Below are positions 1 through 47,231 of a stretch of 47,231 bases of DNA, one piece after another. The stretch is from a bacterium (lineage in GTDB: Bacteria > Krumholzibacteriota > Krumholzibacteriia > JACNKJ01). The notes beneath the pieces were generated by a model, which was not told the DNA's origin, did not search any database, and was given only the letters and a program-made list of their open reading frames with translations. The DNA lies in NCBI GenBank assembly GCA_016873475.1, contig VGXI01000006.1, positions 1-47,231 on the forward strand, given 5' to 3'. Each line of letters opens with the position of its first letter. The stretch's first letter is position 1. The position numbers and the translations under genes are program-made.

Positions 1-92
1 CCGACCGCGACTCCACCGACTACAAGCAGGGCTGGGCGGCCTTCCTCTGCCTGCTCAAGCTCTACATCGAGCGCGGCCTGCGCTGGGACTAG
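1..92 (+). CDS. SRPBCC/AHSA1-type protein, C-terminal end (partial)
   Basis: The window opens inside this gene; reading from base 3 gives 29 residues ending at TAG (90-92). The visible end, with the pattern GW-x2-FL-x2-LK-x-YIE-x-G, matches the last helix of SRPBCC / AHSA1 (activator of Hsp90 ATPase homologue 1-like) domains. That family is often encoded beside ArsR-type regulators, and an arsR lies 120 bp downstream. A GC palindrome (CGCCCCCGGGGGCG, 95-108) follows the stop at once and might act as a weak terminator, although it has no T-run. Only the tail is visible, so the family call is tentative. Confidence 0.5.
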   Translation, partial: DRDSTDYKQGWAAFLCLLKLYIERGLRWD

Positions 93-173
93 CCCGCCCC
101 CGGGGGCGAGTGGCGCCAGAAACGAAACACTGACAATCGCTTGCAGTTCTTGGTGGGCTTCTGCGCCGGCCCC

Positions 174-217
174 TTGACGGCGCTCTCCCTTCGATCTATA
201 TTTGCACAGCTATGCAA
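174..217 (+). promoter_or_regulatory. arsR promoter with operator overlapping the start codon
   Basis: TTGACG (174-179) and TATATT (197-202) are separated by exactly 17 bp, close to a sigma-70 consensus. The imperfect palindrome TTGCACAGCTATGCAA (202-217; 7 of 8 base pairs match) overlaps the -10 end, the expected transcription start and the ATG at 212. This is a natural place for an ArsR-type autorepressor to bind. The -10 ends 9 bp before the ATG and there is no Shine-Dalgarno sequence, so the message would be leaderless or nearly so. The operator role is inferred from position and symmetry. Confidence 0.65.
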
Positions 218-598
218 GCGAATTTGGAACCTCGCGACACCCTGGACGGCCTGCTCAGCCCGGCACTCTTCAAGGCGCTCGGCGACCCGAACCGTCTCGC
301 CCTGCTGCTGCGCCTCGCCGCGGCCGGCGGGCCGGCCACGGTGAGCGCGCTGCGCGGCTGCTGCGAGCGGGACCTCTCCGTGGTCTCGCGGCACCTCGCG
401 CGCCTGCGCGAGGCGGGCATCGTCGTCGCCGAGCGCCGCGGCCGCGAAGTGCACTACCAGCTCACCAGCGACCTGGCGAGCACCCTGCGCGCCATCGCCG
501 ACGCCCTCGACGCCTGCTGTCCGCCCGCCGCCTGCGCGCCGGGAGCCTGCTGCCCGCCGGGCACCTGCGGTATGGACCCCAAAGAAGGAGAGACATGA
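212..598 (+). CDS. arsR: ArsR/SmtB-family metalloregulator
   Basis: This is a 128-residue winged-helix repressor of the ArsR family, expected to bind the upstream operator and release it on As(III). The recognition helix region reads DLSVVSRHL (about 54-62), preceded by a vicinal pair C50-C51. The C-terminal tail is very rich in cysteine (C102, C103, C108, C113, C114, C119), giving several possible thiolate ligands for arsenic. A start at 212 is chosen because upstream codons would run into the promoter. Its TGA overlaps the arsM ATG (ATGA), indicating translational coupling. Which cysteines form the sensor site cannot be told from the sequence. Confidence is high for the family and good for arsenic as ligand, from the neighbours. 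Confidence 0.9.
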   Translation: MQANLEPRDTLDGLLSPALFKALGDPNRLALLLRLAAAGGPATVSALRGCCERDLSVVSRHLARLREAGIVVAERRGREVHYQLTSDLASTLRAIADALDACCPPAACAPGACCPPGTCGMDPKEGET

Positions 599-1455
599 GC
601 ACTCACGACTCCACCCGCGAGCGCATTTCCCGGGACTACGCCGCCGCCATCAAGCAGGGGGGCTCCTGCTGCGGCGACAAGGCCGTGGCGCCCACGGTGG
701 CCGCCCTGGCTGGCTACAGTGCCGAGGACGTCGCCGGCCTGCCGGGCGACATCCTCGCCAGCAGCTTCGGCTGCGGCAACCCCCTGGCCTTCAGCGAGGT
801 GGCCCCCGGCGAGACCGTGCTGGACCTGGGCAGCGGCGCCGGGCTCGACCTCATCCTCGCCGCGCGCAAGGTGGGGCCGACGGGCCGCGTGATCGGCGTC
901 GACATGACCGAGGCCATGCTCGAGGCTGCCCGCGCGAACATCGCCGCCGCAGGCCTGACCAATGTCGAGCTGCGCAAGGGGCTGGTCGAAGCGCTCCCCG
1001 TGGCTGACGCCTCCGTGGACTGGGTCATCTCCAACTGCGTGATCAACCTGTCGCCCGAGAAGGAGCGCGTCTTCGCGGAGATCGCGCGGGTCTTGCGGCC
1101 CGGCGGCCGCCTGCGCGTGAGCGACATCGTCGCCGAGGATCTGCCCGCGGCCCTGCGCGAGAACGCGCAGGTGAGGAGCGCCTGCCTGGGCGGCGCAATC
1201 AGCGAGCCCGAGTACTGCGCGGGCCTGCGTGCGGCGGGACTCGTGGACGTGGAGGTGCCCGAGAGGCTCGTCTACGAGGCGAGCCAGCTCGCGGACATGG
1301 TCTGCGAGCTGGGCGAGGAAGGCGCGCCGGCGACCGGCTGCGGCTGCGGCTGCGAGGGCGGCGGTGGCCTGGATCGCAAGGCCGCGGGCCGCGTGGCCGA
1401 GGCCCTGGCGGGCAAGGTCTGGAGCGCACGCTTCAGCGCGCGGAAACCGGAGTAG
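595..1455 (+). CDS. arsM: arsenite S-adenosylmethionine methyltransferase
   Basis: This 286-residue cytoplasmic enzyme should methylate As(III) with S-adenosylmethionine as donor. A Rossmann-fold SAM motif (LDLGSGAGLD, 76-85) and the acidic end of strand beta2 (GVD, 101-103) are present. The three conserved ArsM cysteines are visible: C60 in SFGCGNP, C148 in SNCVINLS and C197 in ACLGGA. An N-terminal pair C25-C26 and a late CGCGCE stretch are also typical of the family. The ATG at 595 overlaps the arsR stop by 4 bp (ATGA), which supports this start over the longer upstream reading. It lies in an operon with arsR and a RidA-ArsN2 fusion; no efflux pump (arsB/acr3) or arsenate reductase is seen nearby. 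Confidence 0.93.
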   Translation: MSTHDSTRERISRDYAAAIKQGGSCCGDKAVAPTVAALAGYSAEDVAGLPGDILASSFGCGNPLAFSEVAPGETVLDLGSGAGLDLILAARKVGPTGRVIGVDMTEAMLEAARANIAAAGLTNVELRKGLVEALPVADASVDWVISNCVINLSPEKERVFAEIARVLRPGGRLRVSDIVAEDLPAALRENAQVRSACLGGAISEPEYCAGLRAAGLVDVEVPERLVYEASQLADMVCELGEEGAPATGCGCGCEGGGGLDRKAAGRVAEALAGKVWSARFSARKPE

Positions 1456-1457
1456 CC

Positions 1458-2264
1458 GTGCGGCGCGAGAACTTCGGCAGCGGCGCGCCCTGGGAGGCGG
1501 TCGTCGGTTACTCGCGCGTGGTGCGCGCCGGCCGGCGGCTCTACGTGACGGGCACCGTGGGCGAAGGCGCGGACGCCTACGCCCAGGCGAAGAGCGCGCT
1601 CGAGAGAATCGCCGCCGCGCTGGCGCGAGCGGGCGGCAGCCTGGCCGATGTGGTGCGCACGCGCATCTTCGTCACCGACATCGCGCGGGACTGGGAGGCC
1701 GTGGGCCGCGCGCACCGCGAGGCGCTCGGCGACGTGATGCCGGCCACGAGCATGGTGCAGGTGGCCGCGCTCATCGAGCCGCGCTATCTGGTGGAGATCG
1801 AGGCCGACGCCGAGCTCGGGCTCCTGCCGGCCGCCGCGGCGACGATCGAGCCTGCAGCCTACAACGACGCCGCCGTGGCAGCGCTGCTCACCGCTGCGGG
1901 CCTGCCCGTGCCCGGCCCCGAAGACGCCCCCGTGCAGATGCGCGTGCTCCGCGAGGCCGACCGCGTGCTCGCCTGCGCGGGCACCGAGCGCCACGGCGAG
2001 GCGGCGCTGCTGCGCTCGGTGGCCGTCGCCGCCGAAGCCCGCGGGCGGGGGCTGGGCCGCGCGCTCGTGGCGGCGGTGCTCGCGGAGCTGGAGGCGCAGG
2101 GGGCGCGGGAGGTCTACCTGCTCACGCTCAGCGCCGCAGGCTTCTTCGCGCGGCTGGGCTTTGTGCCGGTCGCGCGGGGTGAGGTGCCGGCGCCCGTGCT
2201 CGCCGCGCGGGAGTTCTCCATCCACTGCTGCGACCGCGCCCAGGTGATGCGGCGGCCGCTCTGA
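1458..2264 (+). CDS. RidA-like domain fused to ArsN2-type GNAT acetyltransferase
   Basis: The protein has 268 residues and two domains. Residues 1-120 match the RidA/YjgF (chorismate-mutase-like trimer) family. The usual catalytic Arg after the conserved Pro is replaced by Thr (PATSMVQV, T97), so classic imine deaminase activity is doubtful. Residues about 131-268 match the ArsN2 group of GNAT acetyltransferases found in ars operons. They carry the acetyl-CoA loop RGRGLG (195-200), preceded by LLRSVAVA, and the AAGFFARLGF segment. The GTG at 1458 is 2 bp past the arsM stop. The position behind arsR-arsM argues for a role in handling methylated or organic arsenicals. Substrate is unknown, and the fusion is unusual. 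Confidence 0.82.
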   Translation: MRRENFGSGAPWEAVVGYSRVVRAGRRLYVTGTVGEGADAYAQAKSALERIAAALARAGGSLADVVRTRIFVTDIARDWEAVGRAHREALGDVMPATSMVQVAALIEPRYLVEIEADAELGLLPAAAATIEPAAYNDAAVAALLTAAGLPVPGPEDAPVQMRVLREADRVLACAGTERHGEAALLRSVAVAAEARGRGLGRALVAAVLAELEAQGAREVYLLTLSAAGFFARLGFVPVARGEVPAPVLAAREFSIHCCDRAQVMRRPL

Positions 2265-2375
2265 AGCCGGCGCGCAACGCCCTGCCCTTGACTTCGTAGG
2301 CGTGCTAGACTGCGGTGCCCGCCCTCGGCGGGTCGATCCGCGGCTTCCCCCCGCCCCGATTCCAGGAGGAACTCC

Positions 2376-4505
<2,130 letters not shown>

Positions 4506-4539
4506 TGGAGCCATGCAAGTGATTTGTCGACAGGAGCTC

Positions 4540-4597
4540 TTGACTTTGTCAGGTTGTTCGGTAAAATGAGCGATAACTCACTGAGCGCATGCTCAGT
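4540..4597 (+). promoter_or_regulatory. tetR promoter and two adjacent palindromes (likely operators)
   Basis: TTGACT (4540-4545), a 16-bp spacer and TAAAAT (4562-4567) make the strongest promoter in the window, in an AT-rich island. Two inverted repeats follow directly: TGAG-cgataa-CTCA (4567-4580) and ACTGAGC-gcat-GCTCAGT (4580-4597). They share the half-site core TGAG/CTCA. The second overlaps the ATG at 4589. The arrangement fits autoregulation by the TetR protein encoded next, bound at one or two sites over the transcription start. The regulator-to-site link is inferred. Confidence 0.65.
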
Positions 4598-5173
4598 CTG
4601 GCGGTCGCTTTGCCGAGCAGGAGGGACGAGAGAAGGGCCCGCAGCCGCGAGGCCATCCTGTCGACCGCCCGCGAGTTGATCGCCGCGGGGGGCCTGGCGG
4701 CCACGAGCACCCAGAAGGTGGCTCTGGCCGCCGGGCTCTCCCACGGCGCGCTCTTCGTCCACTTCCCCCGCCGGGAAGACCTGCTTGCCGCTCTTGTCGG
4801 CGGTCTTGCCGCCCACTTCGAAGCCGGGCTGGGTCCGCCCCCTTCCAGCCTCGCGACCGAGCTGGCCCTGCAGCTGGAGCGCCTGGCGGCCCAGGAGAAG
4901 CTCTACGCCCGCCTGCTCGCCGAGGAGACGGCGCTGCCCGCCTCGGCCCGCGAGTCCCTGCGCGCCCTGGAGCGCGTCCTCAGTGCCCGGGTCGCCGCCG
5001 CCTTCGCCGCGGACCGGCCGCGCCTGGGCCTGCGCCCCCTCTCGCCGCGACTCGTCGCCGCGGCCTGGCTGGCCATGCTGCAGCGCGCGCTACTGCGCGG
5101 CGAGACCGGTGCCGCCCTGCCCGAGTGGGGCGGGGAGATCCGTCGCTTCCTGCTCGAACTCGTCGCCGCCTAG
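4589..5173 (+). CDS. TetR-family transcriptional regulator
   Basis: This 194-residue protein has an N-terminal TetR-type helix-turn-helix. The sequence SREAILSTARELIAAGG (about 20-36) is followed by ATSTQKVALAAGLSHGALFVHF (about 38-59), the conserved DNA-binding core. The rest is all-alpha, as expected for the ligand-binding and dimer domain, and gives no hint of the ligand. It stands alone between the oligopeptidase and a BatA-like gene. Its controlled genes are unknown, though the double palindrome over its own start suggests autoregulation. No Shine-Dalgarno sequence precedes the ATG. If transcription starts near 4574 the leader is only about 15 nt. Confidence 0.88.
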   Translation: MLSLAVALPSRRDERRARSREAILSTARELIAAGGLAATSTQKVALAAGLSHGALFVHFPRREDLLAALVGGLAAHFEAGLGPPPSSLATELALQLERLAAQEKLYARLLAEETALPASARESLRALERVLSARVAAAFAADRPRLGLRPLSPRLVAAAWLAMLQRALLRGETGAALPEWGGEIRRFLLELVAA

Positions 5174-5222
5174 GCTGGCGGCCGCCGCGCCAGGCGAGCG
5201 CGCCGCGGGCACCCGGTCGGCG

Positions 5223-5251
5223 TTGCCGCGTAGCTGCCTGCCTGCTAGCTT
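5223..5251 (+). promoter_or_regulatory. possible promoter for the BatA-like gene
   Basis: TTGCCG (5223-5228) and TAGCTT (5246-5251) are separated by 17 bp and end 21 bp before the GTG at 5273. Both hexamers are only partial matches to consensus, so this is a moderate-confidence prediction based on spacing and position. Confidence 0.4.
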
Positions 5252-5272
5252 CCCGCTACCCCTCTTCGGACG

Positions 5273-7408
5273 GTGCCCGTGGGCTTCCTCAACGCCGTGC
5301 TGCTCTTCGGCCTCCTGGGCAGCCTCGTGCCGCTCGTCATCCACCTGCTCGAGCGGCGGCGCCTGCCCACCCTGCAGGTGCCGAGCCTGCGCTTCCTGCG
5401 CGAGCTGAACCGCCGGCAGATGCGCCGCCTCGAGTTGCGGCGGCTGCTGATTCTCATCGTGCGCATGCTGCTCGTCGCGCTCATCGCCTTCGCGCTCGCC
5501 AGGCCCACGCTCACGGGGCCCATTGCCGCCATCTTCCCCGAGGACGCGCCGCGCGCCATCGCACTGCTCATCGACAACAGCGCCAGCATGCAGCTCGAGA
5601 CCGAGCGCGGCAGCCTCGCACAGCTCGCCCGCACGCGGGCGCGGGACCTGCTCGCCGACCTCGCGCCCAAGGACGAAGTGCTCGTCTATGCCCTGGAAGC
5701 CGAGCCGCGCGACCTCGGCGGCGGCCCGCTGAGCCCGGCTCTCGCGGCGGCCCTGCTCGAGGAGTGGCCGCAGGCCGACGGCGGCGCCGCGCTGCGCGCC
5801 GGCCTCGCCCGCGCGATGGTCGATCTCGCCCAGCGCCCCCAGCCCCAGCGCGAGCTCTACCTGCTCAGCGACTTCGCGGGCGCCACCCTCGCCGCCGACA
5901 GCACGACCCTGCCGCCCGCGGGCGAGCTGCGCCTCTTCGCCCTGCCGCTCTCGCAGAGCCCGCCCCCCAATGCCGGCCTCGTCGGCCTGCGCCTGCCCGT
6001 GCGGCCCCTGCTGCCGGGCCAGCCCTTCGAGTTGGGAGTGGCCGCGCGGACGACGGGCGCGCAGCGCGGCGAGGCCTATCCGGTCGAGCTGGAGCTGGCC
6101 GGCGAGCACCGCGGCGGCTTCAGCGTCGAACCCGCAACGGCCGGCGAGCTCCAGTGGCGCAGTCTCGCCGTCACGCTGCCGGCCGGCGGCGAGCGCGGCG
6201 TGACGGGCCTCTGGCGCAAGCAGCGCGACCGCTTCGCTCCCGACGACGCCCTGCCCTTCACGCTGAGCGTGGCCGCGCGCCTGCGCGTGCTGCTCGTCGC
6301 CTCGCCGAGTGCGGCCGGCGAGCGCGGCGCCCGGCTCTCGCCGGCCGATCACCTGGCGCGCGCCCTCGATCCCTACCGGGGACAGCGGCCGGAGGCGATC
6401 GCGCTGGATCTCGAGCAGCGTGGCGTCTCGGCCCTCGCCAGCGACTTGCTCGCGGACCGTCATCTCGTCGTGCTCAGCGGCGGCGACGGCCTCGACGCGA
6501 CTCGCGGCCAGCTCCTCGCCGACTTCGTCGACGCGGGCGGGGGGCTCGTCGTCGCGCCCAGCGCCGCCGGCGCCGGCGACCTCGCCCGCTACCTGCTGCC
6601 GCGCCTCGGCGGTCCGGCCGAGCTGGAGGCGGCTCAGGGCGGCCGCGAGACGCTCGCTCAGCTCGAACCGGAGCATCCGCTCTTCGCCGATTTCTCGGCC
6701 GAACACCGGCGCGTTCTGGCCGAGCAGCCCCTCTGGACGAGCTTCCGCACGCGCCCGGGCGAGCGCGAGATCCTCGCGCGCTTCGCCTCCGGCGGCCCGG
6801 CGCTGCTCGGCTGGGAGCACGGTCGCGGCCGCGTCCGCTTTCTCCTCTTCGAGGTCGGGCCCGAGGGGGGCGAGCTGCCCTACTCCTCGATGTTCCTGCC
6901 CCTGCTGCAGGAGCTGGCCCAGGAAGCGGCCGGTGCCGGGCAACCGCAGCTCGTCGAGGCCGGGCAGGCCCTGAGCTGGCCGCTCGCGGGCACCTCCGCT
7001 GGAACCGACCCCGGGCAGGCTGCGCAGGGCCTCGAGCTGATCGGCCCCGACGGCAAAGCGCAGCCGCTGCAGCTCGACGAGACCAGCTTCCCGCCCCGCG
7101 TGCGCGCCCTCGCGCGGCAGGCCGGGATCTACCGCCTGCAGACGCGTGGCGAAACGGCGGCGCGCACCCTCGGCCTCGCCGCCGTGAGCGCGCCTCCCGC
7201 CGAAGGCCTGCTCGCGCCGCTGCCGGTCGACAGCATCCCGATCCGTCTCGGCCTCCCCGGATTGCAGGTCGTCGATGCCGGCCAGCCGCTAGCGACGGCG
7301 CTGCACGCCGGTCGCTACGGCAAGGAGCTGGCGCGCAGCCTCCTCATCCTCGCGGCCCTCCTCCTCGCCCTGGAGCTGTGGCTCGCCCAGCGGGCAGAGG
7401 CCAGCTGA
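5273..7408 (+). CDS. BatA-type membrane protein with VWA domain
   Basis: This 711-residue membrane protein begins with the BatA N-terminal module. A first helix (about 5-24) is followed by a basic segment (ERRRLPTLQVPSLRFL) and a second helix (about 57-76). A VWA-like region follows with the MIDAS sequence DNSAS (101-105) for metal binding. A long middle part looks extracytoplasmic, with a glutamine-amidotransferase-like stretch around 340-440. A final helix (about 684-702) anchors the C-terminus. BatA/B proteins usually work with a MoxR ATPase in envelope stress or secretion, but neither MoxR nor a second VWA gene is nearby. Start may be GTG 5273 or GTG 5279. The next gene follows after 39 bp. 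Confidence 0.8.
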   Translation: MPVGFLNAVLLFGLLGSLVPLVIHLLERRRLPTLQVPSLRFLRELNRRQMRRLELRRLLILIVRMLLVALIAFALARPTLTGPIAAIFPEDAPRAIALLIDNSASMQLETERGSLAQLARTRARDLLADLAPKDEVLVYALEAEPRDLGGGPLSPALAAALLEEWPQADGGAALRAGLARAMVDLAQRPQPQRELYLLSDFAGATLAADSTTLPPAGELRLFALPLSQSPPPNAGLVGLRLPVRPLLPGQPFELGVAARTTGAQRGEAYPVELELAGEHRGGFSVEPATAGELQWRSLAVTLPAGGERGVTGLWRKQRDRFAPDDALPFTLSVAARLRVLLVASPSAAGERGARLSPADHLARALDPYRGQRPEAIALDLEQRGVSALASDLLADRHLVVLSGGDGLDATRGQLLADFVDAGGGLVVAPSAAGAGDLARYLLPRLGGPAELEAAQGGRETLAQLEPEHPLFADFSAEHRRVLAEQPLWTSFRTRPGEREILARFASGGPALLGWEHGRGRVRFLLFEVGPEGGELPYSSMFLPLLQELAQEAAGAGQPQLVEAGQALSWPLAGTSAGTDPGQAAQGLELIGPDGKAQPLQLDETSFPPRVRALARQAGIYRLQTRGETAARTLGLAAVSAPPAEGLLAPLPVDSIPIRLGLPGLQVVDAGQPLATALHAGRYGKELARSLLILAALLLALELWLAQRAEAS

Positions 7409-7412
7409 GGGC

Positions 7413-7441
7413 TTGACGCGCCTGCGGCTGCCTGCCACGCT
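7413..7441 (+). promoter_or_regulatory. possible leaderless promoter for the 187-residue membrane protein
   Basis: TTGACG (7413-7418), a 17-bp spacer and CACGCT (7436-7441) lie directly before the ATG at 7448, leaving only 6 bp. The -35 and spacing are good and the -10 is poor. There is no ribosome site before the ATG, which fits a leaderless transcript. Confidence 0.4.
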
Positions 7442-7447
7442 GGCCGC

Positions 7448-8011
7448 ATGACGCCGGCCCGCCTCTACCTCTTCTCCCTCCTGGCGCTGGTCCTGGCTGG
7501 CATCCTCCTCTTCGGTGGCCGGGACAGCATCGCCACCAACAGCGTCGCCGCCGTGGCGGTCATCCTCGCGCTGGTTGCCTATTTGCTCGGGATCTACCTC
7601 GCCCGGGTCGGCCGCCGCGGCGAGGAGGCCCTCAGCGCCCTGCGCTCGCGCATCGCCAGCGTCAGCGAGGAGGCGATCGGCGCCGAGTACCGGACCTACC
7701 ACCTCGGAGGACTGGACGAGCTGGCCGCCGGCGATCTGCTCGTGCTCTACGCCACCCGCGACGGCTGGCTGCTCGTCCCCCTGCTGGACGAGCTGGCCTG
7801 GTTCAAGGTGCCGGGGGACGGCGTCGGGCCCGTGAGTCTGGAGCGCGAAGGGGGGCTCCACCTGCGGGCGGAGCTGAAGAGCGACAACGGGCGCGCGCTG
7901 AACCTGCGCCTGGCCTCGACCCTCGCCGATCCGCGCAGCGAGGACTCCGCCGCGCTGCGGGACCTCGAGACCCTGCAGAGCGCCCTGCGCGGCCGCGCCG
8001 CGAGCGCCTAG
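7448..8011 (+). CDS. two-helix membrane protein of unknown function
   Basis: I do not recognise this 187-residue protein. Two hydrophobic helices near the N-terminus (about 5-23 and 31-52) are followed by a soluble domain of about 130 residues with mixed alpha/beta character. The LGGLDELAAGDLLVLYATRDGW stretch (about 86-107) suggests a compact globular fold. It lies 39 bp behind the BatA-like gene in the same direction and may be its partner, but it also has its own possible promoter. Absence of cysteines or charged catalytic motifs gives no clue to an enzymatic role. Confidence 0.7.
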   Translation: MTPARLYLFSLLALVLAGILLFGGRDSIATNSVAAVAVILALVAYLLGIYLARVGRRGEEALSALRSRIASVSEEAIGAEYRTYHLGGLDELAAGDLLVLYATRDGWLLVPLLDELAWFKVPGDGVGPVSLEREGGLHLRAELKSDNGRALNLRLASTLADPRSEDSAALRDLETLQSALRGRAASA

Positions 8012-8053
8012 GGACGACCTGCGCCCAGGCTGCCCGCTCCCGGCCTGCTCATC

Positions 8054-8541
8054 CTACTGGTACTCCCGGCCCAGGATCACGCTGACGATGATCGCGCCCA
8101 CGGCCAGCGGCGCCGCGAAGCGGATCGCGAAGCGCCAGGCGCCGTAGCTGGCCATTCGCCCGTGCCCCTGCGATGTAGCGCGGGGTCCAGCCCGCGACCA
8201 CGCTGTAATTAGGAGAGGATCACGAAACCCGTGATGACGCCGAGCACGCCAACGCCCGGCCAGAGACCGGCGCTCCGCTTGCCCGCCGAGAGCGCGCGGA
8301 AGCTGCCCACCGGGTCCTTCTCGGCGCGGCGGCCCATGAGGATCTCGGCGACCATGATCGGCGCGCCGACCAGGATGACGGCCGCGAGGTAGATCAGCAC
8401 GAAGGCGCCGCCGTGGTTCTCCATTGCGATGTAGGGGAACTTCCAGGGATTGCCCAGACCGACGGCGCTGCCCGCCGCCGCCAGGGTGAAGCCCAGGCGG
8501 CCCGTCCACTGGCCGCGCTGGCCGCTCGCCGGCTTGCTCAT
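8054..8541 (-). pseudogene. Na+-dependent transporter of the NSS/SNF family, broken
   Basis: The N-terminal third of a neurotransmitter:sodium symporter-type transporter is intact in one frame. It carries the sodium-site signature AAAGSAVGLGNPWKFPY and continues through VGAPIMVAEILMGRR to GVITGFVILS, where a TAA (about 8209-8211) stops it. An extra base in TCCTAATTACAGC causes the stop: shifting frame restores YSVVAGWTPRYIAG, the expected continuation. Soon after, the reading jumps to a C-terminal-helix sequence (WRFAIRFAAPLAVGAII), so roughly 300 residues of core are missing. The start is better placed at 8541, because GGGAGG lies 6 bp ahead of it, than at ATG 8547. It cannot make a working carrier. 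Confidence 0.8.
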
Positions 8542-8570
8542 CCGCATCCTCCCGCGTCGTGGCTGGCGCG

Positions 8571-8600
8571 ACCCTAGCGAGGCCGGCGGCGCAGGGTCAA
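8571..8600 (-). promoter_or_regulatory. promoter of the broken NSS transporter
   Basis: On the minus strand TTGACC (8600-8595), an 18-bp spacer and TAGGGT (8576-8571) precede the transporter start by about 30 bp. The promoter and ribosome site look intact although the gene is ruined, which suggests that the loss is recent. Confidence 0.5.
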
Positions 8601-8720
8601 GCAGGGCCTCGCGGCCCCGCGGCCGGCGGCTCCGCTCCCCCGGCTGGCGGCGATTCCGGACGATTTGCTATTCTTTAGCCGGCGGTCGGCCGTCCGGCCT
8701 GTGATTTCCCGGGAGGCGAG

Positions 8721-9323
8721 GTGTCTCTGGCAGCGGAGAGGCGTGCAACAGCGGGGCTCAGCGACGAGCAGCTCTGGGCGCTGACCCAGGGCGAGCCCTC
8801 GCCGCTGGCGCGCCGGGCGGCCACCGCTCTGCTCGGTCGCTACCAGGAGCGCGTCTATCGCTGGTGCTACGGGCGGGTTGGCGAACACGAACTGGCCAGG
8901 GATCTCGCGCAGGACGTGCTCGTCAACGCCTACCGCGGCCTCGCCGGTTTCGACGGCCGCGCGCGCTTCTCCACCTGGCTCTTCGCGATCGCCAGGAACC
9001 GGTGTTTGAATGCGCTCCGGAGCCCGGCGCTCTTTGAGGAGGGCCTCGATCTCGATGCCCTGCCCGCTGCCCAGGGTGGTCAGGACGACGAGTTCTCCGG
9101 GCGCGAGGAGGAGGAGCGCCTCCTGGCGCTCATCCGCTCGGCGCTGCCGCCGCTGGACCAGCAGGTGCTGTGGCTGCGCTGCGTCGAGAAGATGCCGGTG
9201 GACGGCATCACGCGCCTGCTGGCGATCGAGGAAGCCAGCGGAGCGCGGGCAGTCCTGCAGCGCGCCCGGCGCCGCCTCCGCGCGGCGCTGGCGGCCGAGG
9301 AAGGAGACGAGGTCCGTGGTTGA
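8721..9323 (+). CDS. ECF-type RNA polymerase sigma factor
   Basis: This 200-residue sigma-70 family protein has the two ECF regions. Sigma2 (about 35-95) includes RVYRWCYGRVG, ELARDLAQDVLVNAYRGL and FSTWLFAIARNRCLN. Sigma4 (about 132-190) includes LPPLDQQVLWLRCVEKMPVDGI and a basic final helix. It should direct RNA polymerase to a small regulon in response to an envelope signal. Start is GTG 8721, with GGGAGG 4 bp upstream. The anti-sigma gene overlaps its end by 8 bp, indicating coupled synthesis of the pair. No convincing ECF-type autoregulatory promoter could be named in the 170 bp upstream. Confidence 0.93.
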   Translation: MSLAAERRATAGLSDEQLWALTQGEPSPLARRAATALLGRYQERVYRWCYGRVGEHELARDLAQDVLVNAYRGLAGFDGRARFSTWLFAIARNRCLNALRSPALFEEGLDLDALPAAQGGQDDEFSGREEEERLLALIRSALPPLDQQVLWLRCVEKMPVDGITRLLAIEEASGARAVLQRARRRLRAALAAEEGDEVRG

Positions 9324-10002
9324 CCGCTGCCCATTGCCCGAACTGCTCCCCGAGCTGGCCGAACTACCGGCGACGGACCCGCGGCGCCGGCACCTGGACG
9401 CTTGCCCCGCCTGCCAGGCGCGCCTGGCCGACTACCGCGATTTCATGGCCGGGGCGGCGCCCTGTCCGCCCCGGGAGCTGAAGCCGGCGCTCGCCGCACT
9501 GGACGCCGGGCTGCGCGCGGCAATCGCGGAGAGCGAGGGGGCGGCAGCGAGGCCGCGGGTTCGCCGGCTGTCTCTCGAGCATCCGGCGGCACGGCTGGGC
9601 CTCGCCCTCGCCGCGGTCCTGTTGCTACTGGTCGCGCTGAATGCGCTGCCGCGAGGCACGCGAGAGCGGGAGATCCGGCTGCGCGTCGACGAGGAGCTGC
9701 CGGATGCCGGCCAGGGGCTGCGCCTGCGTCCGGCGCGCCTGCTGGCGGACGGCGGCCTCGCGCTCGCCTGGGAGCCGGTGGCGGGCGCGGACGCTTACTC
9801 GGTGCGGCTGCTGGCACCGGATCTCTCGCTGCTGGCCGAGCGCTCGAGCGGGGGCGCCACGGAGCTGCGCCTGGAGGCTCGCGAGCTGCGCGCACTGCTG
9901 GCCGGTGCGCGCATCCTGGTCTGGCAGGTCCAGGCGCGCGCGGGTGGGGATCCGCTCGTCCAGTCGTCGCCGGCGACCTTCGCCCTGCCCGCGGCGCCCT
10001 GA
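9316..10002 (+). CDS. ZAS-type membrane anti-sigma factor
   Basis: This 228-residue single-pass membrane protein carries the zinc anti-sigma signature H26-x3-C30-x2-C33 in its cytoplasmic N-terminus. A transmembrane helix lies at about 93-111. The extracytoplasmic part (about 115-228) contains a fibronectin-III-like segment (LAWEPVAGADAYSVRLL and WQVQARAGG). It should hold the preceding sigma factor inactive at the membrane. GTG 9316 overlaps the sigma gene, and the TPR-CHAT gene starts 8 bp after the stop. The periplasmic domain may sense a ligand or be the site of regulatory cleavage. The anti-sigma call rests on the zinc motif and on gene order. Confidence 0.85.
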   Translation: MVDRCPLPELLPELAELPATDPRRRHLDACPACQARLADYRDFMAGAAPCPPRELKPALAALDAGLRAAIAESEGAAARPRVRRLSLEHPAARLGLALAAVLLLLVALNALPRGTREREIRLRVDEELPDAGQGLRLRPARLLADGGLALAWEPVAGADAYSVRLLAPDLSLLAERSSGGATELRLEARELRALLAGARILVWQVQARAGGDPLVQSSPATFALPAAP

Positions 10003-10009
10003 GCCCGGC

Positions 10010-12781
10010 ATGCGTTTTCGCGCCCGGCATGTCGTCCCGCTCGCCGTCCTCTTCGCGCTGCTCGCGGCCCCGCCGGCGCGGCCCGCGCCGGTTGGCGCGA
10101 CCGGAGCGGCGGCGTGGCCCGCGCTGGCGCGGCTGGACTCGCTGCGCCTCGCCTGGCGCGGTGCCGAGGCGCTCGCCCTCATCGACACCCTCCTGCCCGC
10201 CGCGCGCGCAGCGCGCGACAGCGCCCGGCTCGCGGGACTGCTCGTCCGCCAGGGCGAGCTGCTGACGTCGCTGGGCAGCGCGGGCCTCGCCGAGGCGCCG
10301 CTGCGCGAAGCGCTCGCGCTGGGCGCGGCGCGAGGGGACACGCGCACCCGGCTCAACGCGCTGCGCTGGCTCGGTCTCGCGCTCGAGGGCCAGGGCCGCG
10401 CCGCCGAGGCGACGCAGCGCTACCTCGAGCTGCAGAACCTGGCCGCGGCCGCCGGTGACGCCAGGCACCAGGGCTGGGCGCAGGTGGGGCTGGCCTGGCA
10501 GGACTACCAGGCCGGCCAGAGCGCGCGCAGCGCCGAGCGCTACCGCCAGGCGATCGCGCACTTCGCCGCCACCGACGAGCGCCGCGGCGAGATCTGGGCC
10601 TGGAACGGTCTCGGCGGCGCGCTCGCCAGTCTCGGCGACTATCGCGCGGCGATGGACTGCTACCGGCGCGCGGCCGCGGGTGCGCGCGCCGGCGGCGATC
10701 CGACGGTCGAAGCGATGGCACTCAACAACCTGGGCGGCCTCGCCTTCGACCTCGGCGATCCCGGCGATGCGATCGGGCACTTCGACCGCGCCCGCCAGAT
10801 CGAGATCGCTGAGCACTACCCCAAGGGCGCCTTCCTGCCCGCGCTCAACATCAGCCGTTGCGAGCAAGAGCTGGGGCGGCTCGCGGCGGCATCAGCGCTC
10901 CTCGACTCCCTGCTCGGCGCGAGTCGCGCCGGCGGCTGGCCCGATCTGGAAGCCCGGGCCCAACTCGGCCGCGCCGAGCTGGCGATGCGCCGCGCGCGCC
11001 CGCGCCAGGCGGCGGGGATCTACCGCGAGGTGCTGGCCATGGGCGCGCGCCTGCCCGAGCGCAGTGCGCTGGACGCCCGTCTCGGCCTCGCCCGCGCCCT
11101 GGCCCGCTGCGAGGGCGATGCGGCCGCGCTCGCCGCGCTCTCCTTCGGCGATGCGCCGCTCGAGGACCGCCAGCTCGCAACGGCGATCGCTGCTGAGACC
11201 GGTCGCCGGCTGCTTGCGCTCGGCCGGCCGGCAGAGGCGCTGCCGCGCTACCGCGCCGCCGCCGCCGAGGCCGCCCAGCTGGGCCTGGGCGGCCTGCGCG
11301 TGCAGGCGCTGGCCGGCCTCGCCGCTGCACAGCGCGCGCTGGGGCACGCCGACAGCGCCCTCGTTCTCCTGCGCGAGGGCGCACGGATCTGGGAAGCCGA
11401 ACGCAGCCTGCCGCGCGACCCCGAGTGGCGTGAGCAGCGCGGGGCGGCCGGTCATCTCCTCTACAGCGAACTTGCGCTCGCCCTGCTCGCGCCGCGCGCC
11501 GGCCTCAAGGAGGCTGCGCGCACGCGCCCCGCCTTCGACCAGCTCCAGCGCTTCAAGGCGCGCACGCTGCAGGAGCGCATGCTCGGGCCTGGCGCCCCCG
11601 CGGGCGAGTCCGCCTGGGCAACGGCCAACCTGGATCGATTGCAGCGCGAGACCCTGCGCGACGGCGAATTGCTGCTCGACCTCTATCTCGGCCCGGAGCG
11701 CTCGCTGCTCTTCGCGGTGACGCGCGCGCACTGCTACGCCCTGTTGTTGCCGGCCGAGGAACTGATCAGCGGCCGCCTGCGCGCATTGCATGGTCTGCTC
11801 GCCGCGCCGCCGGACCGGGCCGCACCGGCCGCCGCGCGAGAGGCCGAGCAGGCGGTGATCGCGGCGGCGGCCGCCGCCCTGCGCGGCCAGCTCTTCGGGG
11901 GGATCGAGGACCTCCTGGTGGCGAGCCGGCGCGTGGTGCTCGTCCCCGACGGCGTGCTCAACCTGTTCGCTCCCGCCCTGCTCGACCTTGCCGGGGGCCG
12001 GGAGTGGATCCGCGTCCCCGCCGCCGCCGTGCTCGTCGGACTGCGCGCGGGCGGTGGGGCACCGGCGCCACTGCGGCCGCTGCGCGCGCTCGCCCTTGCG
12101 GGCGACGGTGAGCGCGTCGCCCTGCCGGGCGCACGCCGCGAAGCCGCGGCCCTGGCGCGGGGTTATCGGGGCGTCGAGCGCTTGCTCCTGCCGGGGGCGG
12201 TCGGCGGCGACATCTCCCTCGAGCGCCTGCGCGGCTACGACCTGCTGCACATCGCCGCCCACGCCGAGCTGAACGACCAGAGCCCCTGGCAGTCCGCGCT
12301 GCTGCTCGGCGGCAAGCGGCTCAGCGCGGCCGAGATCGCCCGCGGCCGGCTCGACGCGCGCCTCGCCGTGCTGGCGGCCTGCGCCTCGGCGGACGGCCGC
12401 CGGCTCTCGGGCGAGGGCGTCCTCGGCCTGGCGAGCGCCTTCCTCGGCGCCGGCGCGCCGGCCGTGATCGCGACACTCTGGCCCGTCGACGATGCGGCGA
12501 CCGCCGCGCTGATGGAGCGCTTCTACGCCGAGCTGGCCGCCGGGCGGAGCGCGGCCGCCGCCCTGGCCGGCGCCCAGGCGGCCCTGCGCACCAGGGAGTC
12601 CACCGCCCATCCCTTCTTCTGGGCCGGCGTCGTGCTGGTGGGGGACGGGGAGGCCGGTCTGCCCCTGCGCCAGCGGCCCTTCCTCGCCCGTCACGGCCTC
12701 CGCCTCCTGGCCGGCCTGGCCGGGCTTCTCCTGCTCTCGGTCGCCCTGCGGCCCGCCCGAAAAATGCGCGCCTCCTTGTGA
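10010..12781 (+). CDS. exported TPR-CHAT protein (caspase-like protease), membrane-anchored
   Basis: The protein has 923 residues. A signal peptide (about 1-26) predicts export. Residues about 40-540 form a long array of tetratricopeptide-type helical repeats (for example GEIWAWNGLGGALASLGDYRAAMDCY and AMALNNLGGLAFDLGD). The C-terminal CHAT domain (about 570-875) keeps the catalytic pair: H751 in HIAAHAE and C791 in LAACAS. A GEGVLGLASAFLGAGAPAVIATLWPV stretch follows. A last hydrophobic helix (about 890-911) ends in a short basic tail, so the protease would face the periplasm. It is encoded with an ECF sigma factor and its anti-sigma factor, which suggests a role in that signal path. The substrate is unknown. 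Confidence 0.88.
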   Translation: MRFRARHVVPLAVLFALLAAPPARPAPVGATGAAAWPALARLDSLRLAWRGAEALALIDTLLPAARAARDSARLAGLLVRQGELLTSLGSAGLAEAPLREALALGAARGDTRTRLNALRWLGLALEGQGRAAEATQRYLELQNLAAAAGDARHQGWAQVGLAWQDYQAGQSARSAERYRQAIAHFAATDERRGEIWAWNGLGGALASLGDYRAAMDCYRRAAAGARAGGDPTVEAMALNNLGGLAFDLGDPGDAIGHFDRARQIEIAEHYPKGAFLPALNISRCEQELGRLAAASALLDSLLGASRAGGWPDLEARAQLGRAELAMRRARPRQAAGIYREVLAMGARLPERSALDARLGLARALARCEGDAAALAALSFGDAPLEDRQLATAIAAETGRRLLALGRPAEALPRYRAAAAEAAQLGLGGLRVQALAGLAAAQRALGHADSALVLLREGARIWEAERSLPRDPEWREQRGAAGHLLYSELALALLAPRAGLKEAARTRPAFDQLQRFKARTLQERMLGPGAPAGESAWATANLDRLQRETLRDGELLLDLYLGPERSLLFAVTRAHCYALLLPAEELISGRLRALHGLLAAPPDRAAPAAAREAEQAVIAAAAAALRGQLFGGIEDLLVASRRVVLVPDGVLNLFAPALLDLAGGREWIRVPAAAVLVGLRAGGGAPAPLRPLRALALAGDGERVALPGARREAAALARGYRGVERLLLPGAVGGDISLERLRGYDLLHIAAHAELNDQSPWQSALLLGGKRLSAAEIARGRLDARLAVLAACASADGRRLSGEGVLGLASAFLGAGAPAVIATLWPVDDAATAALMERFYAELAAGRSAAAALAGAQAALRTRESTAHPFFWAGVVLVGDGEAGLPLRQRPFLARHGLRLLAGLAGLLLLSVALRPARKMRASL

Positions 12782-12790
12782 TCCCCGCAC

Positions 12791-12830
12791 GCCTCCCGGT
12801 TCTCAGAAGCCGACCACTTCGCCGGGAGGC
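12791..12830 (+). promoter_or_regulatory. hairpin covering the FG-GAP gene's ribosome binding site
   Basis: GCCTCCCGG (12791-12799) and CCGGGAGGC (12822-12830) are perfect 9-bp inverted repeats with a 22-nt loop. The right arm contains GGGAGG (12824-12829), the Shine-Dalgarno sequence placed 6 bp before the ATG at 12836. In RNA the stem would hide the ribosome site, so translation could depend on opening of the stem. Confidence 0.55.
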
Positions 12831-12835
12831 CGACC

Positions 12836-15800
12836 ATGCCGCGCACCGCCGTCCGCAGCACTTCCATCCTTCGCCTTGCCGCCGCGCTCACCCTCCTCGC
12901 TGTCGCCCTCGGCCTGCCGCTCCGCACGGCGGCGCCGCCCCGCGCAGGCGCGCCGGCCGCCGCGCTGCCGGCCGGCATCGATGCGGGCTGGTGGGACGCC
13001 GTGCGCCAGGACCTGAGCGCGCGCGAATACGCCTTCGACTTCACGCCAGCGGGCGGCCTCGCCGCCCCCAACCGCGCGCAGGGCCTGCGCCTCGACTTCA
13101 CGGCGGCGGGCTTGAAGGTCGAGCCGCGCCGCGGCAGCGCCGCGGACTGGAACTGGACCTGGCGCACGGCCGCCTGGGGCCGCCCCGGCGCGCTGCAGGC
13201 TCTGCCCGCCGTGGCGCCGCAGGCCGAGGTGCAGCGGGTGGAGTACGCCTACGCCGGCCTGCGCGAGTGGTACGAGAACCGCGAGGCGGGGCTCGAGCAG
13301 GGCTTCACCGTCGGCGCGCCGCCCGCCGGCGAGGGTCCGCTCGCGGTGCTGGGCGCGCTGGACGGCACCCTGAGCGCACGCCGTGCGGGCGAGGGCCTGG
13401 TCTTCGTCGACGCGCAGGGACGCGAGCGCCTGCGCTATGGCGAGCTGGCGGCCTGGGACGCGACCGGTCGCGACCTGCCCTGCCGGCTCGAAATCGCGGA
13501 CGGCGGCCTGCGGCTGCTCGTCGACGACATGGGTGCGCAGTATCCGGTGGTCATCGATCCCCTGCTCACCACGCCCGACTGGGAGGTGCACGGCGCCATC
13601 GCCAACGCCGCGATGGGCTATCGCGTGGCGACGGCGGGCGACGTCAACGGCGATGGCTACAGCGACGTGATCGCCGGCTCGCCGGACTACACGACGAACG
13701 GCGTCACCCATTACGGCCGTGCCTGGGTGTTCCTCGGCGGCGCCGGCGGGCGACGTCAACGGCGATGGCTACAGCGACGTGATCGCCGGCTCGCCGGACT
13801 ACACGACGAACGGCGTCACCCATTACGGCCGTGCCTGGGTGTTCCTCGGCGGCGCCGGCGGCCTCGCGGCCACGCCGCACTGGGAAGTCACGACCACTCA
13901 GGACGACTGCCGCTTCGGCTACAGCGTGGCGACGGCTGGGGACGTCAACGGCGACGGCTACGACGACGTGCTCGTCGGCGCGCCCGACTACACGCTGAGC
14001 AGCCAGGAGAACGGCTGCGCCTTTCTCTACCTCGGATCGGCGAGCGGCCTCGACACCAGCGCCGACTGGCGCGAGGACGGCAGCAACACCTACGTCTCCT
14101 TCGGCTACAGCGTGTCGACGGCGGGCGACGTCAACGGCGACGGCTACGACGACATCATCATCGGCGATCCCTACTTCGGCACCACGGGGCGCGCGACGAT
14201 CTACCTGGGCGGCGCCTCCGGCCCCGACCACACCTACGATTGGTTCGTGAACCTGACCGGCCGCACCGGCCACTGCGTGGCGGGCGCGGGCGACGTCAAC
14301 GGCGACGGCTATGCGGACGTGATCGTCGGCTCGCCCTGGCGCTCGAACGGGCTGGGCGCGGAGGGTGCGTTCTACGTCTTCCACGGCGGATCCGGCGGGC
14401 CGGACACCACCGCGGATCGCACGGTCTTCGGGGACGAGGTCGCGCAGTACCTGGGCTACTGCGTGGCGCGCGCCGGGGACACCAACGGCGACGGCTACGG
14501 CGACGTGCTCGTGGGCGGCGTGGCGCTGGACGGCTTCTACGCCACGACCTCGAAAGTGCAGCTCTACACGGGCGGCGCGAGCGGCGTGGGCGCCACGCCG
14601 GTCTGGGAGAAGGAGCAGGCCGACGACCTGCAGCCGCTGGGCTACGACCTCGCCACGGCGGGAGACGTGAACGGCGACGGCCTGGCCGACGTGCTCGTCG
14701 GCTGCCGGCAGAGCGATCTCGGCGGCGCCGACGCGGGCACGGCCTGGCTCTACTTCGGCTCGCTCCAGGGCCTGGCGACCACCGCGGCCTGGACCGTGGA
14801 CGGCGAGGCGGCCGGCGACCTGCTCGGCCCCGTCGGCACGGCGGGCGACGTGGACGGCGATGGCTTCAGCGACATCCTGCTCGGCGCCACCGGCAGCGAC
14901 GTCGGCCACGCCGCCGCCGGTGGACTCTACTGCTACTCGGGCGCCGGCGACCTGCCCAAGACGACGAGCGGCTGGTACGCCCAGGGCGACCAGGTCGATG
15001 GCACCTTCGCCTACCGCCTGGCCTGCGCGGGCGACGTCAACGGCGACGGCTACGACGACCTCTGGGTCGGCGCGCCCTGGTACGACAACGGCCAGGTCGA
15101 CGAAGGCGCCGTCTTCCTCTACTTGGGCGGCCAGCTCGGCCTGGCCTACGCGCCGGGCTGGTGGGCCGAGGGCGATCAGACGGATTGCCACTTCGGCTTC
15201 GGGCTCGACAGCGCGGGCGATGTGAACGGGGACGGCCTCGCGGACGTCATCGTCGGCGCTTCCTGGTACGACGGCAGCGCCGGCTCCAGTGGCGCTGCCT
15301 TCCTCTGGTACGGCACGGCGGGCGGTGCCCCCTCCGGCAATCCCGCGAATGCGGACTGGAGCGCCATCGGCGCCCAGGCCGGGGCAATGCTGGGCGCCGG
15401 CGTCTGCGGGGCCGGCGACGTCAACGGCGACGGCTACGGCGACGTGGTGATCGGCGCGCCCTTCTACGACAATCCGACGACCAACGAAGGCGCGGTCTGG
15501 GGCTACTACGGCGGTCCGACCGGGCTGCCGGCCGCGCACGACTGGTTCCACGACACGGGCAGCGCGGAATCCGGCTACGGGCTGCGTCTGGCCTCCGCCG
15601 GCGACATGAACGGCGACGGCTACAGCGATCTGCTCGTGGCCGCGCCGCTGTACAACCACGGCAGCACGGACGAGGGCCTGATCTTCGTCTACATCGGCGG
15701 CGAGGACGGGCTGCAGACCGGCGCACCCTGGTGGTTCGCCGAGAGCAACGAGGCGGACGCCGAGCTCGGCCTGTCCATCGCCTGCGCCGGGGACGTCAAC

Positions 15801-16991
15801 GCCGACGGCTACAGCGACATCATCGCCGGCGCGCCCTACATGGACTCACCGGCCACGGACGTCGGCCACGCGCTGGTCTGGCTGGGCGCGGCCACGGCGC
15901 CGCCGACCGGCACGCCGGCCAACGCCGAGCTGAACGTCGGCATCAGCGACAGCTATGCGCACCTCGGCAGCGCGGTGGGCGGCGCCGGCGACGTCGACGG
16001 CGACGGCTACAGCGACGTGATCATCGGCGCCCCGCACTACACGACGGCTGCCGGCACCGCCGCCGGCCTCGCCTTCATCTACCGCGGCGGCCCGGACGGC
16101 ATCGTCCACGGCGCGGCGCCCTGGTTGATCGACGGCATCCAGGAAGAGAGCTGGTTCGGCAACGCCACCTGCAGCGGAGACTTCAACGGCGACGGCTTCA
16201 GCGACGTCGTCGTCGGCGCGGAGCAGTACAGCAACGGTCAGAACCAGGAGGGCCTCGCCTTCCTCTTCTATGGCAACGGCGGCCGCGGCCTCGCCCGCAC
16301 GCCGCGCCAGTGGAAGACGGACACCGTGACCCGTCTTGCGCCCCTGGGCCGCAGCGACGCCCTCGACGCCGTCGCCCTCAGCGCGCGGGGTCGCACGCCG
16401 GGCGGCCGCGGCACAGTGCGCTTCGTGGCCGAGGTCGAGCCGCTGGGCACGGACTTCGACGGCGCGGGCACGGTGGCCGGCAATTGGACCGACACCGGCG
16501 CTCCCGCGGCGGGTGCGGGCAGCGCGGTCGCGCTCGCGCCGGCGCTCGCCGGCGGCCTCGCCGACGACACGGCGCAGCACTGGCGCCTGCGCCTCGAGAC
16601 CGGCGATCCTTACTTCCCGCGCACGCCCTGGCTCAGCCTGTCCGCGAACGCGATCACGATGACGGACTTCCGCACGCGCGGCGCAGGCACGGGGGCGGGC
16701 GAGACGCCGCCGGCGAGCCTGCTGGCGCTGGAGAGCTACCCGAATCCCTTCAATCCCGCGACCACGCTGAGTTACACGCTGCCCGCCGCCGGACATGTGC
16801 AGCTGGATGTCTACGACGCTGCCGGACGCCACCTGCGGCAGCTCGTCTCGACGACACAGGCGGCCGGCCCTCACACGGCGGTGTGGAACGGGTGTGATGG
16901 GGAGGGCCGGCCCCTGGTTTCCGGGCTCTACTTCGCCCGCCTGCAGGCGGCGGGTGCCGCAGAGAGCCGGAAGCTCGTGCTCGTGAAATGA
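12836..16991 (+). CDS. secreted FG-GAP propeller protein with FlgD-like C-terminal tail, frame-shifted by a duplication
   Basis: Removing one copy of a 112-bp tandem duplication (13632-13861) restores a single frame of 1347 residues; as written, the frame breaks near residue 305. A signal peptide (about 1-32) and a 220-residue beta-rich N-terminal domain (EYAYAGLREWYENREAGLEQGF, ending YPVVIDPLL) come first. Then follow 14 FG-GAP repeats of about 65 residues, each with a Ca2+-binding AGDVNGDGYSDV-type loop and a GAP-like turn. Fourteen repeats fit two seven-bladed propellers. A linker domain is followed by the C-terminal NPFNP module and FlgD-Ig-like fold (YPNPFNPATTLSYTLP to the end), as in secreted proteins of the FCB group. 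It begins 54 bp after the TPR-CHAT gene. Cell-surface binding or adhesion is inferred. Confidence 0.8.
13632..13861 (+). repeat. perfect 112-bp tandem duplication inside the FG-GAP gene
   Basis: Bases 13632-13749 are identical to 13744-13861: two copies with a 112-bp period and 6 bp of shared sequence (CGGCGG) at the joints. The unit encodes one FG-GAP loop (GDVNGDGYSDVIAGSP to VFLGGAGG). Since 112 is not a multiple of 3, the second copy moves translation out of frame. Deleting either copy restores the frame. Other repeats in the gene differ at many bases, so this exact copy is recent or an assembly artefact. Confidence 0.95.
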
Positions 16992-17028
16992 GGCGCTAGC
17001 GCGACAGGGACGCCGCGCGGCGTTCTCG

Positions 17029-17059
17029 ACCCGGGTCGCCCCCCTGCGGCCCGGGTTTT
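17029..17059 (+). terminator. Rho-independent terminator after the FG-GAP gene
   Basis: ACCCGGG (17029-17035) pairs with CCCGGGT (17050-17056) across a 14-nt loop and is followed by TTTT (17056-17059). It lies 38 bp past the FG-GAP stop. Confidence 0.65.
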
Positions 17060-17063
17060 CATT

Positions 17064-17125
17064 GCGCCCCTGCGGGTCCCGCCGACCGCCGCTTCACAGG
17101 CGTTCGGCAGAACCCGCAGGGGCGC
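17064..17125. repeat. long perfect inverted repeat in the gap before mfd
   Basis: GCGCCCCTGCGGGT (17064-17077) and ACCCGCAGGGGCGC (17112-17125) are perfect 14-bp inverted repeats with a 34-nt spacer. Inside the spacer CCGACCGCC and GGCGTTCGG could pair with one mismatch, extending the hairpin. No T-run follows on the plus strand. It stands between a terminator and the mfd promoter, in a 340-bp stretch without a gene. Its function is unknown. Confidence 0.75.
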
Positions 17126-17209
17126 TTCCCTGGCAGCGCGCGAGCCGGACGGGCACGCGCGCGCCGTCGGCACAGGGCGCGCGACCCGGACGAGCGCTCG
17201 CTCGCGCGA

Positions 17210-17238
17210 TTGACCACGGAACGCGGCATTGCTACTTT
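17210..17238 (+). promoter_or_regulatory. promoter of the mfd-foldase block
   Basis: TTGACC (17210-17215), a 17-bp spacer and TACTTT (17233-17238) form a good sigma-70 promoter 94 bp before the mfd ATG. It follows the terminator and hairpin of the preceding block and is the only strong candidate in this gap. Confidence 0.6.
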
Positions 17239-17331
17239 GCGCGCGGCGCCGGCAGCGGCGCCCCCCAACCCAGCGAAAGCCCCCCGGTTGCGGCCGGCCG
17301 GGGCTAGGTCTGCTTGCCGCAAGGAGCCCCC

Positions 17332-20300
17332 ATGGCCCTCGTCGACGAGCTGCCCTCCCTGGCCGGCGCCGGAGCCGCGCTGCGCGCCGCCCTGGCGGCG
17401 GGGCCGCTGCGCCGCGTGCTCGCCGGCCTCACGGGCTCGAGCCTGCCGCTCCTGCTCGCGCGCCTGGAGCGCGAGTTGCCGCCGGACGGCAGGCCCTGGG
17501 TGATCCTGACCGCGCAGAGCGCGGAGGCCGAAGGCATCGCCGAGGACCTGCGCACCTGCGGCGCCCAGGGCGTCGCGCACCTGCCCGAGCTGGAGGTGCT
17601 GCCCTTCGACCGCCACGGTGCGGACCGCAATCTCGTCGCGCGGCGGCTGGAGGTGCTCGATGCCCTGGAGCGCAGCCGCGTGCGCTTCCTCTGCACGAGC
17701 GTGGGCGCCTGGCTGACCAAGGTGCTGCCGCCGGCCCTGCTCGCCGAGCGGCGCTTCACGCTCCAGCCGGGCATGGAGATCGACCTGGAGACTCTCGCCG
17801 AGCAACTCGCCGCGCTCGGTTATCGCCGTGTCGGGCTCGTGAGCGAACCGGGCGACTTCGCGGTCAGGGGCGGCATCGTCGACCTCTTCGCCCCGAGTCC
17901 GGACAGCGAGGAGCCGGTGCGCCTCGAGCTGGCCGGCGACACGCTCGAGAGCCTGCGCGGCTTCGATCCGGCGACACAGGTTTCCACGCGCGCGCTCGCG
18001 GAGACGAGGGTCCTGCCCTGCGGGCCTGTGCTGCTGGCCGAGAGCGACCGCCTGCGCGCCGTGCGCGAGCTGCAGAAGCTCTACCCGGCCGAGTCGGTGC
18101 TGGTCGAGGATCTGGCCGCCAGTTTCCTCGCGGGCCTGCCCTTCGAGGGCATCGACCGTTACAGCGCCTACTTCGTGCCCGAGGTGCCGCTGGACCACTA
18201 CCTCGCCGGCGGCTATCGGCCCCTGATCGTGGACGCGGAGGCCGTCCTCTCGCGCTGGACACAGCTCGCAGCCGAGGTCGAGAGCCGGCGCGCGAAGGCG
18301 GGGGCCAATGACGAGCTGCCGCCGGCCGCGAGCGCGGCCTACCTGGACGCCGCGGCGCTGCAGGCCCTGCTCGACGGCCCCGAGCTGCTCTGCGTGGAGG
18401 ACGAGCTGGCCGAGGCGATGGCCAGCCCGCGCGCGCCGGTGGTCAAGTTCACGAGCAAGAGCCAGCCCTCCTTCGGCAGCAGCGTCAAGGCCCTGCGCGA
18501 GGACCTCGGCGCCCTGGCCGCAGCGGGCTACCGGATCAGCGTCTACTGCGACAACCAGGGCCAGGCCGATCGCCTGGCCGAGATCCTCGCCGAGCACGAG
18601 GAGTCCCTGCACCTGCCCGTCGGCGATCTCCAGCACGGGTTCCTGCTGCCGGACGAGAAGCTCGCCGTCTACACCGACCACGAGATCTTCGATCGCTACA
18701 AGCGCATCCGGCGTCGGCGCCGGCTCTATCGCGGCACGCCCGTGCGCGATCGCGCCTCCTTGCGGCCGGGCGACTACGTCGTGCACATCGAGCACGGCAT
18801 TGCCCGCTACCAGGGGATGAAGAAGCTGACCGTGCTCGGCGAAGAGCGGGAGGTGCTTCACCTCAGCTACGCCGAGGAGCAGCAGCTCTACGTCCCGATC
18901 GAGCAGATCCACCTCGTCGAGAAGTACAGCAATCAGGAAGACGGCACGCCGCGCCTGAACCGCCTGGGCGAGAAGGCCTGGCTGCGCACGCGGAAGCGGG
19001 CCGAGAAGGCCGTGCGCGAGATGGCCACCGACCTGCTCGCGCTCTACGCGCGCCGCCAGGCCAGCCCCGGCTTCGCCTGCGGGTCGGACACGCCGTGGCA
19101 GAATGAGTTGGAGGCGAGCTTCCTCTACCAGGACACGCCCGACCAGGCGCGGGCGGCCGCCGAGACCAAGGCCGACATGGAGCGCGCGCGGCCGATGGAC
19201 CGCCTCGTCTGCGGCGACGTCGGCTTCGGCAAGACGGAGGTCGCCATCCGCGCCGCCTTCAAGGCCGCGCAGGCGGGCAAGCAGGTGGCGGTGCTCGTGC
19301 CGACCACCATCCTCGCTCAGCAGCATCTGCAGACCTTCACCGAGCGCCTGCGGGAGTACCCACTGCGCATCGAGATGGTCAGCCGCTTCCGCAGCAGCGC
19401 GCAGATCAAGGAGACCCTGAAACGGCTGGCGGCGGGCGAGCTCGACGTCGTCATCGGCACGCACCGCCTGCTCTCGGCGGACGTCGCCTTCAAGGACCTC
19501 GGCCTGCTCGTCATCGACGAAGAGCACCGTTTCGGGGTGGCGCACAAGGAGAAGCTCAAGCGGGCGCGCGCAGCCGTGGACGTGCTCACGCTGACGGCGA
19601 CGCCGATCCCGCGCACCTTGCACATGGCCCTCGGCGGGATTCGCGACGTCTCGCTGATCCGGACACCGCCGCTGGACCGCCTGCCCGTGCACACCGAGAT
19701 CGCCGCCTTCGACGACGAGATCATGAAGGAGGCCATCCTGCGGGAGATGGACCGCGGCGGGCAGGTCTACTTCGTCCACAACCGCGTGGAGACGATCGAC
19801 GCGATGGCGACCTACCTCGGCGAACTGCTGCCGGACCTGCGCATCGCCGTTGGCCACGGCCAGATGAGCGAGCACCAGCTCGAACGCGTGATGGTGGACT
19901 TCATCGAGGGCGAGTACGACGTGCTCGTGAGCACGCTGATCATCGAGTCGGGCCTGGACATCCCGCGCGTGAACACGATCCTCATCAACCGCGCGGATCG
20001 CTTCGGGCTCGCGCAGCTCCACCAGCTGCGGGGGCGTGTCGGCCGCAGCCGTCAACGCGCCTACTGCCTGCTGATGATCCCGCGCGACCGCGACATCAGC
20101 GAGGACAGCCGCCGGCGCCTGGAAGCGCTCGTCGAACACGACGAGCTGGGCGCCGGCTACAGGCTGGCCCTGCGCGATCTCGAGATCCGCGGCGCCGGCA
20201 ACATGCTCGGGGCCGAGCAGCACGGGCACCTCGCCGCGATCGGCTTCGACCTCTACCTGCGCCTCGTCGCCCAGGCCGTGCGCGAGCTCCGCGAGGGCAA

Positions 20301-20769
20301 GAGCTACGTGCAGGACGTGCGCGTGGAATCCCGCCTGGATGCCCGCCTGCCCGACGACTACGTCCCCGACGCCGAGCAGAAGATGCTCCTCTACCAGAGG
20401 ATGGGCCACATCGATCGGCTCGAGGAGGCCGCGACGCTGCGGCGGGAGATCCGCGACCGCTTCGGAGCGCTGCCGGGCTCGGTGGAGAACCTCTTCCTGC
20501 TCCTCGAGATCAAAGTGCTCGCGATGGCGGCCGGGGTTGCACGCGTGGAGCTGGGCGAGCGCACGCGGCTCGAGCTGCAGCCGGGCGCCGGTCTTGCGCC
20601 GGCCGGCGCGGCGGACTTGGCGCGGAACTTCGGACGCGATATACTCTTCATGGGCAAGGACCCTCTGGTCCTGGAGCTGCGCGCCGGTCCCGGCGAGCGT
20701 TTCGAGTCCGTGCGAATCCTGTTGAAGTCGATGGAGGGCTGTGCTACTCCCTTAGCTTCTAATGCCTGA
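17332..20769 (+). CDS. mfd: transcription-repair coupling factor
   Basis: This 1145-residue ATP-dependent translocase frees RNA polymerase stalled at DNA damage and recruits UvrA. The N-terminal UvrB-homology part (about 1-330), the RNA-polymerase-interaction region (about 475-560; DYVVHIEHGIARYQG) and the superfamily 2 motor are in the usual order. Motor residues include Walker A GDVGFGKTE (K634), the Walker B box DEEH (729-732), LTATPIPRTLHMAL and the motif VI RGRVGRS. The C-terminal TRCF domain completes it. The length is nearly the same as E. coli Mfd. ATG 17332 is chosen over the in-frame TTG 17314 because AAGGAG lies 5 bp before it. A run of foldase genes follows. Confidence 0.97.
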   Translation: MALVDELPSLAGAGAALRAALAAGPLRRVLAGLTGSSLPLLLARLERELPPDGRPWVILTAQSAEAEGIAEDLRTCGAQGVAHLPELEVLPFDRHGADRNLVARRLEVLDALERSRVRFLCTSVGAWLTKVLPPALLAERRFTLQPGMEIDLETLAEQLAALGYRRVGLVSEPGDFAVRGGIVDLFAPSPDSEEPVRLELAGDTLESLRGFDPATQVSTRALAETRVLPCGPVLLAESDRLRAVRELQKLYPAESVLVEDLAASFLAGLPFEGIDRYSAYFVPEVPLDHYLAGGYRPLIVDAEAVLSRWTQLAAEVESRRAKAGANDELPPAASAAYLDAAALQALLDGPELLCVEDELAEAMASPRAPVVKFTSKSQPSFGSSVKALREDLGALAAAGYRISVYCDNQGQADRLAEILAEHEESLHLPVGDLQHGFLLPDEKLAVYTDHEIFDRYKRIRRRRRLYRGTPVRDRASLRPGDYVVHIEHGIARYQGMKKLTVLGEEREVLHLSYAEEQQLYVPIEQIHLVEKYSNQEDGTPRLNRLGEKAWLRTRKRAEKAVREMATDLLALYARRQASPGFACGSDTPWQNELEASFLYQDTPDQARAAAETKADMERARPMDRLVCGDVGFGKTEVAIRAAFKAAQAGKQVAVLVPTTILAQQHLQTFTERLREYPLRIEMVSRFRSSAQIKETLKRLAAGELDVVIGTHRLLSADVAFKDLGLLVIDEEHRFGVAHKEKLKRARAAVDVLTLTATPIPRTLHMALGGIRDVSLIRTPPLDRLPVHTEIAAFDDEIMKEAILREMDRGGQVYFVHNRVETIDAMATYLGELLPDLRIAVGHGQMSEHQLERVMVDFIEGEYDVLVSTLIIESGLDIPRVNTILINRADRFGLAQLHQLRGRVGRSRQRAYCLLMIPRDRDISEDSRRRLEALVEHDELGAGYRLALRDLEIRGAGNMLGAEQHGHLAAIGFDLYLRLVAQAVRELREGKSYVQDVRVESRLDARLPDDYVPDAEQKMLLYQRMGHIDRLEEAATLRREIRDRFGALPGSVENLFLLLEIKVLAMAAGVARVELGERTRLELQPGAGLAPAGAADLARNFGRDILFMGKDPLVLELRAGPGERFESVRILLKSMEGCATPLASNA

Positions 20770-20873
20770 TAACAACGGGCTTTAGCCGGTCGCGCGCGGC
20801 GCGCCGGCGGCGGTGGGCGCCTTCGGCGCCGCCGAGTCGCCCTCAGCTTTTCCGATTCCAAGCGAGGTGAACG

Positions 20874-22625
20874 ATGGCCATGGCGACGCTGCGGGCGGCC
20901 TGCGCCCTAGGCTTGCTCCTGACGGTGCTGCTCGGCGGTTGCGGCGGCAAGAAACCAGACAGCGTGGTGGCGACCGTCAACGGCGTGCCCATCACCGTGG
21001 GCTATCTCGAGGCGAAGTGGGCGAAGCTCGCCGCCACCAACAAGAGCTTCGTCCCGACGGCGACGAACAAGGACTCCCTGCAGACGGCCGTGCTCGACGT
21101 CATCATCAACAAGGAGCTGATGGTGGACAAGGCCAAGCAGGAGAAGATGGTCGAGGATGCCGTCTACAAGGAGGCCTACGAGAACCAGCTGAACTACCGC
21201 CTGATCGAGCTGCTGAAGAACAAGGAGGTCGTGGACAAGCTGCCGGAATTCACCGAGGACGACCTGCTCGCCCACTACAAGTACGTAGGCCTGACGGTCA
21301 ACGCCCGCCACATCGACATGGACACCGAGGAGGCGGCCAAGAAGGTCGTCGGCGAGCTGCGCAAGGGCGAGATCAGCTTCGCCGACGCCGTGGCCAAGTA
21401 CTCGACCGCCCAGGATAAGGACCGCGGCGGCGATCTCGGCCAGGTCAAGTTCGGCTCGAACATCAAGCCGGTGGAGGACGCCCTCTTCAACATGAAGGAA
21501 GGCGAGATCACGGATCCCATCGCCACTCCGTACGGCTGGAGCATCTTCATCGTCGACAAGAGCAAGGAGACGAAGGCCGACGAGTACGCATCCGTGCGCG
21601 AAAGCATCAAGCATCGCCTCGAAATGCGGGCCCTGCGCGAGCTGGGCGGCAAACACGCCGAGAACGTGCTCAAGAAGTACGGCTTCAAGTTCCACTGGGA
21701 TACTGCCGAGGCGATCCTGGCGCGCATGCCGGAAGACATGACACCCGAGCAGGCATCCCAGTCCCGCACGACGACCGCGGAGAAGCCCATCCTCAAGTTC
21801 GCGCCGGATGAGCTGGGGATGAAGCTCTACGAGCTGGAGGGCAAGACGTACACGCTGAAGGAGTTCTCCGACGAGTACGATCGCCTGCATCCCTTCGCCC
21901 GACCGCAGAAGGGAAACCGCCTGCAGGGCATCTACAACTACGTGCAGAAGGAAGTCGTCGGCATCGTGATGCCGAAGGAGGCGCGCTCGATCGGTCTCGA
22001 CCAGGATCCGGACCTGATCGTGGCGATGAAGGAGTTCGAGGAGCAGTCCTGCATCGGCGCCGTGCGGCGAGTCTTCATCGAGCGCGACCTGAGCCTCGAT
22101 TCGACCGAGGTGCGCAAGTTCTACACCGACAACCCACGCTACTACACGCTCAAGCCGCAGCTGCGCTGCAAGCAGCTCATCACGCAGGACGAGGCGAAGA
22201 TCCAGGAGGCCCAGCGCCGCCTGCAGGCCGGCGAGAGCTTCGACGCCGTGGGCAAGGACATCTCGATCGTTTTCACGCGGCAGTGGATCACCGACTGGTT
22301 CACGCCGGACTCGATCGCCAACCCGGAGAACGAAGCGATCCGGCAGATCGCCCGCCTCAAGGCGCCGGGCGAGATGACGCCGCCCTTCAACTACCAGGGC
22401 TACTGGGGGATCATGCAGATCTTCGAGACCCGCGGGGAGCGTCTGATGCCCTTCGAAGAGGCGCGGGGCCGCGTCGAGCAGGACGCGCGCGAGGTGAAGG
22501 CCAGCGCCAAGCTGGACTCGCTGCTCGTCGTCTGGCGCGGCGAGGCCGACGTCGAGATCAACAAGCGCCTGCTCACGAAGGCGGAGAAGGGACCCGATCC
22601 CAATCCCAACCGGGAACGCTTCTAG
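20874..22625 (+). CDS. parvulin-type peptidyl-prolyl isomerase lipoprotein
   Basis: This 583-residue protein has a signal peptide ending in the lipobox LLGGC (Cys about 23), so it should be lipid-anchored and periplasmic. A SurA/PrsA-like N-terminal helical domain (VNGVPITVGYLEAKW) is followed by a PpiC rotamase domain at about 142-233 (DRGGDLGQVKFG and ITDPIATPYGWSIFIV). A second, degenerate rotamase-like region lies at about 420-530 (RCKQLITQDEAKIQEAQRRLQAG). The double layout resembles PpiD/SurA chaperones for outer-membrane proteins. AGCGAGGTGA lies just before the ATG. It is the first of three foldase genes and is followed after 1 bp by the next. There is 104 bp between mfd and this start, without a clear terminator. 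Confidence 0.87.
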   Translation: MAMATLRAACALGLLLTVLLGGCGGKKPDSVVATVNGVPITVGYLEAKWAKLAATNKSFVPTATNKDSLQTAVLDVIINKELMVDKAKQEKMVEDAVYKEAYENQLNYRLIELLKNKEVVDKLPEFTEDDLLAHYKYVGLTVNARHIDMDTEEAAKKVVGELRKGEISFADAVAKYSTAQDKDRGGDLGQVKFGSNIKPVEDALFNMKEGEITDPIATPYGWSIFIVDKSKETKADEYASVRESIKHRLEMRALRELGGKHAENVLKKYGFKFHWDTAEAILARMPEDMTPEQASQSRTTTAEKPILKFAPDELGMKLYELEGKTYTLKEFSDEYDRLHPFARPQKGNRLQGIYNYVQKEVVGIVMPKEARSIGLDQDPDLIVAMKEFEEQSCIGAVRRVFIERDLSLDSTEVRKFYTDNPRYYTLKPQLRCKQLITQDEAKIQEAQRRLQAGESFDAVGKDISIVFTRQWITDWFTPDSIANPENEAIRQIARLKAPGEMTPPFNYQGYWGIMQIFETRGERLMPFEEARGRVEQDAREVKASAKLDSLLVVWRGEADVEINKRLLTKAEKGPDPNPNRERF

Positions 22626-22626
22626 C

Positions 22627-23553
22627 ATGCCGCGCGTCCGCGCGCTGACGATCCTGCTCGCGCTCGGGGCCGCGCTGGCGCTCCCGGGCTGCGGCGGTGA
22701 GCGGGAGACGCCACCGGTCGGCCGTCAGGCCGGCGACGTGGGCACGGTCGCGGGCGAGCGTCTCGACTACCTCGTGCGCGTCGGCAACTCCGCCCTCAGC
22801 GAGGACGGTTTCTTCGCCAGCCTGCCGGAGGAGTTCCGCACGCTGTTGAGTGCGGAGGAGAAGCGCGCCTACCTCGACCGCTGGGTGGACACCGAACTGC
22901 TCTACCTCGCCGCGCTCGATCGCGGCCTGCTCGAGAACGCCGAGCTCGAGCGGCGCCTGGAGCAGCAGCGCCGCGAGTTCATCGCCAACCAGCTGCTGCA
23001 GGCCGTCCTCGCCGAGCGAGTCCAGGTGAGTGAGGGCGAGATCGCCGACTACTACGCCGCGCATCTCGAGGAGTACGGCTCCGAGTACCGCTACCGCGAG
23101 CTCGTCGTCGCCAGCCAGGCCGAGGCCGCGGACCTCCATCGTCGGCTGCTCGCCAATCCGGCCGGATTCGCGCGCCTGGCCGAGCAGCACTCGCTGGCCG
23201 GGACGGCGCGCCAGGGGGGCGAGCTGGACTGGCTGGCGAAGGGCACGATGCCGCCCGAGGTGGAAGAGCGCCTCGTCAAGCTGGCGCCGCAGGAGATCTC
23301 GCAGCCCTTCGAGACGGCCTGGGGTTGGACGATCATCCAGCTGCGTGAGCGCCGGAGCAGCGGCCGGACGGTCGCCCTCCCGGAGGTGCGCGAGGAGATC
23401 CTCCGCCGCCTGACGATGGAGCGTCGCCGCGCGGTCTATGCGGAGTTCCTGGAGGAAGTTCAGCAGAGCTACGCCGTCCGCTACCATCCCGACCTCGATC
23501 TGCGTCTGCGCAGCGACGAGTTCCGGCCGGGCGGACGCGCACAGGAGGAGTAG
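22627..23553 (+). CDS. parvulin-type peptidyl-prolyl isomerase lipoprotein
   Basis: The protein has 308 residues, with a signal peptide and lipobox ALPGC (Cys about 22). A SurA-like helical chaperone part runs to about 150 and a single PpiC rotamase domain lies at about 153-240 (FARLAEQHSLAGTARQGGELDWLAKGTMPPEVEE and the FETAWGWTIIQL strand). It would act at the periplasmic face of a membrane, next to its larger sister encoded 1 bp upstream. The next gene, a SurA, starts 2 bp after its stop, so the three are surely co-transcribed. A PrsA-like folding role is inferred from domain order. Confidence 0.87.
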   Translation: MPRVRALTILLALGAALALPGCGGERETPPVGRQAGDVGTVAGERLDYLVRVGNSALSEDGFFASLPEEFRTLLSAEEKRAYLDRWVDTELLYLAALDRGLLENAELERRLEQQRREFIANQLLQAVLAERVQVSEGEIADYYAAHLEEYGSEYRYRELVVASQAEAADLHRRLLANPAGFARLAEQHSLAGTARQGGELDWLAKGTMPPEVEERLVKLAPQEISQPFETAWGWTIIQLRERRSSGRTVALPEVREEILRRLTMERRRAVYAEFLEEVQQSYAVRYHPDLDLRLRSDEFRPGGRAQEE

Positions 23554-23555
23554 GC

Positions 23556-24917
23556 ATGATGCGCAGCGCTCGGCACTGGGTGGCGATCGCCTGCGGTTTC
23601 CTCGCGGCAGCCGCAGCAGCGCTCGCGCAGCCGGCGCCAGCCGACACGCCGGTGATGCTCGAGCAGATCGTCGCCGCGGTCGACGACGAGGTCGTCCTGC
23701 TCAGCGAGATCGTGGCCGACCTTCAGTTCCACGCGCTCCAGGCCGGCGGCATGCCGCCGGCCGCGGAGCAGCGGACGCTGCTCGAACAGGCTCGGGAAGC
23801 CCGGATCCAGGAGAAGCTGCTGGTCGCCAAGGCGCGCCGTGACCAGATCCAGATCGGCGACGAGGAGTTGGAGCAGGCGCTGGACAACCATATCGCGAAC
23901 CTCCGCAAGCAGGCGGGCAGCGAAAGCCGCTTCCAGGCCGAGCTGGCGCGAGAGGGGTTCAGCGAGCGCGACCTGCGCAAGACCCTGCGCGAGCCGCTGC
24001 GCGAGCAGATGCTCGCGCAGCGGGTCGTCGAGCGCGTCGCCCTCGAGCAGGCGGTCAGCGCCGAGGAATTGCGCCGCTACTACGATGAGAGCCGCGACGA
24101 CCCTGCGCGCATCCCCCTGCGCCCCCGCGCCGTGGAGCTGTCGCACCTCGTGGTGATCCCGCAGGCGGCGCCGGAGCAAGAGGCGGCGCTGCGCGCCAGG
24201 CTCGGCGAGGCGCAGCGGCGGCTGGCGGCCGGCGAGGAGTTCGCCGTCGTGGCGACCGCGCTCTCCGAGGATCCGGCCGCGGCCCGCGGCGGCGACCTCG
24301 GCTGGTGGGCGCTCAAGGACATCGCGCTGCCCGAGCTGGCGCTCGCCCTCGCCGAGCTGGCGCCCGGGCAGACCGCCGAGGAAGTGCGCAGCGAGCGCGG
24401 GTACCACATCCTCAAGATGGAGGAGCGCGACGGCCAGCGCGTGCGCTTCCGCCAGATCTTCTTCGCGCTGCCGCTCAGCGAGGCCGACCGCCAGGCGGCT
24501 CGCGATCGCGCGCGCGAGGCCTGGCAGAAGCTCCAGGCCGGCGCGGACTGGCAGGCCGTCGTCGGGGAGTACAGCGACGACGCGCCGACCCGCGATCAGG
24601 GTGGCCGTCTGCCGCGCATCCCCGAGGAGCAGCTCGACGATCGCTACCGCACTGTCGTCGAGGCCCTGGAGCCGGGCGAGTACTCCGGGGTCTTCCCTGG
24701 CCGTCACGGGTACCAGATTCTGCGCCTGGAGACCCGCGACGCGGCCAGGCCCTACGCGTTCGAGGAGGTGGCCGATCGCCTGCGCGCCGAGCTCGTCGGT
24801 CGCAAGCGCAACGAGGCGATCGAGCAGTATCTGGCCACGCTCGAGAAGGAGATCGTCGTCAGCCGCGCCGAACTGCCGCCGGTGGAGGAGATCGCCGGAC
24901 TCACGGAGGCGGAGTGA
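23556..24917 (+). CDS. surA: SurA-like periplasmic chaperone and peptidyl-prolyl isomerase
   Basis: The protein has 453 residues, with a cleavable signal peptide ending in ALAQ (about 1-26) and no lipobox. The SurA N-terminal domain begins EQIVAAVDDEVVLLSEI, the family's hallmark. Two PpiC rotamase domains follow at about 191-290 (SHLVVIP ... ARGGDLGWWALKDI) and 297-390 (FRQIFFALP ... DQGGRLPRIP). A C-terminal helix completes the core chaperone module. Such proteins escort unfolded beta-barrel proteins to the outer membrane, and a barrel gene lies 8 kb downstream. The last gene of the run overlaps its stop by 3 bp (GTGA). Confidence 0.92.
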   Translation: MMRSARHWVAIACGFLAAAAAALAQPAPADTPVMLEQIVAAVDDEVVLLSEIVADLQFHALQAGGMPPAAEQRTLLEQAREARIQEKLLVAKARRDQIQIGDEELEQALDNHIANLRKQAGSESRFQAELAREGFSERDLRKTLREPLREQMLAQRVVERVALEQAVSAEELRRYYDESRDDPARIPLRPRAVELSHLVVIPQAAPEQEAALRARLGEAQRRLAAGEEFAVVATALSEDPAAARGGDLGWWALKDIALPELALALAELAPGQTAEEVRSERGYHILKMEERDGQRVRFRQIFFALPLSEADRQAARDRAREAWQKLQAGADWQAVVGEYSDDAPTRDQGGRLPRIPEEQLDDRYRTVVEALEPGEYSGVFPGRHGYQILRLETRDAARPYAFEEVADRLRAELVGRKRNEAIEQYLATLEKEIVVSRAELPPVEEIAGLTEAE

Positions 24918-25183
24918 GGCTGGACGTCTGGCTGCACAGGGTCTGCCTGCTCAAGAGTCGCAATCAGGCCAAGCAGGGCTGCCAGAGCGGGCACATCCTT
25001 CTCGATGGCCAACCGGTGAAGGAGAGCCGGGAACTGCGCGGCGACGAGGAGCTGACACTGCGCTTTCCGCGTCGCGAACTGCGCGTGCGCGTGCTCGCGA
25101 TCCCGACCGGGAATCTCGCCAAACGCGATGCCGCCGCCTGTTACGCCCTCCTCGAGGAGCGCGCGCTGCGCGACGAGATCTAG
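24914..25183 (+). CDS. S4-domain RNA-binding protein, Hsp15-like
   Basis: This 89-residue basic protein matches the S4 alpha-L RNA-binding fold: RLDVWLHRVCLLKSRNQAKQGCQSGHILLDGQPVKESREL (about 2-41). It resembles Hsp15 (HslR), which binds 50S subunits carrying nascent chains, although the C-terminal tail of Hsp15 is shorter here. GTG 24914 overlaps the surA stop, so it is translationally coupled to the foldase operon. No SD or longer frame supports an earlier start. Role in recycling stalled ribosomes is inferred from the family. Confidence 0.82.
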   Translation: MRLDVWLHRVCLLKSRNQAKQGCQSGHILLDGQPVKESRELRGDEELTLRFPRRELRVRVLAIPTGNLAKRDAAACYALLEERALRDEI

Positions 25184-25231
25184 CCCCCGCTGGCGCCGGC
25201 GCAGCCGCGGGTTGCCCCGCGGCCGCCGCCC

Positions 25232-27226
25232 TCAGATGCTGTCTGCGTACTTGAGGCCGCGCGGCTCACCGCGCAGGATCGGCAGCTCGCCGGAACTGTC
25301 CAGCGAGCGGGGTGCAGAGGGCTCGGCGCCGCCGCGGCCACCTTCGCTCTCGCCGCCGCCCCGCCGCCGCCGGCGAGGCCGGCGACGGCGCTCGCTGGGC
25401 TCGCGGCCGGCATCGGCCCCCGCGGCTTCGCCGGGCGCTTCCGCGCTGCGGCGGCGCCCGCCGCTCCGGCCACCGCCGCGGCGCGCGCCCCGGCCTTCCC
25501 CACGCCCTTCCCCACCGCGCTTCTCACCGCGGCCCTCGCTGCTGCGATCCTCGCCGCCGCGGCCCCGGCCGCCGCGCCCGTCCCGCCGGCCGCGCTCGCC
25601 TTCGCCGCGGCCCTCCTCGCGACCGTCCTCGCGCGCCCGCTGGCGGTAGTACTCCTTCCTCCGCTCGCGCCGCTCGCTGGCGATGCGGCGCATCTCCTCC
25701 TCGGTGGCGCCCTCGTAGCCGTGGCTGCGGTTCAGCGACCACTTGAGCAGGGGCGGCGTTACGAGGGTGGTCAGGATCACCATGATGACGACCGCGCCGT
25801 AGGTCGCCTCGCTGACGATCGGCCGGCCGCCGGCCGTGAGACCGAGGCCGATGCTCGCGAAGATGAGTCCCACCTCCCCCCGCGGGATCATGCCGAGCCC
25901 CACCGAGAGGCGATCCAGCCCGCGCTCGACGACACCGAGCCCGCAGATCTGCTTGCCGATGATCCCGGCGAGGGTCAGGGCGCCCGCGAGCCCGAGCAGC
26001 TCGGGCCGCGCGAAGTAGGCGAGGTCCACCTTGTAACCCATGTGCACGAAGAAGATCGGGACGAAGAAGCCGAGCAGCGGCTGGAGCAGCTCCTCGAGAC
26101 CGTGCTGCTCGCGCTGCTTGAGCTCGCTGTAGTGTAGCTCGTCGAGGATGAGGCCGGCCGCAAAGGCGCCCACGATCGTCGCCAGACCGATCTTGCCCGC
26201 GACGATGCTGAGGCCGAACAGCAACAGCAGGCTGGTCGGCAGGAGCAGATGACCGCCCCTCAGCCGGGCCGCCAGCCAGAACAGCCGGGGCGACAGCCAC
26301 TGGCCCGCGACGAGCGCGACGACCAGGAAGAGCAGCGCCTTGCCGACGATCAGGCTGATCGCCGCCGCGCCGATCCCGGCGCTGCCGGTCTCGGCAGCGA
26401 CGATGATCCCCGACACGACCGCCAGGATCACGAGCCCGACGATGTCGTCGATCACGGCGGCGCCCAGGATGATCCGGCTCTCGCGCAGGCCCGTCTTGCC
26501 GAGGTCCGTGAGCACGCGTGCGGTGATGCCGACGCTGGTGGCCGTGAGGATGGCCCCGAGAAAGACGTGCACGTAGCCCGACTGCTCGGGCAGTAGCCAC
26601 TTGCCGACGCCCCAGCCGAGCGCGAAAGGCGCGGCGACGCCGAGCAGCGCGACCAGCAGGCTCGAGGTGCCCACGCTCAGCATCTGGCGAAGGTTGCTCT
26701 CCAGGCCGACCGCGAAGAGCAGCAGAATGACGCCGATCTCACCCAGAATCTCGATGACGCGTTCGACGGGCAGACCGCCGAAGAGTGGTGCCGCGAAGAG
26801 GGACTCGACTCCCTTGAACCCGACGAGGGCCAGGTTGCCGAGCAGGACGCCGGCCAGCAGTTCACCCAGCACGCTGGGCTGGCCAAGTCTCTCCAGGAGG
26901 GCGCCGCCGAGCTTGGCGGCGACGATCACGAGGAGCAGGACGGCGAGGACGGGCAGGACCGGACTCGCATGGCCGCCGCCTCCCCCGCCGTGAGCAGGGC
27001 TCCCCAGAGCGTCCTGACTGACAGCCGGCGCGCCCGAAGCCCCATGGCCTGCCAGGGCCTCGCCGGTGCTCTCCGCAGACGGCACCAGCGCGACAAGCCC
27101 ATGATTATCCGCAGTTTGCGCGGATAGCGCGGCCTGTGGCTGGATGGCATCCAGCACACACGAGCCGGCCGCAGCGAGCGCGATCGCGAGGATCAGCGCC
27201 CGGCTGCCCAGGCAGAGTGTCCGCAT
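25232..27226 (-). CDS. CPA2-type cation:proton antiporter with Arg/Gly-rich tail
   Basis: The protein has 664 residues. A signal-like N-terminal helix and a 70-residue extracytoplasmic linker (with a HGGGGGGH run) lead into the Na+/H+ exchanger membrane domain of about 12-13 helices (about 88-490). Family landmarks are GQPSVLGELLAGVLLG, ILGAAVIDDIVGLVILA (the paired Asp of the ion site) and IPRGEVGLIFASIGL. Residues about 505-664 form a charged tail, first helical (EEEMRRIASERRERRKEYYRQRA), then very rich in Arg and Gly. No RCK/TrkA domain is present. AAAGGAG sits 6 bp before the ATG. It is divergent from the DUF4097 gene. The tail is unusual for a transporter. Confidence 0.88.
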   Translation of the reverse strand: MRTLCLGSRALILAIALAAAGSCVLDAIQPQAALSAQTADNHGLVALVPSAESTGEALAGHGASGAPAVSQDALGSPAHGGGGGGHASPVLPVLAVLLLVIVAAKLGGALLERLGQPSVLGELLAGVLLGNLALVGFKGVESLFAAPLFGGLPVERVIEILGEIGVILLLFAVGLESNLRQMLSVGTSSLLVALLGVAAPFALGWGVGKWLLPEQSGYVHVFLGAILTATSVGITARVLTDLGKTGLRESRIILGAAVIDDIVGLVILAVVSGIIVAAETGSAGIGAAAISLIVGKALLFLVVALVAGQWLSPRLFWLAARLRGGHLLLPTSLLLLFGLSIVAGKIGLATIVGAFAAGLILDELHYSELKQREQHGLEELLQPLLGFFVPIFFVHMGYKVDLAYFARPELLGLAGALTLAGIIGKQICGLGVVERGLDRLSVGLGMIPRGEVGLIFASIGLGLTAGGRPIVSEATYGAVVIMVILTTLVTPPLLKWSLNRSHGYEGATEEEMRRIASERRERRKEYYRQRAREDGREEGRGEGERGRRDGRGGRGRGGEDRSSEGRGEKRGGEGRGEGRGARRGGGRSGGRRRSAEAPGEAAGADAGREPSERRRRPRRRRRGGGESEGGRGGAEPSAPRSLDSSGELPILRGEPRGLKYADSI

Positions 27227-27270
27227 GCCGTCTCCTTTGTCGGAACGGTCTAGGCCGGGCCCGTGGGCCT

Positions 27271-27288
27271 AAACCCTTTTCGGGTTTT
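27271..27288. other. small hairpin in the antiporter leader
   Basis: AAACCC (27271-27276) and GGGTTT (27282-27287) form a short inverted repeat with a 5-nt loop and T-rich flanks, 45-60 bp upstream of the antiporter ATG. It stands in the 219-bp divergent gap between the antiporter and the DUF4097 gene, where no plus-strand gene needs a terminator. An attenuator or leader structure is possible. Nothing else in the gap could be named. Confidence 0.35.
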
Positions 27289-27445
27289 CAGTTGCATTCT
27301 CGGGCCTCAGGCACAGCGTAAGCGCGACCCCGGGAGGCGTCAAGGAATGTCGCAAGGGCGCTTGAAACCGCGTTCCGCGGCCTGCCGTAGTGCCCGCAAG
27401 CTAGACCCAGCCTCCCGGATCTCGGTTCTGCAAGGGAGTGATGCC

Positions 27446-28546
27446 ATGCGTACGAACACCGGCACCCTCGTGATCGCTCTCGGCCTCCTGACCTGCGCGG
27501 CCCTCGCTCGCGCCGAATCCGACTACAGCAAGGACATCGTCCGCCGCTTCGACGAGGGCAGCGTGAGCCACCTGCGCCTCGAGAACCTGGCCGGCCGTCT
27601 CCTGCTCGAGCGCGCGGACGGGAAGGCCCTCGAGCTGCGGGCGACCGTGCGCGCGGACGCCTTTGGTGACCTCGAGGCCCGCGACGTCGCGCAGCTGCTC
27701 GACCTGCGCATCGAGCGGGAGGGCGAGGGGATCCTCATCAAGGCCTCTTACCCGCTGGCGCGCTACGATCGCTATCGCTACGGCGACGCCGATGGCGGCT
27801 TCTTCTCCGGCACCACCCAGACCCGCGTCGACGGCCAGAAGGTGCGCATCAGCATGGGGCGCAAAGGTGATGGGCTGCCGCTGTGGGTGGACTTCCAGCT
27901 GCGGGTGCCGGCGGAGGTCGACTGCGACCTGCGGCATCTCGTCGGCAGCGTCAAGGCGCAGGCGCTGCGCGGCGACCTGCGCGTCGACTGCGCGAGCGCC
28001 GAGATCGCCATTGCCCGACACGAGGGGGCCGTCCTCGTCGACAGCGGGAGCGGGGACATCCGGGTGGAGGGCCAGCGCGGGACCCTGCGCCTGGACACGG
28101 GCAGCGGCGACATCAAGGTGGAGGACCTCGAGGGCGACTTCGCTGCGGACACGGGCAGCGGCGACATCGTCCTCAAGCGGGGCCGCGGCGAGCGCCTCGA
28201 CGCTGACACGGGCAGCGGCGACGTCCTGCTCAGTGACGCCAGCTACCCGCAGCTCGCCATCGACACGGGTAGCGGCGACGTGCGCGTCGGCTCCATCCTG
28301 GGCGCGCTCCGGCGCTGGAAGGTGGACACGGGCAGCGGCGATGTCATCTTCCAGCTCCCCGGCGCGGGGAGTTCCTTCCGCCTGGAGGTCGACACGGCCA
28401 GCGGCGAAGTGGAGTGCACCTTCCCGAGCCGGGATCTTCGCCTCGAGCGGGGGCGCATCCGCGGGCTGACCGTGGGCGACGGCGCCGGCCTCATCATCGT
28501 GGACACGGGCAGCGGCGACGTCTCCCTGGTGGAGACGCACCCCTAG
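27446..28546 (+). CDS. exported DUF4097-type beta-repeat protein
   Basis: The protein has 366 residues, with a signal peptide ending in ALARA (about 1-23). The C-terminal half contains eight short repeats built on D-T-G-S-G-D (DSGSGD, six DTGSGD, and one degenerate DTASGE) spaced about 18-30 residues apart. This is the pattern of DUF4097, a right-handed beta-solenoid or adhesin-like fold. The N-terminal part contains strands and a YRYGDADGGFF loop. AAGGGAG lies 7 bp before ATG 27446. It is monocistronic with its own terminator. Surface or periplasmic location is likely, and its binding partner is unknown. The nearest alternative label is a DUF2807/bactofilin-like beta-helix protein. Confidence 0.8.
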   Translation: MRTNTGTLVIALGLLTCAALARAESDYSKDIVRRFDEGSVSHLRLENLAGRLLLERADGKALELRATVRADAFGDLEARDVAQLLDLRIEREGEGILIKASYPLARYDRYRYGDADGGFFSGTTQTRVDGQKVRISMGRKGDGLPLWVDFQLRVPAEVDCDLRHLVGSVKAQALRGDLRVDCASAEIAIARHEGAVLVDSGSGDIRVEGQRGTLRLDTGSGDIKVEDLEGDFAADTGSGDIVLKRGRGERLDADTGSGDVLLSDASYPQLAIDTGSGDVRVGSILGALRRWKVDTGSGDVIFQLPGAGSSFRLEVDTASGEVECTFPSRDLRLERGRIRGLTVGDGAGLIIVDTGSGDVSLVETHP

Positions 28547-28580
28547 AGCCCGCCGCCCAGCGGCGCTCCGGTTCCTTTCC

Positions 28581-28610
28581 GACGCGGCGCTCCGGCGCCG
28601 CGTCTGCTTT
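28581..28610 (+). terminator. Rho-independent terminator after the DUF4097 gene
   Basis: GACGCGGCGC (28581-28590), loop TCCG and GCGCCGCGTC (28595-28604) form a perfect 10-bp stem followed by TGCTTT. Confidence 0.65.
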
Positions 28611-28646
28611 CGAGGGGAGCTGGGGAAGGCGCCGCGAAGTCCGCGC

Positions 28647-28674
28647 TTGACAGGATCCCAACCGTCTCTAAGCT
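28647..28674 (+). promoter_or_regulatory. promoter before the V4R-like gene
   Basis: A consensus TTGACA (28647-28652) with a 16-bp spacer and a weak TAAGCT (28669-28674) lies just after a terminator. It would give a leader of about 100 nt before ATG 28780, or a shorter one if the gene starts at GTG 28747. Confidence 0.45.
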
Positions 28675-28779
28675 ATTGTCCGACGGCTTGCAGGATGTTG
28701 GAGTCAAGATCCACTTTCGGCCGCCGGGAGAGGCCCGGCCGGCTGCGTGGGCTACGCTGCTGAAAAGGGCAGTCCCAGC

Positions 28780-29340
28780 ATGCTTACGGCAAGCGAGTCG
28801 TCCGGCTTGGACGCGCGTCCGGCCCTTATCGAGGTGCGCGGCGAGGTCATCCTCGCCATCCTGGAGAGCACCCGCAGCCTCGGCGACGAGGCGCTGCGCA
28901 TTCTCGGCCGCCACGGCATCACCGACATCGGCCAGGGCCGCTGGTACCCACTCTCGCGCCTGCTCGCGGCGCTCGGCGAGTTCGAGGCGACGATGACCGA
29001 CACCACCCTCTACACGATCGGCCACAAGATCCACCGCAATGCGGTCCTGCCAGTGGAGTACGGGGACTTCCTGGAAGCCCTGGCCGGCATCGATGAGGCC
29101 TATCACCTGAATCACCAGGGCGGCGACATCGGTCACTACCGCTTCGAGCGGACGGGGCCGCGCCAGGCGCGGATCATCTCGACGAGCCTCTATCCCTGCG
29201 AGTTCGACCGCGGCGTCGTGCACGGCTTTGCCGGTCGCGGGCGGCCGGCCGAGTTCCAGCGACTCGGCGCGCGCCACGATCCGGAGGCGCCCTGCCGGCG
29301 GCTCGGCGGCGCGAGCTGCACCTACTGGATCGACTGGTAG
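28780..29340 (+). CDS. V4R-like (4-vinyl-reductase-type) small-molecule-binding domain protein
   Basis: The protein has 186 residues and no signal peptide. The overall layout is an N-terminal helical half (ILESTRSLGDEALRILGRHG), then a beta-rich half (STSLYPCEFDRGVVHGFAGR). It ends with a Cys-bearing tail (APCRRLGGASCTYWIDW). This resembles the V4R/HNOB fold, where C-x6-G-x-x-C-x-y-x-i-x-W closes the domain. Such proteins bind hydrocarbons, bile-pigment-like or haem ligands and often serve as sensors. The gene could start at ATG 28780 or GTG 28747; the ATG is preferred. It stands before holB with a separate promoter, so functional linkage is unclear. The call is tentative. Confidence 0.45.
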   Translation: MLTASESSGLDARPALIEVRGEVILAILESTRSLGDEALRILGRHGITDIGQGRWYPLSRLLAALGEFEATMTDTTLYTIGHKIHRNAVLPVEYGDFLEALAGIDEAYHLNHQGGDIGHYRFERTGPRQARIISTSLYPCEFDRGVVHGFAGRGRPAEFQRLGARHDPEAPCRRLGGASCTYWIDW

Positions 29341-29346
29341 GCCGCG

Positions 29347-29375
29347 TTGCGGGGCCCGACGCCCCGTGCTAGTCT
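29347..29375 (+). promoter_or_regulatory. leaderless-type promoter of holB
   Basis: TTGCGG (29347-29352), a 17-bp spacer and TAGTCT (29370-29375) leave 7 bp to the ATG at 29383, so transcription would start at or within a base or two of the start codon. No ribosome site is present. Confidence 0.5.
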
Positions 29376-29382
29376 GACCGCC

Positions 29383-30519
<1,137 letters not shown>

Positions 30520-30539
30520 GCTCACGCGAGGACGCCGCC

Positions 30540-31298
30540 GTGATCGACAGTCACGCCCATCTTCACCTGGCGGACTTCGACAGCGATCGGGACGAGGTGC
30601 TCGCTCGCCTGCGCGCGGCGGGGGTGCGCAAGGTGCTCGAGGTGGGCATCGACCGGCAGGGGGCGGAGCGATCGCTCGCCCTGACCGAGCGCACACCCGA
30701 GCTCCGCGTGGCCGTGGGTTGCCACCCCCACGAGGCGGCGAGCTGGAACGCGGAGTTCGCCGCGGCGATCCGCGACTGGGCGGGGCACCCGCGGGTGCTG
30801 GCGCTGGGGGAGTTGGGCCTGGATCACTACCGCAACTACGCGCCACGGCCCGTGCAGGCGGAGGTCTTCCGGGCGCAGCTCCGGCTCGCGCACGAGTTGG
30901 ACATGCCCGTCGTCTTCCACGTGCGGGCCGCCGAGCTGGAGTTTCTGCGAGTGTTGAATGACGAGGGCGACCCCCGCCGCGCGGTCCTGCACGCCTTCAG
31001 CCACGGCGCCGACTTCGCCCGCGCCTGCCTGGCGCGCGGCTTCTGGCTGGGCATCGGCGGCATCCTCACCTACCCGCGCAGCACGCTGCCGGCGATCCTC
31101 GCCGCCGTTCCGATCGAGCGGGTGCTCCTGGAAACGGACTGCCCCTGGCTCTCGCCCGTTCCGGAGCGCGGCCGGCGCAACGAGCCCGCGCACCTCGTGC
31201 ACGTCCTCGCGCGCCTGGCCGAGATCTACGGCCTCGCGCCGGCGGCGCTCGAGGCGCGCCTGGACGCCAACTTCGCGGCCTTCAGCGGCGAGGACTGA
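30540..31298 (+). CDS. tatD: TatD-family metal-dependent hydrolase (DNase)
   Basis: This 252-residue TIM-barrel hydrolase has the metal ligands of the family: the DSHAHLH motif at 3-9, E in GELGLDHY (about 97), H in FHVRA and SHG (about 124 and 160) and the D in LLETDCPWLSP (about 202). It acts as a 3'-5' DNase in repair or as a peptidase-like hydrolase. The GTG start at 30540 is chosen because DSHAHLH must be near the N-terminus. It is located between holB and rsmA with short gaps, as in many genomes. Confidence 0.93.
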   Translation: MIDSHAHLHLADFDSDRDEVLARLRAAGVRKVLEVGIDRQGAERSLALTERTPELRVAVGCHPHEAASWNAEFAAAIRDWAGHPRVLALGELGLDHYRNYAPRPVQAEVFRAQLRLAHELDMPVVFHVRAAELEFLRVLNDEGDPRRAVLHAFSHGADFARACLARGFWLGIGGILTYPRSTLPAILAAVPIERVLLETDCPWLSPVPERGRRNEPAHLVHVLARLAEIYGLAPAALEARLDANFAAFSGED

Positions 31299-31301
31299 GG
31301 G

Positions 31302-32138
31302 ATGACTCCCGCCGACGAGGAGGGCAGCCGGCCGCTGCGGCCCCGCAAGGCCCTCGGGCAGAACTTCCTGCGCGATCCGAACCTGATCCGCAAGATCGTC
31401 GCCGCCGTGGACCCGCAGCCCGGGGAGCTCATCCTCGAGTACGGCTGCGGCACGGGCGCGCTGACGCGGCCGCTGGTGGCCAGCGGCGCGCGCGTCGTCG
31501 GCGTCGAGGTGGACCGCGAACTGCTTGCGCGCCTGGCCGCGGATCCCGCCCTCGCCGGGCTCCTGCTGCGCGACGAGGGGCTCGAGCATCTGCCGCCCGC
31601 CGCCGTCGCCGCCGCCTACGGCGCCGCGCGCCTGAAGCTCGTGGGCAATCTGCCCTACCAGCTCAGCTCGACGGCGCTCTTCGCGGCCGTCGAGGACTGG
31701 CACTGCCTGGAGCGTGTGGTCTTCATGCTCCAGCGCGAGGTCGCGGAGCGCGTTCTCGAAGGACCGGGCAGCCGCCGCTACGGCATCCTGCCGGCCCTGC
31801 TCCAGGCCCGCTTCAGTGTCGAGAAGGTGCTGGATGCCGGGCCGCGCGCCTTCTTTCCGCCGCCGGAGGTGAAGAGCCGCGTGCTGCGCCTGACGCCCCT
31901 GCCTCGGCCTCAGGTCGCCGCCGCGGCCTGGCCGGCCTACCGCGAGCTGGTGAAGACGCTCTTCCGGGAACGGCGCAAGCAGCTCGGCAGCCTGCTCAGA
32001 AAGTACTACGCCGTCGACGAGGGCTTTCTGGTAGAACTGGAGCGCGGGGAGGGCCTCGGCCCGAGCCGCCGCCCCGAAACCCTCAGCATCGAGGAGCTGG
32101 TCCGGCTGGCCGGACGCTTGCGCCCGGTCCCGTCCTGA
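31302..32138 (+). CDS. rsmA: 16S rRNA dimethyladenosine transferase
   Basis: This 278-residue SAM-dependent enzyme dimethylates two adjacent adenosines near the 3' end of 16S rRNA. Visible family motifs are the N-terminal KALGQNFLRD (about 17-26), motif I LEYGCGTGALT (about 44-54), where the usual GPG is GCG, and the catalytic NLPYQLSS (about 111-118). The FFPPPEVKSRVLRL stretch and the basic FRERRKQLGSLL helix of the C-terminal domain are also present. It starts 3 bp behind tatD. The barrel gene follows after 2 bp. Confidence 0.95.
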   Translation: MTPADEEGSRPLRPRKALGQNFLRDPNLIRKIVAAVDPQPGELILEYGCGTGALTRPLVASGARVVGVEVDRELLARLAADPALAGLLLRDEGLEHLPPAAVAAAYGAARLKLVGNLPYQLSSTALFAAVEDWHCLERVVFMLQREVAERVLEGPGSRRYGILPALLQARFSVEKVLDAGPRAFFPPPEVKSRVLRLTPLPRPQVAAAAWPAYRELVKTLFRERRKQLGSLLRKYYAVDEGFLVELERGEGLGPSRRPETLSIEELVRLAGRLRPVPS

Positions 32139-32140
32139 CG

Positions 32141-34201
32141 ATGATGAGCACCCGCCGCCTGCCCCATCTCCTGGCCGCCCTGCTGGCGCTCGCCGCCCTC
32201 GCCGCGGCCTGGCCCGGGCGCGCCCAGACCGGGGCGGGGGATGCCGCGGGGGGCGCCGTACCCGCCGACAGCCTGCGCGCGGCCATTCTGGCCGCTGCCG
32301 AGGCCGCCGGGCAGGTCCTCAGCGAGGCCCAGGTCGACAGTATCCTCGCGGCGAACAGCGGCAATCCCCCAGCCCAGCCGCCGGGAGGGCAGCCGGCGGA
32401 GATCCCCCTCGGCCTGCACCCCAGCTTCAAGAGCAGCACTGAGGCCCTGGACAGCCGGGTCGACGTTAAGAACGAACTGCGGATCAGCGCCGGCTTCCCC
32501 AGCACCTGGACGGTCGGCGGGCGGATCCTCTACGACCGGACGCTGCCGCGTGAGCTGAGCCGCGAGAGCCTGCGCACGGGCTTCGAGCTGAATACCGGCC
32601 GGCGCCTGCTCGGGGCGATCCCGCTGCTCGTGACCGCCGGACGCAACTACACGCTCGACGAGCAGAACAAGGGCGAGGCGACCTACCGCCGCGACGTCAG
32701 CGAGAGCGAGCGCGTGGGCGTGACGGCGAGCGGCCGCCGCCAGCTGGCATCCTGGCTGGCGGCCAGCCTGAGCAGCGGCGCCGGCGCCTCCGCGGCCGAG
32801 TCCCGCAACAACCAGAGCCTGGACCGCACGAGCCAGGACGTGAACCAGCAGCTCGCCGGCTACCTCGATCTGCAGCCGCTGCGCGGCCTCAGCCTCTCGA
32901 CCGGCTACTCGGGTTCGGGCGTGCTCTCGGATGCCGAGCTGAACCGGATCAGCGACCAGATCCGCAGCACCCAGGACTCGCTCCAGCTTCGCCTCGAGTA
33001 CAAGCCGAGCGCGAAGCTGAAGGTGGGCGTCGTGGGCGGGCGGCTCGAGAAGCTGACCGAGTCGCTGGACTTCGAGCGCAACGAGTACAACCTGGTCGAG
33101 GACAGCACGCGGGTCATCATCGACGAGACGCGCGAGACCGGTATCGGCGGGCGCGTCACCTTCGACCTGGCGCCCTGGGAGCGCCTCAGTTTCGCCGGCA
33201 GCATCAAGTCGCAGCGGGACGAGCGCCGGGTCAAGATCGGCGACAACAAGGACAAGGACGGCGAGCAGAGCGAATTTCAGCTCCAGACGAAGATCAAACC
33301 CTGGTCCGGCGCGAGCACCGACATCAGCTACAAGGAGAGCGAGATCCGCAGCGCGGACTTCACGGCGGACAAGCGGCAGCTCAACCAGGAGTTCTTCGTC
33401 AAGGGCGCGCAGGCCCTGAGCAAGACCTTCACGCTCGCGGGCGAGGCTTTCTTCCTGCTGACGCAGGAGCTCTACGTCGACGGCAAGCAGGACCGCGACA
33501 AGGCGCAGACGCGCCTGTCCGCGGTGGTCAGCGGACAGGCCACGCCCTGGCTGACGGCGAGCAGCACCGTCCAGTGGTTCCAGAACCAGGACGTGCTGAT
33601 TCCCGCCGCCAACTCCATCGCCAGCAAGGACAAGAACTCCCTCGCCTGGAAGGGCGACCTCGACTACAGCTTCCGCGGCAAGTACAAGGTCTCGCAGCGC
33701 TGCGAGGTGAGCGTCATCGAGGAGGACTTCTACTTCACCAAGGACAAGAACTCGCTCAGCCGCGACTACCTGCTGCTCACCGGCTGCCTGATCCCGATCG
33801 CCGGCAAGCTGGCCCTCGACTTCGAGCACGAGTTCCGCAAGCGGGAGTCGGGCAGCTACCTGCCGGACCCGACCGAGCCCGGCAGCCCCAAGACCTTCTT
33901 CCGCGACTCGCGGACCAAGACCGAGATCCTCCGCCTGGGCGTGAGCTATGGTTTCCGGGAGTACCTCCGCGTGACCTGTGAGGAGGAGATCGGCCGCGAC
34001 GTGGACTTCGACTACCGGGACCTGAGCCAGGAGATTTCCACGTACGGGACCTTGAATTTCGGGCTCAGCTTCACCCAGAAGTTCGGCCGGGGCGGCAGCA
34101 TCGACGCCAAGCTGGCGCACCGGTCCCGCTTCGGCAGCTTCGTCCGGGAAAACCAGCGCAGCCTATGGCTTCCGACCCTAACGATCGGCTATACTTTCTG
34201 A
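32141..34201 (+). CDS. outer-membrane beta-barrel protein of unknown function
   Basis: The protein has 686 residues, with a signal peptide ending near GRAQ (about 1-29). After a short linker rich in Ala/Pro, the rest is a regular alternation of 8-12-residue amphipathic strands and turns, such as LSLSTGYSGSG, LQLRLEYKPSAKLKVGVVGG and LNFGLSFTQKF. The last residue is Phe in the ending TLTIGYTF, the terminal strand signal for BAM-assisted barrels. No TonB box, plug domain or known porin motif is seen. The barrel size (roughly 600 residues) could give 24-30 strands. It starts 2 bp after rsmA and overlaps the lipoprotein start by 1 bp, so it heads an envelope gene set. Confidence 0.72.
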   Translation: MMSTRRLPHLLAALLALAALAAAWPGRAQTGAGDAAGGAVPADSLRAAILAAAEAAGQVLSEAQVDSILAANSGNPPAQPPGGQPAEIPLGLHPSFKSSTEALDSRVDVKNELRISAGFPSTWTVGGRILYDRTLPRELSRESLRTGFELNTGRRLLGAIPLLVTAGRNYTLDEQNKGEATYRRDVSESERVGVTASGRRQLASWLAASLSSGAGASAAESRNNQSLDRTSQDVNQQLAGYLDLQPLRGLSLSTGYSGSGVLSDAELNRISDQIRSTQDSLQLRLEYKPSAKLKVGVVGGRLEKLTESLDFERNEYNLVEDSTRVIIDETRETGIGGRVTFDLAPWERLSFAGSIKSQRDERRVKIGDNKDKDGEQSEFQLQTKIKPWSGASTDISYKESEIRSADFTADKRQLNQEFFVKGAQALSKTFTLAGEAFFLLTQELYVDGKQDRDKAQTRLSAVVSGQATPWLTASSTVQWFQNQDVLIPAANSIASKDKNSLAWKGDLDYSFRGKYKVSQRCEVSVIEEDFYFTKDKNSLSRDYLLLTGCLIPIAGKLALDFEHEFRKRESGSYLPDPTEPGSPKTFFRDSRTKTEILRLGVSYGFREYLRVTCEEEIGRDVDFDYRDLSQEISTYGTLNFGLSFTQKFGRGGSIDAKLAHRSRFGSFVRENQRSLWLPTLTIGYTF

Positions 34202-34818
34202 TGTGGTGCACAGCGCATGAGACGGCCCGCAGCGTGGGAGCCAGACGCCGCGTCCTGGCGCTCTTGAGTTGCATCGGCATGATCCTCGCATTCCTCGCCG
34301 GAGGCGGCTGTGTCTTCACGCCGCGCAGCCCGGAGACGCCCATCGACTCGGACGTGGAGTGGCTACCGCCGTTCGAGCCGGAGAACGTGCTGGCCAACAT
34401 GGAGTCGGCCGTCGAGGGCCGCTATCTGACGAACTACAAGGACAGCCTGGGCGAGGAGTTCGTCTTCACGCCCTCGCCGCTGGACGTCGTGGAAGCGCCG
34501 CCCAGCTATTTCGACGGCTTCGGCAAGACGCGGGAACTCGCGGCTCTCGAGAAGCTGTTCACGCAGGTTACCAACCTGACGGTGAACTGGAACTACGGCG
34601 AGGAAGACATCACCGTCAGCGGCACGGAGGCCACCTTCACGCTGGAGAACTACGAGCTGGTTGTGACCTATGCCAATGGCGACGTCGTCAGCTACGCGGG
34701 CTACGCGGTGCTGACCCTGCTCAAGGCGGGCAGCCAGTGGCGCCTGGTGGAATGGGATGAATCGCCGAGTGCTTCGAACCTGTCCTGGGGGCGCCTGCGC
34801 GCCAACCTCGATGTCTGA
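34201..34818 (+). CDS. small lipoprotein of unknown function
   Basis: The protein has 205 residues. A basic N-terminus followed by the hydrophobic LALLSCIGMILAFLAGGGC stretch gives a lipoprotein-type signal, although the lipobox (GGGC) is imperfect. The mature part contains VLANMESAVEGRYLTNYKDSLGEEFVF and a beta-rich YELVVTYANGDVVSYAGYAVLTLL segment of NTF2-like or cystatin-like appearance. The ATG at 34201 overlaps the barrel stop (TGATG). An earlier in-frame ATG at 34165 is possible but lies inside the barrel gene. Its sister gene downstream has a similar opening, so the two look like a duplicated family. Confidence 0.7.
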   Translation: MWCTAHETARSVGARRRVLALLSCIGMILAFLAGGGCVFTPRSPETPIDSDVEWLPPFEPENVLANMESAVEGRYLTNYKDSLGEEFVFTPSPLDVVEAPPSYFDGFGKTRELAALEKLFTQVTNLTVNWNYGEEDITVSGTEATFTLENYELVVTYANGDVVSYAGYAVLTLLKAGSQWRLVEWDESPSASNLSWGRLRANLDV

Positions 34819-34869
34819 CGACCGCAAAGGCCTCTTTCAACCGATGGACCGCACCAGGAGACGAATCCG

Positions 34870-35547
34870 ATGACGATGCGCAGCAAGAGCCTACCCCTGC
34901 TGCCTCTGCTCCTGAGCCTGCTGCTGGCAAGCGGCTGCCTCTTCAATACTCCGCCGGAACCGCCGCCGCCGCAGCCGCCGCCCAGCTACAAGCCCTACTA
35001 CGACGCCGATCCCGTGACGGCGATGAACAACCTGGTCTACAACTTCGTGACCGCCTGGGAGCGCATGCACCTGGCCGAGTACCGCGACAGCATCCTCTAC
35101 CAGGGCACGGAAGCGGCCACGGATGGCGAGATCTACGCAGCCTTCAAGTTCTACTACGACCGCAGCATCGATCCCTATCTGCCGGAGCTGGACCTCTACG
35201 ACCGCGAGATCCAGCGGGCCACGAACATGTTCGGCGGGCAGCCGGGCAACAGCGTGCCGGGCATCAGGTCCATCAGTCTCGATCTGATGCCGAACGGGCA
35301 GTGGGCGAATCCGACCGATGTCACCGTCGATGGCGACAGCTATCCTCCCGGCACCAAGTGGCGCGCCCTCGAGACGGACATGTTGATCACGCTGAAATCG
35401 AACATCGGCAGTACGGACATCAACCAGTGGCTGGTGGAGGATCGCCTGATCTTCCACCTCATCCCGACCCGGGTCGAGAACACCGGTGCCCCCGGCACCT
35501 ACCACACCCGCTACAAGCTCTGGAAGTGGCGGGACGTCATCCAGTAG
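34870..35547 (+). CDS. small lipoprotein, related to the preceding one
   Basis: The protein has 225 residues, with a clear lipobox LASGC after a Leu-rich signal (about 1-22). A Pro-rich linker (PPEPPPPQPPPS) leads to a domain opening with AMNNLVYNFVTAWERMHLAEYRDSILYQG. That opening has the same pattern as the N-M-x-x-A-V-x-x-RY-x-x-YKDSL segment of the upstream neighbour. The end (YKLWKWRDVIQ) matches the neighbour's WRLVEWDE type of terminal strand. It is likely to be exported to the periplasmic face of the outer membrane. AGGAG lies 12 bp before the ATG. The family is not one that I can name. Confidence 0.72.
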   Translation: MTMRSKSLPLLPLLLSLLLASGCLFNTPPEPPPPQPPPSYKPYYDADPVTAMNNLVYNFVTAWERMHLAEYRDSILYQGTEAATDGEIYAAFKFYYDRSIDPYLPELDLYDREIQRATNMFGGQPGNSVPGIRSISLDLMPNGQWANPTDVTVDGDSYPPGTKWRALETDMLITLKSNIGSTDINQWLVEDRLIFHLIPTRVENTGAPGTYHTRYKLWKWRDVIQ

Positions 35548-35585
35548 CGTCCCGACCACCGCGCTTCTGACCGCGCCCCTCGCGC

Positions 35586-35614
35586 TTGACAGTGCGGGGG
35601 GCGCTTTCTAGTGT
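35586..35614 (+). promoter_or_regulatory. promoter of the polysaccharide deacetylase gene
   Basis: A consensus TTGACA (35586-35591), a 17-bp spacer and TAGTGT (35609-35614). The TTG of the -35 happens to be an in-frame start codon, which explains a misleading longer reading of the next gene. Confidence 0.6.
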
Positions 35615-35669
35615 AGGCCGCCTGCCGCGGCGCCGCGCCGCGGCCAGTCCAGCGCCTCGCAAACCCCAG

Positions 35670-36893
35670 GTGCCCGTGCCCCGCAAACGCAGCCGCCCCC
35701 AGGTCCGCCGCCGCACGCTGGCCGCGCTCTTCATCCCGCTCAGCGCGCTGATCGTGCTGGTGGCGGTCGGCCTGCTCGCGCGCGAGCGCCTCAGCGAGCT
35801 GTGGTTCCGGGCCGCGGAGCCCGCGCTGAGCCCGCCGCGGCGCGGCCTGCGGCCGGCCGCCGAGCTGGAGGAGGCGATCGTCCTCGGCGCGCGCGAGCTG
35901 GGCGTGCCGCGCGGGCGCATCGGCCGCCGTCCCGGGCCCGATGGCTTCCCGCGCTTCGAGTTCCGCTGCCCCGACGCCCTGCACCCGATCACGGCCAATC
36001 GCTGGCTGAGCCGCATCTTCGCGGACACCGGCATCGAGATCCTCGACTGCAGCGAGGACGGCCCGCTGCCGCGCCCCCGCCTGGAGTACAAGCTCGCCGC
36101 CGGCGCCCGGCGCGAGGCGCGCGCCACGCTCACCCTGCTGCCGCCGACGGGCGAGCCGCCGCTCGCGGCGGCGCACCCGCGGCTCGCGATCCTCGTCGAC
36201 GATCTCGGCAACAACTACGATCGCGTCACGCGCGGCCTCCTCGCCCTCGAGCAGCCCCTGACCGCCTCCATCCTGCCCGGGCTCAACTACAGCAAGCGCG
36301 TCGAGAAGGAGGCCCGCCGCCGCGGCCACGCCATCTTTCTCCACCTGCCGATGGAGCCGGCCGAGTATCCGGACAAGGATCCCGGCGACCTCGCCGTGCT
36401 GACCAGCATGAGCAGCGACTCGATCGTGGAGCTCCTCGTGGACATCCAGCGCGATTTCGCGCGCCTGGACGGCTTCAACAACCACATGGGCAGCAAGGCC
36501 GCCGCCGACGAGCGCGTCGTCGGCGCGGTGCTCGACTGGGCGGCGCGGGACCGCCTGCTGGTCGTCGACTCCTACACGGCTCCCGACAGCCGCATCTACG
36601 CGCTGGCCCGCAAGCGCGAGCTGCCCGTCCTGCGCGCGGACCTCTTCCTCGACGGCGCCGAGGAGGACGAGCTGGGGATCATGAGCAACCTGGCCGAGGC
36701 GACCGAGCTGGCCCGCAAGCGGGGCTGGGCCCTGGTCATCTGTCACCCGCGGCCGGAGACCCTGGCCGCGCTGACCGCCATGTTGCCCCGCCTCACCGAC
36801 TACGGCCTGCGCTTCGTCACCGTGCCGCAGCTCTTCGCGGGCCTGTCCGGAAGCGACCCGGCCCCCGCCCCGCGGCAGCCCGGCCCGGGTTGA
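35670..36893 (+). CDS. YibQ-like divergent polysaccharide deacetylase
   Basis: The protein has 407 residues. A basic start is followed by one transmembrane helix (about 15-36), anchoring the catalytic part in the periplasm. The domain at about 175-400 matches the divergent polysaccharide deacetylase (YibQ) family: RLAILVDDLGNN, then the ILPGLNYSKRVEKEARRRGHAIFLHLPMEP stretch, the NNHMGSKAAAD metal-loop and the late VICHPRPETL. Likely substrates are cell-wall or envelope polysaccharides. Start is placed at GTG 35670 rather than TTG 35586, which is part of the promoter; GTG 35676 is equally possible. It is followed by an exported protein under its own promoter. Confidence 0.85.
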   Translation: MPVPRKRSRPQVRRRTLAALFIPLSALIVLVAVGLLARERLSELWFRAAEPALSPPRRGLRPAAELEEAIVLGARELGVPRGRIGRRPGPDGFPRFEFRCPDALHPITANRWLSRIFADTGIEILDCSEDGPLPRPRLEYKLAAGARREARATLTLLPPTGEPPLAAAHPRLAILVDDLGNNYDRVTRGLLALEQPLTASILPGLNYSKRVEKEARRRGHAIFLHLPMEPAEYPDKDPGDLAVLTSMSSDSIVELLVDIQRDFARLDGFNNHMGSKAAADERVVGAVLDWAARDRLLVVDSYTAPDSRIYALARKRELPVLRADLFLDGAEEDELGIMSNLAEATELARKRGWALVICHPRPETLAALTAMLPRLTDYGLRFVTVPQLFAGLSGSDPAPAPRQPGPG

Positions 36894-36918
36894 TTTCCGC
36901 CGCCGGCTCTGCTATCTT
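36890..36918 (+). promoter_or_regulatory. promoter of the exported protein before secD
   Basis: TTGATT (36890-36895), a 17-bp spacer and TATCTT (36913-36918), overlapping the end of the deacetylase gene and 43 bp before ATG 36962. Confidence 0.55.
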
Positions 36919-36961
36919 CCTGACTTTCCGGCAGATCTGCCGCTCTCCGTCCAGGAGTCCC

Positions 36962-38017
36962 ATGCGCTGCTCGCCCCTCTTCGCCCGTCGCGCCCTGATC
37001 GCGATCCTCCTTGCTGTGCCCGTCCTGCCGGCGCCGTCCGTGGCGCAGGTCGAAAGCTCCGGGCCCAAGGGCTCCGGCGTTCAGGTCGTCCCCAAAGAGG
37101 AGATGCTGCGGCCGAAGGAGGAGCTGAAGGTCTTCCCCTACCAGCTCGTCGATTATACCCGCGAGGCGCACGAGACCCGCATCCAGAACGCGCCGGTGAT
37201 CGCCGTGGGGAAGGTGGAGTCCTACGAGGAGATCGCGGGCACCGAGAAGAACCGCAACTGGTCGATCTGGCTGCGCGTGGAGACGCTGCTGCGCACCGAT
37301 CGCATGGGCCAGGAGCAGTCCGACCGCCTCTACTTCCGGCTGCTGCCTCCGCTGCCGCCGCACCAGCCGATCAAGGTCGGCGACCGCTGCCTCGTGCTGC
37401 TCGACCGCGACCTGCGCTACGACAATGCGCTCATCCTGCCCACGGAGATGAACTACTACCCGGTCTCCGCCGAGGGTGTGGTCAGCAAGTTCTGGAAGGA
37501 CGCGCCGACGCGCGAGGCGCCGACCATTCGCGAGCAGGCTCTCTCCGCCTTCCTCGAGGAGATCCGCGCGCTCCTGCGCGCCGTCAGCCTCGAGGAGCAG
37601 GCGCGCGCCTGCGGCCTCGTGCTGACCGGCACCGTCACGGACAGCCGGCAGGGCGAGGAAGGCGCCAACGACTTCTACTTCGTGCAGGTCAAGCCCGAGA
37701 AGGTGTTCAAGGGTCAGCCCGAGGGCGACACCGTCACCTTCATCCAGCGGGGCAATCCCTACCGCTGGGCCGTCCAGGCCATGAACCGCGCGGCCTTCAA
37801 GAAGGGCGACCGCGTGCTCTGCTTCGGGAACAAGGACCCGACATTCTCCAAGCCGGGTGCCTGGAATCGCAAGGGAGAGCCGCTGTACGTCTTCCCCTAC
37901 GAGAAGAACTCCTCGCTCTTCCTCGCCGGCGACACCGCCTGGCGGAGCGGCTTCCAGCCCATCCCCCTCGACGAGCTCTACGCGCAGCTCACGCGCTGGA
38001 CCAAGGCCGCCCAGTAG
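36962..38017 (+). CDS. exported protein with two OB/NTR-like modules
   Basis: The protein has 351 residues, with a signal peptide ending in SVAQ (about 1-28). Two similar modules follow: one at about 75-145 (APVIAVGKVESYEEI ... KVGDRCLVLLDRD) and one at about 215-285 (GLVLTGTVTDSRQG ... VFKGQPEGDTVTF ... KKGDRVLCFGN). The pattern of a strand pair, a V-x-KG-type turn and a GDR-x-L-x-x-L strand resembles the OB-fold of netrin/TIMP-like or similar bacterial modules. I cannot assign a function. An AGGAG ribosome site precedes the ATG by 7 bp. It lies 84 bp before secD but has a separate promoter. Secretion or surface location is expected. Confidence 0.65.
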   Translation: MRCSPLFARRALIAILLAVPVLPAPSVAQVESSGPKGSGVQVVPKEEMLRPKEELKVFPYQLVDYTREAHETRIQNAPVIAVGKVESYEEIAGTEKNRNWSIWLRVETLLRTDRMGQEQSDRLYFRLLPPLPPHQPIKVGDRCLVLLDRDLRYDNALILPTEMNYYPVSAEGVVSKFWKDAPTREAPTIREQALSAFLEEIRALLRAVSLEEQARACGLVLTGTVTDSRQGEEGANDFYFVQVKPEKVFKGQPEGDTVTFIQRGNPYRWAVQAMNRAAFKKGDRVLCFGNKDPTFSKPGAWNRKGEPLYVFPYEKNSSLFLAGDTAWRSGFQPIPLDELYAQLTRWTKAAQ

Positions 38018-38068
38018 CCGAGTCCCCGCGACCTGCGCTGCGCCGATGAAATCCCGCGTTCCCATTCC

Positions 38069-38090
38069 GGAGCGGGCCCCGGCCCGCTCC
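38069..38090 (+). other. GC hairpin just before the secD ribosome site
   Basis: GGAGCGGGC (38069-38077), loop CCCG, and GCCCGCTCC (38082-38090) form a 9-bp stem directly before GAGGTGAGG, the likely ribosome site of secD. It has no T-run, so a terminator role is doubtful; effects on translation or RNA stability are possible. Confidence 0.45.
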
Positions 38091-38101
38091 CGAGGTGAGG
38101 C

Positions 38102-39763
38102 ATGTCTCGAAACCAGAAGATCAAGTTCTACAGCACCTTCGTCGTGCTGGCGCTGAGCCTCTGGCTCCTCTGGCCGAGCTTCTCCTTCTTCTCCAAGAGC
38201 AAGGCGGAGCTCAACAGCCTGCGCGTCAACGACGGCAAGGCCTACAATAAACTCCTCGACAAGTCGCTCAGCCTGGGGCTGGACCTCCAGGGCGGCACCT
38301 ACCTGGTGCTCGAGGTCGACCTCGAGGGTGTCCCTGACGAGAAGCGCGCCGACACGGTGAACCAGGCGATCAAGGTGATCCGCAACCGCGTCGACCAGTT
38401 CGGCGTCTCCGAGCCGAGCATCACCAAGCAGGGCGACAGCCGCATCGTGGTCGAGCTGCCGGGCCTGCCGGACGTGGAGCGCGCCACCCGCCTGCTCAAC
38501 ACGACGGCCCTGCTCGAGCTGAAACTCGTCGCCCAGCAGGGGGAGACCTTCTCGGCTCTGCAGAAGCTCGACCAGGTGATCGCGAGCCGCGCGGCGATGC
38601 CCGGCGCCCCGGCCGCGGCACCCGCGCCGGTGGCGAGCGCGCCGGCCAGCGGTGACAGTGCCATCTCCTTCCTCGCCGAGACGACGACGCCCAGCGCGGC
38701 GGCGCCGGCCGAGGGCGAAGGCCTGCTCACCCTCATGCGCGGCTACGAGGGCGGCGGCATCTTCATCTACAAGGACGACATGGCGAAGGTGAAGGCCTAC
38801 CTCGACGATCCCCTGGTCGCGGCGGCGGTGCCGCCCGGCTACGAGTTCATCTGGGGCGCCAAGGATATCGCCGACGCCAGCGGCCGGACGGCGCGCTTCC
38901 TCTACTACTGCTCGAGCCGCGTCGAGCTGGACGGCAAGAGCCTCACCGGCGCCGTGGCCGAGCCCGACAACGACCGGCCGGGCTTCCACCGCGTCGCCTT
39001 CACGCTCGACCGCGCCGGCGCCAACACCTTCGCGCGCACGACCGAGCGCAACGTCGGTCGCCAGCTGGCGACGATCCTCGACGACCAGGTCTTCCTGGCG
39101 CCGGTGATCGAGTCCCGCATCGGCGGCGGCTCGGGCGTCATCACCGGCCGCTTCACGGCCGATGAGGCGGCGGACAACGCGATCCTCCTGCGCGCAGGCG
39201 CCCTGCCGGCCACCATGCGCATCGAGGAGGAGCGCTCCGTCGGCCCGAGCCTGGGCCGCGACTCGATCACGATGGGCTTCCGCGCCGCGCTGATCGGCTT
39301 CATCGGCATCCTCATCTTCGTGCTGGTCATCTACCGCGGCAGCGGCCTGATCGCCATCGGGGCGCTCATCCTCAACCTGATCATCCTGCTCGCGGCGATG
39401 GCCTACCTGCACGCGACGCTGACCCTGCCGGGCATCGCGGGCATCATCCTCAGCATCGGCATGGCGGGGGACTCGCACGTGCTCATCTACGAGCGCATCC
39501 GCGAGGAACTGCGTGGCGGCAGCAAGGTGCGGCCGGCGATCGCGGCCGGCTTCGACCGCGCCTTCACGACCATCTTCGACTCGAACCTGACGACGCTGAT
39601 CACGGCGCTCGTGCTCTACATCTTCGGCATCGGCCCGATCAAGGGCTTCGCTGTCACGCTCACGATCGGCATCATCGTGAGCATGTACACCGCGCTGCTG
39701 GTGAGCCGGTCCATCTTCGACCTCCTCACCTACAAGCGCCCGATGCAGTCCCTGAGCATCTGA
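38102..39763 (+). CDS. secD: protein translocase subunit SecD
   Basis: This 553-residue inner-membrane subunit works with SecF to help pull exported proteins into the periplasm using the proton gradient. The first helix (about 9-31) is followed by LGLDLQGGTYLVLEVD, the SecD/SecF family signature, and the large periplasmic P1 domain. Helices 2-6 form the RND-type core (about 385-550). The helix-4 motif usually reading GMAVDANVLIFER is here GMAGDSHVLIYER (453-465): the key Asp (457) is kept, but three neighbours differ. An Ala/Pro-rich insertion (about 160-215) lies in the periplasmic part. secF follows after 23 bp. Confidence 0.96.
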   Translation: MSRNQKIKFYSTFVVLALSLWLLWPSFSFFSKSKAELNSLRVNDGKAYNKLLDKSLSLGLDLQGGTYLVLEVDLEGVPDEKRADTVNQAIKVIRNRVDQFGVSEPSITKQGDSRIVVELPGLPDVERATRLLNTTALLELKLVAQQGETFSALQKLDQVIASRAAMPGAPAAAPAPVASAPASGDSAISFLAETTTPSAAAPAEGEGLLTLMRGYEGGGIFIYKDDMAKVKAYLDDPLVAAAVPPGYEFIWGAKDIADASGRTARFLYYCSSRVELDGKSLTGAVAEPDNDRPGFHRVAFTLDRAGANTFARTTERNVGRQLATILDDQVFLAPVIESRIGGGSGVITGRFTADEAADNAILLRAGALPATMRIEEERSVGPSLGRDSITMGFRAALIGFIGILIFVLVIYRGSGLIAIGALILNLIILLAAMAYLHATLTLPGIAGIILSIGMAGDSHVLIYERIREELRGGSKVRPAIAAGFDRAFTTIFDSNLTTLITALVLYIFGIGPIKGFAVTLTIGIIVSMYTALLVSRSIFDLLTYKRPMQSLSI

Positions 39764-39786
39764 GCGACGGAAAGACGAGGCATACC

Positions 39787-40719
39787 ATGCTGGAACTACT
39801 CAAGGACACGAACTACCAGATCATCCCGCGGCGCTGGATCCTGATCTCGATCTCGGCCGTCGTCATCCTGGCCGGGCTGATCAGCCTGGTCGTCAGGGGC
39901 GGTCCGAACTACGGCATCGATTTCCAGGGCGGCTACAAGTTCATCGTCAAGTTCTCGGGCCCGGCCGAGCTGGCGCGCGTGCGCGAGGTCGTCAACGGCC
40001 TCGGCTACTCGCACAGCCAGGTCCAGGACTTCGGCAGCGAGCACGAGGTGGTGATCGTCCTGCCCTTGGAAGAGGAGATCGCCGCGACGGGCGGCACGGA
40101 TCCCGTCCAGGCCCGTCTCGGCGAGGCCCTGCGGGCGAACTTCCCGGTGGCGGAGATCAGCCAGGAGAAGGTCGGGCCGAAGATCGGCAGCGAGCTGCGC
40201 ACGCAGGCGCTCTGGTCGATCTTCTACTCGCTGCTCGGCCTGATCGTCTACATCACCTGGCGCTTCGAGTTCAGGTTCTCGATCGCCGCCATCGTCGCGC
40301 TGATCCACAACGTGATCATCATGATCGGCTTCTTCAGCCTCCTGAACAAGCAGATCGACCTCACGGTGCTCGGCGCCTTGCTCACCCTGGTCGGCTACTC
40401 GATCAACGACACGATCGTCGTGTTCGACCGCATCCGCGAGAACCTGCGCTCGCATCGGCGCGGCCAGTCCTACGCCGAGCTGGTGAACGCCAGCATCAAC
40501 CAGACGCTCAGCCGCACGATCGTCACCGGCGGCTCGGTGCTGATCGTGGTGGCGATGCTCTTCCTGTTCGGCGGGGCGGTGATCCACGACTTCGCGTTCA
40601 CGCTCTTCGTGGGCACGCTCGTGGGCACCTACAGCTCGATCTTCATCGCGAGCCCGATCCTCGTCGAGTGGCAGGCCGCCAGTCAGCGGCGGCGCGAGCG
40701 CCGTCTGGCCACGGCCTAG
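39787..40719 (+). CDS. secF: protein translocase subunit SecF
   Basis: This 310-residue membrane protein is the partner of SecD. The start PRRWILISISAVVILAGLISLVV is the first helix (about 15-37), followed by the family loop GIDFQGGYKFIV (about 45-56). The core motif TLVGYSINDTIVVFDRIRENLR (about 198-219) is canonical. The helices at the C-terminal end finish with a basic tail. Only one SecF-type periplasmic domain is present, of normal length. A strong terminator lies 31 bp behind it, ending the secDF unit. Confidence 0.96.
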   Translation: MLELLKDTNYQIIPRRWILISISAVVILAGLISLVVRGGPNYGIDFQGGYKFIVKFSGPAELARVREVVNGLGYSHSQVQDFGSEHEVVIVLPLEEEIAATGGTDPVQARLGEALRANFPVAEISQEKVGPKIGSELRTQALWSIFYSLLGLIVYITWRFEFRFSIAAIVALIHNVIIMIGFFSLLNKQIDLTVLGALLTLVGYSINDTIVVFDRIRENLRSHRRGQSYAELVNASINQTLSRTIVTGGSVLIVVAMLFLFGGAVIHDFAFTLFVGTLVGTYSSIFIASPILVEWQAASQRRRERRLATA

Positions 40720-40749
40720 CCGCGCGCAGCGAGCCGCTCGTCTCCCTGG

Positions 40750-40777
40750 AGGGGGCGCCGCGAGGCGCCCCCTTTTT
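40750..40777 (+). terminator. Rho-independent terminator after secF
   Basis: AGGGGGCGCC, loop GCGA and GGCGCCCCCT form a perfect stem ending in TTTTT (40773-40777), the clearest terminator in the window. Confidence 0.9.
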
Positions 40778-40814
40778 GCTGGCGCCGCCTGAGCCTGCTC
40801 CTTAGGATCGCGCC

Positions 40815-41348
40815 ATGCGCCTGCGCCGCCTCCTGCCGCTCTGCGCGCCGCCGCTCGCCCTCGCGGTCCTCCTCGCGGCGATGGCGGGGGCGGTCACGCC
40901 CCCGGCGGCGCCGCCGAGGGCCGGCGCCGGCGAGGCGGGGCCGCGGCGCAGCGAGCTCTGGCGGCACAGCCTTGCCGGGGCCGAGGGCCTCGCGCCCGCC
41001 GTCGAGGGGCTGGCCGCCGCGCTGGTGGCGGGGAACGCGCGCGCGATCGTCGCCCAGAGCGGACCCGGGCGCCTGCGCTTGCAATCGCGCGGGCTCGGCC
41101 TGCCGCCGACCCTCTGCGGTCCCGCCCAGGCTCGCGTCCTGCTGCATAGCCAGCTCCAGCCGGCCGGGCGCGCCGAACTGCGCCTCGGCCCCGCGGCGCT
41201 GGACGGCACGGGTGAGCGAGCGCGCGTGGCCTTCGACCTCCTCGGCGGCGAGCTGGGGTCCGGCTCGCCGGCGCAGCGCCGTTTCATCGCCGTCTACCGG
41301 CGGGAGGCTCCGGCGGCCTGGCGGCTGGAGGCACTGCGGTGCCCTTGA
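40815..41348 (+). CDS. small exported protein of unknown function
   Basis: The protein has 177 residues, with a signal peptide or single helix at about 9-26. The mature part has a pattern like DUF4783/NTF2-like domains: ALVAGNARAIVAQ, a C-bearing loop (LPPTLCGPAQARVLL), then R-x-x-VAFDLLG and RFIAVYRREA-x-x-WRLEALR strands. It lies directly before the giant kinase and overlaps its start by 10 bp, so it may be a secreted partner in sensing. TAGGAT ends 6 bp before the ATG and could be a -10 of a leaderless promoter or part of a ribosome site. Family identity is uncertain. Confidence 0.6.
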   Translation: MRLRRLLPLCAPPLALAVLLAAMAGAVTPPAAPPRAGAGEAGPRRSELWRHSLAGAEGLAPAVEGLAAALVAGNARAIVAQSGPGRLRLQSRGLGLPPTLCGPAQARVLLHSQLQPAGRAELRLGPAALDGTGERARVAFDLLGGELGSGSPAQRRFIAVYRREAPAAWRLEALRCP

Positions 41349-44300
41349 GCCGCCGGCACTGGGGCCGAGCGCTGCTCGTCACCTTGCTGCTGGCGGGGCG
41401 GAGCGCCGCTGCTCAGACAGAGGCCTGGACCCGCCACAGCGAGAGCGCCCTGGCCGCCGCCGGCGAGGCGCTGACCGCGCAGATCGATCTCGCTCTGGCA
41501 GGCCTGGCCAAGCGCGGCGAGCGCCTGAGCCAGGCCGCGCCGGCGGCGTTGCCGGACGCGGCGAGCGCCTTCGCCTTCCTCGAGCGCAGTCTCGGGCCGG
41601 CGCCGACGCTGGCCGGCCTACCGCTCGGCGTGCAGCTGCTGCGCGGCGACGAGCCGCTGGCCTGGCTCGGCCATCCGATTCCCCCGGACGAGGAGCGGGC
41701 GACCGCGGGGCCGGCGCTCGGCAGCTTCGGGGTCTACCGCTTCCTCAGCCTGCGCGGGCCACTGGGCGGGACTGGGCTCGACTGGCTGCTCGACCTGCCC
41801 CTCGCGCCACGCCTGCCCGGCGGCGGCGGCGGTCTGCCGACGCTGCTGGCGGCGCCGGCGGGGCTCGACCTGCGCGTCCTGCCGCCGGAGTCGCCGCCGG
41901 CGAGCGCGCCCGGCGCGCCGGGCTGGCGCAGCGGGCCGAGCGAGTCGCCCGGCAGCCTGCAGGGGCCGCTCCAGCGCTGGACGCTCAGCGCGGGCGGCCG
42001 CGAGCTGCTCGAGATCCAGTTGCAGGCGCCCGCTGCCCCGAGCTTCGCGCGCGCCACGGCGGCGGCGCGGCGCGCTTGGCTGGGCCTCGTCGCGGCCTTG
42101 CTCATCGTCGCCGTGGGGCTGATCCTGCGCTGGCGGGGTCGACGCCTGCGCCCGGGCGGTCTCGACCTGCCGCTGCGCGCGCTCTTCCTCAGCCTCTGGG
42201 TGCTGGCGCTGCGGCTCGTCCTGCGCTGGGGAGAGCTGCCCGCCCTCTGGCTCGGAGGACGCTTCTGGAGCGCGCGCGACTTCGCCCTCGACGTCCCCGG
42301 CGGCGTCTTCGCAAGCCCGGGCGAGTTCCTGATCAGCGCCCTGGCCGCACTGCTGCTGCTCGTTCTCGTGCTCCGGCCCTACCTGCGGCCCGAGGCGGAG
42401 CGCGAGGGCGACGAGCCCGCGCGCACGAGCGCCGACGGCGCCGGTCCTCTCGCCCAGGCCTTCGCCCTGCTCGCGCCGCTGGCCGGCGTGCTCGCGGCCT
42501 GGCGCTTCGCGGCCTGGGTCTACGCGAACACGGCCCCGGCGCTGCTCGGCGCCGAGGGCCTGAGCAGCCTCCGGCTCGTCGGCTTCGACGTCGCCCTCTT
42601 CCTCGCCGAGGTTTTCCTGCTCTGCCTGTTCCTCGTGCCGGCCCACTTCGCCTGGCGGCGCCTGCCGGAGCGCCGGCTGCTGCGGCTGGGCGGCGGTCTG
42701 CTGCTCGTGCTCGCCGTCGGGGCCCTGGCGGGCCTCGCCGTCGCGCTCACCCTCGCGCTCATCCTGCCGGTCGCCTGGGGCTTTCGCCGGGCCGCCGCAC
42801 GCCTGACGGGCCTGCTCGCGCACGCCGTTCTCGTCATCCTGGCCGCCACGCTCCTGATCGAAGGCGCGCAGGAGACCGCGCGCCGCGAACTGCGCGCCGA
42901 TCTCGCCGTTCGCGGCGCCGGCGCGGCGGCGGGGCGCGAGTCCCTCTGGCTTCCGCAGCAGGTCGAGGAGACCCTGCTCGGTCTGGGGCGCGAGCCCGGA
43001 CTGCGGCGCGATCTCCCGCGGGGGCGCGGCGGCGATGCCTGGCTCGCCCTCGCCGCCTGGCAGAGCGCGGACCTCGATGCGCTCGGCGAGCGCGGTGCCC
43101 TCGAGCTCTACGACGCGCGCGGCCGCCTGCGCAGCCGCTATCAGCGGGGCATCGAGCTGGCCGAGCCGCCGCGGAGGCCGTCGCTTTCCGGCGAGCGCGC
43201 CGACCTCTCGCTCAGCGTGCAGCCGGGGGTAACGGTCGTGGGCGCGGATTCCCTGCGCTTCGTCGAGGGCGAGCTGGCCCTCGTCGCGCCCGACGGTCGG
43301 CCCCTGGGCTGGGTCATGCTCCGCCTGCGCGAAGGGTGGCCGGCGGACGCCGCGCTGCTGGCCCCCGCGTCGACCGCCCAGCGTCTGCTGGCCGGGGCGC
43401 AGCGCCTCTTCCTGCATCTGCTGCTGCTGCTCGTCCTCGTCGGGCTGGATCTCGCCTTCTCGCGCGTGGAACCGGTGCGGCGGCGGCTGCCGTCGCTGCT
43501 GGGGCCGCACGGCCTCGGCTTCCAGCACAAGCTGCTGTTCTACTTCCTCATCGTCGCCATGCTGCCCGTCCTGCTCACCGGGCTGCTGGCCAGCCGGCAG
43601 CTGCGCGCGGAGCAGGACGGGGCCAGCCTGCGCACCAGCCTCGAGCGCGTGCGCGCGGCCCAGCGCTCGCTCGAAAACCGCGTGCGCCAGGAGGCGCGCG
43701 ATCTGGCGGCGAGCGAGTACGTGCGCAACTTCATCGTGCCCGACTTCCCGACCACGGTGCGCGACATCGGCAGCCTCGAGCACAACCGGCTGATGATCTT
43801 CAACGGCGCCGGCGAGCTGCTCCTCGACGAGAGCCTGCGCAACTGGCAGCCCGCCCAGGTGGACTCCTTTCTCGCGGTCGTGCCGCCCGGGCGCGTGGTC
43901 TACGAGCGCGAGGGTCGCCGCGTGCACGCCGGCATCCTGTTGCCGATGGAGATCTGGCATCGCGAGCGGCGCATCGCCTTCACCGTCTACTATCGGCTCC
44001 AGGTGGACGCTTCCCTCCTCGACGGCCTCGGCGAGGTGGTGGGGGGAGGGCTGAACCTCTACAGCGCGGGCTCGCTGCTCTACGCCGATCGCCCGGAGCT
44101 CTTCGGCCTCGGCTATCAGTCGCCGATGCTGGATCCGGCCACGGTGCGCGCCCTCGCCGACGGCCGCGCCGGGGCGCGCCAGGATCTCGCGCATGCGGGC
44201 GGCCTGCGGCTGGGTCGGGCGACGCTGCCGCTCGCGGACGCCCGCGACCGACCGCTCGCCCTGCTGTCGAGCGTCGAAGTCGCCGGCCTCGCCGGGCCGG

Positions 44301-45574
44301 CGGTGGGACTCGGCGAGAGCGCATCGCTCATCTTCAGCATGATCGCGCTCCTGATGATCCTCGCCCTGCTGCTGGGCAGCTTCCTGGCCGGGCGGGTCTT
44401 CCTGCCCGTTCGCCGCCTGCAGCTCGCCGTGCGGCGACTGAGCGCCGGCGACCTGGCGGCGCGCCTGCCCGCCGGGGGCGCCGACGAGATCGGCGAGCTG
44501 ATGACGAGCTTTAACCGCATGGCCGAGGGGCTCCAGGCCACGCGGAGCGAGCTTGAGCAGCGCCGGCGCTTCCTGGAGAGCGTGCTCGAGAACGTCGCCA
44601 GCGGCGTGCTCGCCCTCGACGGGGCCGGCCGCCTCGTCTCGGCCAATGCCGCCGCGCGGCGCCTGCTCGCGCTGGAGGACGAGCGGCTCGAGGGCCTGTC
44701 GCTCGCGGCGTTGGCCGCGCTCGCGCCCGCCGCGGACGGCCTCGACCGCGGCGCGCTCTTTCGGCATCTCGCCGCGCACCCGGGGGGCCTGCGCGGGCTG
44801 GCCTGCGAGCTGCGCCTGCAGGCCGCCGAAGGCGCGCGCACGCTGCGCCTGGCCGACGCCGATCCGACCGGCGAGCGCGTGGTGGTCTTCACGGACGTCA
44901 GCGAGCTGATCCGCAGCCAGAAGCTCGCCGCCTGGAGCGAGATGGCCCGCCAGGTGGCGCACGAGATCAAGAACCCGCTCACGCCGATCAAGCTCTCCGC
45001 GCAGATGATGGAGCGCGCCTGGCGCGATCGGCGCGAGGACTTCGACGGCATTCTCGGCGAGAGCCTGGCCAGCATCGACGAACAGGTGGAGATCTTGAGA
45101 AGGATCGCCCAAGAGTTCAGTCAGTTCGGACGCCGCGCCGAGTTGAGTCTGGAACCCGTGGACCTGGGCGGCCTGCTCGCGGAGATCCTCGCGCCCTACC
45201 GCGACACCCTGCAGGTGGACTGGCAAGGACCGACGGCGCTCACCGTGCGCGCCGACCGCGAGGCTCTGCGCAAGGTGCTGCTCAACCTGGTCGAGAACGC
45301 GCGGGAGGCCATGGAAGGAGCGGGCCGGCTCGAGGTCGCCCTCGCCGGCGATTCCGAAGGCGGTGGCGAACTCGCGCTGCGCGATCACGGCAGCGGCATT
45401 CCCGAGGAGGCGCTCGGCCGCCTCTTCGAGCCCTACTTCAGCACGAAGACCCGAGGGACCGGCCTCGGGCTCGCGATCAGCGCGCAGCTGGTCGAGGAGA
45501 TGGGCGGCCGCCTGCGCCTGGAAAACCACCCGGGCGGCGGGGCTGTCGCCAGGCTCGCGCTGCCACCCGCCTGA
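41339..45574 (+). CDS. giant polytopic NtrY-like sensor histidine kinase
   Basis: The protein has 1411 residues. The N-terminal part starts with a signal-like helix and a 220-residue extracytoplasmic stretch. About nine membrane helices follow in the next 500 residues, in two blocks (about 240-535 and 685-752). After an extracytoplasmic domain of about 240 residues (Cache-like) come a last helix (about 998-1017) and a HAMP domain (about 1019-1068). A PAS-like domain (about 1080-1180) and the kinase core complete it. H1208 lies in VAHEIKNPLTPIKLSAQ, the NtrY-type H-box. The N-, G1- and G2-type boxes (NLVENAREAM, DHGSGIPEEAL, GTGLGLAI) are intact. No response regulator is in the window. GTG 41339 overlaps the preceding gene by 10 bp. 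Confidence 0.88.
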   Translation: MPLSRRHWGRALLVTLLLAGRSAAAQTEAWTRHSESALAAAGEALTAQIDLALAGLAKRGERLSQAAPAALPDAASAFAFLERSLGPAPTLAGLPLGVQLLRGDEPLAWLGHPIPPDEERATAGPALGSFGVYRFLSLRGPLGGTGLDWLLDLPLAPRLPGGGGGLPTLLAAPAGLDLRVLPPESPPASAPGAPGWRSGPSESPGSLQGPLQRWTLSAGGRELLEIQLQAPAAPSFARATAAARRAWLGLVAALLIVAVGLILRWRGRRLRPGGLDLPLRALFLSLWVLALRLVLRWGELPALWLGGRFWSARDFALDVPGGVFASPGEFLISALAALLLLVLVLRPYLRPEAEREGDEPARTSADGAGPLAQAFALLAPLAGVLAAWRFAAWVYANTAPALLGAEGLSSLRLVGFDVALFLAEVFLLCLFLVPAHFAWRRLPERRLLRLGGGLLLVLAVGALAGLAVALTLALILPVAWGFRRAAARLTGLLAHAVLVILAATLLIEGAQETARRELRADLAVRGAGAAAGRESLWLPQQVEETLLGLGREPGLRRDLPRGRGGDAWLALAAWQSADLDALGERGALELYDARGRLRSRYQRGIELAEPPRRPSLSGERADLSLSVQPGVTVVGADSLRFVEGELALVAPDGRPLGWVMLRLREGWPADAALLAPASTAQRLLAGAQRLFLHLLLLLVLVGLDLAFSRVEPVRRRLPSLLGPHGLGFQHKLLFYFLIVAMLPVLLTGLLASRQLRAEQDGASLRTSLERVRAAQRSLENRVRQEARDLAASEYVRNFIVPDFPTTVRDIGSLEHNRLMIFNGAGELLLDESLRNWQPAQVDSFLAVVPPGRVVYEREGRRVHAGILLPMEIWHRERRIAFTVYYRLQVDASLLDGLGEVVGGGLNLYSAGSLLYADRPELFGLGYQSPMLDPATVRALADGRAGARQDLAHAGGLRLGRATLPLADARDRPLALLSSVEVAGLAGPAVGLGESASLIFSMIALLMILALLLGSFLAGRVFLPVRRLQLAVRRLSAGDLAARLPAGGADEIGELMTSFNRMAEGLQATRSELEQRRRFLESVLENVASGVLALDGAGRLVSANAAARRLLALEDERLEGLSLAALAALAPAADGLDRGALFRHLAAHPGGLRGLACELRLQAAEGARTLRLADADPTGERVVVFTDVSELIRSQKLAAWSEMARQVAHEIKNPLTPIKLSAQMMERAWRDRREDFDGILGESLASIDEQVEILRRIAQEFSQFGRRAELSLEPVDLGGLLAEILAPYRDTLQVDWQGPTALTVRADREALRKVLLNLVENAREAMEGAGRLEVALAGDSEGGGELALRDHGSGIPEEALGRLFEPYFSTKTRGTGLGLAISAQLVEEMGGRLRLENHPGGGAVARLALPPA

Positions 45575-45646
45575 TCGTCTGGCGGCGCGAGCGGTCGTGC
45601 GCTATCATCGGGCTGACCACTGAGAACCTCAGCCGGGAGGGACGGC

Positions 45647-46018
45647 GTGCAGTTCATCCTGCGCCTTCTGATCACGGCCTGCACGATCTTCGGCGTTGCC
45701 TACCTGTCCGAGGGCCGGCTCGTCGCCGTCGACAGCTTCTGGCCGACGGCGGTGCTCGCCGCGCTCGTGCTGGGCCTGGCCAACGCGGTCGTCAAGCCCG
45801 TCGTCAAGTTGCTGACGCTGCCGATCACCTGTCTCACGCTCGGGCTCTTCCTGCTGGTGATCAATGCCGGCATGCTCTACCTGGTCGACTGGGTCGTGCC
45901 TGGCTTTCGGACCGTGGGCTTCCTGCCGACCGTGCTGGCCTCGCTGGTGATCGCGTTCATCAGCGGCATCGGCGGCAAGCTCGTCGACCGCGATGACAAG
46001 CGACGCGATCGCGACTAG
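45647..46018 (+). CDS. phage-holin-family (PF04020-like) small membrane protein
   Basis: The protein has 123 residues with four hydrophobic helices (about 3-20, 28-50, 57-80 and 88-108) and a charged tail ending RDDKRRDRD. The ANAVVKPVVKLLTLPITCLTLGLFLLVINAGMLYL segment (about 45-80) is the hallmark of the PF04020 four-helix family, widespread in bacteria and of unknown role. The GTG start has GGGAGG 6 bp upstream. It is 72 bp behind the kinase gene and 35 bp before the next one; a TATCAT (45603-45608) could be a -10 box. Confidence 0.8.
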   Translation: MQFILRLLITACTIFGVAYLSEGRLVAVDSFWPTAVLAALVLGLANAVVKPVVKLLTLPITCLTLGLFLLVINAGMLYLVDWVVPGFRTVGFLPTVLASLVIAFISGIGGKLVDRDDKRRDRD

Positions 46019-46053
46019 AGCGGCGGCCGGTCCGCCGGCCGCACTGGGGGGGC

Positions 46054-46479
46054 ATGAATCCGGTCCTCGCGACAGTTCTCGGGAGCCTCGCCGGCGCCGC
46101 CGTCCTGGTGGCCGCGGCGCTGCTGGTGCGGGTGCTGCTGCAGCTCCAGGCGCTGATCCGGCGCCTCGAGCGCAGCGCCGAGTACATCGAGGCGCGACAG
46201 CCGCAGGTCGATCGCCTTCTGGACGGACTGGAAGCGGAGCTTGCCGAGTTGCGCGGCGTCACCGAGAAGGCGAACCGCATTGCGAGCACCGTCGACGGCG
46301 TGACCGGCGAGCTGGGCGCCGCGCTGCAGCCGGCCGTCCGTCAGGTCGGCAATCTCGCCCAAGGACTGCGCGCCCTGCGCGCGGCGAGCGACAAGGCCCT
46401 CGGCCAGGGCAAGGATGCTCTCGCCAAGGCGGCCGCCGAGGCGCGCGACGCCTTCCGCCGCGAGCAGGACCGGGGGTAG
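46054..46479 (+). CDS. DUF948-like membrane-anchored coiled-coil protein
   Basis: The protein has 141 residues. A single N-terminal membrane helix (about 6-28) is followed by a long, regular alpha-helix with heptad-like Leu/Ile spacing (LQLQALIRRLERSAEYIEAR, VDRLLDGLEAELAELRGVTEKANRIASTVDGV). The end is Ala/Lys-rich and could wrap as an amphipathic helix. This matches the DUF948 type of small envelope protein. The gene lies in the run of small membrane-protein genes after the kinase. Function is unknown. Confidence 0.65.
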   Translation: MNPVLATVLGSLAGAAVLVAAALLVRVLLQLQALIRRLERSAEYIEARQPQVDRLLDGLEAELAELRGVTEKANRIASTVDGVTGELGAALQPAVRQVGNLAQGLRALRAASDKALGQGKDALAKAAAEARDAFRREQDRG

Positions 46480-46519
46480 TCGTCACGCGGCCCTCTCGCC
46501 ACTCGCGCCGCGCGCATGC

Positions 46520-46525
46520 TACACT
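46520..46525 (+). promoter_or_regulatory. possible -10 box directly before the 59-residue gene
   Basis: TACACT (46520-46525) ends 7 bp before ATG 46533. No good -35 is seen at the correct distance. GGAG (46526-46529) just before the ATG could instead serve as a ribosome site. Confidence 0.3.
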
Positions 46526-46532
46526 GGAGATC

Positions 46533-46712
46533 ATGGCCAGCAACGACAGCGGGAATCTCGTCGTCGTCGACCTGGGCTACAACGAGGTACCCTGCGAGCC
46601 AGGGCACTGGTTCACCTTCAACTGCACCGGCAGTCTCCCCGGCGGTTGCGACTGCATGTACTCCAACGCCGTCGAGGACGCCACCTGGGGTCAGATCAAG
46701 GCGCTGTACTGA
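46533..46712 (+). CDS. 59-residue Cys-rich protein of unknown function
   Basis: The protein has 59 residues and no signal peptide. Four cysteines in a 21-residue span follow the pattern C-x9-C-x8-C-x-C (EVPCEPGHWFTFNCTGSLPGGCDCMY), with a His close to the first. This suggests a small metal-binding or disulphide-bound knob. The ATG is preceded by GGAG after 3 bp and a possible -10. The codon use is like that of its neighbours, and a strong hairpin follows its stop, supporting a real gene. I do not recognise a family. A non-coding alternative cannot be excluded at this length. Confidence 0.5.
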   Translation: MASNDSGNLVVVDLGYNEVPCEPGHWFTFNCTGSLPGGCDCMYSNAVEDATWGQIKALY

Positions 46713-46731
46713 GACACCCCGCAGCTTACGA

Positions 46732-46767
46732 GCGAACGCCCGTCGGCTCCCGCCGGCGGGCGTTTGC
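46732..46767. terminator. long hairpin, possible bidirectional terminator
   Basis: A 16-bp stem (46732-46747 with 46752-46767, including two G-U pairs in the plus-strand RNA) with a 4-nt TCCC loop stands between two convergent genes, 20 bp past one stop and 26 bp from the other. U-runs are weak on both sides. Confidence 0.6.
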
Positions 46768-46792
46768 GTTGTGCGCCAGCTTGCTGTGCAGA

Positions 46793-47038
46793 CTAGTCCG
46801 GAGAGGGTGGCAGAAGCGCCGCCAAGATGCGCTCGCGCTGGGCGGGGTCCGGGAAGTCATGGCCGTAGAAACGCAGGAAGAGCGCACGGCGCGGCTCCTC
46901 GCCGGGCGGGAGGCCGGCGAGCACGAGTGCGCGCGCCGTGTCGAAGAGACTGCTCGCCATGCGCAGGCGCTCCTCGGGGGTCAGCGCCATGATTTGGCGC
47001 CGGTAGATTTCCTGGACGTGGCGAGGCGTGTCGTCCAT
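46793..47038 (-). CDS. small helical protein, partner of the nucleotidyltransferase-like gene
   Basis: The protein has 81 residues. The sequence EIYRRQIMALTPEERLRMASSLFDTARALVLAGLP is followed by RALFLRFYGHDFPDPAQRERILAAL. This is the pattern of a small conserved family (LRM-x-x-S-x-FD-x-A-x-x-LV ... LFLRFYG-x-x-F) typically encoded next to a nucleotidyltransferase-type protein. ATG 47038 is chosen because the upstream gene ends 1 bp before it (TGAGATG); longer readings lack family similarity. The pair may be a toxin-antitoxin-like unit, which is inference from gene order only. Confidence 0.65.
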   Translation of the reverse strand: MDDTPRHVQEIYRRQIMALTPEERLRMASSLFDTARALVLAGLPPGEEPRRALFLRFYGHDFPDPAQRERILAALLPPSPD

Positions 47039-47039
47039 C

Positions 47040-47231
47040 TCAACCCCGCAGGTGCTCGAGATCCGCGAGCACACCAAGGTCGGCGGCCCACTGGCGCAGG
47101 TACGCCCAATCGAGTTCGGGCTGGGACGCCAGGATCTGCTCAATGTCCCTGAGTTGCAGCTCTGATCGCGAGTCGCGCCGCCAGCAGAGCTTCGAGAGCA
47201 ACAAGTCCTCGGGGGCTACGACGGAGTAAGA
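47040..47231 (-). CDS. nucleotidyltransferase-like protein, C-terminal end (partial)
   Basis: The gene enters from the right edge. The last 63 residues read SYSVVAPEDLLLSKLCWRR, then a region with LQLRDIEQILASQPELDWAYLRQWAADLG, ending at TGA (47042-47040). The A-PED-x-x-L-x-KL strand and the final D-x-x-YLR-x-WA-x-x-LG helix recur in a family of nucleotidyltransferase-fold proteins (DUF6036/AbiEii-like) found with the small partner encoded next. The catalytic part is outside the window, so activity cannot be judged. Confidence 0.5.
   Translation of the reverse strand, partial: SYSVVAPEDLLLSKLCWRRDSRSELQLRDIEQILASQPELDWAYLRQWAADLGVLADLEHLRG

Follow-up and report, generated by a model that had tools for sequence, protein, structure and literature searches.

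Links between a CHAT domain, an anti-sigma factor and a sigma factor are found in two other settings, one in which proteolysis is proven (Csx29) and one in which the CHAT domain is built into the anti-sigma factor itself (DdvA). In the Craspase or CASP system of type III-E CRISPR (Csx29, Csx30 and CASP-sigma/RpoE), Csx30 binds an ECF-like sigma factor and inhibits it, and this Csx30 is cleaved by the TPR-CHAT protease Csx29 (PMC10028731); protease, inhibitor and sigma factor are genetically linked (PMC10028731, PMC9729208). In Myxococcus xanthus the ECF sigma factor DdvS is likewise under a transmembrane anti-sigma factor, DdvA, that involves a CHAT domain. One of the main routes of bacterial signalling across the membrane is the proteolysis of anti-sigma factors, in which the outer cut has been described mostly for DegS-type serine proteases. 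In the open-access literature covered by one library, the terms 'CHAT domain' and 'anti-sigma' were joined only in the Csx29 paper.

The stretch of DNA analysed here (the window, 47,231 nt) forms a single contig in a MAG of 3.64 Mb, which by its named relatives belongs to Krumholzibacteriota, class Krumholzibacteriia; the phylum is uncultured. An earlier note on this DNA had described a block of four genes: a sigma factor, an anti-sigma factor, a TPR-CHAT protease and a giant FG-GAP protein. The first three are intact in the window, whereas the FG-GAP gene is broken by a frameshifting duplication. The 8-bp overlap of the sigma and anti-sigma genes is present as described (8721-9323 and 9316-10002), and the TPR-CHAT gene does lie close behind the anti-sigma gene, although 7 bp past its stop and not the 8 bp given before. 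The features of the locus are:

8700..8725, + strand: predicted ECF-type promoter motif of the sigma operon, TGTGATT-N15-TGTC (dyad common to sigma-upstream regions; PWM 22.9 in the window)
8721..9323, + strand: ECF sigma factor (Pfam Sigma70_r2; NCBIfam sigma70-ECF superfamily over cut-off)
9316..10002, + strand: ZAS-type membrane anti-sigma factor (sequence, alignment A1, AF2 model, FN3 fold)
9583..9645, + strand: transmembrane helix of the anti-sigma factor, residues 90-110 (AF2 secondary structure, hydropathy)
9679..9687, + strand: juxtamembrane L122-R123-V124 of the anti-sigma factor (family consensus hLRG), candidate cleavage or recognition site (alignment, shuffling, AF2 disorder)
9721..9990, + strand: FN3-like beta-sandwich of the anti-sigma factor, residues 136-225 (AF2 model, FN3 fold)
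10010..12781, + strand: TPR-CHAT protease of 923 aa, predicted to be exported and C-terminally anchored (Pfam, orthologues, model)
11876..12646, + strand: CHAT domain, residues 623-879 (Pfam CHAT), with His751 (12260-12262) and Cys791 (12380-12382)
12777..12804, + strand: weak copy of the sigma-type promoter motif before the FG-GAP gene, TGTGATCCCCGCACGCCTCCCGGTTCTC (PWM 9.9; null 95% 7.7, 99% 11.3)
12836..13738, + strand: N-terminal part of the FG-GAP surface protein (FG-GAP E 1.5e-8; orthologous N-termini in L037 and L038)
13627..13850, + strand: frameshifting tandem duplication of 112 bp (copies 13627-13738 and 13739-13850, 99% identical)
13719..16991, + strand: remainder of the FG-GAP protein (~13 repeats) with a FlgD-Ig / T9SS type A sorting tail at its end (FG-GAP E 2.8e-96, FlgD_ig E 1.8e-9)

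The sigma factor possesses regions 2 (Sigma70_r2, E 3.9e-17) and 4 (r4_2, E 0.007, below the Pfam cut-off) and lacks region 3, as is the case in ECF (group 4) sigma factors; it matches TIGR02937 (sigma70-ECF superfamily) over residues 33-190 with 72.5 bits against a cut-off of 42.9 and, with a length of 200 aa, ends after region 4. The anti-sigma factor carries a cytoplasmic HLDACPAC (H26-x3-C30-x2-C33) and a single transmembrane helix, and C5, C30 and C33 are invariant in alignment A1. Together with the overlap with the sigma gene, these features identify a ZAS anti-sigma factor, for which zinc binding is predicted. Its AF2 model (pLDDT 85.8) is confident save for residues 115-131 and confirms, as an FN3 fold, the fibronectin-like outer domain that had been proposed before.

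The third protein combines a CHAT domain (Pfam E 1.3e-46, 159.8 bits against a cut-off of 24) with a TPR array (TPR_12, E 7e-15). His751 and Cys791, to which the earlier note drew attention, are invariant in 22 orthologues and also across a wider set of 32 CHAT domains. The structure model (pLDDT 85.7) matches Csx29/TPR-CHAT with Z 27.8 and separase with Z 26.2 (3.6 A, 325 residues), so that dyad and fold together predict an active clan CD protease. DdvA is the top sequence match of the CHAT profile in the PDB, and the model also matches its structure (8rot/8rw5; Z 20.5, 4.4 A over 552 residues, 20% identity). The signal peptide and the terminal membrane helix claimed previously find their counterparts in a signal-like N-terminus and a C-terminal transmembrane segment, both called from hydropathy and the helices of the models rather than with a SignalP-type tool. 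Nearly all type-A CHAT proteins with an intact N-terminus share this signal-like N-terminus and C-terminal segment, followed by a basic tail, and several type-B CHAT proteins with intact N-termini look exported too. A fused form in a complete genome (G008) bears on the topology: a single protein of 1083 aa has the layout CHAT-TM-short basic loop-TM-ILRG-FN3-like, without ZAS, which suggests that CHAT and the anti-sigma outer domain should share one side of the membrane. Two proteins, this one from Krumholzibacteriia and the Myxococcus anti-sigma factor DdvA, hence join CHAT to parts of an anti-sigma factor.

In separase, D2151 is the acid that binds the P1 arginine (PMC9729208); it aligns with Ala832 of the window CHAT and with K670 of the Csb TPR-CHAT. 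Because the acid is replaced by alanine, specificity for arginine is not arguable from separase. Asp828, which is invariant and lies at C+37, was considered as a separase-type P1-arginine acid and rejected, since it is Ala832 that aligns with the published D2151/K670 position.

A search of 58 relatives gave CHAT matches in 41, and the flanks of about 150 loci were read. Forty-six type-A anti-sigma factors were gathered, in part through CHAT and in part through the anti-sigma profile: a sigma gene lies directly upstream in 45 of them and a CHAT gene within 5 kb in 36, and in six of the ten cases without CHAT the contig or stretch ends no more than 4.2 kb away. The position of CHAT varies, with 20 loci in which it lies upstream on the same strand, 12 in which it lies downstream and 6 in which it is on the opposite strand, and a paralogous locus of the same genome (L034, C58) reads CHAT-sigma-anti-sigma-FG-GAP. 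Type B is a more distant set with its own sigma factor, its own anti-sigma factor and longer CHAT proteins, and Latescibacterota, Acidobacteria, Aminicenantes and others likewise have CHAT genes associated with sigma or anti-sigma genes. The association of sigma factor, anti-sigma factor and TPR-CHAT exceeds chance. Since the trio is kept across several gene orders in Krumholzibacteriia, we regard it as a functional module and not as a frozen operon. The earlier note had tied its reading to a conserved gene order in relatives. The order is not conserved; the gene content is, and content retained despite changed order is the stronger evidence of linkage.

Next to the membrane on its outer side, the anti-sigma factor has a linker that is disordered and varies in sequence apart from a motif around R123, the sole invariant linker residue in alignment A1, which together with the motif lies inside the only disordered stretch of the model (residues 115-131). 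Because gaps can line up any arginine, this invariance was checked by shuffling, which gave 45 of 45 expected for 45 of 45 seen; the arginine alone was discarded as evidence, and only the tripeptide is considered. Counted inside the 35 aa after the transmembrane helix, [ILVM]RG is present in 33 of 45 type-A linkers (shuffle mean 3.8, with none of 2000 shuffles reaching 33) and in 15 of 20 type-B linkers (shuffle mean 1.5, with none of 2000 reaching 15), a list that includes the G008 fusion, two orphans and L050. Control ZAS proteins of the same class have it in 1 of 22 cases (0.8 expected). The motif is kept in the CHAT fusion and in two proteins that have lost the ZAS cysteines (L061, L063). 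That it might simply be part of the FN3 fold was considered and rejected: VLRG is kept in L050 and L084 despite an exchanged outer domain, and the motif is absent from two orphan TM-FN3 proteins (L201, L204) with neither CHAT nor sigma. The window itself has LRV, a weaker form, and its close relatives have LRT, LRA and LRG; the CHAT-linked anti-sigma factors of Acidobacteria, Aminicenantes and Clostridiales lack LRG. Judged from these alignments and counts, the hLRG linker motif is the best candidate for a site of CHAT cleavage or recognition.

Fifteen of 26 sigma-upstream regions contain the dyad TGTGATT-N15-[CT]GTC, against at most 4-6 after shuffling, and it mostly ends immediately 5' of the sigma start codon; in the window the GTG start at 8721 overlaps the -10 element, so that the true start is uncertain. 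A conserved GGAAC-type ECF promoter was also considered and dropped (12 occurrences against 6.8 in shuffles, no partner -10). Genome-wide there are five exact copies of the dyad, against two for a reversed-pattern control, which makes the sigma regulon look small and local. With PWM scores of at least 13, the motif lies upstream of 12 of 22 sigma genes (a score that is not independent, as the PWM was trained on sigma-upstream matches), 6 of 12 adjacent exported genes, none of 22 CHAT genes and 6 of 182 others. Most of these last six are also within or beside the module. At scores of at least 11.3, adjacent exported genes differ from the others with Fisher p = 1e-5. The motif precedes FG-GAP orthologues (L037, L038, L057) and a further FG-GAP protein (L056), CARDB/FlgD proteins (L044, L053), tail proteins (L048, L068) and kelch/beta-helix proteins (L043, L039). 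The target at L052 (814 aa) is a leucyl-tRNA synthetase and was left out of the surface-protein targets. In CHAT-first loci the motif sits between CHAT and sigma, with none before CHAT. A putative promoter that precedes the sigma and surface genes and never CHAT suggests that CHAT is probably the input and FG-GAP the output of the system. CHAT as a sigma-regulated effector was discarded on the same 0 of 22; nevertheless, in loci of the order sigma-anti-sigma-CHAT, the window included, CHAT lies inside the sigma operon and may there have a feedback or output role.

The giant FG-GAP gene reported before (12836-16991) turns out not to be one reading frame: the 112-bp duplication, being of length 3n+1, puts the gene out of frame, so that two overlapping ORFs remain, of which the second lies at 13719-16991. 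Because L037 and L038 each have the orthologue as a single ORF (called at 1230 and 1326 aa), the frameshift is either a mutation or an assembly error in the MAG. A T9SS type A tail (TIGR04183, 30.6 bits against a cut-off of 23) and a PorU-like T9SS sortase in the genome (429.8 bits against a cut-off of 420) mark the FG-GAP protein as predicted T9SS cargo and thus as a probable surface protein. Tail proteins near the module were not regarded as special, as each genome holds 40 to 150 or more FlgD-Ig tails; adjacency accordingly means little, and the promoter test was used instead. FG-GAP adjoins the trio in G000 (two loci), G001, G003 and G017 and lies downstream of the anti-sigma gene in G009, whereas most loci are without it and have CARDB, kelch/beta-helix or other surface proteins in the same position. 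FG-GAP is therefore a lineage-specific neighbour. The copies of the motif before its orthologues are stronger than that in the window (PWM 18.7 in L037, 16.9 in L038 and 13.3 in L057), and FG-GAP is more likely a transcriptional output of the sigma factor, to judge from the motif.

Taken together, these data give strong circumstantial support to an extracytoplasmic CHAT protease that acts on the anti-sigma factor. The ZAS anti-sigma factor would hold the ECF sigma factor at the inner membrane, and the exported TPR-CHAT protein, anchored by its C-terminal helix, would place its caspase/separase-like domain outside that membrane. A signal sensed by the TPR array would activate CHAT, which as site-1 protease would recognise and most likely cut the disordered linker at hLRG (L122-R123-V124 in the window). 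The genome contains a protein of the RseP family, and such a housekeeping site-2 protease would presumably remove the membrane stump and free the sigma factor, which would then transcribe from TGTGATT-N15-[CT]GTC both its own operon and the neighbouring gene for a large surface protein with a T9SS tail, here FG-GAP. That CHAT cuts the linker, thereby freeing the sigma factor and switching on the surface protein, is in our judgement just on the probable side. Points against it are the alanine in place of the P1-arginine acid of separase, the weaker LRV form in the window, the few loci that keep LRG with no CHAT close by and the lack of LRG in CHAT-linked anti-sigma factors of other phyla. The wider proposition, that a tethered extracytoplasmic CHAT is the dedicated site-1 protease of a family of ECF pathways in Krumholzibacteriota and relatives, with cleavage at hLRG leading to a neighbouring surface protein, we consider evenly poised. 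Of the wiring suggested in the earlier note, the action of CHAT on the anti-sigma factor is strengthened by the trio, the topology, the linker motif and the fusions, whereas FG-GAP, seen there as target of the protease or as sensed ligand, is reassigned as the probable output.

The same observations can have other explanations. CHAT could be a binding regulator or pseudo-protease that docks on the LRG linker or on FN3 and holds or releases the anti-sigma factor uncut, as in a split DdvA arrangement. The strong structural match to DdvA, an anti-sigma factor with a CHAT domain whose inactivating signal is not identified in PMC4374960, agrees with such a role, as does the G008 fusion, which keeps LRG beside CHAT with no sigma gene nearby. 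However, the invariance of His751 and Cys791 would be unexpected were catalysis dispensable, and a disordered linker fits a cut site better than it does a docking surface; we regard docking as unlikely, though the weightiest of these alternatives. It is also rather unlikely that LRG is the site of another site-1 protease (e.g. DegS-like) and CHAT a separate effector that the system deploys. A few anti-sigma factors on long contigs retain LRG without CHAT within reach (L182, L184, L195), where action in trans or another protease is required, and the window CHAT stands downstream in the sigma operon. Against this, ordinary ZAS anti-sigma factors of the same genomes are without LRG, and an effector would hardly be expected to lack the sigma-type promoter and, in CHAT-first loci, to lie outside it.

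The reading of FG-GAP as CHAT substrate or as ligand of the TPR array appears improbable: it draws on the adjacency listed above, while FG-GAP is replaced by other surface proteins at most loci, the FG-GAP fragments contain no [ILVM]RG, and FG-GAP and its substitutes carry the sigma-type motif, which points to an output. Finally, these genomes are rich in CHAT and ZAS proteins, and abundant families might stand together through shared operon inheritance with no direct contact between their products. This we consider highly improbable, because the trio stays together through changes of order and strand, two kinds of fusion exist and the linker motif is specific to CHAT-linked families.

Compared with the known systems, the preferred reading, cleavage of the anti-sigma linker by CHAT, would represent regulated proteolysis of anti-sigma factors, which is already known, with an unusual class of protease. 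In its single-pass anti-sigma factor with an outer domain, its predicted juxtamembrane outer cut and the site-2 protease to follow, it resembles the systems of DegS/RseP-RseA and RsiW, and the candidate linker site and the RseP homologue are both present; unlike there, a clan CD cysteine protease would take the site-1 role in place of a DegS-type serine protease. If this is true, a caspase/separase-like site-1 enzyme would be a new protease class in regulated intramembrane proteolysis, and many unexplained sigma-linked CHAT genes would gain a testable function, the predicted cut motif and promoter motif making the idea directly testable.

On the side of the promoter, the closest likeness is to ECF41, with TGTCACA-n16-CGTC and neighbouring genes as the only detected targets (PMC3426412). 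A TGT-type -35, a spacer of 15-16 bp, a CGTC -10 and targets confined to the neighbouring gene are shared, whereas the window has TGTGATT as -35, a membrane anti-sigma factor and a 200-aa sigma factor without the large ECF41 C-terminal extension, which places it outside ECF41.

The TPR-CHAT fold is shared with Craspase, as is the genetic linkage of protease, inhibitor and ECF-like sigma factor; there the protease does cut the inhibitor. Csx29, however, works with Cas7-11 and RNA on Csx30, whereas the window CHAT has a signal-like N-terminus, faces a membrane ZAS anti-sigma factor as inhibitor and scores 21 bits against a Csx29 cut-off of 300, outside the Csx29/Craspase family. From DdvA the window differs in that anti-sigma factor and CHAT are encoded by two separate genes instead of forming one protein. 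If correct, our reading would suggest how DdvA relates to the CRISPR-linked Csx29-Csx30-sigma circuit: the module described here would be a counterpart, in the envelope, of the Craspase-Csx30-sigma circuit, and DdvA a fused relative.

The promoter of the sigma gene and that of the neighbouring surface-protein gene carry the same variant of the -10 element in one of the loci read with their flanks:

L053, 6918 and 10862, minus strand: sigma promoter and neighbouring surface-protein promoter, common -10 variant GCGTTCC

Because this variant is present at both promoters, their sequences suggest that promoters have co-evolved with the local sigma factor. The putative GTG start of the sigma gene in the window (8721) shares bases with the candidate -10 element, and the same overlap is found in L038.

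Two features in the window involve disrupted reading frames:

8054-8547, minus strand: short, truncated and frame-shifted N-terminal piece that, judged by eye, resembles a sodium-dependent (SNF-like) transporter
13627-13850: 112-bp tandem duplication that breaks the FG-GAP reading frame

The former is probably a gene remnant or an assembly error; the latter could be a MAG assembly artefact or a true slippage event.

CHAT genes also occur in other arrangements:

L035 (own-genome contig C28), 2890-7052, minus strand: third CHAT gene of the genome, near an ECF-like sigma gene
L049, 6551-9802, minus strand, from a complete genome: one-gene fusion TPR-CHAT-TM-TM-LRG-FN3

The third CHAT gene encodes neither a signal peptide nor a TM segment, and its locus is a distinct sigma-CHAT arrangement that appears to be cytoplasmic; a small unknown ORF also lies close by. 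The fusion, which joins the CHAT protease to the juxtamembrane linker motif (LRG) and outer domain (FN3) of the anti-sigma factor, has no sigma gene nearby. In Aminicenantes (L097, L098 and L110), an FN3-type anti-sigma gene lies between two CHAT genes on opposite strands; the linkers of these anti-sigma factors lack LRG, and 'L(I/V)xP' at the start of FN3 is common to all of them.

Follow-up and report, generated by a model that had tools for sequence, protein, structure and literature searches.

Tandem duplications within the capsule genes of pneumococci reportedly revert. Phase variation has been described for such capsule gene duplications, as far as the titles of two reports go (Waite 2001, 2003, cited in PMC4022640), and by the same titles the locus considered here resembles them in that an exact tandem duplication within a reading frame inactivates a surface-related gene. 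It differs from the pneumococcal case in that the present locus has one consensus only and unrelated genes of the same draft genome carry many similar duplications. The second relevant precedent is technical: scaffold joins made despite an overlap leave duplicate sequence, which is a recurrent error in metagenome-assembled genomes, and local repeats with a wrong copy number are also a common error of metagenome assembly (Chen et al. 2020, PMC7111523). The present locus would be similar to these errors (PMC7111523), with overlapping flanks joined without removal of the overlap and a duplicated stretch left behind; in the published case the copies are separated by Ns, whereas here no Ns intervene and one copy runs straight into the other through a 6-bp match.

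The gene itself belongs to the FG-GAP proteins (PF01839 / PF13517) that have a conserved domain at the N-terminus and a FlgD-Ig-like domain (PF13860) at the C-terminus, and in this respect it is an ordinary member of a group whose homologues occur in numerous genomes within and outside the class. The split reading frame is peculiar to it; the eight full-length homologues examined all lack it. The window, that is, the whole stretch of DNA that was analysed, spans the full length of contig G000:C6 (47,231 bp); the draft genome to which this contig belongs is fragmented (3.64 Mb, 425 contigs). The gene and the duplication are arranged in the window as follows.

12836-13749, plus strand: 5' part of the FG-GAP gene in the correct frame, with a signal-like N-terminus, the conserved N-terminal domain and the first FG-GAP repeat (ORF and translation; PF01839 at residues 261-299; N-terminal domain aligned over 10 homologues)
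13632-13749, plus strand: copy 1 of the 118-bp exact repeat, unit period 112 (exact string comparison; TRF)
13744-13861, plus strand: copy 2 of the 118-bp exact repeat, shifting the frame by +1 (exact string comparison; single copy in the closest homologue)
13744-13749, plus strand: the joint CGGCGG, common to both copies (exact string comparison)
13719-16991, plus strand: ORF with the remainder of the FG-GAP gene in the correct frame, comprising FG-GAP repeats and a C-terminal FlgD-Ig-like domain (ORF, Pfam)
Sequence at the joint of the 112-bp duplication: GGCGGCGCCGGCGGGCGACGTC

The first-pass annotation had claimed a perfect duplication with CGGCGG at both joints, and exact string comparison agrees: the stretches 13632-13749 and 13744-13861 are identical at 118/118 bp with a period of 112, which is also the period given by TRF. 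The bases just outside the repeat mismatch (A/C on the left, G/C on the right), and if one mismatch is allowed to the left, the homology at the joint amounts to 10/11 bases. The probability of a chance origin of a 118-bp exact repeat is negligible. According to TRF, no other tandem array of the window has a period above 27 bp; the second-longest exact repeat within the gene is 33 bp, and neither tRNA genes nor inverted repeats of at least 30 bp were found in the 47,231-bp window. The joint occurs once in the draft genome and has no N characters, and a search for the single-copy allele of the duplicated region among the draft contigs gave none.

The break of the frame and its restoration by removal of one copy were likewise borne out. 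In the two-copy sequence, the frame starting at 12836 goes off-frame and ends at 16897 (1353 codons), and the correct frame is picked up again in the ORF 13719-16991 (1090 codons); the one-copy version has one frame of 1347 codons. The off-frame reading stays open to 16897 because the GC content around the gene is approximately 73%. Both parts of the gene contain FG-GAP repeats (PF01839, 13 stretches, E = 1e-96, above the cut-off), and FlgD_ig (PF13860) is located at the C-terminus. The other FG-GAP repeats had been described as well diverged, and indeed they are just 60-75% alike at the DNA level, with a spacing of mostly 165-198 bp. Natural duplication of a propeller blade was considered and rejected, as 112 bp is not divisible by three and differs from the blade spacing.

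We then compared the same gene in related genomes; the relatives searched comprised no second genome of the genus. An alignment-based search of genome contigs also gave homologues. The closest homologue, from another genome of the same family (G003:C104), is 59% identical in the N-terminal domain, and its alignment (query 229-906 to 11113-11793 and query 909-1337 to 11687-12112, overlapping on the G003 side) directly shows one copy at the duplication site. This homologue has one intact frame of 1394 aa and, like the window gene, it follows a CHAT-type gene. Seven further full-length homologues each have a single open frame with 12-14 GD-x-x-GDG motifs, and the N-terminal domain of the window gene is 45-59% identical to those of the homologues. 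None of the homologues examined (eight full-length) has a duplication at this site. Since they carry one copy, the duplication is derived in the window sequence, and the closest homologue confirms one copy as the ancestral state.

We scanned about 1.74 of the 3.64 Mb of the draft genome for exact two-copy tandem repeats, and 1.81 Mb from genomes of the same class and GTDB loci served as the control, counted under the same rule. Duplications with a period of at least 40 bp and nearly full-length identity numbered 11 in the draft and 3 in the control, which differs from the draft in GC content and assembly method (one-sided binomial p = 0.024; the difference in the total count is modest). For exact lengths of at least 80 bp the counts were 7 and 0 (p = 0.007), with the threshold chosen post hoc, when the data had already been seen. 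In-frame and possibly natural repeats (42-bp in L112, 57-bp in L134, 105-bp in L082) were counted too. Ten duplications have a period of at least 46 bp; their exact lengths are 44, 57, 65, 86, 95, 97, 115, 115, 118 and 118 bp, so that none exceeds 118 bp, and in total 910 bases are repeated without an internal mismatch, which indicates neither age nor selection. The excess is blind to the reading frame: seven of these ten periods are not divisible by three, as expected at random. The duplications outside the window include the following.

L054 (contig C17), 6085-6214: duplication in a class-III aminotransferase gene
L072 (contig C72), 182-370: duplication in the C-terminal part of the COX1 protein (cytochrome oxidase tail)
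L134 (contig C36), 718-888: duplication in an EamA transporter gene
L042 (contig C4), 18813-19003: further exact two-copy tandem duplication
L134 (contig C36), 8659-8892: further exact two-copy tandem duplication
L129 (contig C31), 7288-7508: further exact two-copy tandem duplication
L082 (contig C42), 9153-9372: further exact two-copy tandem duplication

In the aminotransferase gene, the Aminotran_3 domain falls cleanly into two parts, one frame matching positions 8-170 of the Pfam profile and the other 178-355. The draft gene for an LVIVD-repeat protein also carries a tandem duplication, the membrane domain of an ABC exporter gains a repeated stretch of 32 residues by duplication, and a shorter, 36-bp duplication leads to a stop inside a subtilase. 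As a separate observation, L134 contains four tandem duplications in a 20-kb stretch (at 718, 8659, 10335 and 18346), so that the errors may be clustered on particular contigs. L054 additionally has near-exact direct repeats with few mismatches at 3582-3857 and 10300-10622 (distances 138 and 173); being diverged or spaced, they were left out of the counts.

The contig ends offer a possible source of such duplications. A comparison of 164 contig ends of the draft gave nine pairs with dovetail overlaps that were left unmerged (22, 24, 41, 97, 126, 128, 136, 158 and 255 bp), with 0-3 unmatched bases at the tips. We looked for a fixed k-mer overlap at these ends, but with lengths scattered between 22 and 255 bp, no k could be inferred. 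Two of the ten duplication joints carry fillers of 1-2 bases, matching the 0-3 unmatched bases at the tips of the overlapping ends. Four of the ten joints share 5-10 bases, while a blunt random joint gives at least five in approximately 1% of cases each; for the joint in the window, the probability of at least six shared bases by chance is approximately 0.004, and the joint in the cytochrome oxidase gene likewise has 10/11 shared bases with one mismatch allowed. Slippage in cells would produce such shared bases, and so would a program accepting a terminal overlap of about ten bases. Similarly, the 118-bp ceiling is expected if only overlaps under some limit escape merging, and it would equally arise with real duplications if the assembler were unable to span longer repeats.

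There are approximately ten similar duplications in unrelated genes, without regard to the reading frame; therefore, an assembly error, rather than a switch, is the most likely origin of the second copy. Together with the unmerged contig ends of similar sizes, this makes assembly error, one of the options initially listed, the best-fitting one, and we consider it very probable that the copy is an error of the draft genome, absent from the living cell. A true overlap of 118 bp would have existed between two contig (or read) ends; these would have been joined end to end at the short spurious match CGGCGG, and with the overlap not collapsed the 118 bp would appear twice. In general, end-to-end joining of an overlapping pair would yield a tandem duplication whose joint has 0-3 filler bases or a short spurious match. 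As is well established, a k-mer assembler is unable to join on 6 bases, hence the joint would have arisen when contigs were joined later on, or in reads that were chimeric or wrongly merged. That a join step or a chimeric read made the copy is our inference, as would be any attribution to a particular program. The gene in the organism would then be intact and encode an ordinary FG-GAP beta-propeller protein, secreted or on the surface. If, vice versa, the duplication were a real and recent event in the sampled population, produced by slippage or template switching at the CGGCGG (10/11) matches, the FG-GAP gene would be inactivated with no regulatory role. The exactness of the repeat, and hence its youth, the microhomology at the joint above the chance level and the single ancestral copy all agree with such a lesion; however, in the half of the genome that was sampled, about ten duplications, just as fresh and blind to frame, would need to be fixed at once, several of them in conserved genes, and one cell with all these gene-hitting duplications is improbable. 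Thus, a real lesion seems to us unlikely.

The headline option of the first-pass annotation, a reversible switch in which cells gain or lose the 112-bp copy and the surface protein is turned off or on, is mechanistically possible by analogy, but it is not supported by these data, and we regard it as very improbable. The locus has the expected anatomy, namely an exact tandem copy in a coding frame, of a length that is not a multiple of three, in a surface-type gene, and the titles on pneumococcal capsule loci (Waite 2001, 2003, cited in PMC4022640) point to reversible duplications within genes. Against this, one allele only was seen in the draft, the one genome of the species compared, and the homologues are all single-copy at the site. 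A literature search combining FG-GAP proteins with phase variation gave two papers, which by title and abstract concern biofilm matrix proteins, not a duplication switch, and a search for reversible tandem duplications gave weak matches only. The switch is not favoured mainly because of the genome-wide pattern: duplications of the same type are also present in non-surface metabolic genes of the draft, about ten equivalents are found in unrelated genes irrespective of frame, contig ends overlap unmerged, and nothing links the other duplications to surface variation. An even broader variant, an uncultured, very GC-rich bacterium in which exact 45-120 bp tandem duplications arise throughout the genome with such frequency that many genes of a population, including the FG-GAP gene, are reversibly off, is hardly credible.

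Read literally, the locus would look like a novel switch acting on a surface gene. What is seen across the genome points instead to a class of errors, exact tandem copies of 45-120 bp at joins, that silently break genes of draft genomes, and the duplication is most likely not a real feature of the organism. Such errors would mislead gene calls, counts of pseudogenes and searches for phase variation. A cheap screen would be to compare the number of exact two-copy tandem repeats per megabase with the overlaps of contig ends.

In the window, the FG-GAP gene is the last in a row of three (8721-16991), following the genes for a sigma-70 region 2 (ECF-like) sigma factor and a TPR-CHAT protein, and the CHAT/FG-GAP neighbourhood is kept at the homologous locus L024 of G003. 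Elsewhere in the window, at 28074-28522, a DUF4097 (toastrack) protein is encoded with six imperfect copies of a stretch encoding the DTGSGD motif.
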